Shown: positions 1 through 64,000 of the stretch, in pieces
Position numbering within the stretch: position 1 is the stretch's first letter
How the letters are laid out: each line of letters starts with the position of its first letter
Source: Clostridia bacterium
GTDB taxonomy: Bacteria > Bacillota > Clostridia > Oscillospirales > Acutalibacteraceae
Assembly: GCA_017399405.1 (NCBI GenBank)
Contig: JAFQCT010000012.1
Location: 329,667-393,666, forward strand
Direction of reading: 5' to 3'
Length of the DNA stretch: 64,000 nucleotides
The notes under the pieces: model-generated
Databases searched by the model: none
What the model saw: only the letters and a program-made list of their open reading frames with translations
Told to the model about the DNA's origin: nothing
Made by a program: the position numbers and the translations under genes

Positions 1-2
1 TT

Positions 3-506
3 CCGCTAAAAGTTTTAAGCGGTGCAGAGTTGTTTTTAAGTGATGGTATTCTTAATGCGGGCAGTCTTGACGACCTTGCAATCAACAATTCAAGATATAT
101 GCTTTGCGAGTTTCCGTTAGGCCCATTCAATATGAAACGCGGGCTTTTGTGGATTGATGAACTTATTGAGCGTGGCTACACACCGATTCTTGCACATCCC
201 GAAAGATATTTTGAAATTCACCGTAATCTTTCTGTTATTGACGAGTTGCTTGACAGAGATGTGGTTTTTCAGGTAAACATTGATAGTCTTATTGGCAAAA
301 ACGGAAGTACCGCACAGCAGTTATCTGTTGATTTGATTTGTCGCGGATTTGCCGGGCTTATTGGTACAGATGCCCACGATTTGAAGTATCGTCACACAAG
401 AACAAAAGAGAGAATTCGCGAATTGCCTTATGAAATCGACCACGAAATTTTTGTGAAATGTATAAAAACCAATCCACAAAAAATTATTGATGATGAAGAG
501 ATATAG
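3..506 (+). CDS. CpsB/YwqE-type tyrosine-protein phosphatase, 3' part
   Basis: This is the C-terminal part of a PHP-fold, metal-dependent phosphotyrosine phosphatase of the CpsB/CapC/YwqE family, which dephosphorylates bacterial tyrosine kinases that control capsule or exopolysaccharide assembly. The reading frame is open back to the window edge, so the start is missing; the first visible in-frame residues (PLKVLSGAELF) already belong to the family. Visible metal-binding motifs are AHPERY and, later, GTDAH, both typical of CpsB. The gene ends just before a strong intrinsic terminator, so it is probably the last gene of a polysaccharide operon lying to the left. Family assignment is confident; the exact substrate cannot be judged. 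Confidence 0.85.
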   Translation, partial: PLKVLSGAELFLSDGILNAGSLDDLAINNSRYMLCEFPLGPFNMKRGLLWIDELIERGYTPILAHPERYFEIHRNLSVIDELLDRDVVFQVNIDSLIGKNGSTAQQLSVDLICRGFAGLIGTDAHDLKYRHTRTKERIRELPYEIDHEIFVKCIKTNPQKIIDDEEI

Positions 507-508
507 AA

Positions 509-537
509 AACCAGCCCTTGAATAAGGGCTGGTTTTT
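509..537 (+). terminator. Intrinsic terminator after the CpsB gene
   Basis: An 11-bp perfect stem (arms 509-519 and 524-534) with a GAAT loop is followed by a T run. It starts 2 bases after the stop codon of the phosphatase gene. Confidence 0.9.
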
Positions 538-548
538 TGTGGTCATTT

Positions 549-565
549 CGACAAACTCAAATTTG
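549..565. repeat. Solitary end of the dispersed inverted-repeat element
   Basis: The sequence CGACAAACTCAAATTTG matches the right-hand terminal repeat of the elements at 8400-8666, 9971-10235, 18215-18488 and 53553-53798. No partner end is visible nearby, so this looks like a remnant or solo end left between the terminator and the next convergent gene. Confidence 0.6.
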
Positions 566-567
566 TT

Positions 568-1479
568 TTATTTTGTTTTAATTGTCATTCTTGCTTTGAA
601 GAAGTCTGCTATTTCTGTGTTTGCCATATCGCCATAATGGCTAAATGGATTTATAACATTGAAAACATGTGTAAGATACTTACCGTTTTCTTTCTCATTA
701 AAATCGTGGAATTTATTTTCGATTTTATAGATGTTAAGCAGTTTTTTAAGTTTATAACACTGCTTTTTAAGGAAATCGTTAGTTGCAGTATTCACATAAT
801 ATGGCGGAAAATCCTTTGAGATTATCTGTGCCACATCAAGATATTTTCTATATTTGCTTTTTCTGTGTTTTTCACCCAACAAAACAGGTACATTTATATT
901 CATAACAATGTTGGGGCTTAACAAATCAACCGCAGGGCAGATTGCCGCAACCGCTTTGAAGTCAAGACCACAATATGTAACACCAAAATCTTTTTGCATA
1001 TCTTCATTAAGGTTGACAGCAGTAGTTACGCAAGAAAAATGACCACCTGCGGAGTCGCCTGCAAGGAAAATATTATCTAAATCAGCAGGGTAGTTTTTAA
1101 GATTTTCACTTAACCATTTAAGAGCTGCAAAAATATCGCGAATCTGGTCATCAAATCTTATACCATTACCTGCAAGACGATAGTTAATTGATGCCACTAA
1201 AAACCCTTTTTCGCTAAGCTTTAAGCAAAAATTTTTATTGATTTCTTTGTAGCCATACATCCAACCGCCACCGTGAATATCAATAATTACAGGCAAGTTT
1301 TCTGTTGTGTCTTCTGGATAATAAATATCAAGCAAATGTGCTTTCTCACCGTCATCGATATACGGAATATCAAGAATTTTAGTAAGTCCCTCAGGCTCAG
1401 TTTGTGACGCAATTCGTTTTGCGTCCATTTTTTCTGTATTTTCCCAGTTTTTTCTTAAAATTGGTTCAAAAATATACAT
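568..1479 (-). CDS. Alpha/beta hydrolase (HSL/Aes-type esterase)
   Basis: A 303-residue cytoplasmic esterase/lipase-like hydrolase of the alpha/beta hydrolase-3 (hormone-sensitive lipase) group. The oxyanion-hole motif HGGGW lies at residues 69-73 and the nucleophile elbow GDSAGG at 141-146, making Ser143 the likely nucleophile. No signal peptide is seen. The start is supported by AAAGGGG shortly upstream. It is a stand-alone gene between a terminator on one side and a copy of a short palindromic repeat on the other. The family is clear; the natural ester substrate is unknown. Confidence 0.85.
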   Translation of the reverse strand: MYIFEPILRKNWENTEKMDAKRIASQTEPEGLTKILDIPYIDDGEKAHLLDIYYPEDTTENLPVIIDIHGGGWMYGYKEINKNFCLKLSEKGFLVASINYRLAGNGIRFDDQIRDIFAALKWLSENLKNYPADLDNIFLAGDSAGGHFSCVTTAVNLNEDMQKDFGVTYCGLDFKAVAAICPAVDLLSPNIVMNINVPVLLGEKHRKSKYRKYLDVAQIISKDFPPYYVNTATNDFLKKQCYKLKKLLNIYKIENKFHDFNEKENGKYLTHVFNVINPFSHYGDMANTEIADFFKARMTIKTK

Positions 1480-1492
1480 AATAATCCCCTTT

Positions 1493-1518
1493 CGCAGGCG
1501 TGGAAGCCTGCCACTACG
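1493..1518. repeat. Short palindromic repeat module (GCAGGCGTGGAAGCCTGC)
   Basis: A self-complementary segment, GCAGGC-GTGGAA-GCCTGC followed by CACTACGCG, occurs in the leader of the esterase gene. The same module reappears inside the composite element at about 53753-53775, so it is one of the exchangeable cassettes of the dispersed repeats in this genome. Confidence 0.65.
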
Positions 1519-1522
1519 CGTT

Positions 1523-2182
1523 TTATGGATGTGGTTTATCGTTACGGTAAGCGTCCATTATATCGCGGAAAACTTCTCCGTTTGATGGTGGTGTCCAGGT
1601 AATTGCATCTGCACCCGCCTTAATTGTTGCTTTTATGCTTTCTTCTGTTGGTCCACCCGTTGCCATAATAGGCACATCAGGGAATTTTTCACGAATTTTC
1701 GCAACAAGTTCGGGTGTTTGAGCCGCCGCTGAAACATTTAATATTTGTGCACCTGCATCAAGTCTGCCGGCAATATCGTCTTCTTTGACAACTGTAATCA
1801 CAATAGGCAAATCCACAACTTTTGCAACTTCGCGGATTGTATCATTTGAGGTTGGTGCGTTAAGCACAACCCCGGTTGCCCCTTGATATTCTGCGTGACG
1901 GGCAAGGTTTATAACTCTCTCACCCTTTGTTAGTCCTCCACCAACTCCCACAAAAACAGGGCAATCGGCCGCCATCATAACTGCTTGTGTTATAACCGGT
2001 TGTGGTGTAAACGGATAAACCGCAATTACTGCGTCTGCATTACAATTACGCAAAATACTTACATCTGTTGAAAACACAATAGATTTTATTCTTCTGCCAA
2101 AGATTTTTATACCTCTACACTCATAAATTGCATCAGGCACACTTAATCTAAAATCTCTTAAATATCCTTTAATTTCGTTCAT
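1523..2182 (-). CDS. TIM-barrel protein of unknown function
   Basis: A 219-residue soluble protein with the look of a phosphate-binding beta/alpha barrel: a Gly-rich loop (GVGGGLTKGER) and a late ATGGPTEES segment resemble phosphate-binding loops of the HisF/indole-glycerol-phosphate synthase superfamily. Related proteins are commonly named only 'hydrolase', without proven activity. I prefer the Met at 2182 because AAAGG at 2192-2196 sits 9 bases before it, whereas that site would abut the Met three codons upstream. It follows recG in the same direction with a short gap. The reaction is not known to me. Confidence 0.6.
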   Translation of the reverse strand: MNEIKGYLRDFRLSVPDAIYECRGIKIFGRRIKSIVFSTDVSILRNCNADAVIAVYPFTPQPVITQAVMMAADCPVFVGVGGGLTKGERVINLARHAEYQGATGVVLNAPTSNDTIREVAKVVDLPIVITVVKEDDIAGRLDAGAQILNVSAAAQTPELVAKIREKFPDVPIMATGGPTEESIKATIKAGADAITWTPPSNGEVFRDIMDAYRNDKPHP

Positions 2183-2232
2183 AAATAACATCCTTTGTTT
2201 TAGGTTGTTTATATTATAACTGACAAATATTA

Positions 2233-4284
2233 CTAAATTGTGTTTGCTGTATTAGAAACCTGTAAACTGTAAACTTTCTTCATTACTTGCTTGCCGATTT
2301 TTTTATGTTCTTCTTTTTGGAAGTCTTTGTCGACAGCCATAATCTCTTTTGCAAGTTCTTGCGTCTGCATAAGGATTTTTGTATCAGTTAAAATATCGGC
2401 AATACGAAGTTTCGGAAGTCCGTGCTGACGAGTACCGAAGAAATCACCGGGTCCACGAAGTTTCAAATCTTCATCTGCAATCTTAAATCCGTCAGTAGTT
2501 TCACACATTATTTTCATTCTTGCAACTGCGTCATCATTTTTTGCGTCTGTTACAAGAATACAAGAGGATTTAGCCTGACCTCGACCAACACGACCGCGTA
2601 ACTGATGAAGTTGTGAAAGTCCAAAACGCTCGGCATTTTCAACAACCATAATAACTGCGTTGGGCACATCAACACCAACCTCAATAACTACGGTTGAAAT
2701 AAGAAGTTGCGTTTCACCTTTTTTGAATTTAAGCATTATTTCGTCTTTTTTCTTTGGTGACATCTGCCCATGAAGCAAATCAAGTTTATAATCCTTAAAA
2801 AGTGGTTGTGCTTTTTTGAAATATTCTTCTGCAGAGAGTACTCCTTGCATCATTTCACTTTCTTCAACAAGCGGGCATACGATATAAGCCTGATACCCTG
2901 CGTCAAGATGTTTTCTTATATAGTCAAACATACTGCCACGCTTGCCTGAGTTAACTGTATATGTTTCGATTTTTTGTCTGCCCGGTGGCAATTCGTCAAG
3001 AATTGAAACATTAAGGTCCCCAAACATTATAAGCCCTAATGTTCGTGGAATTGGTGTTGCAGACATAACATAAATATGTGGATTATCGCCTTTTGCACAA
3101 AGTCCCGTACGCTGTTTTACACCAAAACGATGTTGCTCATCAGTAATAACAAGACCAAGTTTTTTGAATATAACATCATCTTGAATAAGTGCGTGTGTAC
3201 CTATAATCAAATCAATTTCACCATTCAGAAGACGCTGTTTGATTTCTTTTTTCTCTTTAGCTTTTGTACTACCTGTAAGCAACTCGCAACGGATACCCGT
3301 ACCCTTAAACATTTTTTCAAATGTTTCAAAATGCTGTGTTGCAAGCACTTCAGTTGGTGCCATAAGAGCAGATTGCATTTGGTTTTTTGCTGCAGTATAA
3401 ACTATTGACGCTGCAACCGCAGTTTTACCGCTACCAACATCACCTTGTAAAAGTCTGTTCATCTGCTTGCCACTTTGCATATCAGAAATTGCGTCTTTAA
3501 CTGCTCTTTTCTGTGCGTTTGTAGGGGTAAATGGTAACAACTTAAAGAAATCTTCTGTAAAATCTTTTTCTATAATATTTCCTGTTTTAACAGTTGAGTT
3601 ATCATTTTTAAGTGTCAACAAACTTAACTGTAAAATAAATAATTCATCAAAAATCAATCTGTCACGGGCACTCTGCAAATCGGTGTCATCTTTTGGAAAA
3701 TGAATGTCGCGGATTGCTTTATCAAGACTTACAAGGTTGAACTTTTTAAGTATGTAGTCAGGCAAATAATCCGGGATTGCATCAATGTTTTTCAAAGCGT
3801 TTTCTACTGCTGACTGAACAATTTTTGTTGTAATTGTTTTATTCTGCGGATAAATCGGTCTGATTTCTACACTCTTTTCAGATTTCACAAACAAAGGTGT
3901 AACCATTTTGCGAGCCGAAAACTTGCCTAATGTAAGTTTACCGTAAAAAAGATATTCCTCACCGCTTTTAAGCATTTTATCAATATATTTATTGTTGAAA
4001 AATGTAACTGCAATAACATCTTCACCATCAGTTACAGTAGCTTTTGCAATTAACATTCCACCGCGGACACGCTCATTTTTAACGGGGAACATAACTGTAC
4101 CCTTAATACAAACATTTTCACCGATTATGCATTGTGAAATGGGAAGGATTTTACTCCAATCTTCATAAGCACGGGGATAAAAACGAAGAAGTTCCCCGAC
4201 TGTTGACACACCAAGACTGCGAAAGCCCGTTGCTCGAGCTTCGCCAACACCCTTGATATACTTAATATCATCGGAAAACTTCAT
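2233..4284 (-). CDS. recG: ATP-dependent DNA helicase RecG
   Basis: RecG remodels stalled replication forks and branched recombination intermediates. The 683-residue protein has the full family layout: an N-terminal wedge/OB-fold region (about 1-150), Walker A GDVGSGKT at 281-288, the DEQH box at 382-385, and SATPIPRT at 408-415 between the two helicase lobes. Length is typical. The gene starts 11 bases after the stop of the upstream solute-binding lipoprotein gene, so the two are probably co-transcribed. Confidence 0.95.
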   Translation of the reverse strand: MKFSDDIKYIKGVGEARATGFRSLGVSTVGELLRFYPRAYEDWSKILPISQCIIGENVCIKGTVMFPVKNERVRGGMLIAKATVTDGEDVIAVTFFNNKYIDKMLKSGEEYLFYGKLTLGKFSARKMVTPLFVKSEKSVEIRPIYPQNKTITTKIVQSAVENALKNIDAIPDYLPDYILKKFNLVSLDKAIRDIHFPKDDTDLQSARDRLIFDELFILQLSLLTLKNDNSTVKTGNIIEKDFTEDFFKLLPFTPTNAQKRAVKDAISDMQSGKQMNRLLQGDVGSGKTAVAASIVYTAAKNQMQSALMAPTEVLATQHFETFEKMFKGTGIRCELLTGSTKAKEKKEIKQRLLNGEIDLIIGTHALIQDDVIFKKLGLVITDEQHRFGVKQRTGLCAKGDNPHIYVMSATPIPRTLGLIMFGDLNVSILDELPPGRQKIETYTVNSGKRGSMFDYIRKHLDAGYQAYIVCPLVEESEMMQGVLSAEEYFKKAQPLFKDYKLDLLHGQMSPKKKDEIMLKFKKGETQLLISTVVIEVGVDVPNAVIMVVENAERFGLSQLHQLRGRVGRGQAKSSCILVTDAKNDDAVARMKIMCETTDGFKIADEDLKLRGPGDFFGTRQHGLPKLRIADILTDTKILMQTQELAKEIMAVDKDFQKEEHKKIGKQVMKKVYSLQVSNTANTI

Positions 4285-4295
4285 AATTTCACCTA

Positions 4296-5789
4296 TTATA
4301 AATTACTATATAAATCAAATGGATTTTCTGATAAATCCGCTTTCACATCTGCCGAAGTCACCACATAACCGTTTCTGAAAAGTACGGGTACAAAAGGATA
4401 TTCTTCTGCAAAAATCTCGTAATATTCCTCTGTTGTAATCTGCCCCGCACGATAACGGAAATATTCTGTTGAGGCTTTACCCGACTTGTCAATTCCCGCA
4501 CTCATTTTTCCGTTTTCAAGGAAAAACTGTGATAAATCCATTGAACCGTCAAGTTTGACTTCACCTAAATACATATCGTAATTACCTGCAGAAATACGCT
4601 GATTATAATCTGCAAAAGAAAGTGGTAACACATTGATATAAAAGCCCAATTTGTTAAGGCTATCAGCAATATGGAAGGCAGCCGCAAGACGATATTTGTT
4701 ATCTCTGTTCACAATAAGGTCAAAAGAAAGCACAAAAGCACCGTTCGTTTTTGCCTTGCCTGAATATCTTGTAAAACCGCTTCTGTCAAGGATTTTCTCT
4801 GCAAGAGTTGTGTCCCCTTGAGAGCCGATTGCAGAAATATCTTCGTAATAATACGCACTTGGATTTACGGGCATTTTTATCGCTTTACCGTGGCCCTGAT
4901 ATGATGAAAGCACTATATCATCACCGTTAAGCCCTGCCGCAATTGCACTTCGGACATACTTGTTAAGCCCACCATTATTGTTGTTAAGTCCAAGATAAAC
5001 CATATTGTTAAGCATTACTTCTTCTGTTTTGCCCGTAACACCTATATATTCACAGTTTGACAAATCACTGAAATACACATCAGTTGCACCGATTTTGAAA
5101 GCGTTTTCGGAACTTTTATTTGTGTCAATACTATAAAGGTTGATTGTTTTTGACTTGTCAGCAACGCTTACGAGTTTGTTTTCGAGAACATAATAATCGC
5201 CACTACCAGTAGGGATTGCATTTTGAATGTCGGCTGTACCCTCTTTTACAACAGGAAAACAGAGTTTTGCTCCTGCGTAAACATCGGCATAATCAAGAGT
5301 GAACGCAACCGTAAATCTTGAAGTTGCAGTTGCACTTGAAATGCCATTTAAGTAACCTGCCCAACCGTAAGATGCTTTTGCAAGATTGAAAGAATACACA
5401 ACATCATAAGCGTTAATTGGCTGTGAGCCTCGGCAATTTGCATCTGTACGAAGATTAACGGTAGCAGTTGTACCGTTTACCGCTATGCTTTCTGCAATTA
5501 CGGGAATAGTGTTGTAATTTTTGTCAACAGAAAAAAGTGGCTGAAAAATCAGGTTGCAGATATACAGATTTTCATTACTCTTTGCGAAAAATGGGTTTAA
5601 TCCGTCGGTTTCGTTGTAAGGTAGTGAAATTACACCGTCACCTTTTGGTGATGCGTCATTATCAGCACTAACACTCTGTTGTGTAGTGTCTGTTGTAGTT
5701 TCTGTTTCGGTTGGAGTTTTACCTCCACAAGCAGAAAAAAGCATAGTAACACATAAAAGTAATGCAATGATTTTTAACGCATTTTTCAT
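4296..5789 (-). CDS. ABC transporter solute-binding lipoprotein, family 5
   Basis: A 497-residue extracellular lipoprotein of the oligopeptide/nickel-binding (SBP_bac_5) family. A Sec signal ends in a lipobox with Cys21 (LFSACGG), followed by a Thr/Ser-rich linker and a body beginning around residue 55 with the family-like pattern NETDGLNPFF. The ribosome-binding site GAGGTG lies inside the last codons of the upstream metallophosphoesterase gene, indicating tight coupling. No permease or ATPase gene is adjacent, so it is an orphan binding protein: it may serve a transporter encoded elsewhere or have another envelope role. Ligand unknown. Confidence 0.8.
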   Translation of the reverse strand: MKNALKIIALLLCVTMLFSACGGKTPTETETTTDTTQQSVSADNDASPKGDGVISLPYNETDGLNPFFAKSNENLYICNLIFQPLFSVDKNYNTIPVIAESIAVNGTTATVNLRTDANCRGSQPINAYDVVYSFNLAKASYGWAGYLNGISSATATSRFTVAFTLDYADVYAGAKLCFPVVKEGTADIQNAIPTGSGDYYVLENKLVSVADKSKTINLYSIDTNKSSENAFKIGATDVYFSDLSNCEYIGVTGKTEEVMLNNMVYLGLNNNNGGLNKYVRSAIAAGLNGDDIVLSSYQGHGKAIKMPVNPSAYYYEDISAIGSQGDTTLAEKILDRSGFTRYSGKAKTNGAFVLSFDLIVNRDNKYRLAAAFHIADSLNKLGFYINVLPLSFADYNQRISAGNYDMYLGEVKLDGSMDLSQFFLENGKMSAGIDKSGKASTEYFRYRAGQITTEEYYEIFAEEYPFVPVLFRNGYVVTSADVKADLSENPFDLYSNL

Positions 5790-5793
5790 TGTG

Positions 5794-6579
5794 TCACCTC
5801 ACTGTAATCGCAGTTGCCTCAACAGTTTTTCCTGTATCGCGGTCAATTGTGAACACGCAACCCTGCATAAAACAAGGTGTGTCAGCAGTTTCAAACATAG
5901 GGGCAAAGCCTTTTTTGAATTTTTCTATAATAATCTCTTTTTTTACGCCCAAAACAGATTCTTCAGGACCGGTCATACCTAAATCAGTAATGTAACCTGT
6001 ACCATTCGCCATAATTTGTGCATCAGAAGTCTGAATATGAGTGTGCGTGCCGAAAACTGCACTTACTTTTCCGTCAAGGAAATAGCCTAATGCTTTTTTC
6101 TCGGCAGTTGCTTCTGCGTGAAAATCAACAATTATGATTTTTGTCTCTTTTTTTAGTTCTTCAATGATTTTTTCAGCAGTTTCGAAAGGGTCTCCGTGTC
6201 CTTCAAGCCAAACTCTGCCAAGAAGATTTATAACACCAACCCTGTAAGCACCTTTGTCGATAATTCCGTAACCTTTGCCCCAAACTCCGTCACCAAAATT
6301 TGCGGGACGGATTACACTTTCGGCACGGTCAAGGTATTCGTATATCTCTCTACGCTTAAAAGAGTGGTTACCGCCCGTAATAAAATCTGCACCGCTTGTA
6401 AAAATACTGTTGCAAGATTGAGGCAACATACCGTTGCCAACCGCTGAATTTTCACCATTGACAATACAAACATCAATGTTGTTTTCTTTTTTGAAATCTG
6501 CAAGTTTTTTTCGTAAAAACTCGCAACCGTTTGCACCGACAACATCGCCGATACAAAGAATTTTAATATTGCGTGACAT
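5794..6579 (-). CDS. ymdB: YmdB-family metallophosphoesterase
   Basis: A 261-residue calcineurin-like phosphoesterase of the TIGR00282/YmdB family, reported in Bacillus to hydrolyse 2',3'-cyclic nucleotides and influence RNase Y and biofilm programs. Metal ligands are visible: GDVVG (Asp12), NGEN (41-44), GGNH (Asn71-His72), DFHAEA (His154) and GTHTH (His179, His181). A longer frame reaches 20 codons upstream, but family similarity begins at the internal MSRNIKILCIGD, which I take as the start. It lies directly downstream of rny, the conserved arrangement in Firmicutes. Confidence 0.9.
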   Translation of the reverse strand: MSRNIKILCIGDVVGANGCEFLRKKLADFKKENNIDVCIVNGENSAVGNGMLPQSCNSIFTSGADFITGGNHSFKRREIYEYLDRAESVIRPANFGDGVWGKGYGIIDKGAYRVGVINLLGRVWLEGHGDPFETAEKIIEELKKETKIIIVDFHAEATAEKKALGYFLDGKVSAVFGTHTHIQTSDAQIMANGTGYITDLGMTGPEESVLGVKKEIIIEKFKKGFAPMFETADTPCFMQGCVFTIDRDTGKTVEATAITVR

Positions 6580-6650
6580 TATGCACACCGTTTCTATATA
6601 TAGATTATTTTGCCCCGAAGCCGAAAGACAACGGGGCATAGTTTTAATTT

Positions 6651-8201
6651 TTACTTAGCAAAGTCTATCACACGATTTTCTCTAACAATGTTGACTTTGA
6701 TTTGACCTGGATATTCAAGTTCATCTTCGATTTTCTTTGCAATATCACGAGCAACAATAACCATCTTTTCGTCTGAAACCTGGTCAGGATTAACCATAAT
6801 TCTGATTTCACGACCTGCCTGAATAGCGAAAGATTTTTCAACACCCTCAAATGATGTTGCAATTTCTTCAAGTTTTTCAAGACGCTTAATGTAGTTCTGC
6901 ACATTTTCGCGACGAGCACCCGGACGAGCAGCTGAAATTGCGTCAGCAGCCTGAACAAGAACTGCAACGATTGTTTTAGCCTCAACATCACCATGGTGAG
7001 CCTGAATTGCATGAATAACTTTGTCGTTTTCTTTGTATTTTTTAGCAGCCTCAACACCAAGGTCAATATGTGTGCCTTCAAATTCACGGTCAAGTGCTTT
7101 ACCTATATCGTGAAGAAGACCTGCGCGTTTTGCCTGTTTAACATCTGCACCAAGTTCCTGTGCCATAAGACCTGCAATATAAGAAACTTCAAGTGAGTGG
7201 TTAAGTACATTCTGGCCGAAACTTGTACGGTATTTAAGTTTACCGAGAAGTTTAACGAGTTCAGGGTGAACACCATTAACGCCTGCGTCAACAACTGCTC
7301 GTTCACCTGTCTGCTTGATTGTATGCTCAACCTCACGCTTTGATTTTTCAAACATTTCTTCAATGCGTGCAGGGTGAATTCGACCATCTTGAATAAGTTT
7401 TTCGAGAGTAAGTCTTGCTACTTCACGACGAACCGGGTCAAAACTTGAAACTGTGATTGCTTCAGGAGTGTCGTCAATAATAAGGTCAACACCTGTAATT
7501 GTTTCAAGAGTACGAATATTACGACCTTCACGACCGATAATTCTACCCTTCATTTCATCATTTGGAAGTGCAACAACTGAAACTGTTGCTTCAGCAGCGT
7601 GGTCAGCCGCACAACGCTGAATTGCACCTGAAATAATTTCGCGTGCAAGATTATCACTTTCGTCACGAGTTCTCTGCTCAAAGTCCATAATCTTGAGTGC
7701 TTTTTCGTGAGTTAGTTGCTCGTCAAGTTCTTGCATAAGAAGTGCTTTAGCTTGTTCTTTTGAGTAACCGCTAACTTTTTCGAGCATTTCAAGTTGACTG
7801 CGTTTAAGCATTTCAACTTCTTCCATTTTAGCGTCAGCTGATTTAAGTTTTTCTGCTAAAATTTCTTCTTTCTTTTCAAGGTTTTCAGTTTTCTTGTCAA
7901 GATTTTCTTCTTTTTGATTGATTCTGTTTTCTTGTCGCTGTACCTCTGCGCGTCTTTCACGAAGTTCTTTATCAACTTCACTTCTTAACTTGTGTATTTC
8001 GTCTTTAGCCTCAAGAATAGCCTCTTTTTTCTTACTTTCAGCAGTCTGGACTGCCTGATTAACAATTCTTAATGCTTCTTCATTAGCGGAGCCGATTTTA
8101 GCTTCAGCAACCTTTTTGCGATAAAGATTACCAATAGCGAAGCCAATTACTCCAAATACAACAGCAGAGACAACGGCAAGAATAATGGTAATTGGTTCCA
8201 T
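6651..8201 (-). CDS. rny: Ribonuclease Y
   Basis: RNase Y is a membrane-anchored endoribonuclease that starts mRNA decay in Firmicutes. The 516-residue protein shows one N-terminal transmembrane helix (about 5-25), a long charged coiled coil (about 45-180), a KH domain with [10 protein letters not shown] at 219-228 and an HD domain with His364-Asp365. A frame extends 25 codons further upstream, but AGGAGGG 9 bases before the chosen Met, the transmembrane anchor and the usual family length fix the start. A consensus sigma-A promoter lies about 110 bases upstream; ymdB follows. Confidence 0.95.
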
Positions 8202-8311
8202 TATGTCGTTCCCTCCTAAATAATATTTAATTTCAAAAGATATATCAAAAATATGTAATGAAATTAAGAGTATCAAGCATAGGAATACTATTATCCCATA
8301 CTATCTTTTAT

Positions 8312-8340
8312 ATTTTACACAAAAATGAACACAATGTCAA
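8312..8340 (-). promoter_or_regulatory. Sigma-A promoter of rny
   Basis: On the minus strand TTGACA and TAAAAT are separated by exactly 17 bases, 5/6 to 6/6 matches to the consensus. The predicted start gives a leader of about 100 nt before rny. Confidence 0.8.
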
Positions 8341-8399
8341 GGTTAAAATAAGTGCAAAGTGCAGAACGCAGAGTGCAAAATGAAATTAGTTTTAATTAG

Positions 8400-8666
8400 A
8401 CAAATTGGAGTTTGTCTAACTGTTTTATGTGTTTGTTTTTTTGCTCCCTCTGACGAGGGCACGGGCATCCAGTGGATGCCGAATTAGTGCTGTCTGAGCC
8501 GGCAGGCGAGTAATGAGCTGTCGAGCGTTAGCGAGACTGAGGGAGAGATACGAGCCGTTAAGTACTTTATCTCTCCCTCCGTCATTTTCTTACGAAAATG
8601 CCACCTCCCTCGTCAGAGGGAGGAAAGAGGATGTCTTTCAAACACCCCGACAAACTCAATTTTGTT
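8400..8666. repeat. Dispersed inverted-repeat element, copy R2
   Basis: The ends ACAAATTGGAGTTTGTC and CCGACAAACTCAATTTTGT are inverted repeats of each other. Between them are several hairpins, including CTCCCTCTGACGAGGG, a GGCATCC/GGATGCC stem and ATTTTC-TTAC-GAAAAT. The core is nearly identical, in reverse orientation, to copy R3 at 9971-10235. No protein is encoded that I can support, so it looks like a non-autonomous MITE-like element. Apart from it and the next repeat, the gap between rny and the next gene holds only the rny promoter. Confidence 0.85.
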
Positions 8667-8693
8667 AAATATAATATCCGCTGATACAAAAAA

Positions 8694-8754
8694 TGTCACC
8701 CTGAACTTAAGTGAAGGGTCTCGTTTGAGATTCTTCGCTACGCTCAGAGTGACA
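8694..8754. repeat. TGTCACCCTGA-type palindromic repeat
   Basis: A nested palindrome runs from TGTCACCCTGA to CTCAGAGTGACA, with inner complementary segments GAAGGGTCTC and GAGATTCTTC. This style of intergenic repeat is familiar from many bacterial genomes. It lies between element R2 and the end of the dockerin gene and could act as a transcript-end hairpin. Confidence 0.7.
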
Positions 8755-8772
8755 TTATAAGTTTTTAATATT

Positions 8773-9840
8773 TTATTTTGCGTAGGGGTTGGTGGTGAGA
8801 GAATCAACCGAACCAGACACAAGGTAAAGGTTAATATCGTTTTTGTCAGCCGACTTCAATTCTCCATCGCCTGTTATGTCGCACGCCATTTTTTGTGCAT
8901 CGCTCCAATTTTCTGTTGTCCCCAATAGCAAAGTTAAGTTAATTTCATTTACATCAGCTACTTTAACCTTGCCATCTCCTGTAACATCACCAAAAATGAT
9001 TACGGTGTATGTGTCAGTTACTGTGCCACTTGAATTTTTAACTTTTACCGTTGCACCAGTACCGTTTGTATAGCCTGATGAGTTTTCAACAAGCTCAAAA
9101 CTACCGTTATTTACCTGAATGTAATCTTCAACGCTGTCACCGGCAGTAATACCGTAAATATATTTATTCGTTGTGTCAATTACAGTTGGCATATCTGCCT
9201 TTGCCACAAGGTCAGCACCGCCTGTTGTAATTGTTGCTGATTTTGACGCATTCTCAACATCAATATTTTCAACATTTTCAGGGATTGATGTAATTGTTGT
9301 GCCACTTGTTGTTGTGCCAAAATAGAGCATACCCTCAACATTATCGTCAGTTTTTGCAGACTCGGTAACGCATTTTACAAGTGCATCACCCGAAACATCT
9401 GATTTTGCTGTAATTGTAAATGTTAAAACAGTTTTATTATCGATAGTTGAAACCGTATCATTAGCACCGCCAATATATGTAACAAGCACAAAACCAAATT
9501 TTTCACTATTCATATTTGTGTTTGCATAGATTTTTGCACTATCAACAGCAATTAAGTCAGTTGTAACTTCTGCAACAGCATAACCTGTAAGAGTTGCAGT
9601 AGCATTGCTTACCGTAACCATTGTTTTGTCATAAAAAACAGGGATTGATGCAGTTGCAACAGGGTAATCGGCAGATGCGGTAACAGTTACAGTTGCAGAT
9701 TGACCCGCAGTAAGTTCTGTTTTATTTATTGAAATTGCAATTGATGTGTTTTTTGTGTTTGCAACTGTGCCAACAACAAAAACAGATACAACTAAAATTA
9801 AAGCAACGATAATTGCTATTATTTTATTTTTCTTTTTCAT
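8773..9840 (-). CDS. Secreted cohesin-like and dockerin type I protein
   Basis: A 355-residue exported protein. After an N-terminal signal or anchor (hydrophobic residues 7-27), residues about 33-200 resemble a cohesin-type beta-sandwich (VTASADYPVATASIPVFYDK). A short linker domain of about 60 residues containing YGITAGDS and a Gly-Thr-Gly strand follows; a similar block precedes the dockerin of the 1868-residue protein. The C-terminal 75 residues are a type I dockerin with two calcium-binding repeats, GDVTGDGKVKVADVNEINL and CDITGDGELKSADKNDINL. It is flanked by inverted copies R2 and R3. The role is probably surface or cellulosome-like assembly, inferred from domains only. Confidence 0.8.
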   Translation of the reverse strand: MKKKNKIIAIIVALILVVSVFVVGTVANTKNTSIAISINKTELTAGQSATVTVTASADYPVATASIPVFYDKTMVTVSNATATLTGYAVAEVTTDLIAVDSAKIYANTNMNSEKFGFVLVTYIGGANDTVSTIDNKTVLTFTITAKSDVSGDALVKCVTESAKTDDNVEGMLYFGTTTSGTTITSIPENVENIDVENASKSATITTGGADLVAKADMPTVIDTTNKYIYGITAGDSVEDYIQVNNGSFELVENSSGYTNGTGATVKVKNSSGTVTDTYTVIIFGDVTGDGKVKVADVNEINLTLLLGTTENWSDAQKMACDITGDGELKSADKNDINLYLVSGSVDSLTTNPYAK

Positions 9841-9871
9841 TACAACAGCCCCTTTATAGACGCTTTTTTAT

Positions 9872-9900
9872 ATTGTAACATTTATTTTTTTTATAGTCAA
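9872..9900 (-). promoter_or_regulatory. Sigma-A promoter of the cohesin-dockerin gene
   Basis: TTGACT and TACAAT lie 17 bases apart on the minus strand, with the start codon about 30 bases downstream and AAAGGGG in between. The gene therefore has its own promoter inside the segment bracketed by R2 and R3. Confidence 0.75.
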
Positions 9901-9970
9901 TACTCTAAGAGAGTATATGTGAGCGCAAAGTGCGAAACTCAGAGTTCAGAGTGCTGATAGTTTCACTTTC

Positions 9971-10235
9971 ACAAATTTGAGTTTGCCAAATTGAATAAGT
10001 AGTGTTGTTTAGCCTGCCTCTGACGAGGGAGGTGGCATTTTCGTAAGAAAATGACGGAGGGAGAGATAAAACTACTTATATGCTCGTATCTCTCCCTCAG
10101 TCTCGCTATCGCTCGACAGCTCATTACTCGCCTGCCGGCTCAGACAGCACTAATTCGGCATCCACCGGATGCCCGTGCCCTCGTCAGAGGGAGCAAAGAA
10201 CACACACATAAAAACACCCCGACAAACTTAAATTT
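9971..10235. repeat. Dispersed inverted-repeat element, copy R3
   Basis: Ends ACAAATTTGAGTTTGCC and CCGACAAACTTAAATTT bracket a core that is almost the exact reverse complement of R2, with only scattered substitutions such as CCACCGG versus CCAGTGG in one hairpin. The similarity of the two copies suggests recent movement or gene conversion. A 62-codon frame inside it is not considered a gene. Confidence 0.85.
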
Positions 10236-10279
10236 ATAAAACTCACCGTGCTTTTCTTAACGCAAAATTTTATAAACTT

Positions 10280-10304
10280 ACAATGAAAAAATGTTTTTCA
10301 TTGT
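10280..10304. other. Perfect 11-bp hairpin in the gap beside R3
   Basis: ACAATGAAAAA, an ATG loop and TTTTTCATTGT form a perfect stem, followed on the plus strand by GCTTTTT. It could act as a weak terminator for plus-strand transcripts leaving R3. No gene is visible in this part of the gap. Confidence 0.4.
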
Positions 10305-10314
10305 GCTTTTTGCT

Positions 10315-10348
10315 AAAAACAAAAACCCCCAAGGGTTTACCTTGGGGG
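10315..10348 (-). terminator. Terminator after the 36-codon gene
   Basis: Read on the minus strand, the 9-bp stem CCCCCAAGG/CCTTGGGGG (326-334 with 340-348) runs straight into TTTTTGTTTTT. It lies about 30 bases after the stop codons of the small gene and presumably ends the secreted-protein transcript. Confidence 0.85.
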
Positions 10349-10378
10349 AAATTTTATTTTTTTAGTTTTATGAGGTTA

Positions 10379-10489
10379 TTAACCCCACCAACCCTCACCG
10401 TTTGAGTCGTTCTCATTGATTGAGAGGGTAATTACATCTTCGATTTCGTAAACTGTAACATCGAAATCTGGTGTTAAATATTCACGCAT
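10379..10489 (-). CDS. Small 36-residue peptide ending Gly-Trp-Trp-Gly
   Basis: An ATG preceded by a strong GAAAGGAG site at 9-base spacing opens a frame of 36 codons closed by two consecutive TAA codons and followed by a terminator. The peptide starts MREYLTPDFDVTVYEIEDV, is acidic, and ends with a Gly/Asn/Ser stretch and GEGWWG. It has no signal peptide or cysteine. It lies 67 bases downstream of the 420-residue secreted protein gene and is probably on the same transcript. I do not know its function: a small structural or regulatory peptide, or a ribosomally made precursor, are possibilities. No modifying enzyme gene is adjacent. Confidence 0.65.
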   Translation of the reverse strand: MREYLTPDFDVTVYEIEDVITLSINENDSNGEGWWG

Positions 10490-10556
10490 TTTAATATGCT
10501 CCTTTCAATAATGTTTGTATGATTTAATGGTTTATAATATAGATATTTCCTAAAAC

Positions 10557-11819
10557 TTATGCTGTAGGAATCTTGCTTGACCATGTGTCATACAAAGCAC
10601 TAAAGTCTGTTGCATAAACTGCGTCAAAGTAGTAGGTTTCACCATCAACAACGATGTAACCTACTGAATCAACTGCATCAGCGTAAACAGCATCTTCGAT
10701 GAGACAAGTCCATACATATTCTGTAGCTGTCTTCTGGATGTGCTCAACTTCTTTATCAACATAACCAGCAACTGCTGTACCGCCGATAACCTTAGCAGCG
10801 TTATCAAGTGTAAGACCTACTGAGCTGTCAGCATAAACGAAACCAACTTTTGTGATGTTGTTAACAGCATCAGTGTCAGCACCGCAAATTGCAGCGAAGT
10901 CTTCAGCTGTCATAGCTGCACGAGTTCTTACATCGAATGGAGCGTAGTCACCGTCAACTGGACCGTTGAATCTAATCTGTGATGTCAAGTTGTAAACTGG
11001 TGATGGTTCTGCAGCTTCTTCATATACACATGAAGTTGCTTCGATATATGGGTAACCTGTTGATGATGTTGCATCATAATAGAACTTTGTCTGTACTGTT
11101 TCAGTAACAACATCAAAGTATTTTGTTGAACCTTCAATAAAGCCAAACTCAGCACCAACTGGGTCTGCACCATCATTCAATTTAAAGAGGAATGTAAGAA
11201 GTGGAGTTTCTGTGCCATATGCCTGAAGATTACAATAGTTAGCCTGTGGTGAATACTGGAATACAATTACGCCGTATTTGTTAGTATCAAGACCACCCCA
11301 CCATGCTGTGCTTACAGACTTATCTGTGTCTGTCAAGTTTGTAATAGCTGATGAGAAAGCACCTTTACCAAGACCTGAAATAGCACCACGAGCGTTTACA
11401 ACTCTGTTTGCTGGTAATACAGATGCTTTGTTATATTTGTTTGTGTCAGCAAGGTCACTACCATCTGGAATTACATATGCTACACCATTTAATCCAGCAC
11501 TGTGGTCAACTGTGTAACCCCAATCAAGGATTGACATATCTGTACCATCAACTGGTGTGAATTTTGTTGCATCATAATAAATTGGACAAACAATGTTATT
11601 AACAGGCATATCATTTTTGATGTACATTGTAACAGCATAAATATCTGTTGCTTCTACACCCATTGTGTCTACACCTGAATACTTCTCAGCTGAGAAAGTG
11701 AATTTAACTGTACCGTCATCACCTGTATCCCACACCATAGCTGATGAAGGCATAACCATTGCTGAGAGAGCCAATACAAGAACTAATGCAACACTAATAA
11801 TTTTTGAAACTTTATTCAT
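10557..11819 (-). CDS. Secreted protein with cohesin-like N-terminal domain
   Basis: A 420-residue exported protein. The signal peptide MNKVSKIISVALVLVLALSA ends around residue 27. The following region (about 35-260) has the alternating strand pattern of cohesin-like domains (IKNDMPVNNIVCPIYYD), then a Pro/Glu linker and a second beta-rich domain to the end. No dockerin repeats are present. A TTG in frame lies four codons upstream, but AAAGGAG would overlap it, so I use the ATG at 11819. It is downstream of the 1868-residue dockerin gene, separated by a long hairpin. Likely cell-surface or extracellular; exact role unknown. Confidence 0.65.
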   Translation of the reverse strand: MNKVSKIISVALVLVLALSAMVMPSSAMVWDTGDDGTVKFTFSAEKYSGVDTMGVEATDIYAVTMYIKNDMPVNNIVCPIYYDATKFTPVDGTDMSILDWGYTVDHSAGLNGVAYVIPDGSDLADTNKYNKASVLPANRVVNARGAISGLGKGAFSSAITNLTDTDKSVSTAWWGGLDTNKYGVIVFQYSPQANYCNLQAYGTETPLLTFLFKLNDGADPVGAEFGFIEGSTKYFDVVTETVQTKFYYDATSSTGYPYIEATSCVYEEAAEPSPVYNLTSQIRFNGPVDGDYAPFDVRTRAAMTAEDFAAICGADTDAVNNITKVGFVYADSSVGLTLDNAAKVIGGTAVAGYVDKEVEHIQKTATEYVWTCLIEDAVYADAVDSVGYIVVDGETYYFDAVYATDFSALYDTWSSKIPTA

Positions 11820-11871
11820 TGTTAGTCTCAAACTCCTTTATTAGAAATTGTTTTAATAGTTATCTTATCTT

Positions 11872-11905
11872 GGTTATCAACTGCAATGAACTGCAGTTGA
11901 TAACC
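11872..11905. terminator. Strong 14-bp hairpin between two secreted-protein genes
   Basis: GGTTATCAACTGCA and its perfect complement enclose a 6-base loop. The T run (11906-11910) is on the plus-strand side, where no gene precedes it; on the minus strand, the direction of both neighbours, there is no T run. It may therefore be a processing or mRNA-stabilising hairpin that adjusts the ratio of the two secreted proteins rather than a classical terminator. Confidence 0.6.
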
Positions 11906-11918
11906 TTTTTACAAATAA

Positions 11919-14900
11919 TTAACCTACAAAATATGGGTTAACTGTGATTGAATCATAAGAACCTGATGTGAGACAGAGGTTAATATCATTCTTGTCAGCT
12001 GCCTTGATATCGCCGTCACCTGTTACATCTGCTGCAAATGCCTGAATTTCATTAAATGAATCTGTAGTACCTGAAAGGAGACAAAGGTTAACATCGTTCA
12101 AGTCAGCACCCTTAATGTCACCGTCACCGTTAACATCACCGAAAACTACAAGTGTGTAAACAGCTGTTACATTACCCTTAGTGTCTTTAACTGTTGCAAC
12201 TGCACCAGTACCATCAACTGTACCAGCTGTACTAAGTGTACTTGCTGTCCACTCAACTGTACCAGCTTCAGAATCAACAAGTGCGAAGTATTCAGAAGCT
12301 GTTGTACCAGGCTTAACACCGTAGATATAGCCTTCTACAACGCCTGTTTCTTCGTCAGTAACAACTTCGCCGAATGCACCTGTTGTACCGTCGATAGCAC
12401 CAAGTTCTGGAAGTTCTGCTACTGCTACTTCGAAGTTAGCGATAGCTGCTTCGAGTTTCGCGTTAGCTGCGTTAACTTTAGCCTGGTTACCAGATTTATT
12501 TGGACGGTCATTGTTTGCATATTCGTATGCTGAATCAGCATAGAGTTCATACATCATAGGTGAACCGTCTGCATTGTACTTAAGGTCGCCAGCTGCTTTT
12601 TCGCCGTTTATAACTTCATCATCATTTGATGAGTATCTAGCCTGGTATTCATAACCAAGAGCTGAGATAAGAGCTGCGTATGCTTCGTTAGCATCTACGC
12701 CTTCTTTAAGTAAGTAAGCACCGTCTGCTGCATCCATTGAAGCGAAGATAGCTTCAGCAATTTCAATGTTTGCAAGAAGGTCTGCTGTACCACCAGCTTG
12801 GATAAGAGAATCATCGTTCTTAAGAAGCTGTTTGTAAGCAACCATGAGTTCCCACTTAACATCAAAGATTCTTGAGTTGTAGTTTGAGAATTCGTCAGTA
12901 CCTGCGATGATAGCCTCTGCATCTGCATAAGCTTCAGCAAATCTACCCCATGTTACTGATTCATAATCTTCTTCTACAAGACCCTGAGCATCAATGTGAG
13001 CAACTTCTTGTGTGAGGAAGTAGAGAAGGTCTGCATCTTCTTTAGCTGAGTCAGCAATTACAAATGTCTTGTAGTATGCGATACGAGCTGTCGTATCGTC
13101 AACAACAAGTTTAGATGTAATTGGCATCTTCCACTCATCATATGCAACCTGTGATGCTGCAATAGCATCAGCACTATTTTCAAGTCTTGAAGCAAGGATA
13201 CCTGCTTTCTTAGAAGCACTTGTTTCTGCATTTGCTACGAGGTCAAGTTCAGCCTGGCTGATACCTGAACCCTGAATGTAGTACTGATCCATTACCTTAG
13301 GAGCAAGGAATGTTCTGTAAAGGTTTTCACCTTCAGCTTTAACATCCTGATAGTTGAAGTATTCATAGAATGCTCTATCCTGGAAGTTGATTTCTTTGCC
13401 AGCTGCGTCGAAATCGTTTTCGATTTCAGCTGCCATATTCTGAACATACTGTGGAAGTGCTGCACCAGCTGCACCTGAAGACTGTGCGTCTGCAAGAGCT
13501 TCTTCATAAGCTTCTTTAGCTGCTTCGTATTCTGCGATAGCTGGTTCAATCTGAGGCATGATAGCTGTTACATAGTCGTTAGCTGATGTACCTGCAGCTG
13601 TATGACCTATCCAGTCAGCAATATTTCTTGCTGTTGTCATCATTGGGTAAGTTGCAAGGTAAACAATCTTGTTCCAAGCTGTTCTGTAAGCTTCGTAAAG
13701 GTTAGAAGCTACACCCTGGTAAGCATTGTAACCGTTATCTTTGTTCTCTGTGTAGATATCATATACATTGTAGTCATTGTAGTAAATGAAGTCAACATAC
13801 CAAACTTTAGTATCGTCACCGTACTTAACGCCAACACCACCCATGTCATAAGCGCCATAAGCGAATTCTGTGTCAGCTGTTACGCCATCAAGTGCGTAGT
13901 AGAGTTTAGCAGATGTACTTGAGCTATCTTTAGTAACACTGCCAGCCCAACCACCAGCCTGACCTGTGTACTGTGCGAAGTAGTTAGATGCAGGAGCTGT
14001 TGGAGTTGCACCTGTACCTGATACATTACCGTTACAGTCAACTGACTGGCCTTCAGCTAAACAGCTTACGAAACTCTTGTCTGGGTTAGAGAGTGAAGCC
14101 TGAACATAGTGGATTTGCTGCTCATAAGTTGTAACTGTTGTATAAAGGTCTTCTGTGAATACATAAGACTTGAAGTCGTAGATACCAGTATAATCTTTAT
14201 CGTGGTCGCCATCCTGTGTACCAATGCGGTCAGCGTCTTCATAGAGACCTGAGATAAGGAATGTGTATGATGTGTACTGAGTACCACCAACAGCCTGACC
14301 GTCTTTACCTACATAGTCGTAAGCAATTGTCATTGTAACAGCTTCGTCGCCCTTGTATGTACCGTTAACCTTAACCCAAACTTTTTCCCATGGATTAACT
14401 GTTGCGTCAGCCGCTGATTCAGTACCATCAGCTGCTACTGTAACATAAGATGCACTAAGGTCATTGTTTATTGTACCATCAAATGCAACTGATTTAATCA
14501 CGATGTCATAGTTGTGGTCTGTTACAGTAGAATTTCTGTGAGTTTCAAGCATACCTGCTGAGTTGTTAAGGAATGTGATGTAAGTACCAGAAATTGCTGT
14601 ACCTGTTGAAGCAGATGAACCGCCACCTGTCTTTCCGTGTTCAGCGTCAGTAACACCCTGGAATGCATAATCCTTACCACCCTGGAACTGATAACCCATA
14701 ACTGGGTCAGCAATCTTCTGTGGGTCTGTCTTCCAACCGAACAAGAAGTTAAGGAATGGCATAATTGTTCTGCCAAGACCGTTAGTAACGAGTGCTGTAT
14801 AAAGAACACCAACAAGGTTCTTAATCATTGTTACAAGGTTAGCCTGTGTTGCAAGTTCATCAAAGTTTGTAATTACACTTGGAATAAGTGAATAAGAACC

Positions 14901-17525
14901 GCCACCAACCTTAGCAAAGATGCTGTTAACTATAGTCTTAAGAAGAGCTGCAAGGTTGTTAAGAACATTATCATTTCTGAAGTAACCTACAGAACCGTTG
15001 AACTGAAGTGTGTCAATAAGGTGATCCCACTTAAGGTCTACGATACCAAGAATAAGGTCATCTTTAAGCCAGTGTTCAATCTTCTGTTCACCATCATCAG
15101 GTGTAACTGTAAGAATTTCATCTACAGGAAGAATTGAGCCAAGAACTGTCTGGAGTTTTACCCATGGGTCCTGTGGAGTTGAAAGGTCAACTGTAAGACC
15201 TGTTGTGTTAACAATGTTTTCAAATGCCCAAGACCATTCATAGTCAGCTTCAAGAGCCCAGTCAATGATGTAGTCAAGACCTACTTCCCAAACTTTGAAA
15301 GTAGTACCATTATATTCTACTGTAAGGTCTGATTCTGCAAATGTGTGGTTATCAAACTTCATACCATAGCTTGCTACACCTGCACAAGCACCATTGTCTT
15401 CACCCATATCAGCGAATGCACGAAGGTATTCATAACCAATATGGATACCCATTGTAAGGATAACATCAAGCCAGTATTCACTGTCTTTGTTTGCAAGGAA
15501 TGTCTTAACAGGGTCAGCTTCTGTTGTACCAAAGTCAGCATAGATAAGAGCATCATAGTTGTACTGTGGTGTAAGCTGTGCTGCGAATTCACGAACAACT
15601 GCTGCAAGAATTGCACCAACTTTTGTGTTAGCAGCGATAAGCTGGTCTGCTGTTGGAAGTGTCATTGATGGCATAATAATGTCAACAAGCTGTGCTGCGA
15701 TACCAGCAAGAACTGTATCGTTGTCGCTTGACATGAACATATCATAGTAGCATCTTGGGTTTGTTGTGTAGTCATCACCAAAGATGTGCTCTGGAGCAAG
15801 ACTAACAACAGCCTGTGCAAGAGTCTTAATGTTATTTATAAGGCTTGCATTAGTAGTATCTGTAAATGTTGGACGAGTCCATGTTGCTTCAATGCCTAAA
15901 GGTCCTTCATCTTTTGTTTCAGCTGATGGAAGAAGAACAAGATTAGCAACATCTGTAAGGAATGCTGTTAAATTAGTAAGAAGTCTTGTGTTTACATCGT
16001 GAGCATCTGCTGGAATGTATTTATTCAACAAATCACTTGTAACTTCAAAATTCCAGTTAATGATGTCGAAATAGTTGTTTGTAGCTGAAAGGTCTGCTAC
16101 ATAAAGGTCATCAAGGTAACGGTAGTAGTGAACGCCACCAACTACTGCGTAATCTGACCACTCAAATGCATAGTCACCCTGTTCGCCAACGAAGATATCG
16201 TCAGAACCAAGAGCTGCAACTGCGTCGTCAGCTTCAGGACCTGCTTTACCTATATGTTCGAACTTAGCACCTGTGAATTCAGCAAGAATTTTCTTAACTG
16301 AACCGTTGAGAACAACAAGAGCTAATTCATCGAATAATTTTGGCATAAATGTGTAGAGAAGGTCACCAGCACTCATTGTAAGAAGGTCAAAGTCGTCACC
16401 GCTGAATCCAGGAAGGAGAGCAGAGTCGTCATTGTACCATTTAAGTGTTGAACCGCCTTCTGCATAAGGCTGACCAGTCTTTTCGTCAACAGCTTTCCAA
16501 ACATAAACGCCATTATTAGCTTCTTCAGCCATAATGTATGTCTGGTCTTCATCAATGTAGTTGTAAGCAGCTACATTGTTTGAATCGTCTGTGTCTTTTG
16601 CAAGAGCTTCAGCTTCTTTTGCGTCAACGATGTGGTAAACAGTAAGTGTTGTGCCAGGAACTGGTGTTGCTGCACTCATTACATATACACATCTTGGGCT
16701 TGTGTCTGAAGGTGTGCCAGGAGCTGATGTCTGGAATGGCATACCTGTGTGTTCAGATGTCATATTACCGTTAACATCATACTTAACAGTTGTAATTGAC
16801 ATATTGTCACTGAAGAGAGCCTTTACTCTTGTGTTAGCGATTGAGTTAACACCACCGTCATCTGCCATGTTGTTGTCATAAGTCTTAACATCTGCAAGAG
16901 TATCATCCCATCTTTCAAGCATTGGGTAGATGAGACCCTTAATCATACCTGGAAGGTTCATGATGATGTTTTCAATAGATGACATATCACCAAGGCTAAC
17001 AAGACCAAGGTCAAGACCGTCTGAGAATACTTTACCAACAAGTGTTGTGTTATCACTCAAGAAATTGAAGATAGTTGAAATGATTGTCCACTGAGCAGTA
17101 CCGTTACGAGACATGCCAGATGTCCATTTACTTGTTGAAAGAGATTCAAGAATACCAAGGTCAACGATAGCCATTGCGATAGAAGCCAATCCGTTTTCAA
17201 AAGTACTCTTAATTGTGTCGAATGAATAACAGAGTCTGTCAACACTTGTCAAGTCAATTGTAACTGACAAACCCATAACATCGAAAACTGTACCCATATT
17301 GATATTAAGGCCTGGAAGTACGTTGTCAAGGAAGTCAAGTACGATTGATGAACGCTCTTCAAGTGAAAGTCTTGTAACTTGACCGTAAGGTGAGTAAGCG
17401 CCAAGAGCATTCAAATTGTCTACAGTTTTGTATTCTGTCTTTGCAGCAGAAGCCATAACGCTCATGCATGACAAAGCAATAACAACTGCAAGAAGAACGC
17501 TTAACAATTTTTTCATTTTGTTCAT
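11919..17525 (-). CDS. Giant secreted dockerin type I protein (1868 aa)
   Basis: A very large exported protein. MNKMKKLLSVLLAVVIALS starts a Sec signal ending near residue 28 (VMASAA). Most of the chain, rich in Asp, Ala, Thr and Asn, matches no family I recognise. Residues roughly 1330-1740 are helical and Ala/Glu-rich (EAAKEAYEEALADAQS), like spacer repeats of surface proteins. A linker block near 1745-1795 resembles that of the 355-residue protein and leads into a C-terminal type I dockerin with GDVNGDGDIKGADLNDVNL and ADVTGDGDIKAADKNDINL. AGGAGG lies 8 bases before the ATG. Expression probably depends on the structured leader upstream. Function is inferred as an extracellular complex component. 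Confidence 0.75.
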   Translation of the reverse strand: MNKMKKLLSVLLAVVIALSCMSVMASAAKTEYKTVDNLNALGAYSPYGQVTRLSLEERSSIVLDFLDNVLPGLNINMGTVFDVMGLSVTIDLTSVDRLCYSFDTIKSTFENGLASIAMAIVDLGILESLSTSKWTSGMSRNGTAQWTIISTIFNFLSDNTTLVGKVFSDGLDLGLVSLGDMSSIENIIMNLPGMIKGLIYPMLERWDDTLADVKTYDNNMADDGGVNSIANTRVKALFSDNMSITTVKYDVNGNMTSEHTGMPFQTSAPGTPSDTSPRCVYVMSAATPVPGTTLTVYHIVDAKEAEALAKDTDDSNNVAAYNYIDEDQTYIMAEEANNGVYVWKAVDEKTGQPYAEGGSTLKWYNDDSALLPGFSGDDFDLLTMSAGDLLYTFMPKLFDELALVVLNGSVKKILAEFTGAKFEHIGKAGPEADDAVAALGSDDIFVGEQGDYAFEWSDYAVVGGVHYYRYLDDLYVADLSATNNYFDIINWNFEVTSDLLNKYIPADAHDVNTRLLTNLTAFLTDVANLVLLPSAETKDEGPLGIEATWTRPTFTDTTNASLINNIKTLAQAVVSLAPEHIFGDDYTTNPRCYYDMFMSSDNDTVLAGIAAQLVDIIMPSMTLPTADQLIAANTKVGAILAAVVREFAAQLTPQYNYDALIYADFGTTEADPVKTFLANKDSEYWLDVILTMGIHIGYEYLRAFADMGEDNGACAGVASYGMKFDNHTFAESDLTVEYNGTTFKVWEVGLDYIIDWALEADYEWSWAFENIVNTTGLTVDLSTPQDPWVKLQTVLGSILPVDEILTVTPDDGEQKIEHWLKDDLILGIVDLKWDHLIDTLQFNGSVGYFRNDNVLNNLAALLKTIVNSIFAKVGGGSYSLIPSVITNFDELATQANLVTMIKNLVGVLYTALVTNGLGRTIMPFLNFLFGWKTDPQKIADPVMGYQFQGGKDYAFQGVTDAEHGKTGGGSSASTGTAISGTYITFLNNSAGMLETHRNSTVTDHNYDIVIKSVAFDGTINNDLSASYVTVAADGTESAADATVNPWEKVWVKVNGTYKGDEAVTMTIAYDYVGKDGQAVGGTQYTSYTFLISGLYEDADRIGTQDGDHDKDYTGIYDFKSYVFTEDLYTTVTTYEQQIHYVQASLSNPDKSFVSCLAEGQSVDCNGNVSGTGATPTAPASNYFAQYTGQAGGWAGSVTKDSSSTSAKLYYALDGVTADTEFAYGAYDMGGVGVKYGDDTKVWYVDFIYYNDYNVYDIYTENKDNGYNAYQGVASNLYEAYRTAWNKIVYLATYPMMTTARNIADWIGHTAAGTSANDYVTAIMPQIEPAIAEYEAAKEAYEEALADAQSSGAAGAALPQYVQNMAAEIENDFDAAGKEINFQDRAFYEYFNYQDVKAEGENLYRTFLAPKVMDQYYIQGSGISQAELDLVANAETSASKKAGILASRLENSADAIAASQVAYDEWKMPITSKLVVDDTTARIAYYKTFVIADSAKEDADLLYFLTQEVAHIDAQGLVEEDYESVTWGRFAEAYADAEAIIAGTDEFSNYNSRIFDVKWELMVAYKQLLKNDDSLIQAGGTADLLANIEIAEAIFASMDAADGAYLLKEGVDANEAYAALISALGYEYQARYSSNDDEVINGEKAAGDLKYNADGSPMMYELYADSAYEYANNDRPNKSGNQAKVNAANAKLEAAIANFEVAVAELPELGAIDGTTGAFGEVVTDEETGVVEGYIYGVKPGTTASEYFALVDSEAGTVEWTASTLSTAGTVDGTGAVATVKDTKGNVTAVYTLVVFGDVNGDGDIKGADLNDVNLCLLSGTTDSFNEIQAFAADVTGDGDIKAADKNDINLCLTSGSYDSITVNPYFVG

Positions 17526-17600
17526 AATTTTTTCCTCCTATTAAATTTTGCATACTATTTATATATTTATGTATGCAAGTAAATAGTTCCCCATAACTTG
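17526..17600 (-). promoter_or_regulatory. Leader hairpin next to the dockerin-gene ribosome-binding site
   Basis: TTGCATAC and GTATGCAA form an 8-bp stem spanning 15 bases just upstream of the AGGAGG site of the 1868-residue protein gene. With the ATCGCC/GGCGAT hairpin at 17604-17623 it could be the expression platform of the structured leader, by masking or freeing the ribosome-binding region. This is inference. Confidence 0.4.
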
Positions 17601-17639
17601 TTTATCGCCACGGGAGAGGCGATGTTGTTTAGAGAGCAT

Positions 17640-17776
17640 CAATTGCTTCACTCTCTGACCTAGCCGTCACAACTACATCCTGTGATTCGGCAGAGGTCGG
17701 CAAAAGAACTCTGATTTACCCGGACTTTGCTTCCACCGCTTCCGCTTAATTAAATCTAAAAAAGCACGGCGGAAGA
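17640..17776 (-). ncRNA. Candidate riboswitch, c-di-AMP (ydaO) type
   Basis: On the minus strand the leader contains, in order, GCGGTGGAAGC, CCGGGTAAATC, an AGAG/CTCT hairpin, GCCGAATCAC and GACGGCTAGGTC. These resemble from memory the ydaO/yuaA c-di-AMP riboswitch landmarks GGAGGAACC, GGGGTGAATC and GACAGCTAACCTC. A long stem is also evident: GACCT, GCCG and TCACA pair with TGTGA, CGGC and AGGTC. A perfect promoter lies further upstream, giving a leader of about 360 nt. Position and structure are seen directly; the ligand class is my inference and another class is possible. Confidence 0.5.
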
Positions 17777-17781
17777 CTGAT

Positions 17782-17819
17782 GATACACACCCGAGTTTTA
17801 TTACCTTAGGATGTGTATC
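17782..17819 (-). other. 11-bp hairpin near the 5' end of the leader
   Basis: GATACACATCC pairs with GGGTGTGTATC with one wobble position. It lies between the promoter and the riboswitch candidate and may form the outer part of the same RNA structure. Confidence 0.5.
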
Positions 17820-17893
17820 GCAACAAAGCGTAGAGCGTACTTTCTAAAAAAGAAGACACTACGCCCCATTACACCATTCCTATGGTTAAACCA

Positions 17894-17922
17894 ATTATAC
17901 AAACTTTTTTCAAGAATTTCAA
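17894..17922 (-). promoter_or_regulatory. Sigma-A promoter for the dockerin-gene leader
   Basis: TTGAAA and a perfect TATAAT are 17 bases apart on the minus strand. No frame that I trust begins in the 360 bases between here and the 1868-residue gene, so transcription must produce a long untranslated leader. Confidence 0.8.
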
Positions 17923-18214
17923 TAGTTTATTCACATTTATTCATAAATTTTCGCATTTTTTCCAATACAACCAATTTTCTTTTGGTTGATTTGTGCAAAA
18001 AGTCAAAAGAAAATTTTGTAATTGTGCCGAAATCGTGAACAACTTGTTAATTACTCAACTTTATGTCTAATAAATGCGATTTTTACGACATAAAATATAC
18101 AAACTGTTCATTATTTTTGTTAGTTTTTGCTAAAAATACAATATGTAGTAGAAGGGGAGTTGCAAAAGTCAAAATCTTGGAAAAAATGAGTTGAATTTAT
18201 AAATTTAATCAATT

Positions 18215-18488
18215 AGACAAATTGGGGTTTGTCGAAATCTTTGCATAGACACAACCTATTACCCTCCCTCGTTGAGGGAGGTGGCAAAATCGAAGATTTT
18301 GACGGAGGGAGTTTTGCGATTACATATATTACTCCCTCAGTCTGCTTCGCAGACAGCTCCCTCTGAGAGGGAGCGGACGGGCGATTCGTGAATCGCCCCT
18401 ACTATAATCGCAACGCAGTTCCGATTTTATTCTTTATTCATTATTCATTATTCTTTATTCTTTAACATCCCGACAAACTCAACGTTGT
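18215..18488. repeat. Dispersed inverted-repeat element, copy R4
   Basis: Ends AGACAAATTGGGGTTTGTCG and CATCCCGACAAACTCAA are inverted repeats. The core mixes modules: CCTCCCTCGTTGAGGGAGG plus the hairpin AAAATCGAAGATTTT, then CTGCTTCGCAG, then GGGCGATTCGTGAATCGCCC and a stretch of ATTCTTTATTC-like repeats. The right half recurs at 46998-47105. Between R4 and the promoter at 17922 is only AT-rich sequence with no supported gene. Confidence 0.8.
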
Positions 18489-18493
18489 TGCTC

Positions 18494-18527
18494 AAAAAAA
18501 TGGCGAGGTCATAAAAGACCTCGCCAT
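18494..18527 (-). terminator. Terminator after the 255-aa lipoprotein gene
   Basis: ATGGCGAGGTC and its perfect complement enclose a 6-base loop, followed on the minus strand by a run of seven T. It lies about 25 bases after the stop codon. Confidence 0.9.
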
Positions 18528-18553
18528 AAGTAAGATATCCTTACAATTCGTTC

Positions 18554-19321
18554 TTATTTTGTTTTTACAAATGTAAAGTTTTCTTTTACATATGAAACAA
18601 AATCAAATTCCGCATCATAACCTACGCCATCTACACACGCATAACTAATATTGTATACTGTTTTATCTACAAGGAAATAAAGTGTTTCGACATAGTGAAT
18701 AACTTTTCCGTCTTTATCAACTATTTTAAACTTATAAATCTTACAAGGATAAGTATCTGCTGTAAACACGCCTGAACTTTTATCTATTGTGCATTTACCA
18801 CCAAGATATTTTTCAACATCAGGATTTGTCTTGATAAGTTCCTTGAGTTTTGCTTCGTCATTGATAATGTTCATAAGTTCTTCGTTTGATTTATCAGTTG
18901 TTGTTAACGCATCTTCAAACTTTTCATCTTTTTCTAACTCATAAGTTTCTGAAAACTGAATATAGCACTTATTGTCTGTTTTATCTTTATTAACTCTGTC
19001 CACATCAGTTGAAGTCCAACCATCAAGGAGTTTCAAAGTAAAGTTTGAGCCATACATAATGCCATCAACTGGAAGTGAGCCCGGCACATTAACATAATAT
19101 GTCTGTGGCTCACCATTGCCAAATGTAATAGGTTCGCCATCATTATTAGTAACAACCACAGCAAGCTGATTTTCTTCTACAATTGTATTACCCTCAGCAT
19201 CTGTTGCAAGAAGAAGTTCTTCGCCACCGATTTTTGTTGTTTTGTACTTTTGGCCACAACCTACAAACGCTGTTACCATTACTACAAGAACAAGTGCGAT
19301 TGCAATAATTTTCTTTTCCAT
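18554..19321 (-). CDS. Putative lipoprotein of unknown function
   Basis: A 255-residue lipoprotein: hydrophobic signal with lipobox Cys22 (FVGCGQ), then a mixed alpha/beta extracellular domain without recognisable motifs. GGAGGAATT precedes the start. It is transcribed 13 bases after the DUF3048 lipoprotein gene and is followed by a strong terminator, so the two lipoproteins form the end of one unit. I do not recognise a family. Confidence 0.6.
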   Translation of the reverse strand: MEKKIIAIALVLVVMVTAFVGCGQKYKTTKIGGEELLLATDAEGNTIVEENQLAVVVTNNDGEPITFGNGEPQTYYVNVPGSLPVDGIMYGSNFTLKLLDGWTSTDVDRVNKDKTDNKCYIQFSETYELEKDEKFEDALTTTDKSNEELMNIINDEAKLKELIKTNPDVEKYLGGKCTIDKSSGVFTADTYPCKIYKFKIVDKDGKVIHYVETLYFLVDKTVYNISYACVDGVGYDAEFDFVSYVKENFTFVKTK

Positions 19322-19334
19322 AATAATTCCTCCG

Positions 19335-20450
19335 TTACTCTGTTACTTTTGTAAGACTACGGTTTGCTTCAGGAACAACGCCAATCCAAGTTTGACCGCT
19401 GTTTACAACCAATGCCTGACCATTTACGCTTGTGAATTCAAGTGCACCTGATTTACCGTTCTTTGACCAATAAATCTTCTGACCTACACCGCCTGATACA
19501 TAGAAACCTTCGCCCTTGATTTCCATATTCCACTCTTTATGACCTTTACCTGTGTTAAGAGTATCAACAGGTGTATACATAACAATAACATTTTCAACAG
19601 CCATTTCTTTACCGTTGTTACCGTCTGTCATAGCCTTGTTGTTAAGGTAGTTTGTGTATTTCTTTGTTTCTGCGTTATATTTGAATGTATGAACATAACC
19701 TGATGAGAATGTTACTGTAATTGCTGAGCAATCGCCGGTAACTGATGTGTCACCCCATACATTGTTTGCACCTTCAAGTGAAACTTCAAATGGTTCCCAG
19801 CCATTTACGGTCTGTTTTGTTGAATAACCAAGTTTTGAGATTGCGTTTATAATGTTTTTACCGCTTGTGCAACCTCTGTGTTCAGAACTTGTACTTCTTG
19901 TAGTATCTCTGAAGAAATATGTACCTGAATATTTCATACCGTCAATATTGTTGACACCAAGATTTTTGATTGTTGGATATGCGAGTGTAAAACCTTTTTC
20001 ATCACTACCGCCCCAATGTACGAAAATAGCATTCATACCTTTAGCGATTTCAACATAGTCATGACGAGCACTTCTTGTTGGACCTACTTTATTTGGAATG
20101 TCCTCTGCATCAGCATAAATCCACATCATTCGTGTAATTCCGCCTTCAACACAACCTTCAATAACAATATCAGGTGTTGAAAGTCCCCATTGTGGTCTTG
20201 CAGCAGGGGAGTTTTCTACCATAATTGCAATAGGTCTTGCACCGATTGCACTGTCTGACAAATCTGCTTTACCTGTAAGCGGATTGACATTTTTTGGCAA
20301 ATCCTTGTTTTCTGTTGTTGATTCTTCGCCATTTGTTGTTGAAACATTACCAGACTGCTCATAATTATTTTCATCTTTACAAGCACCGAATGTGAAAATC
20401 AACGCAAACACCATAATCAAACTGATTATTCTAATAAGATTCTTTTTCAT
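19335..20450 (-). CDS. DUF3048 (YerB-type) lipoprotein
   Basis: A 371-residue exported lipoprotein with lipobox Cys24 (TFGACK). The segment NPLTGKADL and the following block with MVENSPAARPQWGLS and GPTRSARHDY are characteristic of the DUF3048/YerB family, widespread in Firmicutes and of unknown biochemical role. The protein faces the cell exterior. It follows serS by 27 bases and precedes a second lipoprotein gene. Confidence 0.85.
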   Translation of the reverse strand: MKKNLIRIISLIMVFALIFTFGACKDENNYEQSGNVSTTNGEESTTENKDLPKNVNPLTGKADLSDSAIGARPIAIMVENSPAARPQWGLSTPDIVIEGCVEGGITRMMWIYADAEDIPNKVGPTRSARHDYVEIAKGMNAIFVHWGGSDEKGFTLAYPTIKNLGVNNIDGMKYSGTYFFRDTTRSTSSEHRGCTSGKNIINAISKLGYSTKQTVNGWEPFEVSLEGANNVWGDTSVTGDCSAITVTFSSGYVHTFKYNAETKKYTNYLNNKAMTDGNNGKEMAVENVIVMYTPVDTLNTGKGHKEWNMEIKGEGFYVSGGVGQKIYWSKNGKSGALEFTSVNGQALVVNSGQTWIGVVPEANRSLTKVTE

Positions 20451-20477
20451 TTGTATATCCCTCTCAAAATGAGTTTT

Positions 20478-21758
20478 TTACTTCTCAATCTTTGTTTTTC
20501 CACCCATATACATCTGTAATGGTTTTGGAATGTTAATGCTACCGTCTGCATTTAAGTTGTTTTCAAGGAATGCAATCAACATTCTTGGTGGTGCAACTAC
20601 TGTATTATTAAGTGTATGTGCGAAATAGTTACCGTCTTTGCTCTTAACACGAATTCCCAATCTTCTTGCCTGTGCGTCACCAAGGTTTGAGCAGGAACCT
20701 ACTTCAAAGTATTTCTGCTGACGAGGGCTCCAAGCCTCAACATCACAACTCTTAACCTTTAAGTCTGCAAGGTCACCTGAACAACATTCAAGTGTTCTTA
20801 CAGGAATATCAAGTGAACGGAAGAAGTCAACTGAGTTCTGCCAGAGAACATCATACCATTTCATACTTTCTTCAGGCTTACAAACAACAATCATTTCTTG
20901 CTTTTCGAACTGATGAATTCTGTAAACGCCACGCTCTTCAATACCGTGTGCACCAACTTCTTTTCTGAAGCAAGGGGAGTAGCTTGTAAGTGTTTTTGGA
21001 AGCTCATCTTCAGGAATAAAACTGTCAATAAACTTACCAATCATTGAGTGTTCGCTTGTACCGATAAGATAAAGGTCTTCACCCTCAATCTTATACATCA
21101 TATTTTCCATTTCTGCGAAACTCATAACGCCTGTAACAACATCGCTACGAATCATAAATGGTGGAATATAATAGGTAAAGCCACGGTCTATCATAAAATC
21201 GCGTGCATAAGAAAGAATTGCTGAATGTAATCTTGCAATATCACCGCAAAGGTAATAAAAACCGTTACCGCTTGTCTTTCTTGCACTGTCAAGGTCGATA
21301 CCGTTAAGGTTTTCCATAATATCAACATGATATGGAACTTCAAAATCAGGTGTTACAGGCTCACCGTAACGCTGAATTTCAACATTTTCACTATCGTCCT
21401 TACCAATTGGAACGCTATCGTCAATAATGTTAGGAATTACAAGCATAATCTTGCGGATTTCTTCTTCAAGTTCTGCTTCTTTAGTTTGAAGAGATGCAAG
21501 CTCGTCTGCCATATCTTTAACTTTCTGCTTAACAACTTCTGCCTCGTCGCGTTTGCCCTGAGCCATAAGTCCGCCAATCTCTTTACTTACAGAGTTGCGG
21601 AGTGCACGAAGCTCATCGCCACGACCTTTTGCAGCTCTGTATTCAGCGTCAAGCTCAATTACTTTATCAACAAGTGGAAGTTTTTCGTCCTGAAACTTTT
21701 TCTTAATGTTTTCTTTAACAACATCAGGATTAGTTCTTAAAAATTTAATATCTAACAT
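20478..21758 (-). CDS. serS: Seryl-tRNA synthetase
   Basis: Charges tRNA-Ser and tRNA-Sec with serine in the cytoplasm. The 426-residue class II enzyme has the N-terminal antiparallel coiled coil that contacts the tRNA (about 30-105), the TSEH substrate loop at 234-237, motif 2 around 262-290 (CFRKEVGAHG, GVYRIHQF) and a motif 3 region near 390 (RMLIAFLENN). AAAGGAAA precedes the ATG. It starts only 15 bases after parB, so no T-box leader fits between them. Confidence 0.95.
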   Translation of the reverse strand: MLDIKFLRTNPDVVKENIKKKFQDEKLPLVDKVIELDAEYRAAKGRGDELRALRNSVSKEIGGLMAQGKRDEAEVVKQKVKDMADELASLQTKEAELEEEIRKIMLVIPNIIDDSVPIGKDDSENVEIQRYGEPVTPDFEVPYHVDIMENLNGIDLDSARKTSGNGFYYLCGDIARLHSAILSYARDFMIDRGFTYYIPPFMIRSDVVTGVMSFAEMENMMYKIEGEDLYLIGTSEHSMIGKFIDSFIPEDELPKTLTSYSPCFRKEVGAHGIEERGVYRIHQFEKQEMIVVCKPEESMKWYDVLWQNSVDFFRSLDIPVRTLECCSGDLADLKVKSCDVEAWSPRQQKYFEVGSCSNLGDAQARRLGIRVKSKDGNYFAHTLNNTVVAPPRMLIAFLENNLNADGSINIPKPLQMYMGGKTKIEK

Positions 21759-21773
21759 ATATATTTCCTTTCG

Positions 21774-22643
21774 TTACTCTTTATCAAACTCTTTAGCAAG
21801 TTTTGTCAAATCTTCTTTGCCGAAGAATTCAAATTCAAGAGTGCCTTTATGACCTGTATTTGACAAATAGATTTTAACTTTTCTGCCAAGTATATTTGTA
21901 AGGGCAATCTCAACTTCGTCATAGAATTTGTCGCGTTTTTTCTCACGCTTTTTAGGTGTTGGTTTTTCACCTTGCAAAGCGTATTTTACCATTTTTTCAA
22001 CCTGACGGACTGAAAGTTCCTGACTAATTGCTGCTTCAGCAATTTTAAGCATTTCTTTTTCATCGTCAAGGGAAAGTAGAGCTCGGGAGTGACCCGCTGT
22101 GAGTTTTCCGTCACTTAACAATTTAAGTACAGAAGAGGGGAGTTTTAATAATCTTAATGTATTTGTAACTGCTACACGGGATTTGCCTACGCGGTCAGCA
22201 GTTTCTTCTTGTGTGAACCCGTAAGTTTCAATAAGAGATTTAAGACCTTGTGCCTCTTCAACCGGATTTAAGTCCTCACGCTGTAAATTCTCAATAAGAG
22301 CAAACACGCTTGCTTCTTCGTCAGTCATTTCACGAATTGTAACGGGAACTTCTGTAAGCCCTGCCATACGGGCTGCTCGCCATCTGCGTTCACCGGCTAC
22401 AAGCTGATAGCTACCGTCAAGCATAGGGCGAACAAGTAATGGTTGGATTATTCCGTTCTGCTCAATGCTTTTTGACAATTCTTCAAGTGCTTTTTCGTCA
22501 AAAACGCGTCTTGGCTGGTCACGATTTGGCTCGATTTCGTTAATTCCTAATGTTACAGCACTGTTTGCATTATCAAATGCTGAGTTTTCAGAAAAAAGAT
22601 TGTCAAACCCGTTGTTTTTATTTAAGCCACCTTTTTTTGCCAT
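21774..22643 (-). CDS. parB: Chromosome-partition protein ParB (Spo0J)
   Basis: ParB is the CTP-dependent clamp that loads at parS and organises the origin with ParA and SMC. The 289-residue protein has the CTP-binding GERRWRAAR motif at 84-92, a central helix-turn-helix (EETADRVGKSRVAVTN) and a C-terminal dimerisation domain. It follows parA by 12 bases with GAGGTG in the gap. Candidate parS sites lie about 1.1 and 3.3 kb away. Confidence 0.93.
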   Translation of the reverse strand: MAKKGGLNKNNGFDNLFSENSAFDNANSAVTLGINEIEPNRDQPRRVFDEKALEELSKSIEQNGIIQPLLVRPMLDGSYQLVAGERRWRAARMAGLTEVPVTIREMTDEEASVFALIENLQREDLNPVEEAQGLKSLIETYGFTQEETADRVGKSRVAVTNTLRLLKLPSSVLKLLSDGKLTAGHSRALLSLDDEKEMLKIAEAAISQELSVRQVEKMVKYALQGEKPTPKKREKKRDKFYDEVEIALTNILGRKVKIYLSNTGHKGTLEFEFFGKEDLTKLAKEFDKE

Positions 22644-22655
22644 ATCTTCACCTCA

Positions 22656-23420
22656 TCACTTCTGTTGTGATAAGAATTCGTCTGCAAATGCGTCATAAGC
22701 CAACGCACCTTTTGAATGCTTATCATAATACATAATCGGCTCGCCAAAAGATGGAGCCTCGGAAAGTCTTACATTTCTTGGTATAGTGGTTTTATAGACT
22801 TTATTTGGAAAGAACTTTTTAATTTCTGTTACAACCTGTTGTGTAAGGTTAAGTCTTCCGTCATACATTGTCTGCAAAACACCCTCAAGTTCAATATGAG
22901 GGTTATAAAGACGCTTAACCTGACGAACTGTTGCCATTAACTGTGCAAGTCCTTCAAGTGCGTAGAACTCACACTGAACGGGAACTAAAAATGTATCTGA
23001 AGCGGTTAAAGCGTTTATTGTAATAAGTCCAAGAGATGGGGGACAGTCAAAGAAAATATAATCATACTTGTCCCAAACTTGTGCAACTGCAGTTTTTAAT
23101 CTGCTTTCTCTGTGTTCAAGTTCAATAAGAGCAACTTCTGCACCTGCAAGGTTTAAGTTTGCAGGAATAATATCAACATTTTTGAACTGTGTTTTGATTA
23201 TAGCGTCATTTGCATTTACATCATTAACAAGAATATCATAAGAAGATTGTGTGATTTTTCTTTTGCTTATGCCGAAACCACTTGTAGAGTTACCCTGTGG
23301 GTCAATGTCTGCAAGCAAAACCTTAAAGCCTTTAGCACCCACTGCGGCTGCAAGGCTTACTGCTGTAGTAGTTTTACCTACTCCACCTTTTTGGTTTATA
23401 ATTGAAACTACTTTTGCCAA
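22656..23420 (-). CDS. parA: Chromosome-partition ATPase ParA (Soj)
   Basis: ParA is the Walker-type ATPase that works with ParB in origin segregation and regulates DnaA in Bacillus. The deviant Walker A motif KGGVGKTT is at residues 11-18, with DIDPQGN and FFDCPPS downstream. An upstream in-frame GTG exists, but GGAG is placed 8 bases before the TTG at 23420, which gives the standard Soj N-terminus MAKVVSIINQKGG, so I choose TTG. The length of 254 residues is typical. Confidence 0.93.
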   Translation of the reverse strand: MAKVVSIINQKGGVGKTTTAVSLAAAVGAKGFKVLLADIDPQGNSTSGFGISKRKITQSSYDILVNDVNANDAIIKTQFKNVDIIPANLNLAGAEVALIELEHRESRLKTAVAQVWDKYDYIFFDCPPSLGLITINALTASDTFLVPVQCEFYALEGLAQLMATVRQVKRLYNPHIELEGVLQTMYDGRLNLTQQVVTEIKKFFPNKVYKTTIPRNVRLSEAPSFGEPIMYYDKHSKGALAYDAFADEFLSQQK

Positions 23421-23899
23421 AAATCCCACTCCGAAACAGTAAAAAGGGCATTTTTATTACCCTATTACCCGATTTTATACAAGTATATCATATAATTTAT
23501 AAAAATTAAAGTGTAAATTAAGAAAATTTACAAAATATATAGTTATTTTTGGGTTTTTATTCCAGTAACTGCCGATAAGAGCGATGTGCAATTATTTGTG
23601 AGATATTTTTTTATTGGAGCCGTTCAAAAACGCAGGCAATACTTTGTGTATTGACGAGTATTTTGGGCGAGCTACTATGGGAAAATAGCCACAAAGAGTT
23701 GTGCATAAGATTGCAATCGGTAGTTACAAAACAATGTTTCACGTGGAACATTTTTTACTTATATAGCAAAAGACCTCCCATTACGAGAGGCCTTTCGCTG
23801 TGGATGTGGGGTGTGAAAGAGAAGGATATGGGTGGCTTTCGCCACTATATAAAAACACCGCTCATATTGTTATCGGGGGATAACACGGTGATTTTACCG
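23421..23899. other. parA-noc intergenic region with parS and a DnaA box
   Basis: No gene is supported here. It holds the parS site at 23735-23750, a perfect DnaA-box sequence (TTATGCACA, minus strand) at 23700-23708, a CAATAC/GTATTG hairpin near 23640-23655, a GGCTAT/ATAG hairpin near 23680, and an imperfect stem at about 23766-23799 (AGCAAAAG to CTTTCGCT) that may be the noc transcript terminator. Two 60-plus-codon frames on the plus strand overlap noc and are not convincing. Confidence 0.5.
23735..23750. promoter_or_regulatory. parS centromere-like site
   Basis: TGTTTCACGTGGAACA matches the ParB-binding consensus TGTTTCACGTGAAACA at 15 of 16 positions and lies in the gap between parA and noc. 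Confidence 0.85.
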
Positions 23900-24730
23900 T
23901 TATTGATTACTTGCCATTGGCTTGTCATCAAGTTTTGGAATACGAACTATGTATTCAACATACTCGTCAGTTTCGGTTTTAACAGAATCTGCATCAACAC
24001 CTGCACGGCGGATTGTATCAACTGCATTGTTAAGAGTATTTATGAAAATTCTTATATCCTTAAAGCCACGCAACATCTGCTTTTTAGGAGTTTCGTTCTT
24101 GCGTAGCATCTGGTCAATAAGAGTTTCACTTTCGTTTACATTTAAGTGACGGTCAATAATAATTGACAATGCTCTTGCACGCTGAACTTCGTCATTTATA
24201 GAAAGTAACGCCCTTGCGTGACGCTCTGTAAGTCCTGCACGACTTATCTGATAACGCATTTCATCACTTAACTTTAATAATCTTAACTTATTTGACACTG
24301 TTGATTGTGCTTTACCAAGTTTTCTGCAAAGTTCTTCTTGTCCCATGTGATAATCACTTATAAGGGTTGCTAAGGCCTCTGCCTCTTCAAAGTAATCTAA
24401 ATCTTGTCTCTGCAGATTTTCAAGAACAGCAAACACCGCAGAATCTGTTTCTGATATTTCATTTACCACGCAAGGAACTTTTGTAAGTCCTACAAGTCGT
24501 GCGGCACGAAGTCTTCGTTCACCTGCAATCAACTCATATTTTCCGTTTTCAAGCGGTCTTACAAGTAAAGGTTGTAAAATACCGTTGGTACGGATACTTT
24601 GTGCAAGTCCTTCAAGTTCGTCATAATCAAACCGTTTTCTTGGTTGATTTGGATTTGGGAGAATATCGCTTTGCGGAATTTGCAGTATTTTATTTTCAGT
24701 TCTAATTTTATCGTGATAATGTTTTCTCAT
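23900..24730 (-). CDS. noc: Noc-like ParB-family protein
   Basis: A second ParB-type CTPase, 276 residues, in the place occupied by noc (nucleoid occlusion) in Bacillus: rsmG-noc-parA-parB. GERRLRAAR is at 70-78, a helix-turn-helix (QEELCRKLGKAQSTVSNK) follows near 135-155, then a linker and C-terminal dimerisation domain. Bacillus Noc starts with a short amphipathic membrane-binding helix; here the N-terminus (MRKHYHDKIRTENK) is charged and shows none, so membrane tethering is doubtful. GGAGG precedes the ATG. The symbol rests on position and family; it could equally be called a second ParB. Confidence 0.75.
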   Translation of the reverse strand: MRKHYHDKIRTENKILQIPQSDILPNPNQPRKRFDYDELEGLAQSIRTNGILQPLLVRPLENGKYELIAGERRLRAARLVGLTKVPCVVNEISETDSAVFAVLENLQRQDLDYFEEAEALATLISDYHMGQEELCRKLGKAQSTVSNKLRLLKLSDEMRYQISRAGLTERHARALLSINDEVQRARALSIIIDRHLNVNESETLIDQMLRKNETPKKQMLRGFKDIRIFINTLNNAVDTIRRAGVDADSVKTETDEYVEYIVRIPKLDDKPMASNQ

Positions 24731-24842
24731 AAAAAATAACCTCCGCAGTGCTTGTCCTTGTTTACAAGTTTAGCACTACAAAGGTCTGTTTGTAAAGAAA
24801 ATCCGTTTGCCATATTTGGCTCTATATCAACGGTTTTCGCTA

Positions 24843-25556
24843 TTATTTTAATGGTTTTTTAGCAATCTGTGCAGATGGGCGTGGGTATTTTGTCGGAGTT
24901 TGCGAATTCTTTTTTATAAGAATTATTCTGCGAGGCATATTTTCGACTAAATCGAACACAATATCCTCTTGAATTTTTCCACCAAGTATTCCTATTGCCA
25001 TTTTAGCCTCGTTCATTTCTTCATTACTTTCAGCAGATTTCATTGAAACGAATGTGCCACCTTGTTTTACAAATGGCAAACAATATTCAGACAAAACGGG
25101 GAGTGCCGCAACAGCACGGGCAGTTGAAAAATCAAACTGTTCACGATATTTTGAAAGTTGTGCTGCTTCTTCAGCTCTCATATGAAGAATTTCGCCTTGA
25201 ACACCACATTCATTTAATACACTTTCAATAAAACCTAACTTTTTCTTTGTACTGTCAAGAAAAGTCATTTGAATATCAGGTCTTGCAAGTTTTAATACAA
25301 GACCAGGGAATCCTGCACCTGTGCCAACATCAATAACCTTTGCGTTTTCAGGAATATCCACATAATTGAAAATAGCAAGACAATCAGCAAAATGCTTTAC
25401 AGTTACATCATCAGGCTCTTTAATTGCAGTAAGATTAAAACTTTTATTTGTCTCAATAAGCATTTCTGCAAATTTATCAAGCCGAGCAAATGCGTCCTCA
25501 TCAACTGTAATATCAAATTTTTGAATTGTAGAATAAAATAAATCTTTATTTAACAT
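24843..25556 (-). CDS. rsmG: 16S rRNA (guanine-527-N7)-methyltransferase
   Basis: RsmG (GidB) uses SAM to methylate G527 of 16S rRNA; its loss can give streptomycin resistance. The 237-residue Rossmann-fold protein has the SAM-binding motif IDVGTGAGFPG at 75-85 and a family-typical SARAVAAL segment. It begins 8 bases after mnmG, the conserved order in Firmicutes. Confidence 0.93.
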   Translation of the reverse strand: MLNKDLFYSTIQKFDITVDEDAFARLDKFAEMLIETNKSFNLTAIKEPDDVTVKHFADCLAIFNYVDIPENAKVIDVGTGAGFPGLVLKLARPDIQMTFLDSTKKKLGFIESVLNECGVQGEILHMRAEEAAQLSKYREQFDFSTARAVAALPVLSEYCLPFVKQGGTFVSMKSAESNEEMNEAKMAIGILGGKIQEDIVFDLVENMPRRIILIKKNSQTPTKYPRPSAQIAKKPLK

Positions 25557-25564
25557 ATTAAAAC

Positions 25565-27436
25565 CTATTTTCTTTCGTTTTTACTTAAATGAATAAGCAA
25601 TACTGAAATATCTGATGGTGAAACTCCGCTAATTCGTGATGCTTGACCAACACTTTCGGGACGGACTTTTTTAAGTTTTTCCCTTGCTTCAAGACGAAGT
25701 GAGTAAACATCGTCATAATCAATATCAGCAGGGATTTTCTTAACTTCAAGTCTTCTCATTTCGTCAACCTTTGCTTGCTGACGCTTAATGTAGCCCTCAT
25801 ATTTCAAATCAATTTCAACTTGTTCAAAAATATCTTGTGGAAGTTCCGGTCGGGTTTTGTCGAATGGTGTAAGACATTCATAATCAAGTTGTGGTCGTTT
25901 AATAAGTTCAGCAAGGCGAATACCCGTTTTCATCGGGGCTGTTTCACGTGAAACAAGAACTTCGTTGATTTCAGGTGAGGGGGCAATAGTAACTGATTCT
26001 ACCCTTTCACGCTCTTGTGCTATGAGTTCAAGTTTTTTCTTGAACTTGTTATATCTTTCTTCACTTATAAGTCCGATTTTATAACCGTACTCTGTAAGAC
26101 GAATATCAGCATTATCCTGACGGAGTAAAAGTCTGTATTCGCTACGGGAAGTCATCATTCTGTATGGGTCAGAACAACCCTTTGTAACAAGGTCATCAAT
26201 AAGTGTACCAATATATGAACTTGCACGGTCAAGAATAAATGGCTCTTTGCCCTGAACTTTACGAACTGCGTTCACACCTGCAATAACTCCTTGTGCGGCA
26301 GCTTCTTCATAACCTGATGAACCATTGAACTGACCTGCACCGAAAAGATTTTCTATATCATTAAATTCAAGAGATGCTTTAAGTGCCAATGGGTCAACGC
26401 AATCGTACTCAATAGCATAAGCAGTTCTCATAACCTCAACATTCTCAAGACCTTTAATACTACGCAAGAATTTAAGTTGAACATCTTCGGGAAGAGATGA
26501 TGACATACCTTGCAAATACAGCTCTTCTGTATCAAGTCCACAAGGCTCAATGAAAAGTTGATGTCTTTCTTTTTCTTCAAATCGTACAATCTTATCTTCA
26601 ATACTTGGGCAATATCTTGGACCTACACCCTCAATTTTACCTGAATAGAGAGGGGAACGGTGAATATTTTCAAGAATAATACGCTTTGTTTCCTCGTTTG
26701 TATATGTAATATGACATACTTCTTTATTCTCCGGCAAAATTTCAGTTTCATAAGAGAATGGAACAACTTGCTCATCACCCTCTTGAACTTCAAGTTGTGA
26801 AAAATCAACACTGCGTCTATTAACGCGTGATGGAGTACCTGTCTTAAATCGTCTTAAAGGAATATTCATTTTATAAAGTGCTTGCGAAAGACGGGTTGCA
26901 GGGAACATTCCGTCAGGGCCACTTTCAAAAGAAACATCTCCAATATAAATACGACCACCAAGAAATGTACCCGTTGCTATTATTACTGCCTTTGCTGTGT
27001 AGATTGCCTCAAGATTTGTTTTAAGGTAGAAAACACCGTCCTTTTTATAAAGGTCAACGATTTCAGCCTGTTTCATATCGAGATTTTCTTGTTTTTCAAG
27101 AGTATGCTTCATATATTTTGCATAATCGCGGCGGTCAATCTGTGCACGCAAAGAATGTACTGCTGGGCCTTTACCACGATTAAGCATTCTTGTCTGTATG
27201 GAATTTTTGTCAGCAGCTTTTCCCATTTCACCGCCAAGTGCATCAATTTCGCGGACAAGGTGACCTTTTGAAGTTCCACCAATTGATGGGTTACAAGGAA
27301 GATTACCAACCCAGTCCATATTGATTGTAAAAATAATAGTTGACGCACCAAGGCGTGCAGAAGCAAGTGCCGCTTCAATTCCCGCGTGACCGGCACCAAT
27401 TACTGCTATATCATATTCTTTTGCAAAATATTCCAT
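25565..27436 (-). CDS. mnmG: tRNA uridine-34 carboxymethylaminomethyl enzyme MnmG
   Basis: MnmG (GidA) works with MnmE to modify wobble uridine of tRNAs, using FAD and folate. The FAD-binding motif GAGHAGIEA is at residues 14-22, and the GidA signatures GPRYCPSIE and SGYEEAAAQG are visible. An upstream in-frame start adds 19 codons lying in a repeat; the chosen ATG is preceded by AAGGAATT and gives 623 residues, the usual length. The coding sequence contains a perfect parS palindrome. MnmE, normally the preceding gene, is instead about 15 kb away at 42656. Confidence 0.95.
   Translation of the reverse strand: MEYFAKEYDIAVIGAGHAGIEAALASARLGASTIIFTINMDWVGNLPCNPSIGGTSKGHLVREIDALGGEMGKAADKNSIQTRMLNRGKGPAVHSLRAQIDRRDYAKYMKHTLEKQENLDMKQAEIVDLYKKDGVFYLKTNLEAIYTAKAVIIATGTFLGGRIYIGDVSFESGPDGMFPATRLSQALYKMNIPLRRFKTGTPSRVNRRSVDFSQLEVQEGDEQVVPFSYETEILPENKEVCHITYTNEETKRIILENIHRSPLYSGKIEGVGPRYCPSIEDKIVRFEEKERHQLFIEPCGLDTEELYLQGMSSSLPEDVQLKFLRSIKGLENVEVMRTAYAIEYDCVDPLALKASLEFNDIENLFGAGQFNGSSGYEEAAAQGVIAGVNAVRKVQGKEPFILDRASSYIGTLIDDLVTKGCSDPYRMMTSRSEYRLLLRQDNADIRLTEYGYKIGLISEERYNKFKKKLELIAQERERVESVTIAPSPEINEVLVSRETAPMKTGIRLAELIKRPQLDYECLTPFDKTRPELPQDIFEQVEIDLKYEGYIKRQQAKVDEMRRLEVKKIPADIDYDDVYSLRLEAREKLKKVRPESVGQASRISGVSPSDISVLLIHLSKNERK
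25940..25955. promoter_or_regulatory. Perfect parS site inside mnmG
   Basis: TGTTTCACGTGAAACA is an exact 16-bp palindrome equal to the ParB-binding consensus. It encodes part of VSRETAP in MnmG. It lies about 2.2 kb from the other parS site and about 5 kb from the origin. Confidence 0.92.
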
Positions 27437-27464
27437 AATATCAATTCCTTGAAAATCCTTATCT

Positions 27465-27513
27465 GCCTCCCTTGTCAAAGGGAGGGGGACCATCGAAGAT
27501 GGTGGAGGGATTC
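27465..27513. repeat. Left 49-bp inverted repeat flanking the DUF559 gene
   Basis: GCCTCCCTTGTCAAAGGGAG continues as GGGGACC, the hairpin ATCGAAGAT, and GGTGGAGGGATTC. It is the inverse of 27908-27956 apart from one position and the central nine bases. The DUF559 stop codon falls at its inner edge, and the outer edge is 28 bases before the mnmG start. Confidence 0.85.
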
Positions 27514-27874
27514 ATAATAAATTATTTTTAATAAAGTTATCTATATATTCACATACCCCATCAAAATTATACCATATTTCATTATTAGGGATACGAATTA
27601 TTGTCAGATTCCTTTTTTCTAATTTTTCAGTTCTTATTTTATCTTTCAATACTATACCTTTTTCGTCATAGTGTTGTGAACCGTCTAATTCAATTATTAA
27701 TTTTAATTTAGCACAATAAAAATCAACTATGTAATTATCAATTACTTTTTGTCTTAAAAATCTTACTGGACAATCTCTTAAAAAATCATACCAAAGATGT
27801 TTTTCTTCTTTAGTCATATTTTTACGAAGATTTTTTGCATTTTCAGTTAAATTAGGATTATGCTTATAATTCAT
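27512..27874 (-). CDS. DUF559 endonuclease-like protein
   Basis: A 120-residue protein of the DUF559 family, which shares the restriction-endonuclease-like fold with Vsr (very-short-patch) nucleases. Seen motifs: RKNMTKEEKHLWYDFLR near the start, IVDFYCAKLKLIIELDG (catalytic-type Asp and Glu) and GSQHY, then RIPNNEIW. AAGAGG precedes the Met at 27874; the frame extends further upstream into the repeat, which I exclude. It sits between jag and mnmG, exactly bracketed by inverted repeats, so it looks inserted. Activity is unproven; DNA cleavage or repair linked to mobility is inference. Confidence 0.8.
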   Translation of the reverse strand: MNYKHNPNLTENAKNLRKNMTKEEKHLWYDFLRDCPVRFLRQKVIDNYIVDFYCAKLKLIIELDGSQHYDEKGIVLKDKIRTEKLEKRNLTIIRIPNNEIWYNFDGVCEYIDNFIKNNLL

Positions 27875-27907
27875 AGCAGACCTCTTAAATAAAAAAACAG
27901 TGGAGAA

Positions 27908-27956
27908 GAATCCCTCCACCGCCTATGGCGGTCCCCCTCCCTTTAACAAGGGAGGC
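27908..27956. repeat. Right 49-bp inverted repeat flanking the DUF559 gene
   Basis: Inverse counterpart of 27465-27513. Its central nine bases differ (GCC-ATA-GGC in place of ATC-GAA-GAT in the same reading direction), but both versions are self-complementary, so the hairpin is kept while the sequence changes. Confidence 0.85.
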
Positions 27957-27971
27957 TTTCCGACCTATCAA

Positions 27972-28925
27972 TTATTCTTCAGTATTTACTGAACGGATTT
28001 CTACTTTACCGTAGAGGGAAGCTCCGTCAATATCGCTTTTTGGTGCTCTATCCGGAGAAATTTCTGGCTTATATGCTTCTTTTCTTTCGCGTCTGCCACC
28101 ATTTCTGTTATTTCTGCCACGACCACCGTTATTTTTTGCACCTTCAACAGGTGAAATTACAACGCGTCTGTCAAGGTCTGAACCTACTGAATGAGATGTT
28201 GCACCCTCTACTTCTTGAACAGCAGTATGGATGATTCTTCTCTCATAAGGATTCATTGGTTCAAGTGAAATATTTCTGCCTTGACGAACTGCTCTCATAG
28301 CAGTTTTTCTTGCAAGAATCTGAAGAGTTTCTTCACGCTTTGCACGGTAGTTGCCAACATTTATAGCAACTCTCTTATAACTCTGGTTACCCTTGTTTGC
28401 CATCATTCGTGCAAGGTATTGAATAGCGTCAAGAGTTTCACCGCGTTTACCGATAATAATACCGTAATCATCACCGCAGTCAAGTTCAAAGTAAATCTCT
28501 TCTTCATTAGACATTTCTTTGATTTCACACTCGCTCATACCAAGACCTAAAACAATAGATTTGATATAATCTGCAGTTTCTTTATAAAGATTAGTTTCAT
28601 TCAAAGGAAGTTCAGGTTCCTGCACTTTAGTTTCAACTTTTGGTGCTACCTTTTCTTCTTTTTTATTTTCAACCTTTTTTACAGGTTTTTTATCGTTTTT
28701 CTTATTATTTGGTTTATTCTGTTTCTTTTCAGGTTTTGGGTCTGCTACTTCTGTTGTAACTTTAACTTTTGCAGGATTACCACCGAAAAGACCGAGGATT
28801 TTCTTTGTAGGTGTCTGAATAACTTCTACATTGAAATCGTCAAAGTCGCTGATACCAAGTTCAAGCATAGCAGCGGCTTTTGCCTCGTCAACCGTATTAC
28901 CGGTTCCGATTGCTTCTTTAATCAT
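27972..28925 (-). CDS. jag: RNA-binding protein Jag/KhpB (Jag-N, KH, R3H)
   Basis: Jag (KhpB, EloR) is an RNA-binding regulator of cell elongation in Gram-positives. The 317-residue protein has a Jag-N domain (1-55, with KKILGLFGG), a Lys/Pro-rich disordered linker (about 60-115), a KH domain around 130-205 (IIGKRGETLDAIQYL) and an R3H domain (PMNPYERRIIHTAVQ), then an Arg/Asn/Gly tail. It follows yidC by 10 bases with GAGGTG before the start, the standard position. Confidence 0.92.
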   Translation of the reverse strand: MIKEAIGTGNTVDEAKAAAMLELGISDFDDFNVEVIQTPTKKILGLFGGNPAKVKVTTEVADPKPEKKQNKPNNKKNDKKPVKKVENKKEEKVAPKVETKVQEPELPLNETNLYKETADYIKSIVLGLGMSECEIKEMSNEEEIYFELDCGDDYGIIIGKRGETLDAIQYLARMMANKGNQSYKRVAINVGNYRAKREETLQILARKTAMRAVRQGRNISLEPMNPYERRIIHTAVQEVEGATSHSVGSDLDRRVVISPVEGAKNNGGRGRNNRNGGRRERKEAYKPEISPDRAPKSDIDGASLYGKVEIRSVNTEE

Positions 28926-28935
28926 TATTTACACC

Positions 28936-29916
28936 TCAGTTATTGTCGTCTTCATTTAATGTTTCTGCAACATTTTTGAATATTTTTTCTCTTGCTCTAC
29001 GGTTAATTGTTTCATCTACCATTGTTTTTGCAAGTACTTTTTTAGGTGAGAATACCTTGTTCATAATAAGCATCTGAATAAATGAGAACAAGCTTGAAAG
29101 AATGATATAAACACCAACGCTTGCAGGGAATAAGAATGAGAAATAAATACTCATTGCAGGTGTCATAAGTGACATACAACCCATACTTGGATTTTTAGCC
29201 ATTTCAGGATTTGTCTTTTTCTGTCTTAACCATGTATAAAGACCCATCATAAGTGATGTTACACCTGTAAGAATAGGAATGAGCCATAATAAATCCCAAC
29301 CCATATCTGTTGAAGGTGTTCTTGAAAGGTCAACTCCGAAAAGAGTGAAATTGTCAATAAAATTATCAATCTTTGATACTACTTCAGCAGGTACTTCTGA
29401 TAAATCAAGTTTTTCAAAATGTTCAATTGCTAAAAGTTCAATTCTGTATTCAGCATTCTTTGTACTGCCTTTTGCAGCTTCAACAAGTGCTTCATATTCA
29501 GGTAATTTTCTTGCAGCTGCTTTTATAGCCTCAAGTGCTGTATCTTTAATGTTAAGCACATAAGACAAAATTTTGTAGTTTACAAAATAAACACCCATCA
29601 TAATTGGAAATTGAATAAGCAAACCTGAACAACCACCAGTCATTGATGAATAACCTTCTTTTGCATAAAGTTCATTCATCGCTTCATTCATTTTTTGCTG
29701 ATTGCCTGCGTATTTTTCTCTTATTCTTTTGATTTTTGGTTGCATTCTTTGGGTCTTAACCATACCCTTTTGTTGCTTTATCGAGGACGGAAGTAATACA
29801 AGCTTAACGCAAAGTGTCATTAGCAACAAAGATAAAATGTAGTTATCACTGAGTTCATAGAAAAATCCTATGAGATAACCGAATGGGATTGAAAATACTT
29901 CTCTGATAAAATCCAT
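28936..29916 (-). CDS. yidC: Membrane protein insertase YidC
   Basis: YidC (OxaA/SpoIIIJ type) inserts and folds inner-membrane proteins. The 326-residue polytopic protein has the conserved cytoplasmic hairpin after the first conserved helix (MQPKIKRIREKYAGNQQKMN) and the QFPIMMGVYFVNY segment. The hydrophilic groove Arg is probably within KLVLLPSSIKQQ. There is no lipobox at the N-terminus, unlike Bacillus SpoIIIJ. A polar insertion of roughly 80 residues separates the second and third conserved helices. GGAGG is 5 bases before the chosen ATG; a TTG four codons upstream overlaps that site. Confidence 0.92.
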   Translation of the reverse strand: MDFIREVFSIPFGYLIGFFYELSDNYILSLLLMTLCVKLVLLPSSIKQQKGMVKTQRMQPKIKRIREKYAGNQQKMNEAMNELYAKEGYSSMTGGCSGLLIQFPIMMGVYFVNYKILSYVLNIKDTALEAIKAAARKLPEYEALVEAAKGSTKNAEYRIELLAIEHFEKLDLSEVPAEVVSKIDNFIDNFTLFGVDLSRTPSTDMGWDLLWLIPILTGVTSLMMGLYTWLRQKKTNPEMAKNPSMGCMSLMTPAMSIYFSFLFPASVGVYIILSSLFSFIQMLIMNKVFSPKKVLAKTMVDETINRRAREKIFKNVAETLNEDDNN

Positions 29917-29940
29917 TTTGTCCTCCAATTTTTAAGGAAC

Positions 29941-30168
29941 TCATTTTTTTTGTTTTTTCTCGGGTACAGGGTCATACCCACCCGGAAAAAGAATGTTACA
30001 CCGTAACAGTCTTGACAATGCAAGTAGTGAGCCTTTGAAAATTCCAAATCTCTCTACTGCTTCAACAGCATATTGTGAGCAGGTTGGGTAAAAACGACAG
30101 CGTGCAGGAAAAAGCGGGGAAATTTTTCTTTGATAAAATCTGATTGCTTTAATTATCAGTTGTTTCAT
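29941..30168 (-). CDS. yidD: Membrane-insertion efficiency factor YidD
   Basis: YidD is a small membrane-associated factor aiding YidC-dependent insertion. The 75-residue protein contains the family signature [11 protein letters not shown] and a conserved [20 protein letters not shown] use the ATG at 30168, 6 bases after AGGTG; a GTG three codons upstream overlaps that site. It overlaps the end of rnpA by 20 bases, in the conserved rpmH-rnpA-yidD-yidC order. Confidence 0.93.
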
Positions 30169-30499
30169 CAATAACACCTGCTTGTTTTAATTGAGAAAAC
30201 ATTATTTTAGTCAAATCAGTACTTTTAATGTACTTTGTTTTTGACCTTGCCACAAAAACAATATCATAATTTCCGTTAATTTTACTTTCAAGATTACTGT
30301 AAGCCACACGAATAACACGCCTTGCACGATTTCTTTCTACTGCGTTACCAATCTTTTTTGATGTAGTTATTCCTACACGACAAATTCCCGCACGGTTTTT
30401 TAATACATAAGAAACCAGTGCAGGAGCCTGAAATGATTTTCCTTTGCCGTAAGTTCTACGGAAATCACAGTTACTTTTAATTGTTACTGTCCGTTTCAA
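30149..30499 (-). CDS. rnpA: Ribonuclease P protein component
   Basis: RnpA is the protein cofactor of RNase P in tRNA 5' maturation. The 116-residue basic protein shows the family core [19 protein letters not shown]. The start codon is TTG, fixed by the standard N-terminus [17 protein letters not shown] and the GGGT site upstream. It follows rpmH by 22 bases. Confidence 0.93.
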
Positions 30500-30521
30500 T
30501 TTTTTTACCCAATTGACAAAA

Positions 30522-30656
30522 TTAGTATGTCAACTGCTTTCTGCCCTTTGCTCTTCTGCGGGCAAGTACCTTTCTGCCGTTTCTGTCAGACATTCTCTTA
30601 CGGAAGCCGTGTTCCATCTTACGATGACGCTTTTTTGGCTGATAAGTTCTTTTCAT
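30522..30656 (-). CDS. rpmH: 50S ribosomal protein L34
   Basis: A 44-residue, highly basic protein whose sequence ([20 protein letters not shown] onward, ending GRKQLTY) is unmistakably L34. GGAGG lies just upstream of the ATG, and a consensus promoter sits 58 bases before that. It is the first gene leftward of the origin. Confidence 0.97.
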
Positions 30657-30713
30657 TTTTACTCCTCCGTTTCATTATTTAGTCACACATTGTAAAAATA
30701 TCTGCGGATAGAC

Positions 30714-30742
30714 ATTATATTAAATTTTTGTCAAATTGTCAA
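30714..30742 (-). promoter_or_regulatory. Sigma-A promoter of the rpmH-rnpA-yidD-yidC-jag operon
   Basis: Perfect TTGACA and perfect TATAAT at a 17-base spacing on the minus strand, as expected for a ribosomal-protein operon. Confidence 0.92.
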
Positions 30743-30936
30743 TCTTAAAAATTTTTATGTTATTTTTCCATATATACATAGTTTTTTGAAAAACATAAAA
30801 GTTTTCAACAATATGTTGTGTTTTTGGTCGAAAAAAGTTCAAAAAAATATTTTTATAAATTTTTATTTTTGAAAAAATGCACTATTATATAATATATATA
30901 CTATATATATTTATTTAATTTTTCATATAAAATACA
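30743..30936. other. AT-rich candidate replication origin (unwinding region)
   Basis: The rpmH-dnaA gap is the usual Firmicutes oriC location. It contains A/T-only tracts (around 30880-30925, alternating TATATA) suited to unwinding and a TTTTCAACA near 30806 that only partly matches a DnaA box. I found no perfect TTATNCACA box here. The origin call rests on gene context and composition. Confidence 0.6.
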
Positions 30937-30965
30937 TTGAAATCCTTGAAAAAGTGTGCTAAAAT
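30937..30965 (+). promoter_or_regulatory. Sigma-A promoter of dnaA
   Basis: TTGAAA and TAAAAT with a 17-base spacer, about 125 bases upstream of dnaA. Just downstream, around 30982-31000, is the inverted repeat TAGCGT-CCTAT-ACGCTA and a third ACGCTAAA, a possible control site. Confidence 0.75.
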
Positions 30966-31088
30966 TGATTATGTATGAAAGTAGCGTCCTATACGCTAAA
31001 AACAATAAAACGCTAAATAGGGCAGTTTTTATTGAAATTAAAGCATTTTTACAATTTTTATATATTTTTTAATGAAAGGATGATGAAA

Positions 31089-32405
31089 TTGAATTCTTAT
31101 AATGAATTTTGGGAAGCCGTTCTCTCTTACTGTCGCGAAAATATGAATTCTATTGCTTTTAATATGTGGATTGAACCACTACAACTTATTAAAGTTGAAC
31201 CTGACAGAGTTATTATTTCTGCACCCGGTTTCAAAATTGATTTGATAATGTCAAAATATAAATCTCTTATTGAAGACGCATTTTTTAATGTTATGGGATT
31301 TAATGTTGAACTTGAACTTATTCCGTCAGAAAATATTCCAAAAGAAAATACAGAACAAATTGAAAAAAATAAAAATTCTTCACAAACTCTTGAAAACACA
31401 AAACTTACATTTAATAACTTTATTGTAGGCCCGTCAAATAAATTTGCTTATACAGCATCAATGCGAGTTGCTGAAAATCCGGGATTAGAATCATTTAACC
31501 CACTTTTTATTTATGGTAATTCAGGACTTGGTAAAACTCACTTACTTAACGCTATTATAGAAAAAATAAAAAGTAATAATCCTGACGCTAATATTCTTTA
31601 TATTACAAGTGAAAATCTTATGAATGATTTTTATTTTGCTTTGAATATTAAAACTCTTCACGATTTTCATAATAAATACAGGTCTTGTGATGCTTTACTT
31701 ATAGACGATATTCAGTTTATTGCAGGTAAAGGTCAGATGGAAGAAGAAATTTTCCATACTTTTAATATTTTTACAAAAGAGGGAAAACAACTTGTATTTA
31801 CATCTGATAAACCTCCAAGAGAAATTCCTAAAATTGAAGAGCGTCTTAAAACAAGATTTGAAAGTGGTCTTATTTGTGATATTCAACCACCTGATTTTGA
31901 AACAAGAGTTGCAATTATAAAAGATAAATCAAATGCACTTCGTTTTGAATTACCTATTGATGTTTGCGAATTTATTGCAGAAAACATTAAAAGTAATGTT
32001 CGCCAAATGGGTAGTGCAGTTAAAAATATTTATGCTTATTGTTCATTTAATGATGTTACACCAACAGTTGAAATTGCAAAAGATATATTAAAAGATATTC
32101 TTGTTACAAGTCAACCGGTTGGCGTTGTAATTGATAATATTATTGAAAAAGTTTCATTTACATTTGGCGTTGAACCTGAACAACTTAAAAGTGAACGCCG
32201 TGATGCAAGTATAAATAATGCAAGACAAGCTGCTATGTACATAATAAGAGAAATTACAGGTCTTTCACAAGACGAAGTTGGTAAAGTATTTGGCAGAAAT
32301 CACTCAACTGTAAATAATTCACTTAAAAATGTTCAGCAAAAAATGAGTTCTGACTCAAAATATAAAAATCTTATTAACGAAATTATTAAAAACATAAATG
32401 ATTAA
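31089..32405 (+). CDS. dnaA: Chromosomal replication initiator DnaA
   Basis: DnaA binds origin boxes and opens the duplex. Domains of the 438-residue protein: N-terminal DnaB-interaction domain (1-85), short linker, AAA+ domain with Walker A GNSGLGKT at 143-150 and Walker B LLIDDIQF near 203-210, and a C-terminal helix-turn-helix with GKVFGRNHSTVNNS. AAAGG is followed immediately by two ATG codons and, at 9-base spacing, a TTG giving MNSYNEFWEAVL; I choose the TTG on spacing and family N-terminus. The two ATG codons are alternatives. Confidence 0.95.
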   Translation: MNSYNEFWEAVLSYCRENMNSIAFNMWIEPLQLIKVEPDRVIISAPGFKIDLIMSKYKSLIEDAFFNVMGFNVELELIPSENIPKENTEQIEKNKNSSQTLENTKLTFNNFIVGPSNKFAYTASMRVAENPGLESFNPLFIYGNSGLGKTHLLNAIIEKIKSNNPDANILYITSENLMNDFYFALNIKTLHDFHNKYRSCDALLIDDIQFIAGKGQMEEEIFHTFNIFTKEGKQLVFTSDKPPREIPKIEERLKTRFESGLICDIQPPDFETRVAIIKDKSNALRFELPIDVCEFIAENIKSNVRQMGSAVKNIYAYCSFNDVTPTVEIAKDILKDILVTSQPVGVVIDNIIEKVSFTFGVEPEQLKSERRDASINNARQAAMYIIREITGLSQDEVGKVFGRNHSTVNNSLKNVQQKMSSDSKYKNLINEIIKNIND

Positions 32406-32630
32406 AAATAACTAAGATTTCAACAGTTTTTAACTTTTGAACAATGAAGTTTCGAACAAGTTAATTTTTATCATTTATATAAACTTTAAGTCAAAGATTT
32501 TTCAAAGTTAAAAAAATCGGTCAAAACCCTTGAAAAATAATGTAAAAATAAAGTTTTCGACAGTTTAGACCGCCTATATTACTAATACTATACTTTATAT
32601 TTATTATTTTTTCAAAAAGGAGAATGTTTT
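32406..32630. other. dnaA-dnaN gap
   Basis: About 225 AT-rich bases with TTTCAACAG near 32418 and TTTTCGACAG near 32556, degenerate relatives of DnaA boxes, possibly a second origin subregion or the dnaN promoter area. No gene seen. Confidence 0.4.
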
Positions 32631-33752
32631 ATGAAATTTATTTGTTCTTCACAAGTTCTCAGTGAGGCTTGTATGAATGTTCAAAGAGCAACATCTACAA
32701 AATCAACTAATCTTCCTACAATTGAAGGTATTTTAATTAAAGCTGAAAATGACAGAATTATGCTTACAGGTTATGACCTTGAAATGGGTATTATTACCTC
32801 AGTTGAAGGCAGAGTTGAACAAACAGGCAGTATTATTCTTAACGCTAAAATACTTTGCGACATTTTAAGAAATGTTCCTGATGAACTTGTATCAATTGAA
32901 AGTGATGAAAGACTTATCTGTAAAATCAAGAGTGGTGATTCTGAATTTTCAATTACAGGTTTTTCTGAAACAGATTATCCTGAACTTCCATCAGTATCAG
33001 GTGGTTTTCCAATAGTTGTTAATGGTGAAATATTAAAAGATATGGTTAGAAAAACTATTTTTGCTACTGCTGAAAATGGTGCAAAGATGGTACATACAGG
33101 TGTTCGTTTTGAAGTAACAAAAGGTAATATTCGTCTTGTTGCTGTTGACGGTTATAAACTTGCTATCAGAAACGAAAAGATAGATTATGAAGGTGATGAA
33201 AAAATCTTCATTATTCCAAAGAAAACTCTTAACGAAGTTGTAAAACTTGCAGGTGACGGTGAAGATACAGTTGCTATGGTTGTGGCATCTCGTCATATTA
33301 TGTTTGAATGTGGCAGATATGTAATTGTTTCTCGTCTTCTTGAGGGTGAGTTTTTAAGTTATAAGAGTGCAATTCCTACAACTGCAAAAACTGAAGTTAA
33401 AGTTAATACAAGAAAGTTTATCAGCGGTATTGAAAGAACATCTTTGATTATTACTGAAAGAATTAAGAGTTTTGTAAGATGTATTTTTGATAATGAGTCT
33501 ATAAGAATTTCAAGTACAACTGCTCTTGGTACTGCAAACGATAGAATTGTTGCTGATATTCAGGGTGAAAGAGTTGAAATCGGCTTTAATAATAAATATT
33601 TACTTGATGCACTTAAAGTATGTGATATTGATGAAATCACATTAAGACTTAACGGAGCAACTTCACCAATTATTATTGTACCAGAAGATGATGGCTCACT
33701 TATTTATGAGAGAAACTTCTTATTTATGGTACTTCCTGTAAGGATGAACTAA
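32631..33752 (+). CDS. dnaN: DNA polymerase III beta subunit (sliding clamp)
   Basis: The clamp that tethers replicative polymerase to DNA. The 373-residue protein has the three-domain clamp layout, an N-terminus MKFICSSQVLSEACMNVQRA and the late LNGATSPIIIVP strand typical of the hydrophobic-pocket region; the C-terminus FLFMVLPVRMN is family-like. AAGGAG lies shortly before the ATG. The next gene begins 1 base after its stop. Confidence 0.96.
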   Translation: MKFICSSQVLSEACMNVQRATSTKSTNLPTIEGILIKAENDRIMLTGYDLEMGIITSVEGRVEQTGSIILNAKILCDILRNVPDELVSIESDERLICKIKSGDSEFSITGFSETDYPELPSVSGGFPIVVNGEILKDMVRKTIFATAENGAKMVHTGVRFEVTKGNIRLVAVDGYKLAIRNEKIDYEGDEKIFIIPKKTLNEVVKLAGDGEDTVAMVVASRHIMFECGRYVIVSRLLEGEFLSYKSAIPTTAKTEVKVNTRKFISGIERTSLIITERIKSFVRCIFDNESIRISSTTALGTANDRIVADIQGERVEIGFNNKYLLDALKVCDIDEITLRLNGATSPIIIVPEDDGSLIYERNFLFMVLPVRMN

Positions 33753-33753
33753 A

Positions 33754-33996
33754 ATGAAAAAAATTACTGCACATATTGCAAAAAAAGAACATAAACAAAT
33801 AAATATTGACAGTGATTTTATTAGACTTGATTCACTTTTGAAACTTTGTAATGCAGTTATGACCGGTGGTCATGCAAAAATTGTTATTCAAGAAAGTGAA
33901 GTTAAAGTAAACGGTGAAATCTGTACTGCACGGGGTAAAAAAATCCGTTCAGGTGATATTGTTGAATTTGACAGAGTTGTTTACGAGGTAAACTGA
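33754..33996 (+). CDS. yaaA: S4-domain RNA-binding protein YaaA
   Basis: An 80-residue S4-like protein found between dnaN and recF in most Firmicutes, thought to bind RNA or ribosomes. The S4 pattern FIRLDSLLKLCN then VKVNGEICTARGKKIRSGD is visible. Its TGA overlaps the ATG of recF by one base, so translation is coupled. The symbol follows the Bacillus name. Confidence 0.88.
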   Translation: MKKITAHIAKKEHKQINIDSDFIRLDSLLKLCNAVMTGGHAKIVIQESEVKVNGEICTARGKKIRSGDIVEFDRVVYEVN

Positions 33997-35090
33997 TGTT
34001 TATTAACGAAATTAAAATTGAAAATTTTCGTAATATTGATTTTATGGGAATTTTTCCTCATAACGAAATAAATGTTATTTATGGTCAAAACGGACAAGGT
34101 AAAACAAATCTTTTAGAAGCAATTTGGCTTTTTACAGGTTGTAAAAGTTTTAGAAATTCAAAAGATAGTGAACTTGTTCAGTTTCATAGTGAAAATTCAA
34201 AAATTTCAATGAGTTTTACAACAGAACTTCGTGAAAATAATGCGTCAATTTTTATTGATAAAAAAAGAACTGCTGCTCTTAACGGAATAAATCTTAATTC
34301 ACCTCGTGAATTGATTGGAAAATATTATGCAGTTGTTTTTTCACCTATTCATTTATCACTTATTAAAGACGGACCATTAAACAGACGAAAATTTATTGAT
34401 ACTGCAATAAGTCAGATTGATAATATGTATGCAAAAAAACTTATGTATTTTAATCATCTTATAAGCCAAAAAAATGCGTTACTTAAAAATGCAGGTGAAA
34501 ATCCGTCTTTACTTGATACTTTAGATGTATGGGATGAAAAAATAGCATTTGCCGGTGCTGATGTAATTTGTGACAGAATTGATTACATTAAAAAACTTCA
34601 GGTAAAAGCAACTGACATTTATCATGGTATTTCCGGGGAAAAAGAAGAATTACAGATAAAGTATTTAAGTAATGTCCGTTATGAAAGTGAAGAAAAACAA
34701 GATATTGCAAAAATTTATTTCAATAATATGGTGAAAAACAGACCAAATGATTTGTATCTTAAAAATACAACAAGTGGTCCCCACCGTGACGATATTAAAA
34801 TTTTAATAAATAATATTTCTGCAAGAAAATTTGGCTCACAAGGTCAACAAAGAAGTGCATCTTTGGCATTAAAACTTGGTGAAGCAGAGATTATTAAAGA
34901 TTTGAAAGGTGAACACCCTATAATTTTACTTGATGATGTAATGAGTGAGCTTGATAGTACTCGTCAAAATTACATTCTCAATAAAATGACAGATAAACAG
35001 GTGTTTATTACTTGTTGTGAAAAAGAGACAGTTTCTCGTCTTCACGCAGGTAAAGTTTTTAAGGTAGAAAACGGAAAAGTGGTGGATTGA
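33996..35090 (+). CDS. recF: DNA replication and repair protein RecF
   Basis: RecF is an SMC-like ATPase that helps load RecA at gaps. The 364-residue protein has Walker A GQNGQGKTN near residue 31, the ABC-like signature SQGQQRS-type block (FGSQGQQRSASLALKLGEAE) and Walker B ILLDDVMSELD. It overlaps both neighbours by one base each. Confidence 0.95.
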   Translation: MFINEIKIENFRNIDFMGIFPHNEINVIYGQNGQGKTNLLEAIWLFTGCKSFRNSKDSELVQFHSENSKISMSFTTELRENNASIFIDKKRTAALNGINLNSPRELIGKYYAVVFSPIHLSLIKDGPLNRRKFIDTAISQIDNMYAKKLMYFNHLISQKNALLKNAGENPSLLDTLDVWDEKIAFAGADVICDRIDYIKKLQVKATDIYHGISGEKEELQIKYLSNVRYESEEKQDIAKIYFNNMVKNRPNDLYLKNTTSGPHRDDIKILINNISARKFGSQGQQRSASLALKLGEAEIIKDLKGEHPIILLDDVMSELDSTRQNYILNKMTDKQVFITCCEKETVSRLHAGKVFKVENGKVVD

Positions 35091-35338
35091 TGTATTTGAA
35101 TATAGGACAAGACACAGTTATTACTGACAAAAATATTTTAGGTATTTTTGACCTTGATAATACAACTGTTTCTAAATCTACAAGAGAATACATAAACACT
35201 GCTTCTAAAAATGGTGAATGTATAACGGTATCAATTGAAGAATTACCAAAATCTTTTATAATTGTTGCAGAAAACGATAAAAAAGAGATTTACATTTCAC
35301 CACTTAACACATCAACAATTTTCAAAAGAATAAAATAA
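35090..35338 (+). CDS. remB: Extracellular matrix regulator RemB (DUF370)
   Basis: An 82-residue DUF370-family protein in the recF-gyrB gap. In Bacillus, RemA/RemB-type proteins affect biofilm matrix genes. The start MYLNIGQDTVI and the later SFIIVAENDKKEIYISP fit the family. The ATG overlaps the recF TGA. A TTG one codon upstream is possible but less likely. Confidence 0.85.
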   Translation: MYLNIGQDTVITDKNILGIFDLDNTTVSKSTREYINTASKNGECITVSIEELPKSFIIVAENDKKEIYISPLNTSTIFKRIK

Positions 35339-35350
35339 GTCAGATTTTGA

Positions 35351-37324
<1,974 letters not shown>

Positions 37325-37335
37325 GAGGTAATAAA

Positions 37336-39861
37336 ATGAGTAAAGCAAATAATCCTAATCTTGGTGGATATGTTCCACTTGAAGAACAGAATATTATAAA
37401 TGTTGAGATTAACAAGGAAATGAGAAAATCTTTCCTTGACTACTCAATGTCTGTTATTACTGCCCGTGCACTTCCTGATGTACGCGATGGTTTGAAACCT
37501 GTTCACAGAAGAATTCTTTATACAATGTATGAAAATTCACTTTATCCTGACAAACCACACCGTAAGTGTGCTGACACAGTTGGTTCTGTGCTTGGTAGAT
37601 ATCATCCACACGGTGACGCATCTGTTTATGATGCAATGGTTCGTCTTGCACAGGATTTCTCAATGAGATATGTTCTTGTTGATGGTCACGGTAACTTCGG
37701 TTCAGTTGACGGTGACCCACCTGCTGCATACCGTTATACAGAGTCAAGAATGAGTAAAATCGCTCTTGAAATGCTCACAAATATTGATAAAGATACAGTT
37801 GATTTTACAACTAACTACGATGACCGTCTTAAAGAGCCAACAGTTTTGCCATCAAGATATCCAAATCTTCTTGCAAACGGTTCAACAGGTATTGCGGTTG
37901 GTATGGCTACAAATATTCCACCTCATAATCTTGGTGAACTTGTTGACGGTATTTGTTGTGTAATTGATAACCCTGAAGCAGAACTTGACGAAATTATGCA
38001 ACATATTCAAGGACCTGACTTTCCAACAAGCGGTATTATTATGGGTCGTGCAGGTATCCGTGCGGCATACGCTACAGGTCGTGGCAAGATTGCACTTCGT
38101 GGTCGTGCAGAGATTGTAGAAAATGAAAAAACTGGTCGTTTCCAGATTATTATTACTGAACTTCCTTATCAGGTAAACAAGGCTCGTCTTATTGAATCTA
38201 TTGCAGATTTACATAAGGACAAAAGAATTGAAGGTCTTTCTGATATCAACGACTATTCATCAAAACGCGGTGGCGGTATGAGAATAGTTATTGACTTAAA
38301 GCGTGACGCTAACCCACAGGTTGTACTTAATCAGCTTTATCAGATGACACAATTACAGATTTCTTATGGTATTATTCAGTTGGCACTTGTTAATGGTGAG
38401 CCTAAAGTTCTTACACTTAAGCAGATTATTGAAGAATACATTAAGTTCCAATGTGAAATCATTACAAGAAGAACTCAATATGATTTGAACAAAGCACAGG
38501 CTCGTGAGCATATTCTTGAAGGTCTTGCTCGTGCTATTGATATTGTTGACGAAATTATTGCCACAATCCGTGCTTGTAAGGGTGGCCAGGCAGAAGCAAA
38601 AGTTGCTATTATGGAAAAATTCGACTTTGATGACCCACAGGCAACTGCAATCGTAGCATTCCGTCTTGGACAACTTGCAGGTCTTGAAATTCAAAAAATT
38701 ATTGCAGAGCGTGACGAATTAAGAGCAAAAATTAAAGAATATCTTGAAATTCTCGGTTCTGAAACTAAAGTTAAAGAAATTCTTAAAGACGAACTTTCAG
38801 TTATCGGCAAAAAATTCGGTGACGAAAGAAGAACAGAAATTTCAAATGTTCTTGGTGAAGTTGATATTGAAGACCTTATTGCTGAAGAAGATTGCGTATT
38901 TACTCTTACAAAGATGGGTTACATCAAGCGTCAGCCTGTTGAAACTTATCAGGTACAGCGTCGTGGCGGTAAGGGTATTAAGGGTATGAGTCGTCGAGAA
39001 GAGGACTATGCAGAAAGCATGTTTATTTGTTCATCTCATGATTACATTCTTTTCTTCACATCAGAAGGTAAAATGTATCGTCTTAAAGGTTACGAAATTC
39101 CTGAAGGTACTCGTACAAGTAAGGGTATGAATATTGTAAATATTCTTCCTATTACTGCTGATGAAAAAGTTACTGCTATGCTTCGTGTTCCTGACTTTGG
39201 TGAAGACAAATACTATCTCTGTATGGCTACAAAGAATGGTGTTATTAAGAGAACTGAACTTGACGCTTACAGAAATATTCGCAAGAGTGGTATTATTGCA
39301 ATCAATCTTGACGAGGGTGATGAACTCCGTTGGGTTAAACTTACTGACGGTGAACAGAACTTAATGGTTGCTACTCGCAAGGGTATGAGTATCTGCTTTA
39401 ACGAGAAAGATGCTCGTGCTATCGGTAGAACTGCTCGCGGTGTTCGTGCAATTACTCTCGGTGACGGTGACGAAGTTGTAGGAATGGTTATTTTCGGAAC
39501 AGAGGGTAAAGTTCTTACAATCAGTGAAAAAGGTTATGGCAGAAGAAGCGATGTTTCTAACTATCGTGTTCAGAACCGTGGCGGTAAAGGTCTTACAAAC
39601 TATCATACTGAACAGTATGGTGAAGTTTGTGCTATTGAAATGGTTGATGAAACACAAGATATTATTATGATTTCTTCTGACGGTATTATTATCCGTCTTC
39701 CAGCAGAGCAGGTTAGAGAATGCAACCGTCCTTCAAAGGGTGTTATCCTTATGAAGACTAAAGAGGGCGAAAAGGTTGTTACAATTTCTCTTGCTGAACA
39801 TGAAGAAGAGATGGAAGAAACAGAAACAGCTGAAACAGTTGAGGGTGCTGACGAGGAATAA
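37336..39861 (+). CDS. gyrA: DNA gyrase subunit A
   Basis: DNA-cleaving subunit of gyrase. In this 841-residue protein the catalytic Tyr is Tyr134 ([10 protein letters not shown]), and the C-terminal beta-pinwheel has the GyrA box [10 protein letters not shown] that distinguishes gyrase from topoisomerase IV. The quinolone-contact loop reads [17 protein letters not shown]: the position equal to E. coli Ser83 is Ala95, while the acidic residue (Asp87) is kept as Asp99. The tail is Glu-rich. Starts 11 bases after gyrB. Confidence 0.97.
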
Positions 39862-39891
39862 TATTTCTTATTGTGAAAGGAAAGATATATT

Positions 39892-41088
39892 ATGAGCGAT
39901 ATGGAAAAAAAGTTGACAGAAGAAACTGAAATGCCAGAAGATAAGAAAAAGAAGAAAAAAGCGTTGGCTGTTCTTATTCCTATTCTTGCAGTTTTTCTTG
40001 CTATTGTAATTGCAGTAGTTGCTTTTGTTGCTCACAAATTCAGTCTTATTCAATTTGATGATGAAAGCACTACAATAAATCCCTCACAGGAATTTGTAGA
40101 TAATGCAGAAGAAAACATTGATTTTGCCGAAATGGACGATGCCACAGGTAACGATTTCAGAGAAATTCTTAAAAACTGGGCAACAAATGGTGGCGAAAAA
40201 ATGAGTAATCGTGATGTAATCAATGTATTGCTCATTGGTAGTGACGCATCAGCAGAAGAACCGGGCAGAGCAAACATAACTGAAAAAGGCAACACGGATG
40301 TTATGATGCTTGTTTCTATCAATCAGATTAACGATACAATCAAATTGGTTTCATTTATGCGTGATAGTTATACATATATGGACCAATTTGACCGTTATGC
40401 AAAACTTAATGCGGCTTGTGCAAATGGTGGACCTGCATATCTTGTTGAAACAATCGAAAATGACTATAAAATCGAAATTGACGGTTATGCAATGGTTGAC
40501 TTTGACTCGTTCAGACAAGTTATTGATGTGCTTGGCGGTGTAAATGTTGATGTGCCGGCTTATGTTGCGAATCATCTTAACAAAGGTGTTCTTAAAAACA
40601 ATAAAATTGAAAGTGGTAATGGTGTACTACTTGATGGTGAGCAAGCACTTCATTTCAGTCGTGTAAGAAAAACTGATGCGGATGGTGACATCAGCCGAGT
40701 TGCTCGTCAGCGTCAGGTTGTAAACGCTCTTATTCAGAAAGCAAAGAGTGCAACTCTTACCGAAATCAACGAAGTTGCAGATGTTATGCTTGCAAATGTG
40801 CGTACAAATATCAGTAAAAAATCTATTATCAGCTATGCTTCAAAAGCTGTTACTGAGGGTTGGGCAAATTACGAGATTACTGAAATCACAATGCCTACTC
40901 CTGATACTCGTTACGGATATTCTTCACGCTCAACTGCTTGGATTTGGGTTGTTGACTATCCACTTGCAGCACAAAAACTTCAACTTGAACTTTACGGTGA
41001 AACAAACATAAATCTTGAAGAAGATGGAAGAAAAACAGCAATAACCGTTATCGGTGGTTATGTATCAAAGAAAACAACAGACAACTAA
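39892..41088 (+). CDS. LytR-CpsA-Psr (LCP) family protein
   Basis: LCP enzymes attach teichoic acid or capsule polymers to peptidoglycan. The 398-residue protein has a Lys-rich cytoplasmic N-terminus, one membrane helix (about 22-46) and an extracellular LCP domain from about residue 105 with TDVMMLVSINQ, SFMRDSYTYM, DGYAMVDFDSF and LHFSRVRK, including the conserved Arg residues for lipid-phosphate binding. It lies between gyrA and a membrane protease gene. Confidence 0.9.
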   Translation: MSDMEKKLTEETEMPEDKKKKKKALAVLIPILAVFLAIVIAVVAFVAHKFSLIQFDDESTTINPSQEFVDNAEENIDFAEMDDATGNDFREILKNWATNGGEKMSNRDVINVLLIGSDASAEEPGRANITEKGNTDVMMLVSINQINDTIKLVSFMRDSYTYMDQFDRYAKLNAACANGGPAYLVETIENDYKIEIDGYAMVDFDSFRQVIDVLGGVNVDVPAYVANHLNKGVLKNNKIESGNGVLLDGEQALHFSRVRKTDADGDISRVARQRQVVNALIQKAKSATLTEINEVADVMLANVRTNISKKSIISYASKAVTEGWANYEITEITMPTPDTRYGYSSRSTAWIWVVDYPLAAQKLQLELYGETNINLEEDGRKTAITVIGGYVSKKTTDN

Positions 41089-41112
41089 TTTTTAACTGAC
41101 AAGGAGTTTACA

Positions 41113-42189
41113 ATGGAAAACTATCAGAATCCTAATGGTCAGTTTGGCGGATGGGAGCAAACAAGAGTACCATACGGTGCATCAAATCCACAGGGTTTTA
41201 TGCCTTATGGTAGTGTTATGCCTGAAAACAGACAAGAGGAACAGAATGACAAAAAGATTTTGAAAAAAATGGGAAGTTTATTTGGGCTTGCCATAATCCT
41301 TTATGTTGCTTGTTCAACTCTTTTATCATTGGCAATACTATTTCTTTCAGAGTTTTTTCCTGTTTTTAATCTTCTTTATGAAAATGAGTTTGCAAATTAC
41401 GCTTACAGTGTGGTTGGCTCAATTCTTTATATTGGCGTTCCTTTTGGTATTGTTTATTTAGCATTAAAAAAGAAAAAAGTGGCAGGGATGTTGCCTTTTG
41501 GTACGGTTTATAACGGAAAAGCCGCCATTTATCTTACAATGATTTCAATACCTGCAATGACACTTTCATCAATAATTGTCAACGCAATTTCTCTTATAAT
41601 TCAAACACTTTTAGGAATAGAGTTTATAAGCGGACTTGAAGACCTTAAGATGTCAGGTGTGGGTGGATTTTTAATAGGTGCAATCTCAATGGCGGTTGTG
41701 CCTGCAATTATTGAAGAATTTTCAATTCGTGGTGTTGTAATGCAACCGTTACGCAGATACGGTGACGGTTTTGCTATTGTAGCAAGTGCCTTTATCTTCT
41801 CAATTATGCACGGTAATATGGCACAGATTCCATATACCGTTGTTGGCGGACTTTATCTTGGATACCTTGCAATTGCAACAGGTAGTATCTGGCCATCAAT
41901 TATTGTACATTTCGTAAACAATATGTATTCAGTAATTATTATGAGCGTTGACAGTAACTTTGGCGAAAGTGCGTCAGGCGTAGCCGCTTTTATGATGATT
42001 GGCCTATTTATTGCTATGGGTGTGTTTGGTGGCATTAAATTTTCTTCATTGAACTATAAAACAAAACTTGGTGAGGGTGTAAAAACACTTAAAACAGGTA
42101 AAAAAATAAAAGCGTTGTTTATAAATATTCCAATGGTAATCGCCATTGTGATTATGGTTGTTATTACTCTTACAAGTATTAAGTCTTGA
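41113..42189 (+). CDS. CPBP-family intramembrane metalloprotease
   Basis: A 358-residue membrane protein with about eight helices and the CPBP/Abi (CAAX protease-like) motifs: EEFSIRG (EExxxR) around residue 202, then FSIMHGN and VHFVNNM (H..N). The N-terminal 45 residues are polar, rich in Asn, Gly and Gln. AAGGAG precedes the ATG. Such proteases cut membrane peptides or contribute to bacteriocin immunity; the substrate here is unknown. Its TGA is 2 bases before tadA. Confidence 0.88.
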   Translation: MENYQNPNGQFGGWEQTRVPYGASNPQGFMPYGSVMPENRQEEQNDKKILKKMGSLFGLAIILYVACSTLLSLAILFLSEFFPVFNLLYENEFANYAYSVVGSILYIGVPFGIVYLALKKKKVAGMLPFGTVYNGKAAIYLTMISIPAMTLSSIIVNAISLIIQTLLGIEFISGLEDLKMSGVGGFLIGAISMAVVPAIIEEFSIRGVVMQPLRRYGDGFAIVASAFIFSIMHGNMAQIPYTVVGGLYLGYLAIATGSIWPSIIVHFVNNMYSVIIMSVDSNFGESASGVAAFMMIGLFIAMGVFGGIKFSSLNYKTKLGEGVKTLKTGKKIKALFINIPMVIAIVIMVVITLTSIKS

Positions 42190-42191
42190 TT

Positions 42192-42659
42192 ATGGATAAG
42201 TTTGATTTTATGAAATATGCACTCGATTTGGCAAAGCAATCTGCTAATGAGGGCGAAGTGCCTGTTGGTGCAATTGTTGTGTGTGATGGCAAAATAGTGG
42301 GTGAGGGCAGAAACAGACGAGAAGTTGTAAAAAATGCCTTGCACCATGCAGAAATTGAAGCCATTGACAATGCTTGTAAAAATCTTGGCGGATGGCGACT
42401 CTGGAAATGCGATTTGTATGTAACTCTTGAGCCATGCCCTATGTGTGCAGGTGCAATTATAAATTCAAGAATTAAAAATGTGTATTTCGGTGCAACCGAT
42501 GAAAAAAACGGTGCTGTCGTTTCGGCGGCACAGCTTTTTGATATGAATTTTACCCACAAACCACTTTATGAGGGTGGAATAATGGGCGAAGAATGTGCAA
42601 AAATCCTTTCGGATTTCTTTAAGGATTTACGAAAAAAGAAAGCGGGTGAAGAAAATTGA
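42192..42659 (+). CDS. tadA: tRNA adenosine(34) deaminase
   Basis: TadA deaminates wobble A34 of tRNA-Arg to inosine. The 155-residue protein has the zinc/catalytic HAEIEA motif and the PCPMCAGA motif of cytidine-deaminase-fold enzymes. I use the ATG at 42192 just after the preceding stop; a TTG two codons upstream is also in frame. No clear ribosome-binding site is visible, suggesting translational coupling. It overlaps the mnmE start. Confidence 0.93.
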   Translation: MDKFDFMKYALDLAKQSANEGEVPVGAIVVCDGKIVGEGRNRREVVKNALHHAEIEAIDNACKNLGGWRLWKCDLYVTLEPCPMCAGAIINSRIKNVYFGATDEKNGAVVSAAQLFDMNFTHKPLYEGGIMGEECAKILSDFFKDLRKKKAGEEN

Positions 42660-44017
42660 GTACCGTAGCAGCAATTTCAACGGGTAAGGCACCCGGTGGA
42701 ATAGGAATTGTGCGAATTTCAGGCGAAAATGCAATAAGCGTTGCGGATAAAATTTTTTCTTCATTCAATGGTAAGAAACTTTGCGAAATCCCGGGTTACT
42801 CTGCACTTTATGGCAAGGCTTACGACAAAACAGGCAGCATTGATAATGTAGTTGCCCTTGTCTTCAAAGCACCAAAGAGTTATACGGGTGAAGATGTTGT
42901 TGAAATATCTTGTCACGGGGGACTTTTTGTTACTGACAAAGTTCTTAAAGCAGTTTATGACGCAGGTGCTATTCCTGCTGAAGCAGGGGAGTTTACAAAA
43001 CGAGCATTCTTAAACGGAAAAATGGACTTGACAAGTGCCGAATCCGTTATGAATATTATTTCTGCACAAGGTGAACAGGCAGAAAAAATTGCACTTGGTG
43101 TTTTAGAGGGCAGACTTTTTAAGGAAATTAAGAAAATTAACGATAAACTTGTTTATGATATGGCACTTCTTTCTGCTTGGGTTGATTATCCTTATGAAGA
43201 AATTGAAGATTTATCAGAAAACAACTTAAAAGAGCATATCGATGAGAGCATTGAAAAGTTAGAAAAACTTATAAATGACTTCTCTAAAGGGCAGATTATA
43301 ATGGAGGGTGTTGACACCGCTATTGTGGGTTGCCCTAATGTTGGTAAATCAACACTTATGAATTTGCTTTCAGGTACAGAAAAGTCGATTGTTACCGAAA
43401 TTGCAGGAACAACACGCGATATTGTTGAAGATACTGTAAATGTGGGTGGAATTACGCTTAGACTTGCTGATACAGCAGGTGTTCGCGAAACTGAAGATGT
43501 TGTTGAAAGCATTGGTGTTGACCGTGCAGTAAAAAGATTAGAAAACGCAGAACTTGTACTTGCAGTTTTTGATGCAAGTCGGCCTTTAACAGATTCAGAC
43601 CGTAGGCTTATTGACCTTTGCAAAGGCAAAAAGGCAGTAGGAATTATTAATAAAACGGATTTAGATAAAAACTATCTAAACGGTGAAATTGAAGAAAACT
43701 TTTTACAGACAGTTTTTATCTCAGCGAAAACAGGAGACGGAAAACAAGCACTTACAAATGCGGTTGAAGAGCTTTTAGGTACAGCAGATTTTGACACATC
43801 TGCAACTGCAATTGTAAATGAGCGTCAGAAAGATTGTTGTAAAAAAGCACTTGATGCGTTAAAAGATGCAGATAATGCGTTAATGCTTGGAATGACAATG
43901 GACGCAGTAACTGTTTGCCTTGATTCTGCTATTGAAAATCTTATGATTTTAACAGGCGAAAAGGCAACAGAGTTAGTTGTTAATGAAATTTTTGCACAAT
44001 TCTGTGTAGGAAAATAA
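42656..44017 (+). CDS. mnmE: tRNA modification GTPase MnmE
   Basis: MnmE (TrmE) works with MnmG on wobble uridines. The 453-residue protein has an N-terminal folate-binding domain (TGKAPGGIGIVRISG), a G domain with GCPNVGKS at 225-232, GTTRD at 251-255, DTAG at 272-275 and NKTD, and the C-terminal FCVGK with the catalytic Cys. The start codon is TTG, overlapping the tadA TGA by three bases. In many Firmicutes this gene sits between jag and mnmG; here it is about 15 kb away across the origin. Confidence 0.95.
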   Translation: MSTVAAISTGKAPGGIGIVRISGENAISVADKIFSSFNGKKLCEIPGYSALYGKAYDKTGSIDNVVALVFKAPKSYTGEDVVEISCHGGLFVTDKVLKAVYDAGAIPAEAGEFTKRAFLNGKMDLTSAESVMNIISAQGEQAEKIALGVLEGRLFKEIKKINDKLVYDMALLSAWVDYPYEEIEDLSENNLKEHIDESIEKLEKLINDFSKGQIIMEGVDTAIVGCPNVGKSTLMNLLSGTEKSIVTEIAGTTRDIVEDTVNVGGITLRLADTAGVRETEDVVESIGVDRAVKRLENAELVLAVFDASRPLTDSDRRLIDLCKGKKAVGIINKTDLDKNYLNGEIEENFLQTVFISAKTGDGKQALTNAVEELLGTADFDTSATAIVNERQKDCCKKALDALKDADNALMLGMTMDAVTVCLDSAIENLMILTGEKATELVVNEIFAQFCVGK

Positions 44018-44025
44018 ATATAAAT

Positions 44026-44056
44026 AATCGGGTCGTCGAGGACGCCGACCCCTACT
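44026..44056. repeat. Short hairpin repeat (GGGTCG...CGACCCCTAC)
   Basis: A partly self-complementary segment ending in CCCCTAC lies between mnmE and the Mrp gene. Its design (GGG-hairpin-CCCCTAC) is that of the GGGCGATTCGTGAATCGCCC module in elements R4, R5 and R6. Confidence 0.5.
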
Positions 44057-44074
44057 GAAAAGAGGTTATATAAA

Positions 44075-44890
44075 ATGAGTGAATGTAGCGGAAATTGCAG
44101 TAGTTGTTCAGCAAACTGCGATAGCAAAAAACAAGATTTACACATTCCCGGTAACTCAATGAGTGATGTCAAAAAAGTTATTGGTGTTGTAAGTGGTAAA
44201 GGTGGCGTTGGTAAGAGTTTAGTAACATCAATGCTTGCAGTTACTGCACAGACAATGGGTTATCAGGCAGCTATTCTTGATGCTGATATTACAGGTCCAT
44301 CAATTCCAAAGGCTTTTGGTGTTCACGGTAATCCTGAAGGTACAGCAGAAGGAATGTATCCATTAGAGTCAAAGTTAGGCACAAGAATTATGAGTGTTAA
44401 CTTGCTTCTTGAAAAAGAAGACCAGCCTGTTATCTGGCGTGGACCGGTTATTTCAGGTCTTATTCACCAATTCTGGCAAGAAGTTGTATGGGGCGATGTT
44501 GACTTTATGTTTGTTGATATGCCTCCGGGAACAGGTGATGTGCCACTTACAGTATTCCAGTCACTTCCTGTTGACGGTATTGTAATTGTTACAACTCCTC
44601 AGGACTTGGTTACACTTATCGTTAAGAAAGCAGTTAATATGGCAAAAATGATGAATATTCCAATTCTTGGTATTGTTGAGAATATGAGTTACTTTGAATG
44701 CCCTGACTGTGGCAAAAAGCACTATATTTACGGTGAAAGCAAGGTTGACGAAGTTGCAAAAGAGCTCCAGATTCCTGTTCTTGCAAAACTTCCTATCAAC
44801 CCTGCAAATGCAGCACTTGTTGATAAGGGCTGTATTGAACTCAGTGAAGAAAAACAGTTTATTGATGTAATTAAAAAGATTGCTGAATAA
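44075..44890 (+). CDS. Mrp/NBP35-type Fe-S cluster carrier ATPase
   Basis: A 271-residue P-loop protein of the Mrp/ApbC/Nbp35 group that carries Fe-S clusters to target enzymes. It begins with a Cys-rich segment (CSGNCSSCSANC, residues 4-15), then deviant Walker A GKGGVGKS at 41-48, DADITGPSIPKAFG, and a C-terminal CPDC pair for cluster binding. AAGAGG precedes the ATG. It is followed by a strong terminator. Confidence 0.9.
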   Translation: MSECSGNCSSCSANCDSKKQDLHIPGNSMSDVKKVIGVVSGKGGVGKSLVTSMLAVTAQTMGYQAAILDADITGPSIPKAFGVHGNPEGTAEGMYPLESKLGTRIMSVNLLLEKEDQPVIWRGPVISGLIHQFWQEVVWGDVDFMFVDMPPGTGDVPLTVFQSLPVDGIVIVTTPQDLVTLIVKKAVNMAKMMNIPILGIVENMSYFECPDCGKKHYIYGESKVDEVAKELQIPVLAKLPINPANAALVDKGCIELSEEKQFIDVIKKIAE

Positions 44891-44902
44891 AACAAAAATT
44901 TA

Positions 44903-44932
44903 AGGGCTACCTTTTGGTAGCCCTAATTTTTT
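44903..44932. terminator. Bidirectional terminator between mrp-like and alkD-like genes
   Basis: AGGGCTACC and its perfect complement enclose TTTT; T-rich sequence follows on the plus strand and A-rich sequence precedes it, so it can end transcripts from both sides. Confidence 0.88.
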
Positions 44933-45611
44933 ACTTCACTTTTAATGTTTTAAGATATTCTTTTTGTTCTTTTGTTATGCGGTAACTCTCATTTGCTTTT
45001 TGAATTGCTTTGTTATGCACCCATTTGTCAAACTTTTTGTTTTCAATATATGGAATAACCAAATCCCAACGACTTGAAAGTGCTGTTGCAAGATACCACG
45101 CAATAGCCATATTGATATAATATTCGTCAGTTTTTATACTTAAAAGCAAGTTTAGATGTTTTTTATCTAAACGCTCATCCATAAAGAATTTCATTAAAGT
45201 TACAATGGCAAATCTTACGGTGTAAGTGTGTTCTGATTTTGCCCATTCTTGTATTTTCTCGTAAAGCAAATCGAGATTTTTGCCGAGTACTTTTGGTGTC
45301 ATCATATCACAGGTTGCCCAGTTATCTACATATAGAAGAAAATTATCTAAAGCAGAAATGCATTCATCAAAATCCTTAATTTGTTTAATTAAAAATGCGT
45401 GAAGATTATCTTCTTCATAGTATTTGTGGGGCAAAGAGTTAAGAAAATCTGCTTTTAAGTTTGATTTATTCAGCTCTTTTGCAAATTTTCGCAACTGTGG
45501 TACTCTTACACCAATTATTTTGTCTTTACAGACGGTGGGCATAAGTTTTGAATGAAAATCTTTATACTTTAAGTCTTGTAACTCAAAAAGTTTTTCTTGA
45601 ATTGGTGTCAT
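44931..45611 (-). CDS. AlkD-like DNA alkylation repair protein
   Basis: A 226-residue all-helical HEAT-repeat protein resembling the AlkD/AlkC DNA glycosylases that excise alkylated bases. The segments VPQLRKFAKEL, WATCDMMTPKVL (with the conserved Trp and Asp region) and AIAWYLATALS fit the family. I choose the Met just 1 base after the stop of the upstream membrane-protein gene; a longer frame would overlap it by 45 bases. No clear ribosome-binding site. Confidence 0.85.
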   Translation of the reverse strand: MTPIQEKLFELQDLKYKDFHSKLMPTVCKDKIIGVRVPQLRKFAKELNKSNLKADFLNSLPHKYYEEDNLHAFLIKQIKDFDECISALDNFLLYVDNWATCDMMTPKVLGKNLDLLYEKIQEWAKSEHTYTVRFAIVTLMKFFMDERLDKKHLNLLLSIKTDEYYINMAIAWYLATALSSRWDLVIPYIENKKFDKWVHNKAIQKANESYRITKEQKEYLKTLKVK

Positions 45612-45612
45612 A

Positions 45613-46023
45613 TCAATATAATGTTTTTGAAAGAATGAAGCAAGTCCAAAGAGCAATTACAAAAAGACCCTCAGCAGGAATTGCAAGTTTTGTGTAAGGG
45701 CATTTCCAACCTTTGTCAACGAAAAGGAAGATTGTTCTTGTTACAAAAACGGTTGTTGCGAAGAAAAGTCCGCCAATCATAGAATAGTATGGTGTTTGAA
45801 GAGCAAGCATAAGAAAAAGCAAAAATCCGCCCAAAGCACCTGAAATACCACCATAATAAACACGGATTTCAGTTTTGCCTGCATTGTCAACAGGCTTGAT
45901 TGAAAAACTTTCAGCATTTTTAATTGGACTAACAATAAACACGATTGCCATACCGAAGAAATAGAGTATAAGTCCTATTGTGGCAACTGCTGCCGGAATG
46001 TTTGACATTAAAATTTCTATCAT
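45613..46023 (-). CDS. Small membrane protein, DUF4345-like
   Basis: A 136-residue protein with four predicted membrane helices (about 10-32, 57-75, 80-100, 115-133). The pattern 'EIRVYYGGISGALGGF' resembles DUF4345 membrane proteins. It is co-directional with, and close to, two neighbours: a larger membrane protein upstream and the AlkD-like gene immediately downstream. Function unknown. Confidence 0.6.
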   Translation of the reverse strand: MIEILMSNIPAAVATIGLILYFFGMAIVFIVSPIKNAESFSIKPVDNAGKTEIRVYYGGISGALGGFLLFLMLALQTPYYSMIGGLFFATTVFVTRTIFLFVDKGWKCPYTKLAIPAEGLFVIALWTCFILSKTLY

Positions 46024-46035
46024 AATAAAACTCCT

Positions 46036-46938
46036 TTATGCGTTTACTGTTTCTTTAACCTGTTTTTTATCAAAAAATGATGTGAAGTTGATTATAAAGA
46101 GAAGTGCATAAGCTACCCACATAGGTAAATTTTCAATAAACGCACTCTTACCAACTGTAACTAAAAGTACAAGCATAATAGCAAGAACAGCAACAAAAAT
46201 AATTGTAGCAATTATGTATTTTTTGTCTTTTTGTCTGCATTTATGGAATAAAAATATAATCACACCAGCCGCACCCAAGAATGCGAATATAAGAGCAGTT
46301 GCCCAGTGACCTAAGCATCTTGCAGTCATAACAAGGTCAAGCCCTGCTGATGGCACATTGACAGTTACATAGATTGCAGCACAGCCAAGTGATGTGACAA
46401 TTACACCCGCTTTGCCCTGATAATTGTTTTTGCGATACATATAAAGTGTGTTTGTAAAGATTGAAAGGGAAGCGAGTACTCCCCATAATTTGAATTGCCA
46501 TGGGTAGCGAAGACCAAGCATACTTGCTGTAACATCAGTTAAAATGTTGCCAAATTGTTCTGGGAATGGTAAAAATCCATACCAAGTAATGAATATAAAT
46601 CCTGCAATAAGATTTGCAATACAGAAAATGGTTGTTGCTTTTGTGAGTTTCTCTGCAAAAAGGATTTTTCTTATAAAGAAAGCATATAAGAAAAGCATAA
46701 CTGTTGAGCCGATTACCCAAAGCCAAAAAACAGTAGCATTTGCATATAAAGGTTCATAAAGCATACCATCAAATTTTGCAATAAATTCTTCAGCGGGTAA
46801 AGCCATATCGGCAGAAGTTGGAATTATGTACGGATATTGGTCCCAACTCATAAAAATTGACATCCAAAGTCCGTAAACTACTGCGATAACGCCCCACATA
46901 ATAGTATAGACTTTCATCATTTTTTTGTTGTTTGTCAT
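46036..46938 (-). CDS. Polytopic membrane protein of unknown function
   Basis: About 300 residues with eight or nine membrane helices and short loops. The Met at 46938 is chosen because GAGGTGATT precedes it by a few bases; a longer frame adds ten residues. I recognise no family. It ends 12 bases before the next small membrane-protein gene, suggesting an operon of two membrane proteins and the AlkD-like protein. Confidence 0.6.
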   Translation of the reverse strand: MTNNKKMMKVYTIMWGVIAVVYGLWMSIFMSWDQYPYIIPTSADMALPAEEFIAKFDGMLYEPLYANATVFWLWVIGSTVMLFLYAFFIRKILFAEKLTKATTIFCIANLIAGFIFITWYGFLPFPEQFGNILTDVTASMLGLRYPWQFKLWGVLASLSIFTNTLYMYRKNNYQGKAGVIVTSLGCAAIYVTVNVPSAGLDLVMTARCLGHWATALIFAFLGAAGVIIFLFHKCRQKDKKYIIATIIFVAVLAIMLVLLVTVGKSAFIENLPMWVAYALLFIINFTSFFDKKQVKETVNA

Positions 46939-46997
46939 AACAATCACCTCATAGGTAAATTGTAACATTTTATGGTGGAGTTTGCAATATGAATGTA

Positions 46998-47105
46998 TAA
47001 ATTGGGGGTTGTCGGGATATTAAAGAATAAATAATAATGAATAAAGAATAAAATCGGAACTGCGTTGCGATTATAGTATGGGCGATTCGTGAATCACCCC
47101 TACAA
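46998..47105. repeat. Dispersed element, half copy R5
   Basis: Starts with the end-like AAATTGGGGGTTGTCGGG, then an AT-rich stretch of ATAAAGAATAAATAATAATG, CGGAACTGCGTTGCGATTATAG, and GGGCGATTCGTGAATCACCCCTAC. This is the inverse of the right half of R4 (18378-18480). The other end is missing. Confidence 0.75.
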
Positions 47106-47106
47106 G

Positions 47107-47145
47107 AAAAAAATAAAGGCTACTTTTAGTAAGTAGCCTTTTTGT
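47107..47145 (-). terminator. Terminator after the CD1247-like gene
   Basis: AAGGCTACTT and its complement enclose a 5-base loop; T-rich tracts follow on both strands. It lies 15-20 bases after the stop of the minus-strand gene. Confidence 0.85.
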
Positions 47146-47161
47146 TATTGAGAATATTAAA

Positions 47162-47590
47162 TTATTCTTCGTCTTCGCAGCAGTCGCAGTCACATTCGCA
47201 ATCGAATTCAAGAACTTCGCCACATGCTGGGCAATCTGCCTTACCGTCAAGAATGATTTCTTCATCGAAGTAAATCAACTCGCCACAGTTAGGACATTCA
47301 ACCTCATACATATCTTCGTCACAATCACAGTCGCAATCATCACAATCGCAATCACAATCGTCATATTCTTCATAGAAGATTTCTTCAAGGTCTGCAAGGT
47401 CTTCGTCAACAGCGTCAAGCTGTTCTGTAACAACTACCATTTCGTCATCAAGGTCGCTTACTGCAAGAGCAAGGTCCTCAAGTACATCAAGAACTGCGTT
47501 GATTACTTTTGTTTCTTTATCGTCTTTATCAAAATCAAGACCTTCAACAAGTCCTTTAAGATATGCTACTTTTTCTGTTACTGTCATCAT
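47162..47590 (-). CDS. Acidic zinc-ribbon protein, CD1247 N-terminal-like
   Basis: A 142-residue, very acidic protein. The N-terminal helical part (MTVTEKVAYLKGLVEGLD to about residue 65) resembles the 'CD1247 N-terminal' domain of Clostridia. It is followed by an alternating Asp-Cys tract (about 77-93), a two-CxxC zinc ribbon (CPNCGE and CPACGE) and a second Cys/Asp tail. AGGAGG precedes the start. It lies downstream of efp. The alternating Cys-Asp tract suggests metal binding; the role is unknown. Confidence 0.65.
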   Translation of the reverse strand: MMTVTEKVAYLKGLVEGLDFDKDDKETKVINAVLDVLEDLALAVSDLDDEMVVVTEQLDAVDEDLADLEEIFYEEYDDCDCDCDDCDCDCDEDMYEVECPNCGELIYFDEEIILDGKADCPACGEVLEFDCECDCDCCEDEE

Positions 47591-47616
47591 TTTTTATTCC
47601 TCCTGATTAGAAAAAA

Positions 47617-48174
47617 TTAAGCACGAGACATATACTCGCCTGTACGAGTATCAACATTTATCATTTCGCCTTCTTCAATGAAGAGAGGAACTTTGATTTC
47701 TGCACCTGTTTCAAGAGTAGCAGGTTTTGTAGCGTTAGTTGCTGTGTTGCCTGCAAAGCCAGGGTCAGTCTGTGTTACCTGAAGCACAACAAAGTTTGGT
47801 GGTTCAACACCGAAAACACTACCCTTATATGAAAGGATTTTACAAATCATATTTTCTTTAACAAACTTAAAGTTGTCGCCAAGGTCTGAAGCATTTACAG
47901 GAACCATATCGTATGTTTCCTGGTCCATAAAGTAGTAAAGACCACCGTCATTGTAAGAATATTCCATATCTTTTCTTTCAATGACTGCTGTTGGGTACTT
48001 TTCAGTTGGGTTGAAAGTTCTTTCAACAACACCGCCTGAAATAACATTTTTAATTTTAGCTCTTACGAAAGCAGCGCCCTTACCAGGTTTAACATGCTGA
48101 AATTCAACGATTTGGTAAACATTACCATCCATTTCAAATGTTACGCCGTTTCTGAAATCACCTGCTGATACCAT
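47617..48174 (-). CDS. efp: Translation elongation factor P
   Basis: EF-P relieves ribosome stalling at polyproline. The 185-residue protein has the three OB-like domains with [17 protein letters not shown] at the start, the loop [12 protein letters not shown] carrying the residue equal to modified Lys34 (Lys after PG), and the C-terminal GEYMSRA. GGAGG precedes the ATG and a consensus promoter lies just upstream. Confidence 0.95.
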
Positions 48175-48213
48175 AGGTATTATACCTCCGTTTTTTGTTT
48201 TAATACACTATAA

Positions 48214-48242
48214 ATAATACAATAAATTTTATTGTATTTCAA
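48214..48242 (-). promoter_or_regulatory. Sigma-A promoter of efp
   Basis: TTGAAA and TATTAT with a 17-base spacer on the minus strand, in the gap after the DUF4015 gene. Confidence 0.75.
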
Positions 48243-48256
48243 GTCTTTTTGTAAAA

Positions 48257-49384
48257 TCAAGGCAGAATTATATAACTCTCGGCCTTACTTTCTGATATTT
48301 TTTTGTAAAAATCCGCATCTTCGGGCTGATTTTTAACGGTTGGAATGATTTTTATGGTAGAAAAATTGTTTTTTGCTTTATCATTCATAACTATATAATT
48401 GTTCTCAATAAATGAAATATAGTCGCTGTTTTCGGGTGGGGTGAGTAGTGGTGAGCATATAGGAGCAGATGTATCAAAAAGACTTCCTCCCCATTTTTCG
48501 TTGTCACCGTCAGTTGCACAAAGCAGTGGCATACCTAATATAATTGGTCTATCACCTGCTGATTTTACTGCATTTTCAATAAAATTCATAAGCACAAGAT
48601 TGCGGTTAAGAGTTTTATCGTCTGCTGTATATACGGGAGTTGCGTTTTTTCGTGCAGTAGGGAATTCCACAGATTGAAGATAAATGCAATCTGCACCGCA
48701 GTTTGAAACTTCTTTGATTACTGAACAAATATAGTTTGTCGCTCTTGCGTTTGTTGGGTCAAGCCATACTCTACCACCATTGATTGCAGGGTTGTCAAAC
48801 CAGATTTTAGTTTTTTCTGCATTTTCATAAACATAGGCATTAAGTCTTTGTGGGGCAACTGTATCCTCAAAGCAATAGATATTTGCGATAAGTATAAACC
48901 CTTCTGATTTAATTTTATCAATTATAACAGAATCTATAATATTTATGTCAGCAGAATACGAAAGCAAAGAAGAATTATAAGTTAAAACGCCCTCTTGAGT
49001 TTTGAAATCAAGAATAACTGCATTAAATCCGTTGCGTTTTGCCTCATCAAGTGATTTTGAAAGGTCGGTTATTTCACCTAAAACTTGATTTTCAATATAT
49101 GTTGCACGGATTGTACCAAGATTATCGGCAGTAATAGTTGGTGCAGTATTTTCTTCTTGCTGTGGTAAAGGACGGGTTGAAAGATTATAACAAAACTTTG
49201 CAAAAATGAAAGCAAATACAAAAAGACACACCAACAAAACGCCACCTAAAATCTTTTTAGTGCGTTCTCTTTTTTTCGCCTTTGGGGTTTCGTGAATAGG
49301 TCTGTCCCCACGGCGAGAAGGGTATTTTTTTGAAAATCCGTAGTACCCCTTTAGTCTTCTTGGGGCATTTTCATTTCTTGCCAT
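48257..49384 (-). CDS. DUF4015 putative glycoside hydrolase, membrane-anchored
   Basis: A 375-residue protein with a basic cytoplasmic N-terminus (about 1-43), one membrane helix (44-66) and an extracellular TIM-barrel domain of the DUF4015 putative glycoside hydrolase group. Visible family features are 'AVILDFKTQEGVLTY' early in the domain and 'RVWLDPTNARATNYI' later. It starts 9 bases after the rnfA-like gene and is the last gene of that unit. Substrate unknown, perhaps a cell-wall glycan. Confidence 0.75.
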   Translation of the reverse strand: MARNENAPRRLKGYYGFSKKYPSRRGDRPIHETPKAKKRERTKKILGGVLLVCLFVFAFIFAKFCYNLSTRPLPQQEENTAPTITADNLGTIRATYIENQVLGEITDLSKSLDEAKRNGFNAVILDFKTQEGVLTYNSSLLSYSADINIIDSVIIDKIKSEGFILIANIYCFEDTVAPQRLNAYVYENAEKTKIWFDNPAINGGRVWLDPTNARATNYICSVIKEVSNCGADCIYLQSVEFPTARKNATPVYTADDKTLNRNLVLMNFIENAVKSAGDRPIILGMPLLCATDGDNEKWGGSLFDTSAPICSPLLTPPENSDYISFIENNYIVMNDKAKNNFSTIKIIPTVKNQPEDADFYKKISESKAESYIILP

Positions 49385-49393
49385 AGTTAATCC

Positions 49394-49987
49394 TTAAATA
49401 AATATTGATGAGCCTGAAATTCCAATAAATGCAAGGGAAAGAATAGCAGTATAAATAAACATTGCCGGTGTTCCCTTAAAACAAGCAGGAATAGTTTTGT
49501 TCATATCAAGACGCTTAAGTCCGTTGTTTATAAGCAGAACTGCAATAACATAAGCAATACCTGCACCAAGCCCCGCACCAATTGCTTCAACAACAGAAAA
49601 TGCGGAACGATAATTGATGAAAGGAACTGCAAGTACAAGTGTATTGAATGCAGCAATACCGATTCTGCGTACAGTTCTTGGTGAGACTTTACCATAAATC
49701 AGCACAACTGCCATTGTAAGCACATAAACAACAAGTAACACACCCATAAAAAGAATAGCGTGCAACATTTCGTTAAGTCCGTGAATAAAAGCAACTTTGT
49801 CAAGAAGTACGCATACAGTTGAAACAATCGTAGAAAAGTATGTTATAAATATTGCCATCGGTACTAACTGACGGGGTTTTGCACTCATTCGCACTGCTTC
49901 GCTTATACCGTAACCGCCATTGAAAATAAGATTCTGAAAAATCATAACATAAAGGGCGGCTGAAATAAGTTTTAAGAAGATACTCAT
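49394..49987 (-). CDS. RnfA-like membrane protein
   Basis: A 197-residue protein with six membrane helices, related to the RnfA/RsxA and NqrD/E family of ion-translocating electron-transport subunits. Seen: QNLIFNGGYGISEAVR near the start, in place of the usual RnfA loop, and later FKGTPAMFIYTAILSLAFIG, which resembles the conserved end of RnfA. GGAGG is present and the ATG overlaps the preceding stop by 4 bases. In true RnfA a Cys pair coordinates an Fe-S centre; here I see no Cys at the first position, so redox function is uncertain. Confidence 0.65.
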   Translation of the reverse strand: MSIFLKLISAALYVMIFQNLIFNGGYGISEAVRMSAKPRQLVPMAIFITYFSTIVSTVCVLLDKVAFIHGLNEMLHAILFMGVLLVVYVLTMAVVLIYGKVSPRTVRRIGIAAFNTLVLAVPFINYRSAFSVVEAIGAGLGAGIAYVIAVLLINNGLKRLDMNKTIPACFKGTPAMFIYTAILSLAFIGISGSSIFI

Positions 49988-51024
49988 TCCTCATCACCTC
50001 CGTCAGTTTTTTCAGTTTCTGTGTCGGTACGATTCTTGTATTCCTCAAGTTCAGTAAGCATGTCTGAAAAGTCGTCAAGATATGTACGCTCATTTTCATT
50101 TCTTGTGCGTGGTTCACGACGAGGAGTTTCAGTTTGCTTTTTAAGTTTTGAAGTTTTTTCTTTCTTTTTCTTTTCTTTTTTGATTTTTTCTGGTTTTTCA
50201 GTAGTAGTCTGCACAGTTGTTTCAGAAATGTCTGTAACTTCTTTTGTATTGAACTGTGTTTCTTCTGCTTTAAGTTTACGCTCTTTACGAACGCGGATAA
50301 ACGCAGATTCAGTTTCGTTAGCACCCTCGCCATAAGGGTCAAAGTCGTCTTTCATAAGTTCTTTTAATGAACCGCGAAGTGAACGACGGATTTCAGATGT
50401 ATCAAAAGCACGGTCAGGAGATTTATCAGGATATTTTGCCATAACAAACGCTTTAAGTCCTGCTGCTAAAAATCCAATAATGAGAAGACCGCCGAATGGT
50501 GTTGCAAGAGCAGGAAATTTAACAGGCATATTTATACTGATATCAGCAATTGAGCCATTTGCGAACAATTCACGCAAAAAGCCAACAAGAATAGTAACTG
50601 CACCGTAACTTAATGATGCCGAAGCAGCATCAATAAAGCTGTCTTTTACATTATTTTTAACTGCAACTCGTTCACAATGCAAAGCGATAAGAGAGTTGAC
50701 CGCCATAAGTGGCAAATAAATACCAAAGTTAATTGATATATCAGGGAAAAATCTGTTTACCAAAATCATTATTGGGAAAATTACTGCAACACCAAAGATT
50801 GCATATAACATAACTCGCCAATAACGACGGACATTTTTTAGTAAAAGTGATGCTAAAACTTCACATACAATCATTTCGATTGCAGTTACAACTGCAAGGA
50901 AGATTGAAAGTCGCAAAGATGTTGCAATAGCAACAACAGGGCAAAGACCGATTGCCTCAAAAAGTAACGGATTTTTAATAACAGCACTGTTGCGAATGCG
51001 CTTGAAAGTCTGGTTTTTACTCAT
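49984..51024 (-). CDS. RnfE-like membrane protein with long cytoplasmic tail
   Basis: A 346-residue protein. Residues about 1-200 resemble RnfE (NPLLFEAIGLCPVVAIATS) with six membrane helices; after that comes an unusual hydrophilic tail of about 145 residues rich in Lys, Glu, Arg and Thr (EKIKKEKKKKEKTSKLKKQ). I use the Met at 51024, 8 bases after AGGAGG; a GTG three codons upstream overlaps the site. It overlaps the rnfD-like gene by 8 bases and the rnfA-like gene by 4. Confidence 0.7.
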   Translation of the reverse strand: MSKNQTFKRIRNSAVIKNPLLFEAIGLCPVVAIATSLRLSIFLAVVTAIEMIVCEVLASLLLKNVRRYWRVMLYAIFGVAVIFPIMILVNRFFPDISINFGIYLPLMAVNSLIALHCERVAVKNNVKDSFIDAASASLSYGAVTILVGFLRELFANGSIADISINMPVKFPALATPFGGLLIIGFLAAGLKAFVMAKYPDKSPDRAFDTSEIRRSLRGSLKELMKDDFDPYGEGANETESAFIRVRKERKLKAEETQFNTKEVTDISETTVQTTTEKPEKIKKEKKKKEKTSKLKKQTETPRREPRTRNENERTYLDDFSDMLTELEEYKNRTDTETEKTDGGDEE

Positions 51025-52177
51025 CTTCGCCACCTCCTATTGCAAAAGGTGCTTGCTGTTCTGTAACAGTATTTTCTTCAGAAATAACTTCTTCAAGGCT
51101 TTCTGCTTCTTGCACGGGAGTTTCTTCCACGCTATCTTCTATTATTTCTTCTGTTGTTTCTTCTGTGATTTCCTCAGGAATGTCAGGAATTTCTTCAAGT
51201 ACTTCGTCAGGGACTACGGTTATTGGCAATTCAGGTGTGACAATTTCTTCAACAACTATTTGTGATTTTTCTTTCTTTGTAAGCGGAAGTTTGTCGAAGA
51301 AATCAGAAATAGCACAAGTGATAAGAATACCGAAACAAGCACTTTCTTCAACTGCACCTATGTAGCGGATAATCATGCAGATAATACCACCTGTAAAGCC
51401 CCATACTGCACGGGCAAGTGGTCTTTGTGGCATAACAGACGGTGTTGAAATAAAGAAAACTGCACCGAAAAGTAACATACCGCCACAAAGTTCCATAATA
51501 AGTGAAATAAATCTGCCTGTGCCAACTCGTGGGAATAAAACAGACATAACAATTACTGCAAGTAAAAATGTAAAGACGGGAACGCTGTCTTTTGGTCTGC
51601 GTATAGCAATAAAAACAAGAGCACCTAAAAGAATGAGGGAACAACCTGTACCCATAGCAGAGGGCACATTACCAATAAGCACTTCAAAAACTGATGCTAC
51701 ATTGTCGCCCATAGAGATGTTTTGTGAAAGTAATTCTGTAATTGATGCATCTGCACTTTGATAATTGAAAACTTCTTCTTTCCAGCAAAGAATAGCAAAA
51801 CAAATTGCAACAGATGCGGGAACAAAAGGGGATTTTTCAGGTGAGCCGAATGGTAGCACACACACCAAAACTGCAAATGCAGATGTGAATACAAAAATCC
51901 ACCAAGGTGCAGTTGCAGGTAACATTAAAGCAACTGACAAGCCAATCATAATTGGTGTTAAAAATCTTGATGAAAAGTCGATTTTTAAGAGTTTTTCACC
52001 TAATCTTACAAAAACTGTACTTGTGATTATTGAAACAAGAGAAAGTGTAAGTGCTGCAACTCCGTTTTTACTGATTGCAAAGATTAAAAGGGCAGAAAGC
52101 ATTATCACATAGTCAAGGGTGACTTTGCGTGTTTCTGTCAGTTCATATTTTTTTTGAGGTGTTGTAGTGTTTGTCAA
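51017..52177 (-). CDS. RnfD-like membrane protein
   Basis: A 386-residue protein related to RnfD/NqrB, with about ten membrane helices in residues 20-290 and an acidic Glu/Val-rich cytoplasmic tail (about 310-386). The segment ADASITELL (Thr147) stands where RnfD/NqrB carry the SGAT flavin-attachment site, so covalent FMN is possible but the motif is altered. The start codon is TTG with GTGAGGA upstream. It heads the D-E-A-GH gene run, divergent from the MecA-like gene. Confidence 0.7.
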   Translation of the reverse strand: MTNTTTPQKKYELTETRKVTLDYVIMLSALLIFAISKNGVAALTLSLVSIITSTVFVRLGEKLLKIDFSSRFLTPIMIGLSVALMLPATAPWWIFVFTSAFAVLVCVLPFGSPEKSPFVPASVAICFAILCWKEEVFNYQSADASITELLSQNISMGDNVASVFEVLIGNVPSAMGTGCSLILLGALVFIAIRRPKDSVPVFTFLLAVIVMSVLFPRVGTGRFISLIMELCGGMLLFGAVFFISTPSVMPQRPLARAVWGFTGGIICMIIRYIGAVEESACFGILITCAISDFFDKLPLTKKEKSQIVVEEIVTPELPITVVPDEVLEEIPDIPEEITEETTEEIIEDSVEETPVQEAESLEEVISEENTVTEQQAPFAIGGGEDE

Positions 52178-52210
52178 AACGCATTCCTCACTTTTTCCAA
52201 TATTTATTTA

Positions 52211-52239
52211 TTGCACAAAGCCAGTCCCCGTAATATGAT
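52211..52239 (+). promoter_or_regulatory. Sigma-A promoter of the mecA-like gene
   Basis: TTGCAC and TATGAT with a 17-base spacer, about 38 bases before the start codon. Confidence 0.7.
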
Positions 52240-52276
52240 AGAGTAAGAAGTATTTTCGGTATTCGGGGGTAATAAA

Positions 52277-52783
52277 ATGACTTTTGAAGTACTTAATGAA
52301 ACCACGATTCTTATTGAACTCACTTTTGAAGAAATGAAAAAATATCATATTACATACGATACGCTTGATAGCAATAACAATGCAATTAAAAATATTCTCA
52401 ATGTAATAAAAGCAAGTGATAAAATTGATACAAGTGAAAAAATCACTATTGAGGCATTACCTGTAAATGACGGAGGTTGTTTTTTCATTTTAACCTTTAC
52501 ACCAAAGAAAAAGGTGCGGTATAAAATGAGAAAACTCTCAGGAAACTCCGTTTTTAAGACAGATAACATTGACAATCTTCTTGATTTTGTATCTGCACTA
52601 AAAGTGAAACACCAAAAAAATCTGAAATATGAAATATATAAAATGAACGAGTCTTTTTATATGCAATTTCCTGAAAGAAGTCAGAAACTACACGCAGTTA
52701 TGGGGGAATTCGGGCAGATTTCAGACATTGTTCCTGAGAGAATCAATGAACACGGTGTACTTTTAGGCTCGATAATAATTTAG
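52277..52783 (+). CDS. MecA-like adaptor protein
   Basis: MecA adaptors deliver substrates to the ClpCP protease. The 168-residue protein begins with the MecA-type N-terminal pattern (MTFEVLNETTILIELTFEEM, then YHITYDTL) and has a C-terminal domain beginning after about residue 85 with alternating strands. Sequence similarity is distant. Its stop codon abuts the stop of the convergent rpe gene. Confidence 0.65.
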   Translation: MTFEVLNETTILIELTFEEMKKYHITYDTLDSNNNAIKNILNVIKASDKIDTSEKITIEALPVNDGGCFFILTFTPKKKVRYKMRKLSGNSVFKTDNIDNLLDFVSALKVKHQKNLKYEIYKMNESFYMQFPERSQKLHAVMGEFGQISDIVPERINEHGVLLGSIII

Positions 52784-53452
52784 TTATTTGCAGAAATTTT
52801 CTTCAGCGATAGCCTTGAATTTCTGGATTGTACCTTTTCTGTCTGGGCTTGAGAAAATCGCATTACCAGAAACGAATACATCAGCACCGGCTTTTGCGGC
52901 AATTGCGATTGTTTTCTCGTTAATTCCACCGTCAACTTCAATTTCACAGTTAAGGCTACGACGGTTAATTTCTTCACGAAGTGCTGAAACTTTAGCCATC
53001 ATATCTTCCATAAAACTCTGTCCGCCAAAACCCGGCTCAACGGTCATAACAAGCACCATTGAAAGTTTATCAAGATATGGGAAAATATCTTCAACAGGAG
53101 TTTTTGGCTTAACGGTAAGGGAAGCCTTAACTCCGTTTGCAAGAATTTTGTCGATAGTTTCGTCGATAGGTGAGTCACATTCTGTGTGGAATGTAATAAT
53201 ATCTGCACCCGCTTTGCAGAAATCGTCAATATATTTAAGTGGCTCACTAATCATAAGATGCACATCAAAAGGTACGGTTGTTGCCTTTTTTATACACTTA
53301 ACAACAGGTGCACCAAGAGTAATGTTTGGTACAAAATGACCGTCCATAACATCAATGTGCATATAGTCAGCACCGCAAGCTTCCATATCTTTTAATTCTT
53401 CTGCAATTTTACCGTAATCGCAAGAAAGGATTGAAGGTGAAATTTTCATCAT
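52784..53452 (-). CDS. rpe: Ribulose-phosphate 3-epimerase
   Basis: Interconverts ribulose-5-P and xylulose-5-P in the pentose phosphate pathway. The 222-residue TIM barrel has SPSILSCDYGKI, HIDVMDGHFVPNI (metal and catalytic His/Asp), HLMIS, MTVEPGFGGQSF and EVDGGIN with the second catalytic Asp. GGAG lies 8 bases before the first of two adjacent ATG codons. Confidence 0.95.
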   Translation of the reverse strand: MMKISPSILSCDYGKIAEELKDMEACGADYMHIDVMDGHFVPNITLGAPVVKCIKKATTVPFDVHLMISEPLKYIDDFCKAGADIITFHTECDSPIDETIDKILANGVKASLTVKPKTPVEDIFPYLDKLSMVLVMTVEPGFGGQSFMEDMMAKVSALREEINRRSLNCEIEVDGGINEKTIAIAAKAGADVFVSGNAIFSSPDRKGTIQKFKAIAEENFCK

Positions 53453-53552
53453 AACAAAAACTCCAAAAAAATAATTATAGTATCAAATTATTTTACCATA
53501 TTTCTTTATAAATTACAATATTATAATTAGATGTAAGTTTAATAGTCGTATG

Positions 53553-53798
53553 CAAATTGGAATTTGTCGGGGTGTTTAATTATTTCAATTAAACAAACAT
53601 ACCTTGTAGGGGTCATTCACGGTGCGGGTGTCCGGTGGACACCTCTGCGAAGCAGAAGCACCGACCGAGCCGGCAGGCGAGACTATGACCCGTTTCAAAG
53701 GTTACAGCACATTCTCAAACGGGCGATTCGTGAATCGCCCCTACAACGCAGGCGTGGAAGCCTGCCACTACGCGAACATCCCGACAACCTCAAATTTA
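53553..53798. repeat. Dispersed inverted-repeat element, copy R6
   Basis: Ends CAAATTGGAATTTGTCGGGG and CATCCCGACAACCTCAAATTT bracket a core of several hairpin cassettes: GTGTCCGGTGGACAC, TCTGCGAAGCAGA, GGGCGATTCGTGAATCGCCC with CCTAC, and GCAGGCGTGGAAGCCTGCC. It fills most of the rpe-DMT gap; frames running through it are not genes. Confidence 0.8.
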
Positions 53799-53814
53799 TT
53801 GACACAATTATATA

Positions 53815-53843
53815 TTGAAAAACAAAAAACATTGTATTATAAT
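53815..53843 (+). promoter_or_regulatory. Sigma-A promoter of the DMT transporter gene
   Basis: TTGAAA and a perfect TATAAT with a 17-base spacer, beginning 17 bases beyond the right end of R6. Confidence 0.8.
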
Positions 53844-53870
53844 AATCTCATCAAATTTTCGGGGGTTATT

Positions 53871-54758
53871 ATGAACGAGAACACAAAAGCAAAACTTTCA
53901 TTGATTTTATCAATGTTCATATTCGGTACAATCGGTATTTTCAGAAAATATGTGCCACTCTCATCAGGGCTACTTGCCATTTCAAGAGGGTACATAGGTG
54001 CATTGTTTTTGATTTTACTTATTTTTATCAAGAAAGATAAAATCTCATTCAAAGCGATTAAAAGCAATCTGTTTTTGCTGTGCCTTTCAGGTATATTTAT
54101 TGGTATCAACTGGATTTTGCTTTTTGAGTCATATCAATATACATCAGTTGCAACTGCAACGCTTTGTTACTATATGGCACCTGTGTTTGTAATTATTGCA
54201 TCACCAATTTTATTCAAAGAAAAAATCACCTTAAAAAAGGCGATTTGCGTTATAGTGGCACTTGTAGGTATGGTGCTTGTATCAGGCATTATTGAAACAG
54301 GTTTTACAGGAATAGGCGAGTTAAAGGGTATTCTTTTAGGACTTGGTGCGGCAGCGTTTTATGCATCAGTTATTGTGCTTAACAAGAAAATCAAGAATGT
54401 ACCAATTTATGATAAAACCATAGTTCAGCTTGTAAGTGCGGCAACAATTTTAGTGCCTTATTCAATACTTGTTGAAGATAACTCAAGCGTTGAAATTACC
54501 CCACTTGTGATTATTATGCTTTTGATTGTTGGTGTTGTGCATACGGGATTTGCATACGCACTTTATTTTGGAACAATCGAGAAGTTACATACACAGACAG
54601 TAGCTCTTTTCAGTTACATTGACCCAATTGTTGCAATCATACTTTCAGCAGTTATTTTAAGTGAGAAAATGAGCGTTTTCGGTGCAGTTGGTGCAGTTCT
54701 CATATTAGGCTCTACTATGGTAAGTGAACTGACTTTTAAGAAAAAGTTAGGGAGGTAA
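53871..54758 (+). CDS. EamA/DMT-family transporter
   Basis: A 295-residue inner-membrane protein with ten helices in two EamA repeats (FGTIGIFRKYVPLSSGLLAI in the first, PIVAIILSAVILSEKM in the second), a drug/metabolite exporter-type permease. The chosen ATG follows GGGGG and lies outside element R6; the frame upstream runs through the repeat. The substrate is unknown. The GH43 gene starts 2 bases after its stop. Confidence 0.88.
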   Translation: MNENTKAKLSLILSMFIFGTIGIFRKYVPLSSGLLAISRGYIGALFLILLIFIKKDKISFKAIKSNLFLLCLSGIFIGINWILLFESYQYTSVATATLCYYMAPVFVIIASPILFKEKITLKKAICVIVALVGMVLVSGIIETGFTGIGELKGILLGLGAAAFYASVIVLNKKIKNVPIYDKTIVQLVSAATILVPYSILVEDNSSVEITPLVIIMLLIVGVVHTGFAYALYFGTIEKLHTQTVALFSYIDPIVAIILSAVILSEKMSVFGAVGAVLILGSTMVSELTFKKKLGR

Positions 54759-54760
54759 TT

Positions 54761-55771
54761 ATGAACAAAAAATCAATTAAAAAAGTTGCTGTGATTATTG
54801 CGGTAATTATAGCGTTAATAGGGGCAATTGCATTTGTTATTATGGGGGTAAAGGATGTTATGAATTACGCACAACCGGCTAAAAGCGAAAGCGGAAAATA
54901 CCTTTTTGTTTATTTTGTAGGTAATGACCCTGAGCAAGAAAGAATCCACTTTGCAGTAAGTAAAGATGGTTATAATTTCGAGGCACTTAACGGTAATCAG
55001 CCTGTTATTATTCAAAATCTTGGCAAGCGTTCGGTTCGTGACCCATATATTCTTAAAGGGCAAGACGGATATTACTACATTATCGGTACAGATATGAAAA
55101 GTGCAGAGGGTTGGACATCAAATCACGCTCTTGTTACTTGGAAATCAAAAGATTTAATTACTTGGACAGACGAAACAATTATTGATATCCGTGATTTTGG
55201 TGGCACATATTCAGAAACAACTCGTGCTTGGGCACCACAGGCAATATGGGATGCAGAAAAACAGGCATATATGGTTTACTGGGCACATTCAACTGTATGG
55301 AATGATATTGCACAGATGTATTATGCATATACAACTGATTTCAAAACACTTACGGAGCCTCAGCTTTTATATGAAAGACCGGGAATTCAGACGATTGACG
55401 GTGATATTGCATGTAGCGAAGAAAAGGGACTTTATTACCTCTATTTCAAGCACGATGAAGACCAGACAATCGCTTATGTAACAAGCGAGAATCTTACAGG
55501 ACCATACGAAAGTGAGCCTGTTGTAGTATCACTTGCAACAACAGGAGTTGAGGGTAGTGAAATCTATAACATAACAGGCACAGACCAGTGGGTTATGATT
55601 ATGGACGAATACGGTACAGACCGTTTCTTTATGCAACAGACAAGTGATTTTGAAAACTTTAAGCCTGTTAAAGCAGAAGATTACAGTATGGAATTCTTCC
55701 CAAGACACGGTTCAGTTGTAGCAATTACTGATGACGAGTACAAAGCACTTGTTGAAAAATACGGGAAATAA
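54761..55771 (+). CDS. GH43-like glycoside hydrolase, membrane-anchored
   Basis: A 336-residue protein with an N-terminal membrane anchor (about 7-33) and an extracellular five-bladed beta-propeller of the glycoside hydrolase family 43 type, which cleaves arabinose or xylose side chains. Visible: RDPYILKGQDGYYYIIGTD (general-base/pKa Asp region), RAWAPQAIWD and FFPRHGSVV near the end. AGGGAGG lies at the very end of the upstream permease gene, so the two are coupled. Confidence 0.85.
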   Translation: MNKKSIKKVAVIIAVIIALIGAIAFVIMGVKDVMNYAQPAKSESGKYLFVYFVGNDPEQERIHFAVSKDGYNFEALNGNQPVIIQNLGKRSVRDPYILKGQDGYYYIIGTDMKSAEGWTSNHALVTWKSKDLITWTDETIIDIRDFGGTYSETTRAWAPQAIWDAEKQAYMVYWAHSTVWNDIAQMYYAYTTDFKTLTEPQLLYERPGIQTIDGDIACSEEKGLYYLYFKHDEDQTIAYVTSENLTGPYESEPVVVSLATTGVEGSEIYNITGTDQWVMIMDEYGTDRFFMQQTSDFENFKPVKAEDYSMEFFPRHGSVVAITDDEYKALVEKYGK

Positions 55772-55782
55772 AATAAAAAATT

Positions 55783-55816
55783 AAGGGATGTGTAGAATTT
55801 CTACACATCCCTTTTT
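55783..55816. terminator. Bidirectional terminator between GH43 and MATE genes
   Basis: AAGGGATGTGTAG and its perfect complement (13 bp) enclose AATTT; T-rich tracts are on both strands. It ends the DMT-GH43 unit and the convergent MATE gene. Confidence 0.9.
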
Positions 55817-55833
55817 GTCTGATGCTTTCTTTG

Positions 55834-57162
55834 TTAAGATTTAATTCTAAATATATTTATTTTTTCTTTTTTAAGCAAATATGCAAATGCTCCGAGAGAA
55901 ACAATGCTATCAAAGGCGTTGCCAATACCAAATAGCAAGGCAATACCAACAAGTGATGGGGTCCATATGCCTGTAACATAAAGGATAAAGGCTATACCAT
56001 AATAAACCGTGTTAGTGACAACTGATTCAAAAAGCATATAGTTTGTTTTGCCAAGTCCGTAGAATATAGAGTCAAATATATTTTGAAAAGCGTATAACAC
56101 ATAGAAGCCTACAAGAATAAGAACAAGATTAAATAATTTATCTACATCAGCAAACTGTAAGACATTCGACATAAATGGTTTCCAAAGTGGTATGCTCACA
56201 AACCATAAAGCAGAGATAATTGCGGTTATGCAGAAATACCCAATACTGTTTTTACGGACATTTTCTTTATCAGTTGCGGTTTCTTGTTTAATAAGCTCTC
56301 CAAGTTGCAGTATGGGGAGAAGCAACCACCCCCAAATAAAGTTGTTTGCTACCCAATATGTACCTTGCTCACCTACAACATTTACCATTCGTGAAATCAT
56401 AACCATATAAGCAAGGTTGCGGACAAGAGATTCAAATCCTGATATGCCCCCGATTTTTACGAAATCTTTCATCCAAGCAAAGTTTAGTTTTGCTTTGTTA
56501 AAAACATTGACATTTTCTTTTGAAAGCAAAATAAGAGATATGCTAAGTAAAACAATATTAACAATTATATTTGAATAGCCAATTCCATTTACGCCAAGCT
56601 TTAACGATATAGGCAACGAGGATACAAGAAATGTATCACAAACCAAACTTAATATAAGTCTTATAAATGTTAAAATGTAAATATATTTACTCTTGTTTAT
56701 GGTTATGAGTGCTACAAGTATAAACTGTGAAAGTATTAAAAAGATATTTGCTATACTTTCAATGCGAATGTATGTAGCAGAGTCGCTAATTATGGACTTA
56801 TCGGTTGCCATTAGTGATAAAAGTGATTCTGTAAAGCAAACTATAATGGCAGATAGAACAAGATAAATACCGAACGATATTATGAGTCCTGTTTTAACTC
56901 GATTAGTAAATTCCTTTTTATCGATTACTACCTTTCCTATAAAATAAAATAGAGGTAAAATGATTGCTTCATTTATGATTTCATAAAGCAGATTTACCCA
57001 CGAAAGTTGCCCTGCTATTGAGAAAGACCATTCACCAGGCAAAGAGCCGAGAAAGAATACCCTCACCGTTGTATAAACGGTTGGACACAGCCCTAAAAAG
57101 AGAAGTGCGAAATAAAGTTTGTAGTTAATGTTTGATAATGACAGTTTGAACTTGGAAAACAT
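55834..57162 (-). CDS. MATE-family efflux transporter
   Basis: A 442-residue protein with about twelve membrane helices in the MATE layout (two six-helix halves). Such transporters export drugs or metabolites against sodium or proton flow. AAAGGGG precedes the ATG. Upstream is a structured region and a terminator-like hairpin that might control it. Confidence 0.8.
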   Translation of the reverse strand: MFSKFKLSLSNINYKLYFALLFLGLCPTVYTTVRVFFLGSLPGEWSFSIAGQLSWVNLLYEIINEAIILPLFYFIGKVVIDKKEFTNRVKTGLIISFGIYLVLSAIIVCFTESLLSLMATDKSIISDSATYIRIESIANIFLILSQFILVALITINKSKYIYILTFIRLILSLVCDTFLVSSLPISLKLGVNGIGYSNIIVNIVLLSISLILLSKENVNVFNKAKLNFAWMKDFVKIGGISGFESLVRNLAYMVMISRMVNVVGEQGTYWVANNFIWGWLLLPILQLGELIKQETATDKENVRKNSIGYFCITAIISALWFVSIPLWKPFMSNVLQFADVDKLFNLVLILVGFYVLYAFQNIFDSIFYGLGKTNYMLFESVVTNTVYYGIAFILYVTGIWTPSLVGIALLFGIGNAFDSIVSLGAFAYLLKKEKINIFRIKS

Positions 57163-57199
57163 AGCGGTTTACCCCTTTACATAATATTAGCAAAAAGGA

Positions 57200-57233
57200 C
57201 AAAAGAAAAGCATCTGCAAATAATCGCAGATGC
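57200..57233 (-). terminator. Terminator-like hairpin before the MATE gene
   Basis: GCATCTGC and GCAGATGC form an 8-bp stem with an 8-base loop; TTTTCTTTTG follows on the minus strand. It lies 140 bases after the PBP stop and 40 bases before the MATE start, so it could end the cell-wall operon or act as an attenuator of the MATE gene. Confidence 0.75.
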
Positions 57234-57234
57234 T

Positions 57235-57360
57235 GAAAAACAAGACAACAATCCCGTGTTTGACGAGTCTGCGACCATAAGTACATTTTGCCAGAAGTTA
57301 CTACAAGTCTGTCAGGTTTGTAGTAAGATTCTCGATTGCTAAAACAATCGCCTAAAGTCA
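57235..57360 (-). ncRNA. Structured leader candidate upstream of the MATE gene
   Basis: The minus strand here has a CGATTG/CAATCG hairpin, a 9-bp TTACTACAA/TTGTAGTAA hairpin, then an unpaired-looking stretch and the terminator-like hairpin at 57210-57233. That layout (structured domain, terminator, ribosome-binding site) is typical of attenuators and riboswitches. I cannot match it to a class I know. It could instead be the 3' untranslated part of the PBP transcript. Confidence 0.35.
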
Positions 57361-57371
57361 CTATTTACTTT

Positions 57372-58772
57372 TTAATTTACATATTCACTTTTTACTGTTT
57401 TCATCACTTTTGAGGCGATTGGAACTGCACTTTTTATACTTGATGTTGTATCTTCAACTACAACAATAATTGCAAATGGCATATTATCAAGTTGTGAGTA
57501 GCCTACAAACAATGCATTTGGTTTTGCATCTTCATTATCGCTGACTTCGGCAGTACCCGTTTTACCGCACATTTTCATTTGTGGGAAGTAACCGTCACCA
57601 TAATAATTTTTAACATTTGAACGAAGTAAATCGTCAAGTTTTGTGGCAGTATCCATAGTGAAATACTCGCCGAGTGTTTCACTTTCTGCACGGTATGTGA
57701 TTTTGCCCTCAGGGGAGATAATTTCACTTACAAGCTGTGGTGATGGTGCAATACCGCCATTAGCAATCGCACTCATTACGGTGAGCATCTGGCAAGGATT
57801 TATAAGAGTTGTGTATTGCCCTATACCTGCCCAACCTAAATCAAGGGCATTAGCCTCAGTGAGATTTATTTTGCTTTTTGCACTACGGATTTTTCCGCTT
57901 ACCATAATGTTTGTGTTGTTAAATCCCAATCTTTCAGCGGTTGCAGTCATTTTTTCATTACCTAATTCATAAGCAATTTCTGCAAATGCCACATTACAAG
58001 ACTTATTAAGTGCTTCTTCAAAATCCACTTTACCGTGAGTACCGTTACATATTACATAGCCTTCGCCAATCTGCACTTTACCTTTACAAGTGAAAGTTCG
58101 TTCATAAATATCGGGAATATTCTCAATAGCACAAGCGGCGGTTAGTACCTTAAAGGTTGAACCCGGTGTATAAAGTCCCGAGAAAAATCTGTTCATATAA
58201 ATACCGTCATATTTGCCTGTTGTATCAGTGTTTATATCGGTTGGCTTATCTAAAATATCGTATGTTGGATTTGAAACAATACAGATAATCTCACCTGTTT
58301 TGTAATTCATAACACCAACAGTACCTTTTTTATTGCCCAAGGCTTTATATGCGGTTTTGCACACTTCTGCGTTAAGAGTGAGTTTAATATCGTTGCCTTT
58401 TCCGTAGCGTTTAAGGTTATAAACACCATCAGTTAGGGTGTATCCTGTAAGTTCGTCTTTGAAAGATGTCTGAATACCACTTGCAATATATCCTGCACTG
58501 TCACCAACCGTGTGCAGTGTGCCAAGACGGATATATTTATTGGTGTGGTAAACTCTTTTACCATTTTCAGTTGTAACAAGAACTTCACCGTTAATGTCGG
58601 TAATATCGCCCGCGGTAGCAAGAGTACCATTTGAATATAAATGTTGATTTGCTCTGTTCATAGCCCACACATCTGCGTTAGTTACAAGGTTGTAAAAGAG
58701 AAGTCCGCACCCTGCAAGAAAAAGCAAAATAAGTGCATAAAGGGTTAATGCTCTGCGTGAAATAGATTTCAT
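57372..58772 (-). CDS. Penicillin-binding protein (class B transpeptidase)
   Basis: A 466-residue peptidoglycan transpeptidase with one N-terminal membrane helix (about 8-30). The active-site motifs are SxxK in PGSTFK, SxN in KSCNVAF and KTG in CGKTGTAE. The N-terminal domain is short, as in PbpA-type proteins that pair with FtsW/RodA. Its ATG overlaps the stop of the ftsW-like gene (ATGA), so the two are co-produced. Confidence 0.9.
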   Translation of the reverse strand: MKSISRRALTLYALILLFLAGCGLLFYNLVTNADVWAMNRANQHLYSNGTLATAGDITDINGEVLVTTENGKRVYHTNKYIRLGTLHTVGDSAGYIASGIQTSFKDELTGYTLTDGVYNLKRYGKGNDIKLTLNAEVCKTAYKALGNKKGTVGVMNYKTGEIICIVSNPTYDILDKPTDINTDTTGKYDGIYMNRFFSGLYTPGSTFKVLTAACAIENIPDIYERTFTCKGKVQIGEGYVICNGTHGKVDFEEALNKSCNVAFAEIAYELGNEKMTATAERLGFNNTNIMVSGKIRSAKSKINLTEANALDLGWAGIGQYTTLINPCQMLTVMSAIANGGIAPSPQLVSEIISPEGKITYRAESETLGEYFTMDTATKLDDLLRSNVKNYYGDGYFPQMKMCGKTGTAEVSDNEDAKPNALFVGYSQLDNMPFAIIVVVEDTTSSIKSAVPIASKVMKTVKSEYVN

Positions 58773-60004
58773 TGACGAACACCTCCATATCTGTAAGTGC
58801 TACGGTCAACCGCTTTAATGAATGCAAGAAGCATCCAACAGCAAATCACACTTGAACCACCTCGGCTGATAAACGGTAAAGTAACACCGGTAAGTGGAAG
58901 AATATCGTTTACGCCGAATACATTAAGTGACGCCTGAAACAGCATAAGTGATGATGCTGCACAAGCACAGATTGCATAGAACGACGAACGGGCATATTTT
59001 GAATGACGGATTGAGTAAACAAGAAGTGCCACATAAGAAAGTAAAATTGCACCTGCCATAATCATACCAAATTCTTCACAGACTACACCGAAAACAAGGT
59101 CTTCAGTTGCGGCGAAAATGTCACGAAGTTCACCGTTGCCAAGACCAACGCCGAAAAGTCCGCCACTTGCAGAGTAAATCATTGTGCGTGTTTGTTGGTA
59201 GCCTGATGTGTCAAAATATTCCCAAACATGACCGTAGGCTGCAAATCTGTTTGCAACATAAGGACGGAACATAAGAACAATAAGTCCACCCATAAGGGCA
59301 ACTGTGCATACAAGTACAAGTGTTCTTATATCACCTGAACGCATAAATGAGATTACAATAAAGGTAAAGAAGAATATCAGTGCTGTGCCAAAGTCATACA
59401 TTAAGAATAATGCACCTACACAAGCAAAGGCAAATATAATAAACTTTGTCAAACTCTTATTGGATTGCAGTTTTTCAAGTGACGCTGCACCAACAAAAAT
59501 AAACGCAACTTTTACAAGTTCAGATGGTTGAATTGAGAACCCGCCTATATAAAGCCAGTTTTTAGCACCATTTGTAACTGTTGCAAAAACAAGAGTAAAA
59601 GCTAAAAGTCCAACTGCACCGATAGCCACAGGAATACGAAGAAACGAAACTCGTTTCAAATCACGCAACAGCCACTGTAAGAAAATAAATCCACCAATAC
59701 CAATAAGTACTGCTACAAGTTGTTTAAGTGCTTTGTCAGGGTAAACGCTTGTGGTAATAGAAAGACCGATAGATGTCAGCAAAAATGCAATTAACTCAAC
59801 TTCAAAACCTTTGCGTTTAAGTAATAATCTTGCACCGATAAAATAAATGTATTCAACAAGAATATAAATACCGAAAGTGAGAATTATGCCTGTTTTATGC
59901 TCGCTTGACGCTTTACTAACAAGAGTAAAAAGACAAGTAAGTTGAAAAAGTGTAATAACAAAAAGCATCAATATTAAATTAACATTTTTAGTTTTCTTTA
60001 GCAT
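58769..60004 (-). CDS. FtsW/RodA/SpoVE-family glycosyltransferase
   Basis: A 411-residue SEDS protein with ten membrane helices that polymerises lipid II, normally with a partner class B PBP, here encoded next. Motifs: WLYIGGFSIQPSELVKVAFI and the late LPLTGVTLPFISRGGSSV. AAGGTG precedes the ATG at 60004; a longer frame adds six codons. FtsW, RodA and SpoVE cannot be separated by eye. Confidence 0.9.
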   Translation of the reverse strand: MLKKTKNVNLILMLFVITLFQLTCLFTLVSKASSEHKTGIILTFGIYILVEYIYFIGARLLLKRKGFEVELIAFLLTSIGLSITTSVYPDKALKQLVAVLIGIGGFIFLQWLLRDLKRVSFLRIPVAIGAVGLLAFTLVFATVTNGAKNWLYIGGFSIQPSELVKVAFIFVGAASLEKLQSNKSLTKFIIFAFACVGALFLMYDFGTALIFFFTFIVISFMRSGDIRTLVLVCTVALMGGLIVLMFRPYVANRFAAYGHVWEYFDTSGYQQTRTMIYSASGGLFGVGLGNGELRDIFAATEDLVFGVVCEEFGMIMAGAILLSYVALLVYSIRHSKYARSSFYAICACAASSLMLFQASLNVFGVNDILPLTGVTLPFISRGGSSVICCWMLLAFIKAVDRSTYRYGGVRQ

Positions 60005-60036
60005 AATTTCACCTTCTTTCAATTTAGATATTTATT

Positions 60037-60753
60037 TTAATTTTCTTCGTACAAAAATGCAAAATCGCCAATTTTTATAACATCACCGTCATAAAGGGGT
60101 GTTTCAGAAAAAATCTGTTCACCATTAAGTGTTGTTTTTGTGACTTTGCCGAAATCTACAATAAACCAATGGTTGTTTTGCTTGAATATTTCTGCTTGTC
60201 TGCGTGATACATAAGGTGCAGAAATCTCAATGTTGCTTCCTGCTTGTCTGCCTATGGTAATGTAATCACCATCAAGGTTGAATTCGGTGTTATCAACGAT
60301 ATTTACAAGTCGTGAGCGTGTAATAACTTCATCTTTTTTGTGAGAAATATCGTTGTTTGCCTCACTACCCATATAAAACTTCATAATTGCTGTGCCGAAT
60401 GCAATAACATCACCGTCAGAGAGTTTTTCGCTTTTCTCTATTTTATTACCGTTTACATAAACACCTGTTTTGGACTCAGTATCAAATACATAAAATCCGT
60501 CTTTTCGAAGTGCTACAACAGCGTGGGAGCGTGATACGGTTGAGTTTGTGAAGACTACATCACAAAACTTACTTCTGCCAATGGAGGTTTCGTAACAGGT
60601 GATAGGATGTTGCTGGTCATTTGCCATATTAACAAGAATTGCATAAACTTTTTTATCAGGACGCAGACGGATAAGTGACCATACGCAGTTGACAATAACT
60701 GCAATTGCAAGAATGCAAAGAACATATCGCATTAAATATTCAAGACTTTCCAT
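60037..60753 (-). CDS. Membrane protein with two FHA domains
   Basis: A 238-residue protein: an N-terminal membrane helix (about 7-28) and two forkhead-associated domains, the first near 58-125 (IGRSKFCDVVF, SRSHAVV), the second near 160-238 (IGRQAGSNIEI, SRRQAEI). FHA domains bind phosphothreonine, so the protein likely reads a Ser/Thr kinase signal for the cell-wall synthases encoded after it. GGAGGTG precedes the start. Confidence 0.88.
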   Translation of the reverse strand: MESLEYLMRYVLCILAIAVIVNCVWSLIRLRPDKKVYAILVNMANDQQHPITCYETSIGRSKFCDVVFTNSTVSRSHAVVALRKDGFYVFDTESKTGVYVNGNKIEKSEKLSDGDVIAFGTAIMKFYMGSEANNDISHKKDEVITRSRLVNIVDNTEFNLDGDYITIGRQAGSNIEISAPYVSRRQAEIFKQNNHWFIVDFGKVTKTTLNGEQIFSETPLYDGDVIKIGDFAFLYEEN

Positions 60754-60881
60754 ATCTGCACCTCCAATAAAATTTATAAACATTATACTATATTAAGGAT
60801 AACTTTTTCTAATATTCTTGTCAATGAATTTACAAATAATGTAATTGAATTTTAATAATTTTTCCAACATTTTATAAATAC

Positions 60882-60910
60882 TTGAAAAAAAAGAGCCAAT
60901 GTGATAGAAT
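60882..60910 (+). promoter_or_regulatory. Sigma-A promoter of the Lgt-like gene
   Basis: TTGAAA and TAGAAT with a 17-base spacer, 26 bases before the start codon, which is preceded by GAGGTG. Confidence 0.8.
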
Positions 60911-60936
60911 TAATCGTATAAAAACGAGGTGATTTA

Positions 60937-61875
60937 ATGTATAGATTTTTTGGCGAAACAGATGCATATAGCTTGTTTAATACGCTTGCCCGTGTATTAA
61001 CAATTGTTGCAAGCCTTTTTTATTTTAACATTAAAAAAGATTCTATAAGTTTATATTCCAGAACCGTAATAAACTTTATAGAACAAAAAAAATTAAAAAT
61101 CGGAAAGATTAAAGTTGAAAAAATTGTTGAAATTATATTGGTATCTGTTGAATTATTATTAATGGGATATCTTCCTTCTTTAGTAGCTAAGGTAAACCAA
61201 CCGTTTGGTAGGTTGGTAGGAACAGGTGGTAACTATTTTGGTTTATTGACTGTGGTTTGGCTTGTAGTAATTCTGATATCCGTGCTTATTCTGTCTAATC
61301 CAATAAAGCAATTGGACCTTGTAGCAATATTTCTTCCGTTTCGTATGATTTTTACAAGACTTGCTTGTTTCTTTAACGGTTGCTGTTGGGGCGTTCCTTG
61401 GGAATATGGTCCATATAATTACCATTATGACCATCCGGGCAATCAGGTTCCTGTGCAGGCGATTGAAGCAGGGTTTGTGCTGATTATTTTTCTTTTCTTG
61501 TTATGGCATAGAAAAAGAGCAAGACCCGGAACGATGTTCCCGATGTATCTGTTCTTGTATAGCGGATTGAGATTCTTTAACGAGTTCTTTACAGCGGCAG
61601 ACCCTGACATTATAGGACCATTCAATATGTATCACATTTTGTGTGCAATCGGATTTGTTGTTGGCCTTGTAGCTTTCTTTGTTATGAGAAAATACGGAGA
61701 GAAAATTTCTAGTGCGTTTGACAGAACAGTTAACAACAAAATAGATGAAATAACAAGAAAGAAAAAACAAAAAATCGTAGAAGAAAATGAAAGAGCAGAG
61801 GCAGAAATGAAAGAAAGACTTGAAAAGGCAAAAGCGGCAAGGGCGAAAGCATCAGTAAAATACAGAAAAAAATAA
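60937..61875 (+). CDS. Lgt-family (prolipoprotein diacylglyceryl transferase-like) protein
   Basis: A 312-residue membrane protein with about seven helices, related to Lgt, which adds diacylglycerol to lipoprotein Cys residues. The conserved block reads TRLACFFNGCCWG, where E. coli Lgt has RIGNFINGELWG: the Arg is kept but the Asn146 position is Cys. The late YSGLRFFNEFF keeps the Arg and Glu matching R239 and E243. A charged Lys/Glu/Ala tail (about 265-312) is unusual. It may be a specialised paralogue rather than the housekeeping enzyme. Confidence 0.75.
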   Translation: MYRFFGETDAYSLFNTLARVLTIVASLFYFNIKKDSISLYSRTVINFIEQKKLKIGKIKVEKIVEIILVSVELLLMGYLPSLVAKVNQPFGRLVGTGGNYFGLLTVVWLVVILISVLILSNPIKQLDLVAIFLPFRMIFTRLACFFNGCCWGVPWEYGPYNYHYDHPGNQVPVQAIEAGFVLIIFLFLLWHRKRARPGTMFPMYLFLYSGLRFFNEFFTAADPDIIGPFNMYHILCAIGFVVGLVAFFVMRKYGEKISSAFDRTVNNKIDEITRKKKQKIVEENERAEAEMKERLEKAKAARAKASVKYRKK

Positions 61876-61882
61876 TAATTAA

Positions 61883-61917
61883 AAATACCGAAGAGTGAAA
61901 CTCCTCGGTATTTTTTT
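61883..61917. terminator. Bidirectional terminator between Lgt-like and NRPS genes
   Basis: ATACCGAAGAG and CTCCTCGGTAT pair with one mismatch around TGAAA; T-rich tracts follow on both strands. Confidence 0.85.
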
Positions 61918-64000
61918 ATTCACTTAATATGTCGGTTATAATTCGTGCAACTGTATCACTGTTTTCCGTTTGGAAATAGTGAGAGTCTGCATCAATATAA
62001 TAAACCTTATTAAAGTTGCTTGAACGAATTTTCCACAATCTTTCGGCATCCATATGATTCTTTGTAAATATATCCGTTTTACTGATTATTACAGATGTTT
62101 TTGCTTTAATAGGTTGTGCTAAAGTGTAAAAATATTCGGTCAAAAAGTCAGTGTCTTTACGGAATTTTTCTACCATTTCATATTTGTATTCCGTAGAGAA
62201 CTTTTCTATTGGTGCACCTGCTTTAATAAGTTTATGTTGAATTGACCGCTTGAAAGTATAATTCCAACCATTTCGTTTGTGTGGTTTTTCAGAAGGAATA
62301 AATCCAGCTGTGATATAGTTAGAAATTACAATGCCTTGTTTTTCAAGAATGTTTATAATCTGCATTGCAACCGCGGTACCGGCACAGTGAGAATATATAT
62401 TGATTTCTTTAGATTTTGCAAGAACAGCAATCTTTTCGGCAACTTTTTCACATTCTGCGTATGAATGTAAATAATCAACATAATAAAGGGAAAGTTCAGG
62501 TACAATTACTGATAAATCTTTTGTAAGTGCAGCAAATGCAGACGCATCACCACCGGCATAAGGGAATAAGATGAGTGCTTTTGTTGAAGTCGGAACATTT
62601 CTTAAAGTGTAGAAACCGTCACTATCAGGAATATTGCTCTCATCAATAAACTTTGCCAGTTTTTCAGGAGTTGGATTAGCAATAAAATCAGCAGCAGAAA
62701 TGTTTTTAAGTTCATTTTCTGATAAAATTGCAATCATATCGAGACTTGTACCGCCAAGTGCAAAGAAATTTTCATTTCTGCCTACAGACTCAACACCAAG
62801 AATATCCTTGAACAATACGCAAATCAATTTTTCTGTTTCAGTAACAGGAGCTTCTTTAATAGATGTATTGTCAAAAACAACATCAATATTTTTGAGTGCC
62901 TTTCGGTCAAGTTTACCACTTTGATTGAGAGGCATTTTTTCAATGAATTGGAACTTGCTTGGAACCATATAATGTGGCAATTTGTTTTCACAATGTTTCA
63001 AGATTTCATTAGTTGATGATTCATTACCACAACAGAAAGCTACAAGTACATCTTGTCCGTTATTTTCTTTTATTATAATTGCAACAGATTCAATGCCTGA
63101 AACTTCACTGATTACCTTTTCAATTTCCCCTAATTCAATTCTTTGACCGTTAAGTTTGATTTGGTTGTCCATTCTGCCTACATAACAGATTTGACCGTCT
63201 TCACGCCAATAAGCAAGGTCACCTGTTTTGTAGAGTCTACCTTCACCAAATGGGTTAGGTATGAACTTTTCGTTTGTTAATTGTTCGTTGTTAAGATAAC
63301 CTTGTCCAACATTAACACCGGCAATACAAAGTTCACCTGTAACTCCGATTGGTGTTGGATTTAAGTATTTGTCTATGATGTGTAACTGTGTATTGTAGAT
63401 AGGTTTACCAATAGGCACAGGGTCAATGTCAGTTGGTACACAATCATAGTAACTTACATCAACTGCACACTCAGTAGGACCATAAAGATTATGGAGTGTT
63501 ACTTTGTTGTAGTCATAGATATTGTAGAATCTGTTAATACTGTTAGCAGTTAATGCTTCACCTGAAAGGAACACATATTTTACACTATTGAATTTGTATT
63601 GTTCATCAGGATTGTTTTCAAGATATGTTAAGAACAATTCAAATACAGATGGAACAAAGTGTAAATGAGTAACCTTGTTCTTTTCTGTTTCTTGGAGTAT
63701 TTTAGCAGGTAAGAAATGTTCATCAGGTTTAGATGCACAAAGAGTTCTACCAGTAATACCCCACCAGAAGAGTTCCCATACAGAAACATCAAATGTGTAT
63801 GGCGTTTTTTGAAGTATTACATCATTATCTTCTAATGGATAGAAATTATGCATCCAAAGTATTCTGTTAATAGCAGATTTGTGAGAAATTTTTGCACCTT
63901 TAGGATTACCTGTACTACCTGATGTATAGATAACATAAGCAGTATCATTTTCATTTGCAAGGATTTCTGTTTCTTTTATTGTTTCTTTATTGTTAAGAAC
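61916..64000 (-). CDS. Nonribosomal peptide synthetase, C-terminal A-PCP-TE part
   Basis: The last module of an NRPS, open at the window edge; 694 residues are visible. Order: A domain from motif A3 (YTSGSTGNPKG, window residues 25-35), A4-A5 (YTFDVSVWELFW, NLYGPTE), A7-A8 (YKTGDLA, GQRIELGEIE) and A10 (NQSGKLDRKAL); PCP with carrier Ser in LGGTS (codon at 62744-62746); and a thioesterase beginning ILFPYAGGDASAF. Aligning by eye to GrsA, the pocket reads D-V-W-H-F-S-L-V-D-K, the serine code. The TE elbow is SHCAGT, with Cys (codon 62384-62386) in place of Ser; candidate Asp and His lie in KTDIF and DSHYF. No condensation domain is in view. Confidence 0.92.
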   Translation of the reverse strand, partial: VLNNKETIKETEILANENDTAYVIYTSGSTGNPKGAKISHKSAINRILWMHNFYPLEDNDVILQKTPYTFDVSVWELFWWGITGRTLCASKPDEHFLPAKILQETEKNKVTHLHFVPSVFELFLTYLENNPDEQYKFNSVKYVFLSGEALTANSINRFYNIYDYNKVTLHNLYGPTECAVDVSYYDCVPTDIDPVPIGKPIYNTQLHIIDKYLNPTPIGVTGELCIAGVNVGQGYLNNEQLTNEKFIPNPFGEGRLYKTGDLAYWREDGQICYVGRMDNQIKLNGQRIELGEIEKVISEVSGIESVAIIIKENNGQDVLVAFCCGNESSTNEILKHCENKLPHYMVPSKFQFIEKMPLNQSGKLDRKALKNIDVVFDNTSIKEAPVTETEKLICVLFKDILGVESVGRNENFFALGGTSLDMIAILSENELKNISAADFIANPTPEKLAKFIDESNIPDSDGFYTLRNVPTSTKALILFPYAGGDASAFAALTKDLSVIVPELSLYYVDYLHSYAECEKVAEKIAVLAKSKEINIYSHCAGTAVAMQIINILEKQGIVISNYITAGFIPSEKPHKRNGWNYTFKRSIQHKLIKAGAPIEKFSTEYKYEMVEKFRKDTDFLTEYFYTLAQPIKAKTSVIISKTDIFTKNHMDAERLWKIRSSNFNKVYYIDADSHYFQTENSDTVARIITDILSE

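Follow-up and report, generated by a model that had tools for sequence, protein, structure and literature searches.

Here, we describe an NRPS gene ending in a Cys-type thioesterase (TE) and the Lgt paralog gene that lies tail to tail with it, 40 bp away, at the end of a 64,000-nucleotide stretch (the window) of a Clostridia bacterium genome (1.96 Mb in 21 contigs). The minus-strand ORF 61916..64000 encodes 694 aa and runs open into the window end (ORF listing), which is the exact end of contig C10 (393666). Its Pfam domain order is AMP-binding (1.6e-51), AMP-binding_C, PP-binding and Thioesterase, the last at 27.1 bits, barely above the cut-off of 26.4. The features of the locus are as follows.

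61916..64000, minus strand: C-terminal part of the NRPS, A2-PCP-TE, ending at the contig edge, with the remainder likely on contig C6 (ORF and Pfam)
62912..63961, minus strand: adenylation domain A2, core and C-terminal subdomain, pocket DVWHFSLVDK as in EntF (Pfam, alignment, codons)
62645..62824, minus strand: peptidyl carrier domain, motif GGTS; phosphopantetheine Ser codon 62744..62746 (Pfam, codons)
61928..62575, minus strand: thioesterase domain with a Cys nucleophile and a position-II Asp, assigned to the ObiF/SulM type (Pfam, profile search, tree, codons)
62384..62386, minus strand: nucleophile Cys codon within SHCAGT (alignment, codon check)
62072..62074, minus strand: catalytic Asp codon, Cys +104, position II (alignment, codon check)
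61979..61981, minus strand: catalytic His codon, Cys +135 (alignment, codon check)
60937..61875, plus strand: Lgt paralog, 312 aa, with RLACFFNGCCWG in place of GRLGNFINGELWG of E. coli Lgt (ORF, Pfam, alignment, codons)

Two probable halves of the synthetase line

An earlier reading of the window (the sequence-only reading) had proposed a terminal A-PCP-TE module whose assembly line was cut off, and both points agree with the Pfam order and the contig map. Because the window stops where C10 does, sequence past 64000 had to be sought on another contig. C6 (30,449 bp) is the sole other contig with condensation domains above the family cut-off, and its last gene (L008 9621..15449, plus strand, 1943 aa) is open at the contig end. 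The Pfam matches in this gene amount to three stretches of the Condensation family, a complete A domain, a PCP and another A domain that is truncated at the end; read by order and motif, it comprises C-A-PCP, an epimerase-type (E) domain, C and the start of an A domain, with HHFLIDLVSW taken as the E-domain motif. The C6 gene breaks off at ...NAKAVITQ and C10 resumes with VLNNKETIKETEIL..., and the full line is likely a two-module C-A1-PCP-E-C-A2(Ser)-PCP-TE spread over C6 and C10 with ~51 bp missing between them, because the intact relative L013 (2267 aa; goat-caecum Clostridia MAG RGIG1738) carries the same stretch unbroken and 17 residues longer. The join is thus one that we infer from homology between contigs that stay separate sequences; the domain order of the line is read from the sequence, with the E domain recognized by eye from its motif.

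Two further genomes bear on the join. In the genus mate G1039 the same two sides again lie on two contigs, with C apparently directly before the Ser-type A domain. An empty-site comparison used G1029 (75 percent complete), in which a single contig carries the marker genes of both the C6 side and the C10 side, separated by ~11 to 14 kb. Their relative orientation is different, so the nearness of C6 and C10 is supported and the exact join is not. A phosphopantetheinyl transferase is encoded on C20, and a weak Condensation match on that contig (L009 6396..7673) was rejected as an NRPS part, being PapA5-like.

Missed by the sequence-only reading were the Lgt paralog 40 bp away and the first C domain, which lies beside an acyl ligase gene on C6 and makes the line look lipopeptide-like. 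The PDB matches of this C domain are mixed (C, E and heterocyclization), with the CDA C domain matched weakly; the adjacent ligase together with an N-terminal C domain suggests that the NRPS would be lipoinitiated. Of the MbtH and export genes that the same reading had proposed to look for, MbtH was not encountered: the window holds no MbtH-like motif (regular expression), Pfam finds no MbtH domain in the NRPS, the 225 bp that separate the ligase from the NRPS offer no plausible short ORF for MbtH, and NRPS and paralog are only 40 bp apart. The MATE transporter at 55834..57162 was rejected as a cluster member, since cell-division genes intervene and the equivalent stretch of G1039 is without MATE; an export gene was met in the relative G584, where an MFS transporter is fused to the paralog.

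Serine pocket and cysteine thioesterase

The A2 pocket DVWHFSLVDK, which we take to be the textbook Ser code, is identical to that of E. coli K-12 EntF at 10/10 positions (alignment). Among relatives, L013, G190, G076 and both G618 copies read DVWHFSLVD, G584 DVWHFSFVD and G008 DVWHISLVD, the tenth position falling outside several of the pieces used; G756 and G128 have a Ser-type pocket too (by eye), and in G675 and G1041 the pocket is visible in part and Ser-like. The last pocket ahead of the Cys-TE, extracted in 13 cases, is Ser in eight (the window and seven relatives), Thr in three (DFWNIGMVH in G425, G1020 and G987) and DLTK-type in two (DLTKVAHVS or DLTKIANVS, in G988 and G881). A beta-lactone needs a beta-hydroxyl residue, and most members of the Cys-TE clade, not all, follow one; because the Cys-TEs of G988 and G881 stand behind a DLTK-type pocket, the Cys is no strict predictor of a beta-hydroxy residue. 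The A1 pocket of the window line reads DLPKIGEVS and presumably resembles Asn/Asp codes. A one-module form, C-A(Ser)-PCP-TE, is present in G076 and, by eye, in G008, so that acyl-Ser looks like the irreducible core.

The window TE has the elbow SHCAGT with Cys as the nucleophile; the Asp follows at +104 and the His at +135 (alignment; codons checked). There is no Asp near +27, where EntF has one, and the segment +24..+30 reads ITAGFIP as against GLLDTWP in EntF. According to the available excerpts of two papers (PMC6668435, PMC11298585), the triad of ObiF is Cys1146, Asp1254 and His1284, the alternative Asp position being taken by Gly1173, and that of SulM is Cys2818, Asp2926 and His2956; the Cys triad closes a beta-lactone in ObiF and the same layout a beta-lactam in SulM, ObiF C1146S mostly hydrolyses, and both papers tie the layout of Cys and Asp at position II to four-membered ring closure.

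A profile built from eight TEs and run against the PDB returned ObiF1 as best match (7.3e-22), SulM (entry 8W2C, its TE) as second (1.2e-12) and type II TEs after these; neither EntF nor the surfactin type I TE is among the nine matches at 1e-5. In a tree of 24 rows, 16 Cys-TEs form one clade (100/100) apart from seven type II TEs and EntF. The clade consists of seven window-type TEs, G425, G1020, G987, G988, G881, G675, G008, ObiF1 and SulM, and both the Cys nucleophile (16/16) and Asp at position II (16/16) are found throughout; G756, G128, G580, G1037, G1039, G1041 and most stand-alone type II matches (four used) were left out of the tree, and EntF, SulM, G008 and G675 are long branches. 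Within the clade the branching order is without resolution, with open forks and long branches, and the window type has a branch to itself instead of nesting with ObiF. The nearest outgroup is the type II TEs, in agreement with the grouping of the ObiF and SulM TEs with type II TEs stated in the excerpted text of PMC11298585. Since type II TEs likewise carry Asp at position II, the Asp position alone is no proof of ring closure. A stand-alone type II TE was ruled out for the window, as the domain stands in cis behind a PCP and has Cys instead of Ser.

The sequence-only reading therefore holds on these points: no alternative to the Ser code arose on alignment, the Cys lies within the elbow by alignment and codons, kinship with the obafluorin TE is upheld by the best PDB match and the 100/100 clade with ObiF1 and SulM, and the clustering with type II TEs that would have spoken against it did not occur in profile search or tree, where these are the nearest outgroup. 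By its Cys, its Asp at position II and its clade, the window TE is on sequence grounds a putative member of the ring-forming ObiF/SulM Cys-TE type.

The Cys-TE NRPSs that do not end on Ser have other surroundings. Two NRPSs (L088:6832-12402 and L089:6098-14713, both minus strand) have the elbow GQCVG followed by a transporter-like C-terminal part, a DLTK-type last pocket and adjoining glycosyltransferase-like genes (by eye); the Gln-Cys elbow recalls SulM and makes beta-lactam-type products worth a look there. Three Thr-ending ones from other families (L053:8117-15097, minus strand; L086:2810-6700 and L087:3858-7871, plus strand) each adjoin histidine-kinase-like and HD-type response-regulator-like genes (by eye), not an Lgt paralog, and are candidates for threonine beta-lactones.

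Partnership with an Lgt paralog

Across 300 family genomes, the TE profile scores above 330 bits in five genomes (six loci) and the Lgt-paralog profile above 260 bits in the same five genomes (six loci); the next TE scores are 81 (G008), 41 (G580) and 38 bits (G128), and the next paralog score is 109 bits. Among 20 genus mates, the TE is found in G1037, G1039 and G1041; these three also hold the paralog at more than 300 bits, and G1030 gives one weak paralog match (36 bits). Ser-type Cys-TE loci number 14 (window, L013, G190, G076, G618 twice, G584, G008, G1037, G1039, G1041, G756, G675 and G128), with the pocket full in ten, partial in G1041 and G675, and lost at the contig end in G1037 and G1039; G580, where the TE alone is visible, is in no locus count. 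All 14 were found by TE, G584 and G618 having been met first via the paralog and then independently via the TE.

In 12/14 of these loci the paralog neighbours the NRPS or its ligase, being adjacent to the NRPS in ten and past the ligase in two (G076 and G008). It is absent beside the broken NRPS of G675 (ORFs read), a genome whose one match is weak and on another contig, and from the 12.7 kb contig of G128, which has a 64-bit match elsewhere in the genome. None of the three Thr loci (ORFs of at least 150 aa) or two DLTK loci (ORFs of at least 170 aa) has it, and a genome-wide search of those five genomes gave a 36-bit match in G881 only, with a profile that also misses the diverged paralog of G756. 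Placement varies, from past the ligase (G076, G008) to MFS-fused (G584) and same-strand with an overlapping ORF (G756, of another family), and because gene order and flanks differ among loci, the link is more than frozen synteny: NRPS and Lgt paralog form a conserved gene partnership. A fatty-acyl/CoA-ligase-like gene flanks the NRPS in seven of the ten Ser-type loci with that side visible (window C6, L013, where it sits behind two small flavodoxin-like genes, G076, G008, G618 (C35), G584 and G1039), the remaining four loci being cut by the contig end. With flanks visible, it is absent beside the NRPS in G756, which has ketosynthase- and reductase-like genes on that side, and in G128 and G675, the 2/10 loci with a visible 5' side that lack both ligase and Lgt paralog.

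Individual loci differ in detail. In G584 (L052:8831-11065, plus strand) the Lgt paralog is the N-terminal part of a fusion with an MFS transporter (PF07690, 5.6e-24) adjoining the NRPS, which points to modification coupled with export. In G756, which belongs to a different family of the class, the paralog ORF runs the same way as the NRPS and overlaps its 3' end (start codon chosen mechanically). The region (L092:6585-14013, minus strand) is a possible self-contained acyl-serine operon, in which a pair of ketosynthase-like genes and one reductase-like gene accompany a C-A(Ser)-PCP-Cys-TE NRPS (PCP read by eye, no Pfam score) and the Lgt paralog. In G675 (L090:6173-9524, plus strand) a related NRPS lies in two frames (pseudogene or assembly error) with no adjoining ligase or paralog.

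The window paralog matches PF01790 at 75 bits, and a normal Lgt (245 bits) is encoded elsewhere in the genome, on C2. Relative to E. coli Lgt, R143, E202, Y235, R239 and E243 are retained, N146 and E151 are Cys, and the signature NGELWG reads NGCCWG; with the canonical Lgt on C2, and the canonical GRLGNFINGELWG signature and E151 changed, a plain housekeeping Lgt was rejected. Across 12 NRPS-linked paralogs, N146 and E151 are Cys in 12/12 and E202 is kept in 12/12, the R143 position is Arg in four and Lys in eight, R239 is kept in ten and lost in two, and identity to housekeeping Lgt is 15 to 23 percent over aligned columns. In the excerpts available of PMC4728403, E. coli Lgt R143K and E151A/Q are inactive.

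The paralog profile is matched at 1e-10 in 104/300 family genomes, and the weaker matches aligned carry the GCC signature in 13/13 cases. As these 13 (G644, G187 and 11 chosen from many weaker matches, matched segments only) are paralogs outside the NRPS-linked set, the signature is not specific to that set; no NRPS lies within ~7.5 kb on either side of the G644 and G187 genes (2/2 contexts read). In a tree that combines the 12 linked GCC-type paralogs with the 13 others, ten of the linked set group together (100/99) while G008 and G756 lie outside, and a single origin of the linked set appears in 0/200 bootstrap trees; as G008 and G756 are long branches, two recruitments of the paralog to such NRPSs are suggested only. 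We know of no assigned function for GCC-type Lgt paralogs; the role here may be one of modifying, anchoring, export or protection.

Proposed product and known systems

The recurrent core consists of ligase, C domain, Ser module, Cys-TE and Lgt paralog, with extra modules that come and go. In the pathway proposed here, the first condensation domain probably receives its fatty acyl chain from the neighbouring acyl ligase. The E domain would convert the first amino acid (A1 pocket DLPKIGEVS) to the D form, and serine would be the last residue to be added. The chain would pass to the TE cysteine, where the serine hydroxyl would most likely attack its own thioester, as in the obafluorin synthetase, for release as an N-acyl-peptidyl serine beta-lactone, and the Lgt paralog next door, predicted to be a membrane protein, would then modify, anchor or move the product. 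Our best guess, to which we give an even chance of being right, is a two-module lipopeptide synthetase releasing N-acyl-(Xaa-)serine as a beta-lactone. More tentatively, and doubtful as a whole, the locus could define a new lipid or lipopeptide class, in which a Cys-TE-activated fatty-acyl-(Xaa)-serine (beta-lactone or thioester) is joined to a glycerolipid or moved by an Lgt-descended membrane enzyme, possibly recruited twice; an Lgt descendant would then act on a small molecule rather than a protein.

Release need not yield a free ring. With the Lgt paralog as partner enzyme, the Cys-TE might hand its acyl-peptidyl-serine to an acceptor, either a membrane lipid or glycerol, to give a lipid-anchored acyl-serine, a reading that we consider unlikely even though the paralog is the most constant neighbour (12/14 Ser-type loci vs 0/3 Thr and 0/2 DLTK), scores highly with the TE in the same 5/300 family genomes and 3/20 genus mates, has an MFS transporter fused to it in G584 and overlaps the NRPS 3' end in G756. 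GCC-type paralogs also occur with no NRPS nearby (2/2 contexts read), and residues needed in E. coli Lgt, going by the excerpted PMC4728403, are altered (E151 to Cys in 12/12, R143 to Lys in 8/12, R239 lost in 2/12). Ranked just after it, and likewise improbable, is a TE that merely hydrolyses, its Cys an inherited detail and its product a linear N-acyl-(Xaa-)serine. Hydrolysis is the commonest TE outcome and AB3403 a Cys-TE of unknown outcome in the excerpted PMC11298585; in ObiF, however, Cys-to-Ser is what favours hydrolysis, going by the part available of PMC6668435. The family is akin to type II hydrolases in profile search and tree, but the Cys is kept in 14/14 tree members found here.

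Enterobactin synthetase joins units head to tail into an oligolactone, and two or three acyl-serine units could be joined likewise on the window TE. The Ser code shared with EntF and the C-A-PCP-TE layout of one-module relatives would fit; the TE is unlike that of EntF, whose Ser is here Cys and whose Asp is here Gly, with an Asp at position II instead, and EntF is absent from the profile-search matches at 1e-5, all of which makes this outcome quite improbable. Least probable, and concerning the neighbour gene only, a self-resistance copy of the target enzyme (obafluorin clusters carry a resistant ThrRS) would explain a second Lgt homolog adjoining a biosynthetic gene with the normal Lgt elsewhere, yet at 15 to 23 percent identity to housekeeping Lgt and with E151 lost in 12/12 the paralog is unlikely to replace Lgt.

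The locus matters beyond this genome. Few TEs are proven to close four-membered rings, ObiF and SulM being the two described in the excerpts of PMC6668435 and PMC11298585. Relatives of the Cys-TE are numerous in Clostridia and in further genomes of the class (one comes from goat caecum), and most of them stand behind Ser/Thr modules. Ligase, one-module NRPS and Lgt paralog make a compact gene set, small enough to express and test, and a link between the Ser group and an Lgt-family membrane protein would give a first lead on the role of GCC-type paralogs. In the open-access literature, the scope searched (outside which most subscription papers lie), no paper among the matches listed describes this cluster or brings together an Lgt homolog and a Cys-TE NRPS.

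Compared with known systems, the window TE is most like that of ObiF, its best PDB match, with which it has in common the Cys nucleophile, the position-II Asp and a Gly at position I. The terminal residue of obafluorin is a larger beta-hydroxy amino acid, whereas the line described here ends on Ser, has an acyl ligase beside its N-terminal C domain and no Pfam MbtH domain, and is partnered by an Lgt paralog. The SulM TE, the second PDB match, likewise has a Cys nucleophile and Asp at position II; SulM differs in ending on diaminopropionate and in a Gln-Cys-Asn elbow, as described in the excerpts of PMC11298585, where the window has Ser and His-Cys-Ala. EntF has the identical ten-residue Ser pocket and shares its C-A-PCP-TE layout with one-module relatives, but its TE has a Ser nucleophile and Asp at position I and falls outside the Cys clade. 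The window copy of Lgt, in turn, resembles E. coli Lgt in its PF01790 match and in keeping R143, E202, Y235, R239 and E243, and departs from it in reading NGCCWG for NGELWG, with Cys at N146 and E151, in a genome where a canonical Lgt is present elsewhere.
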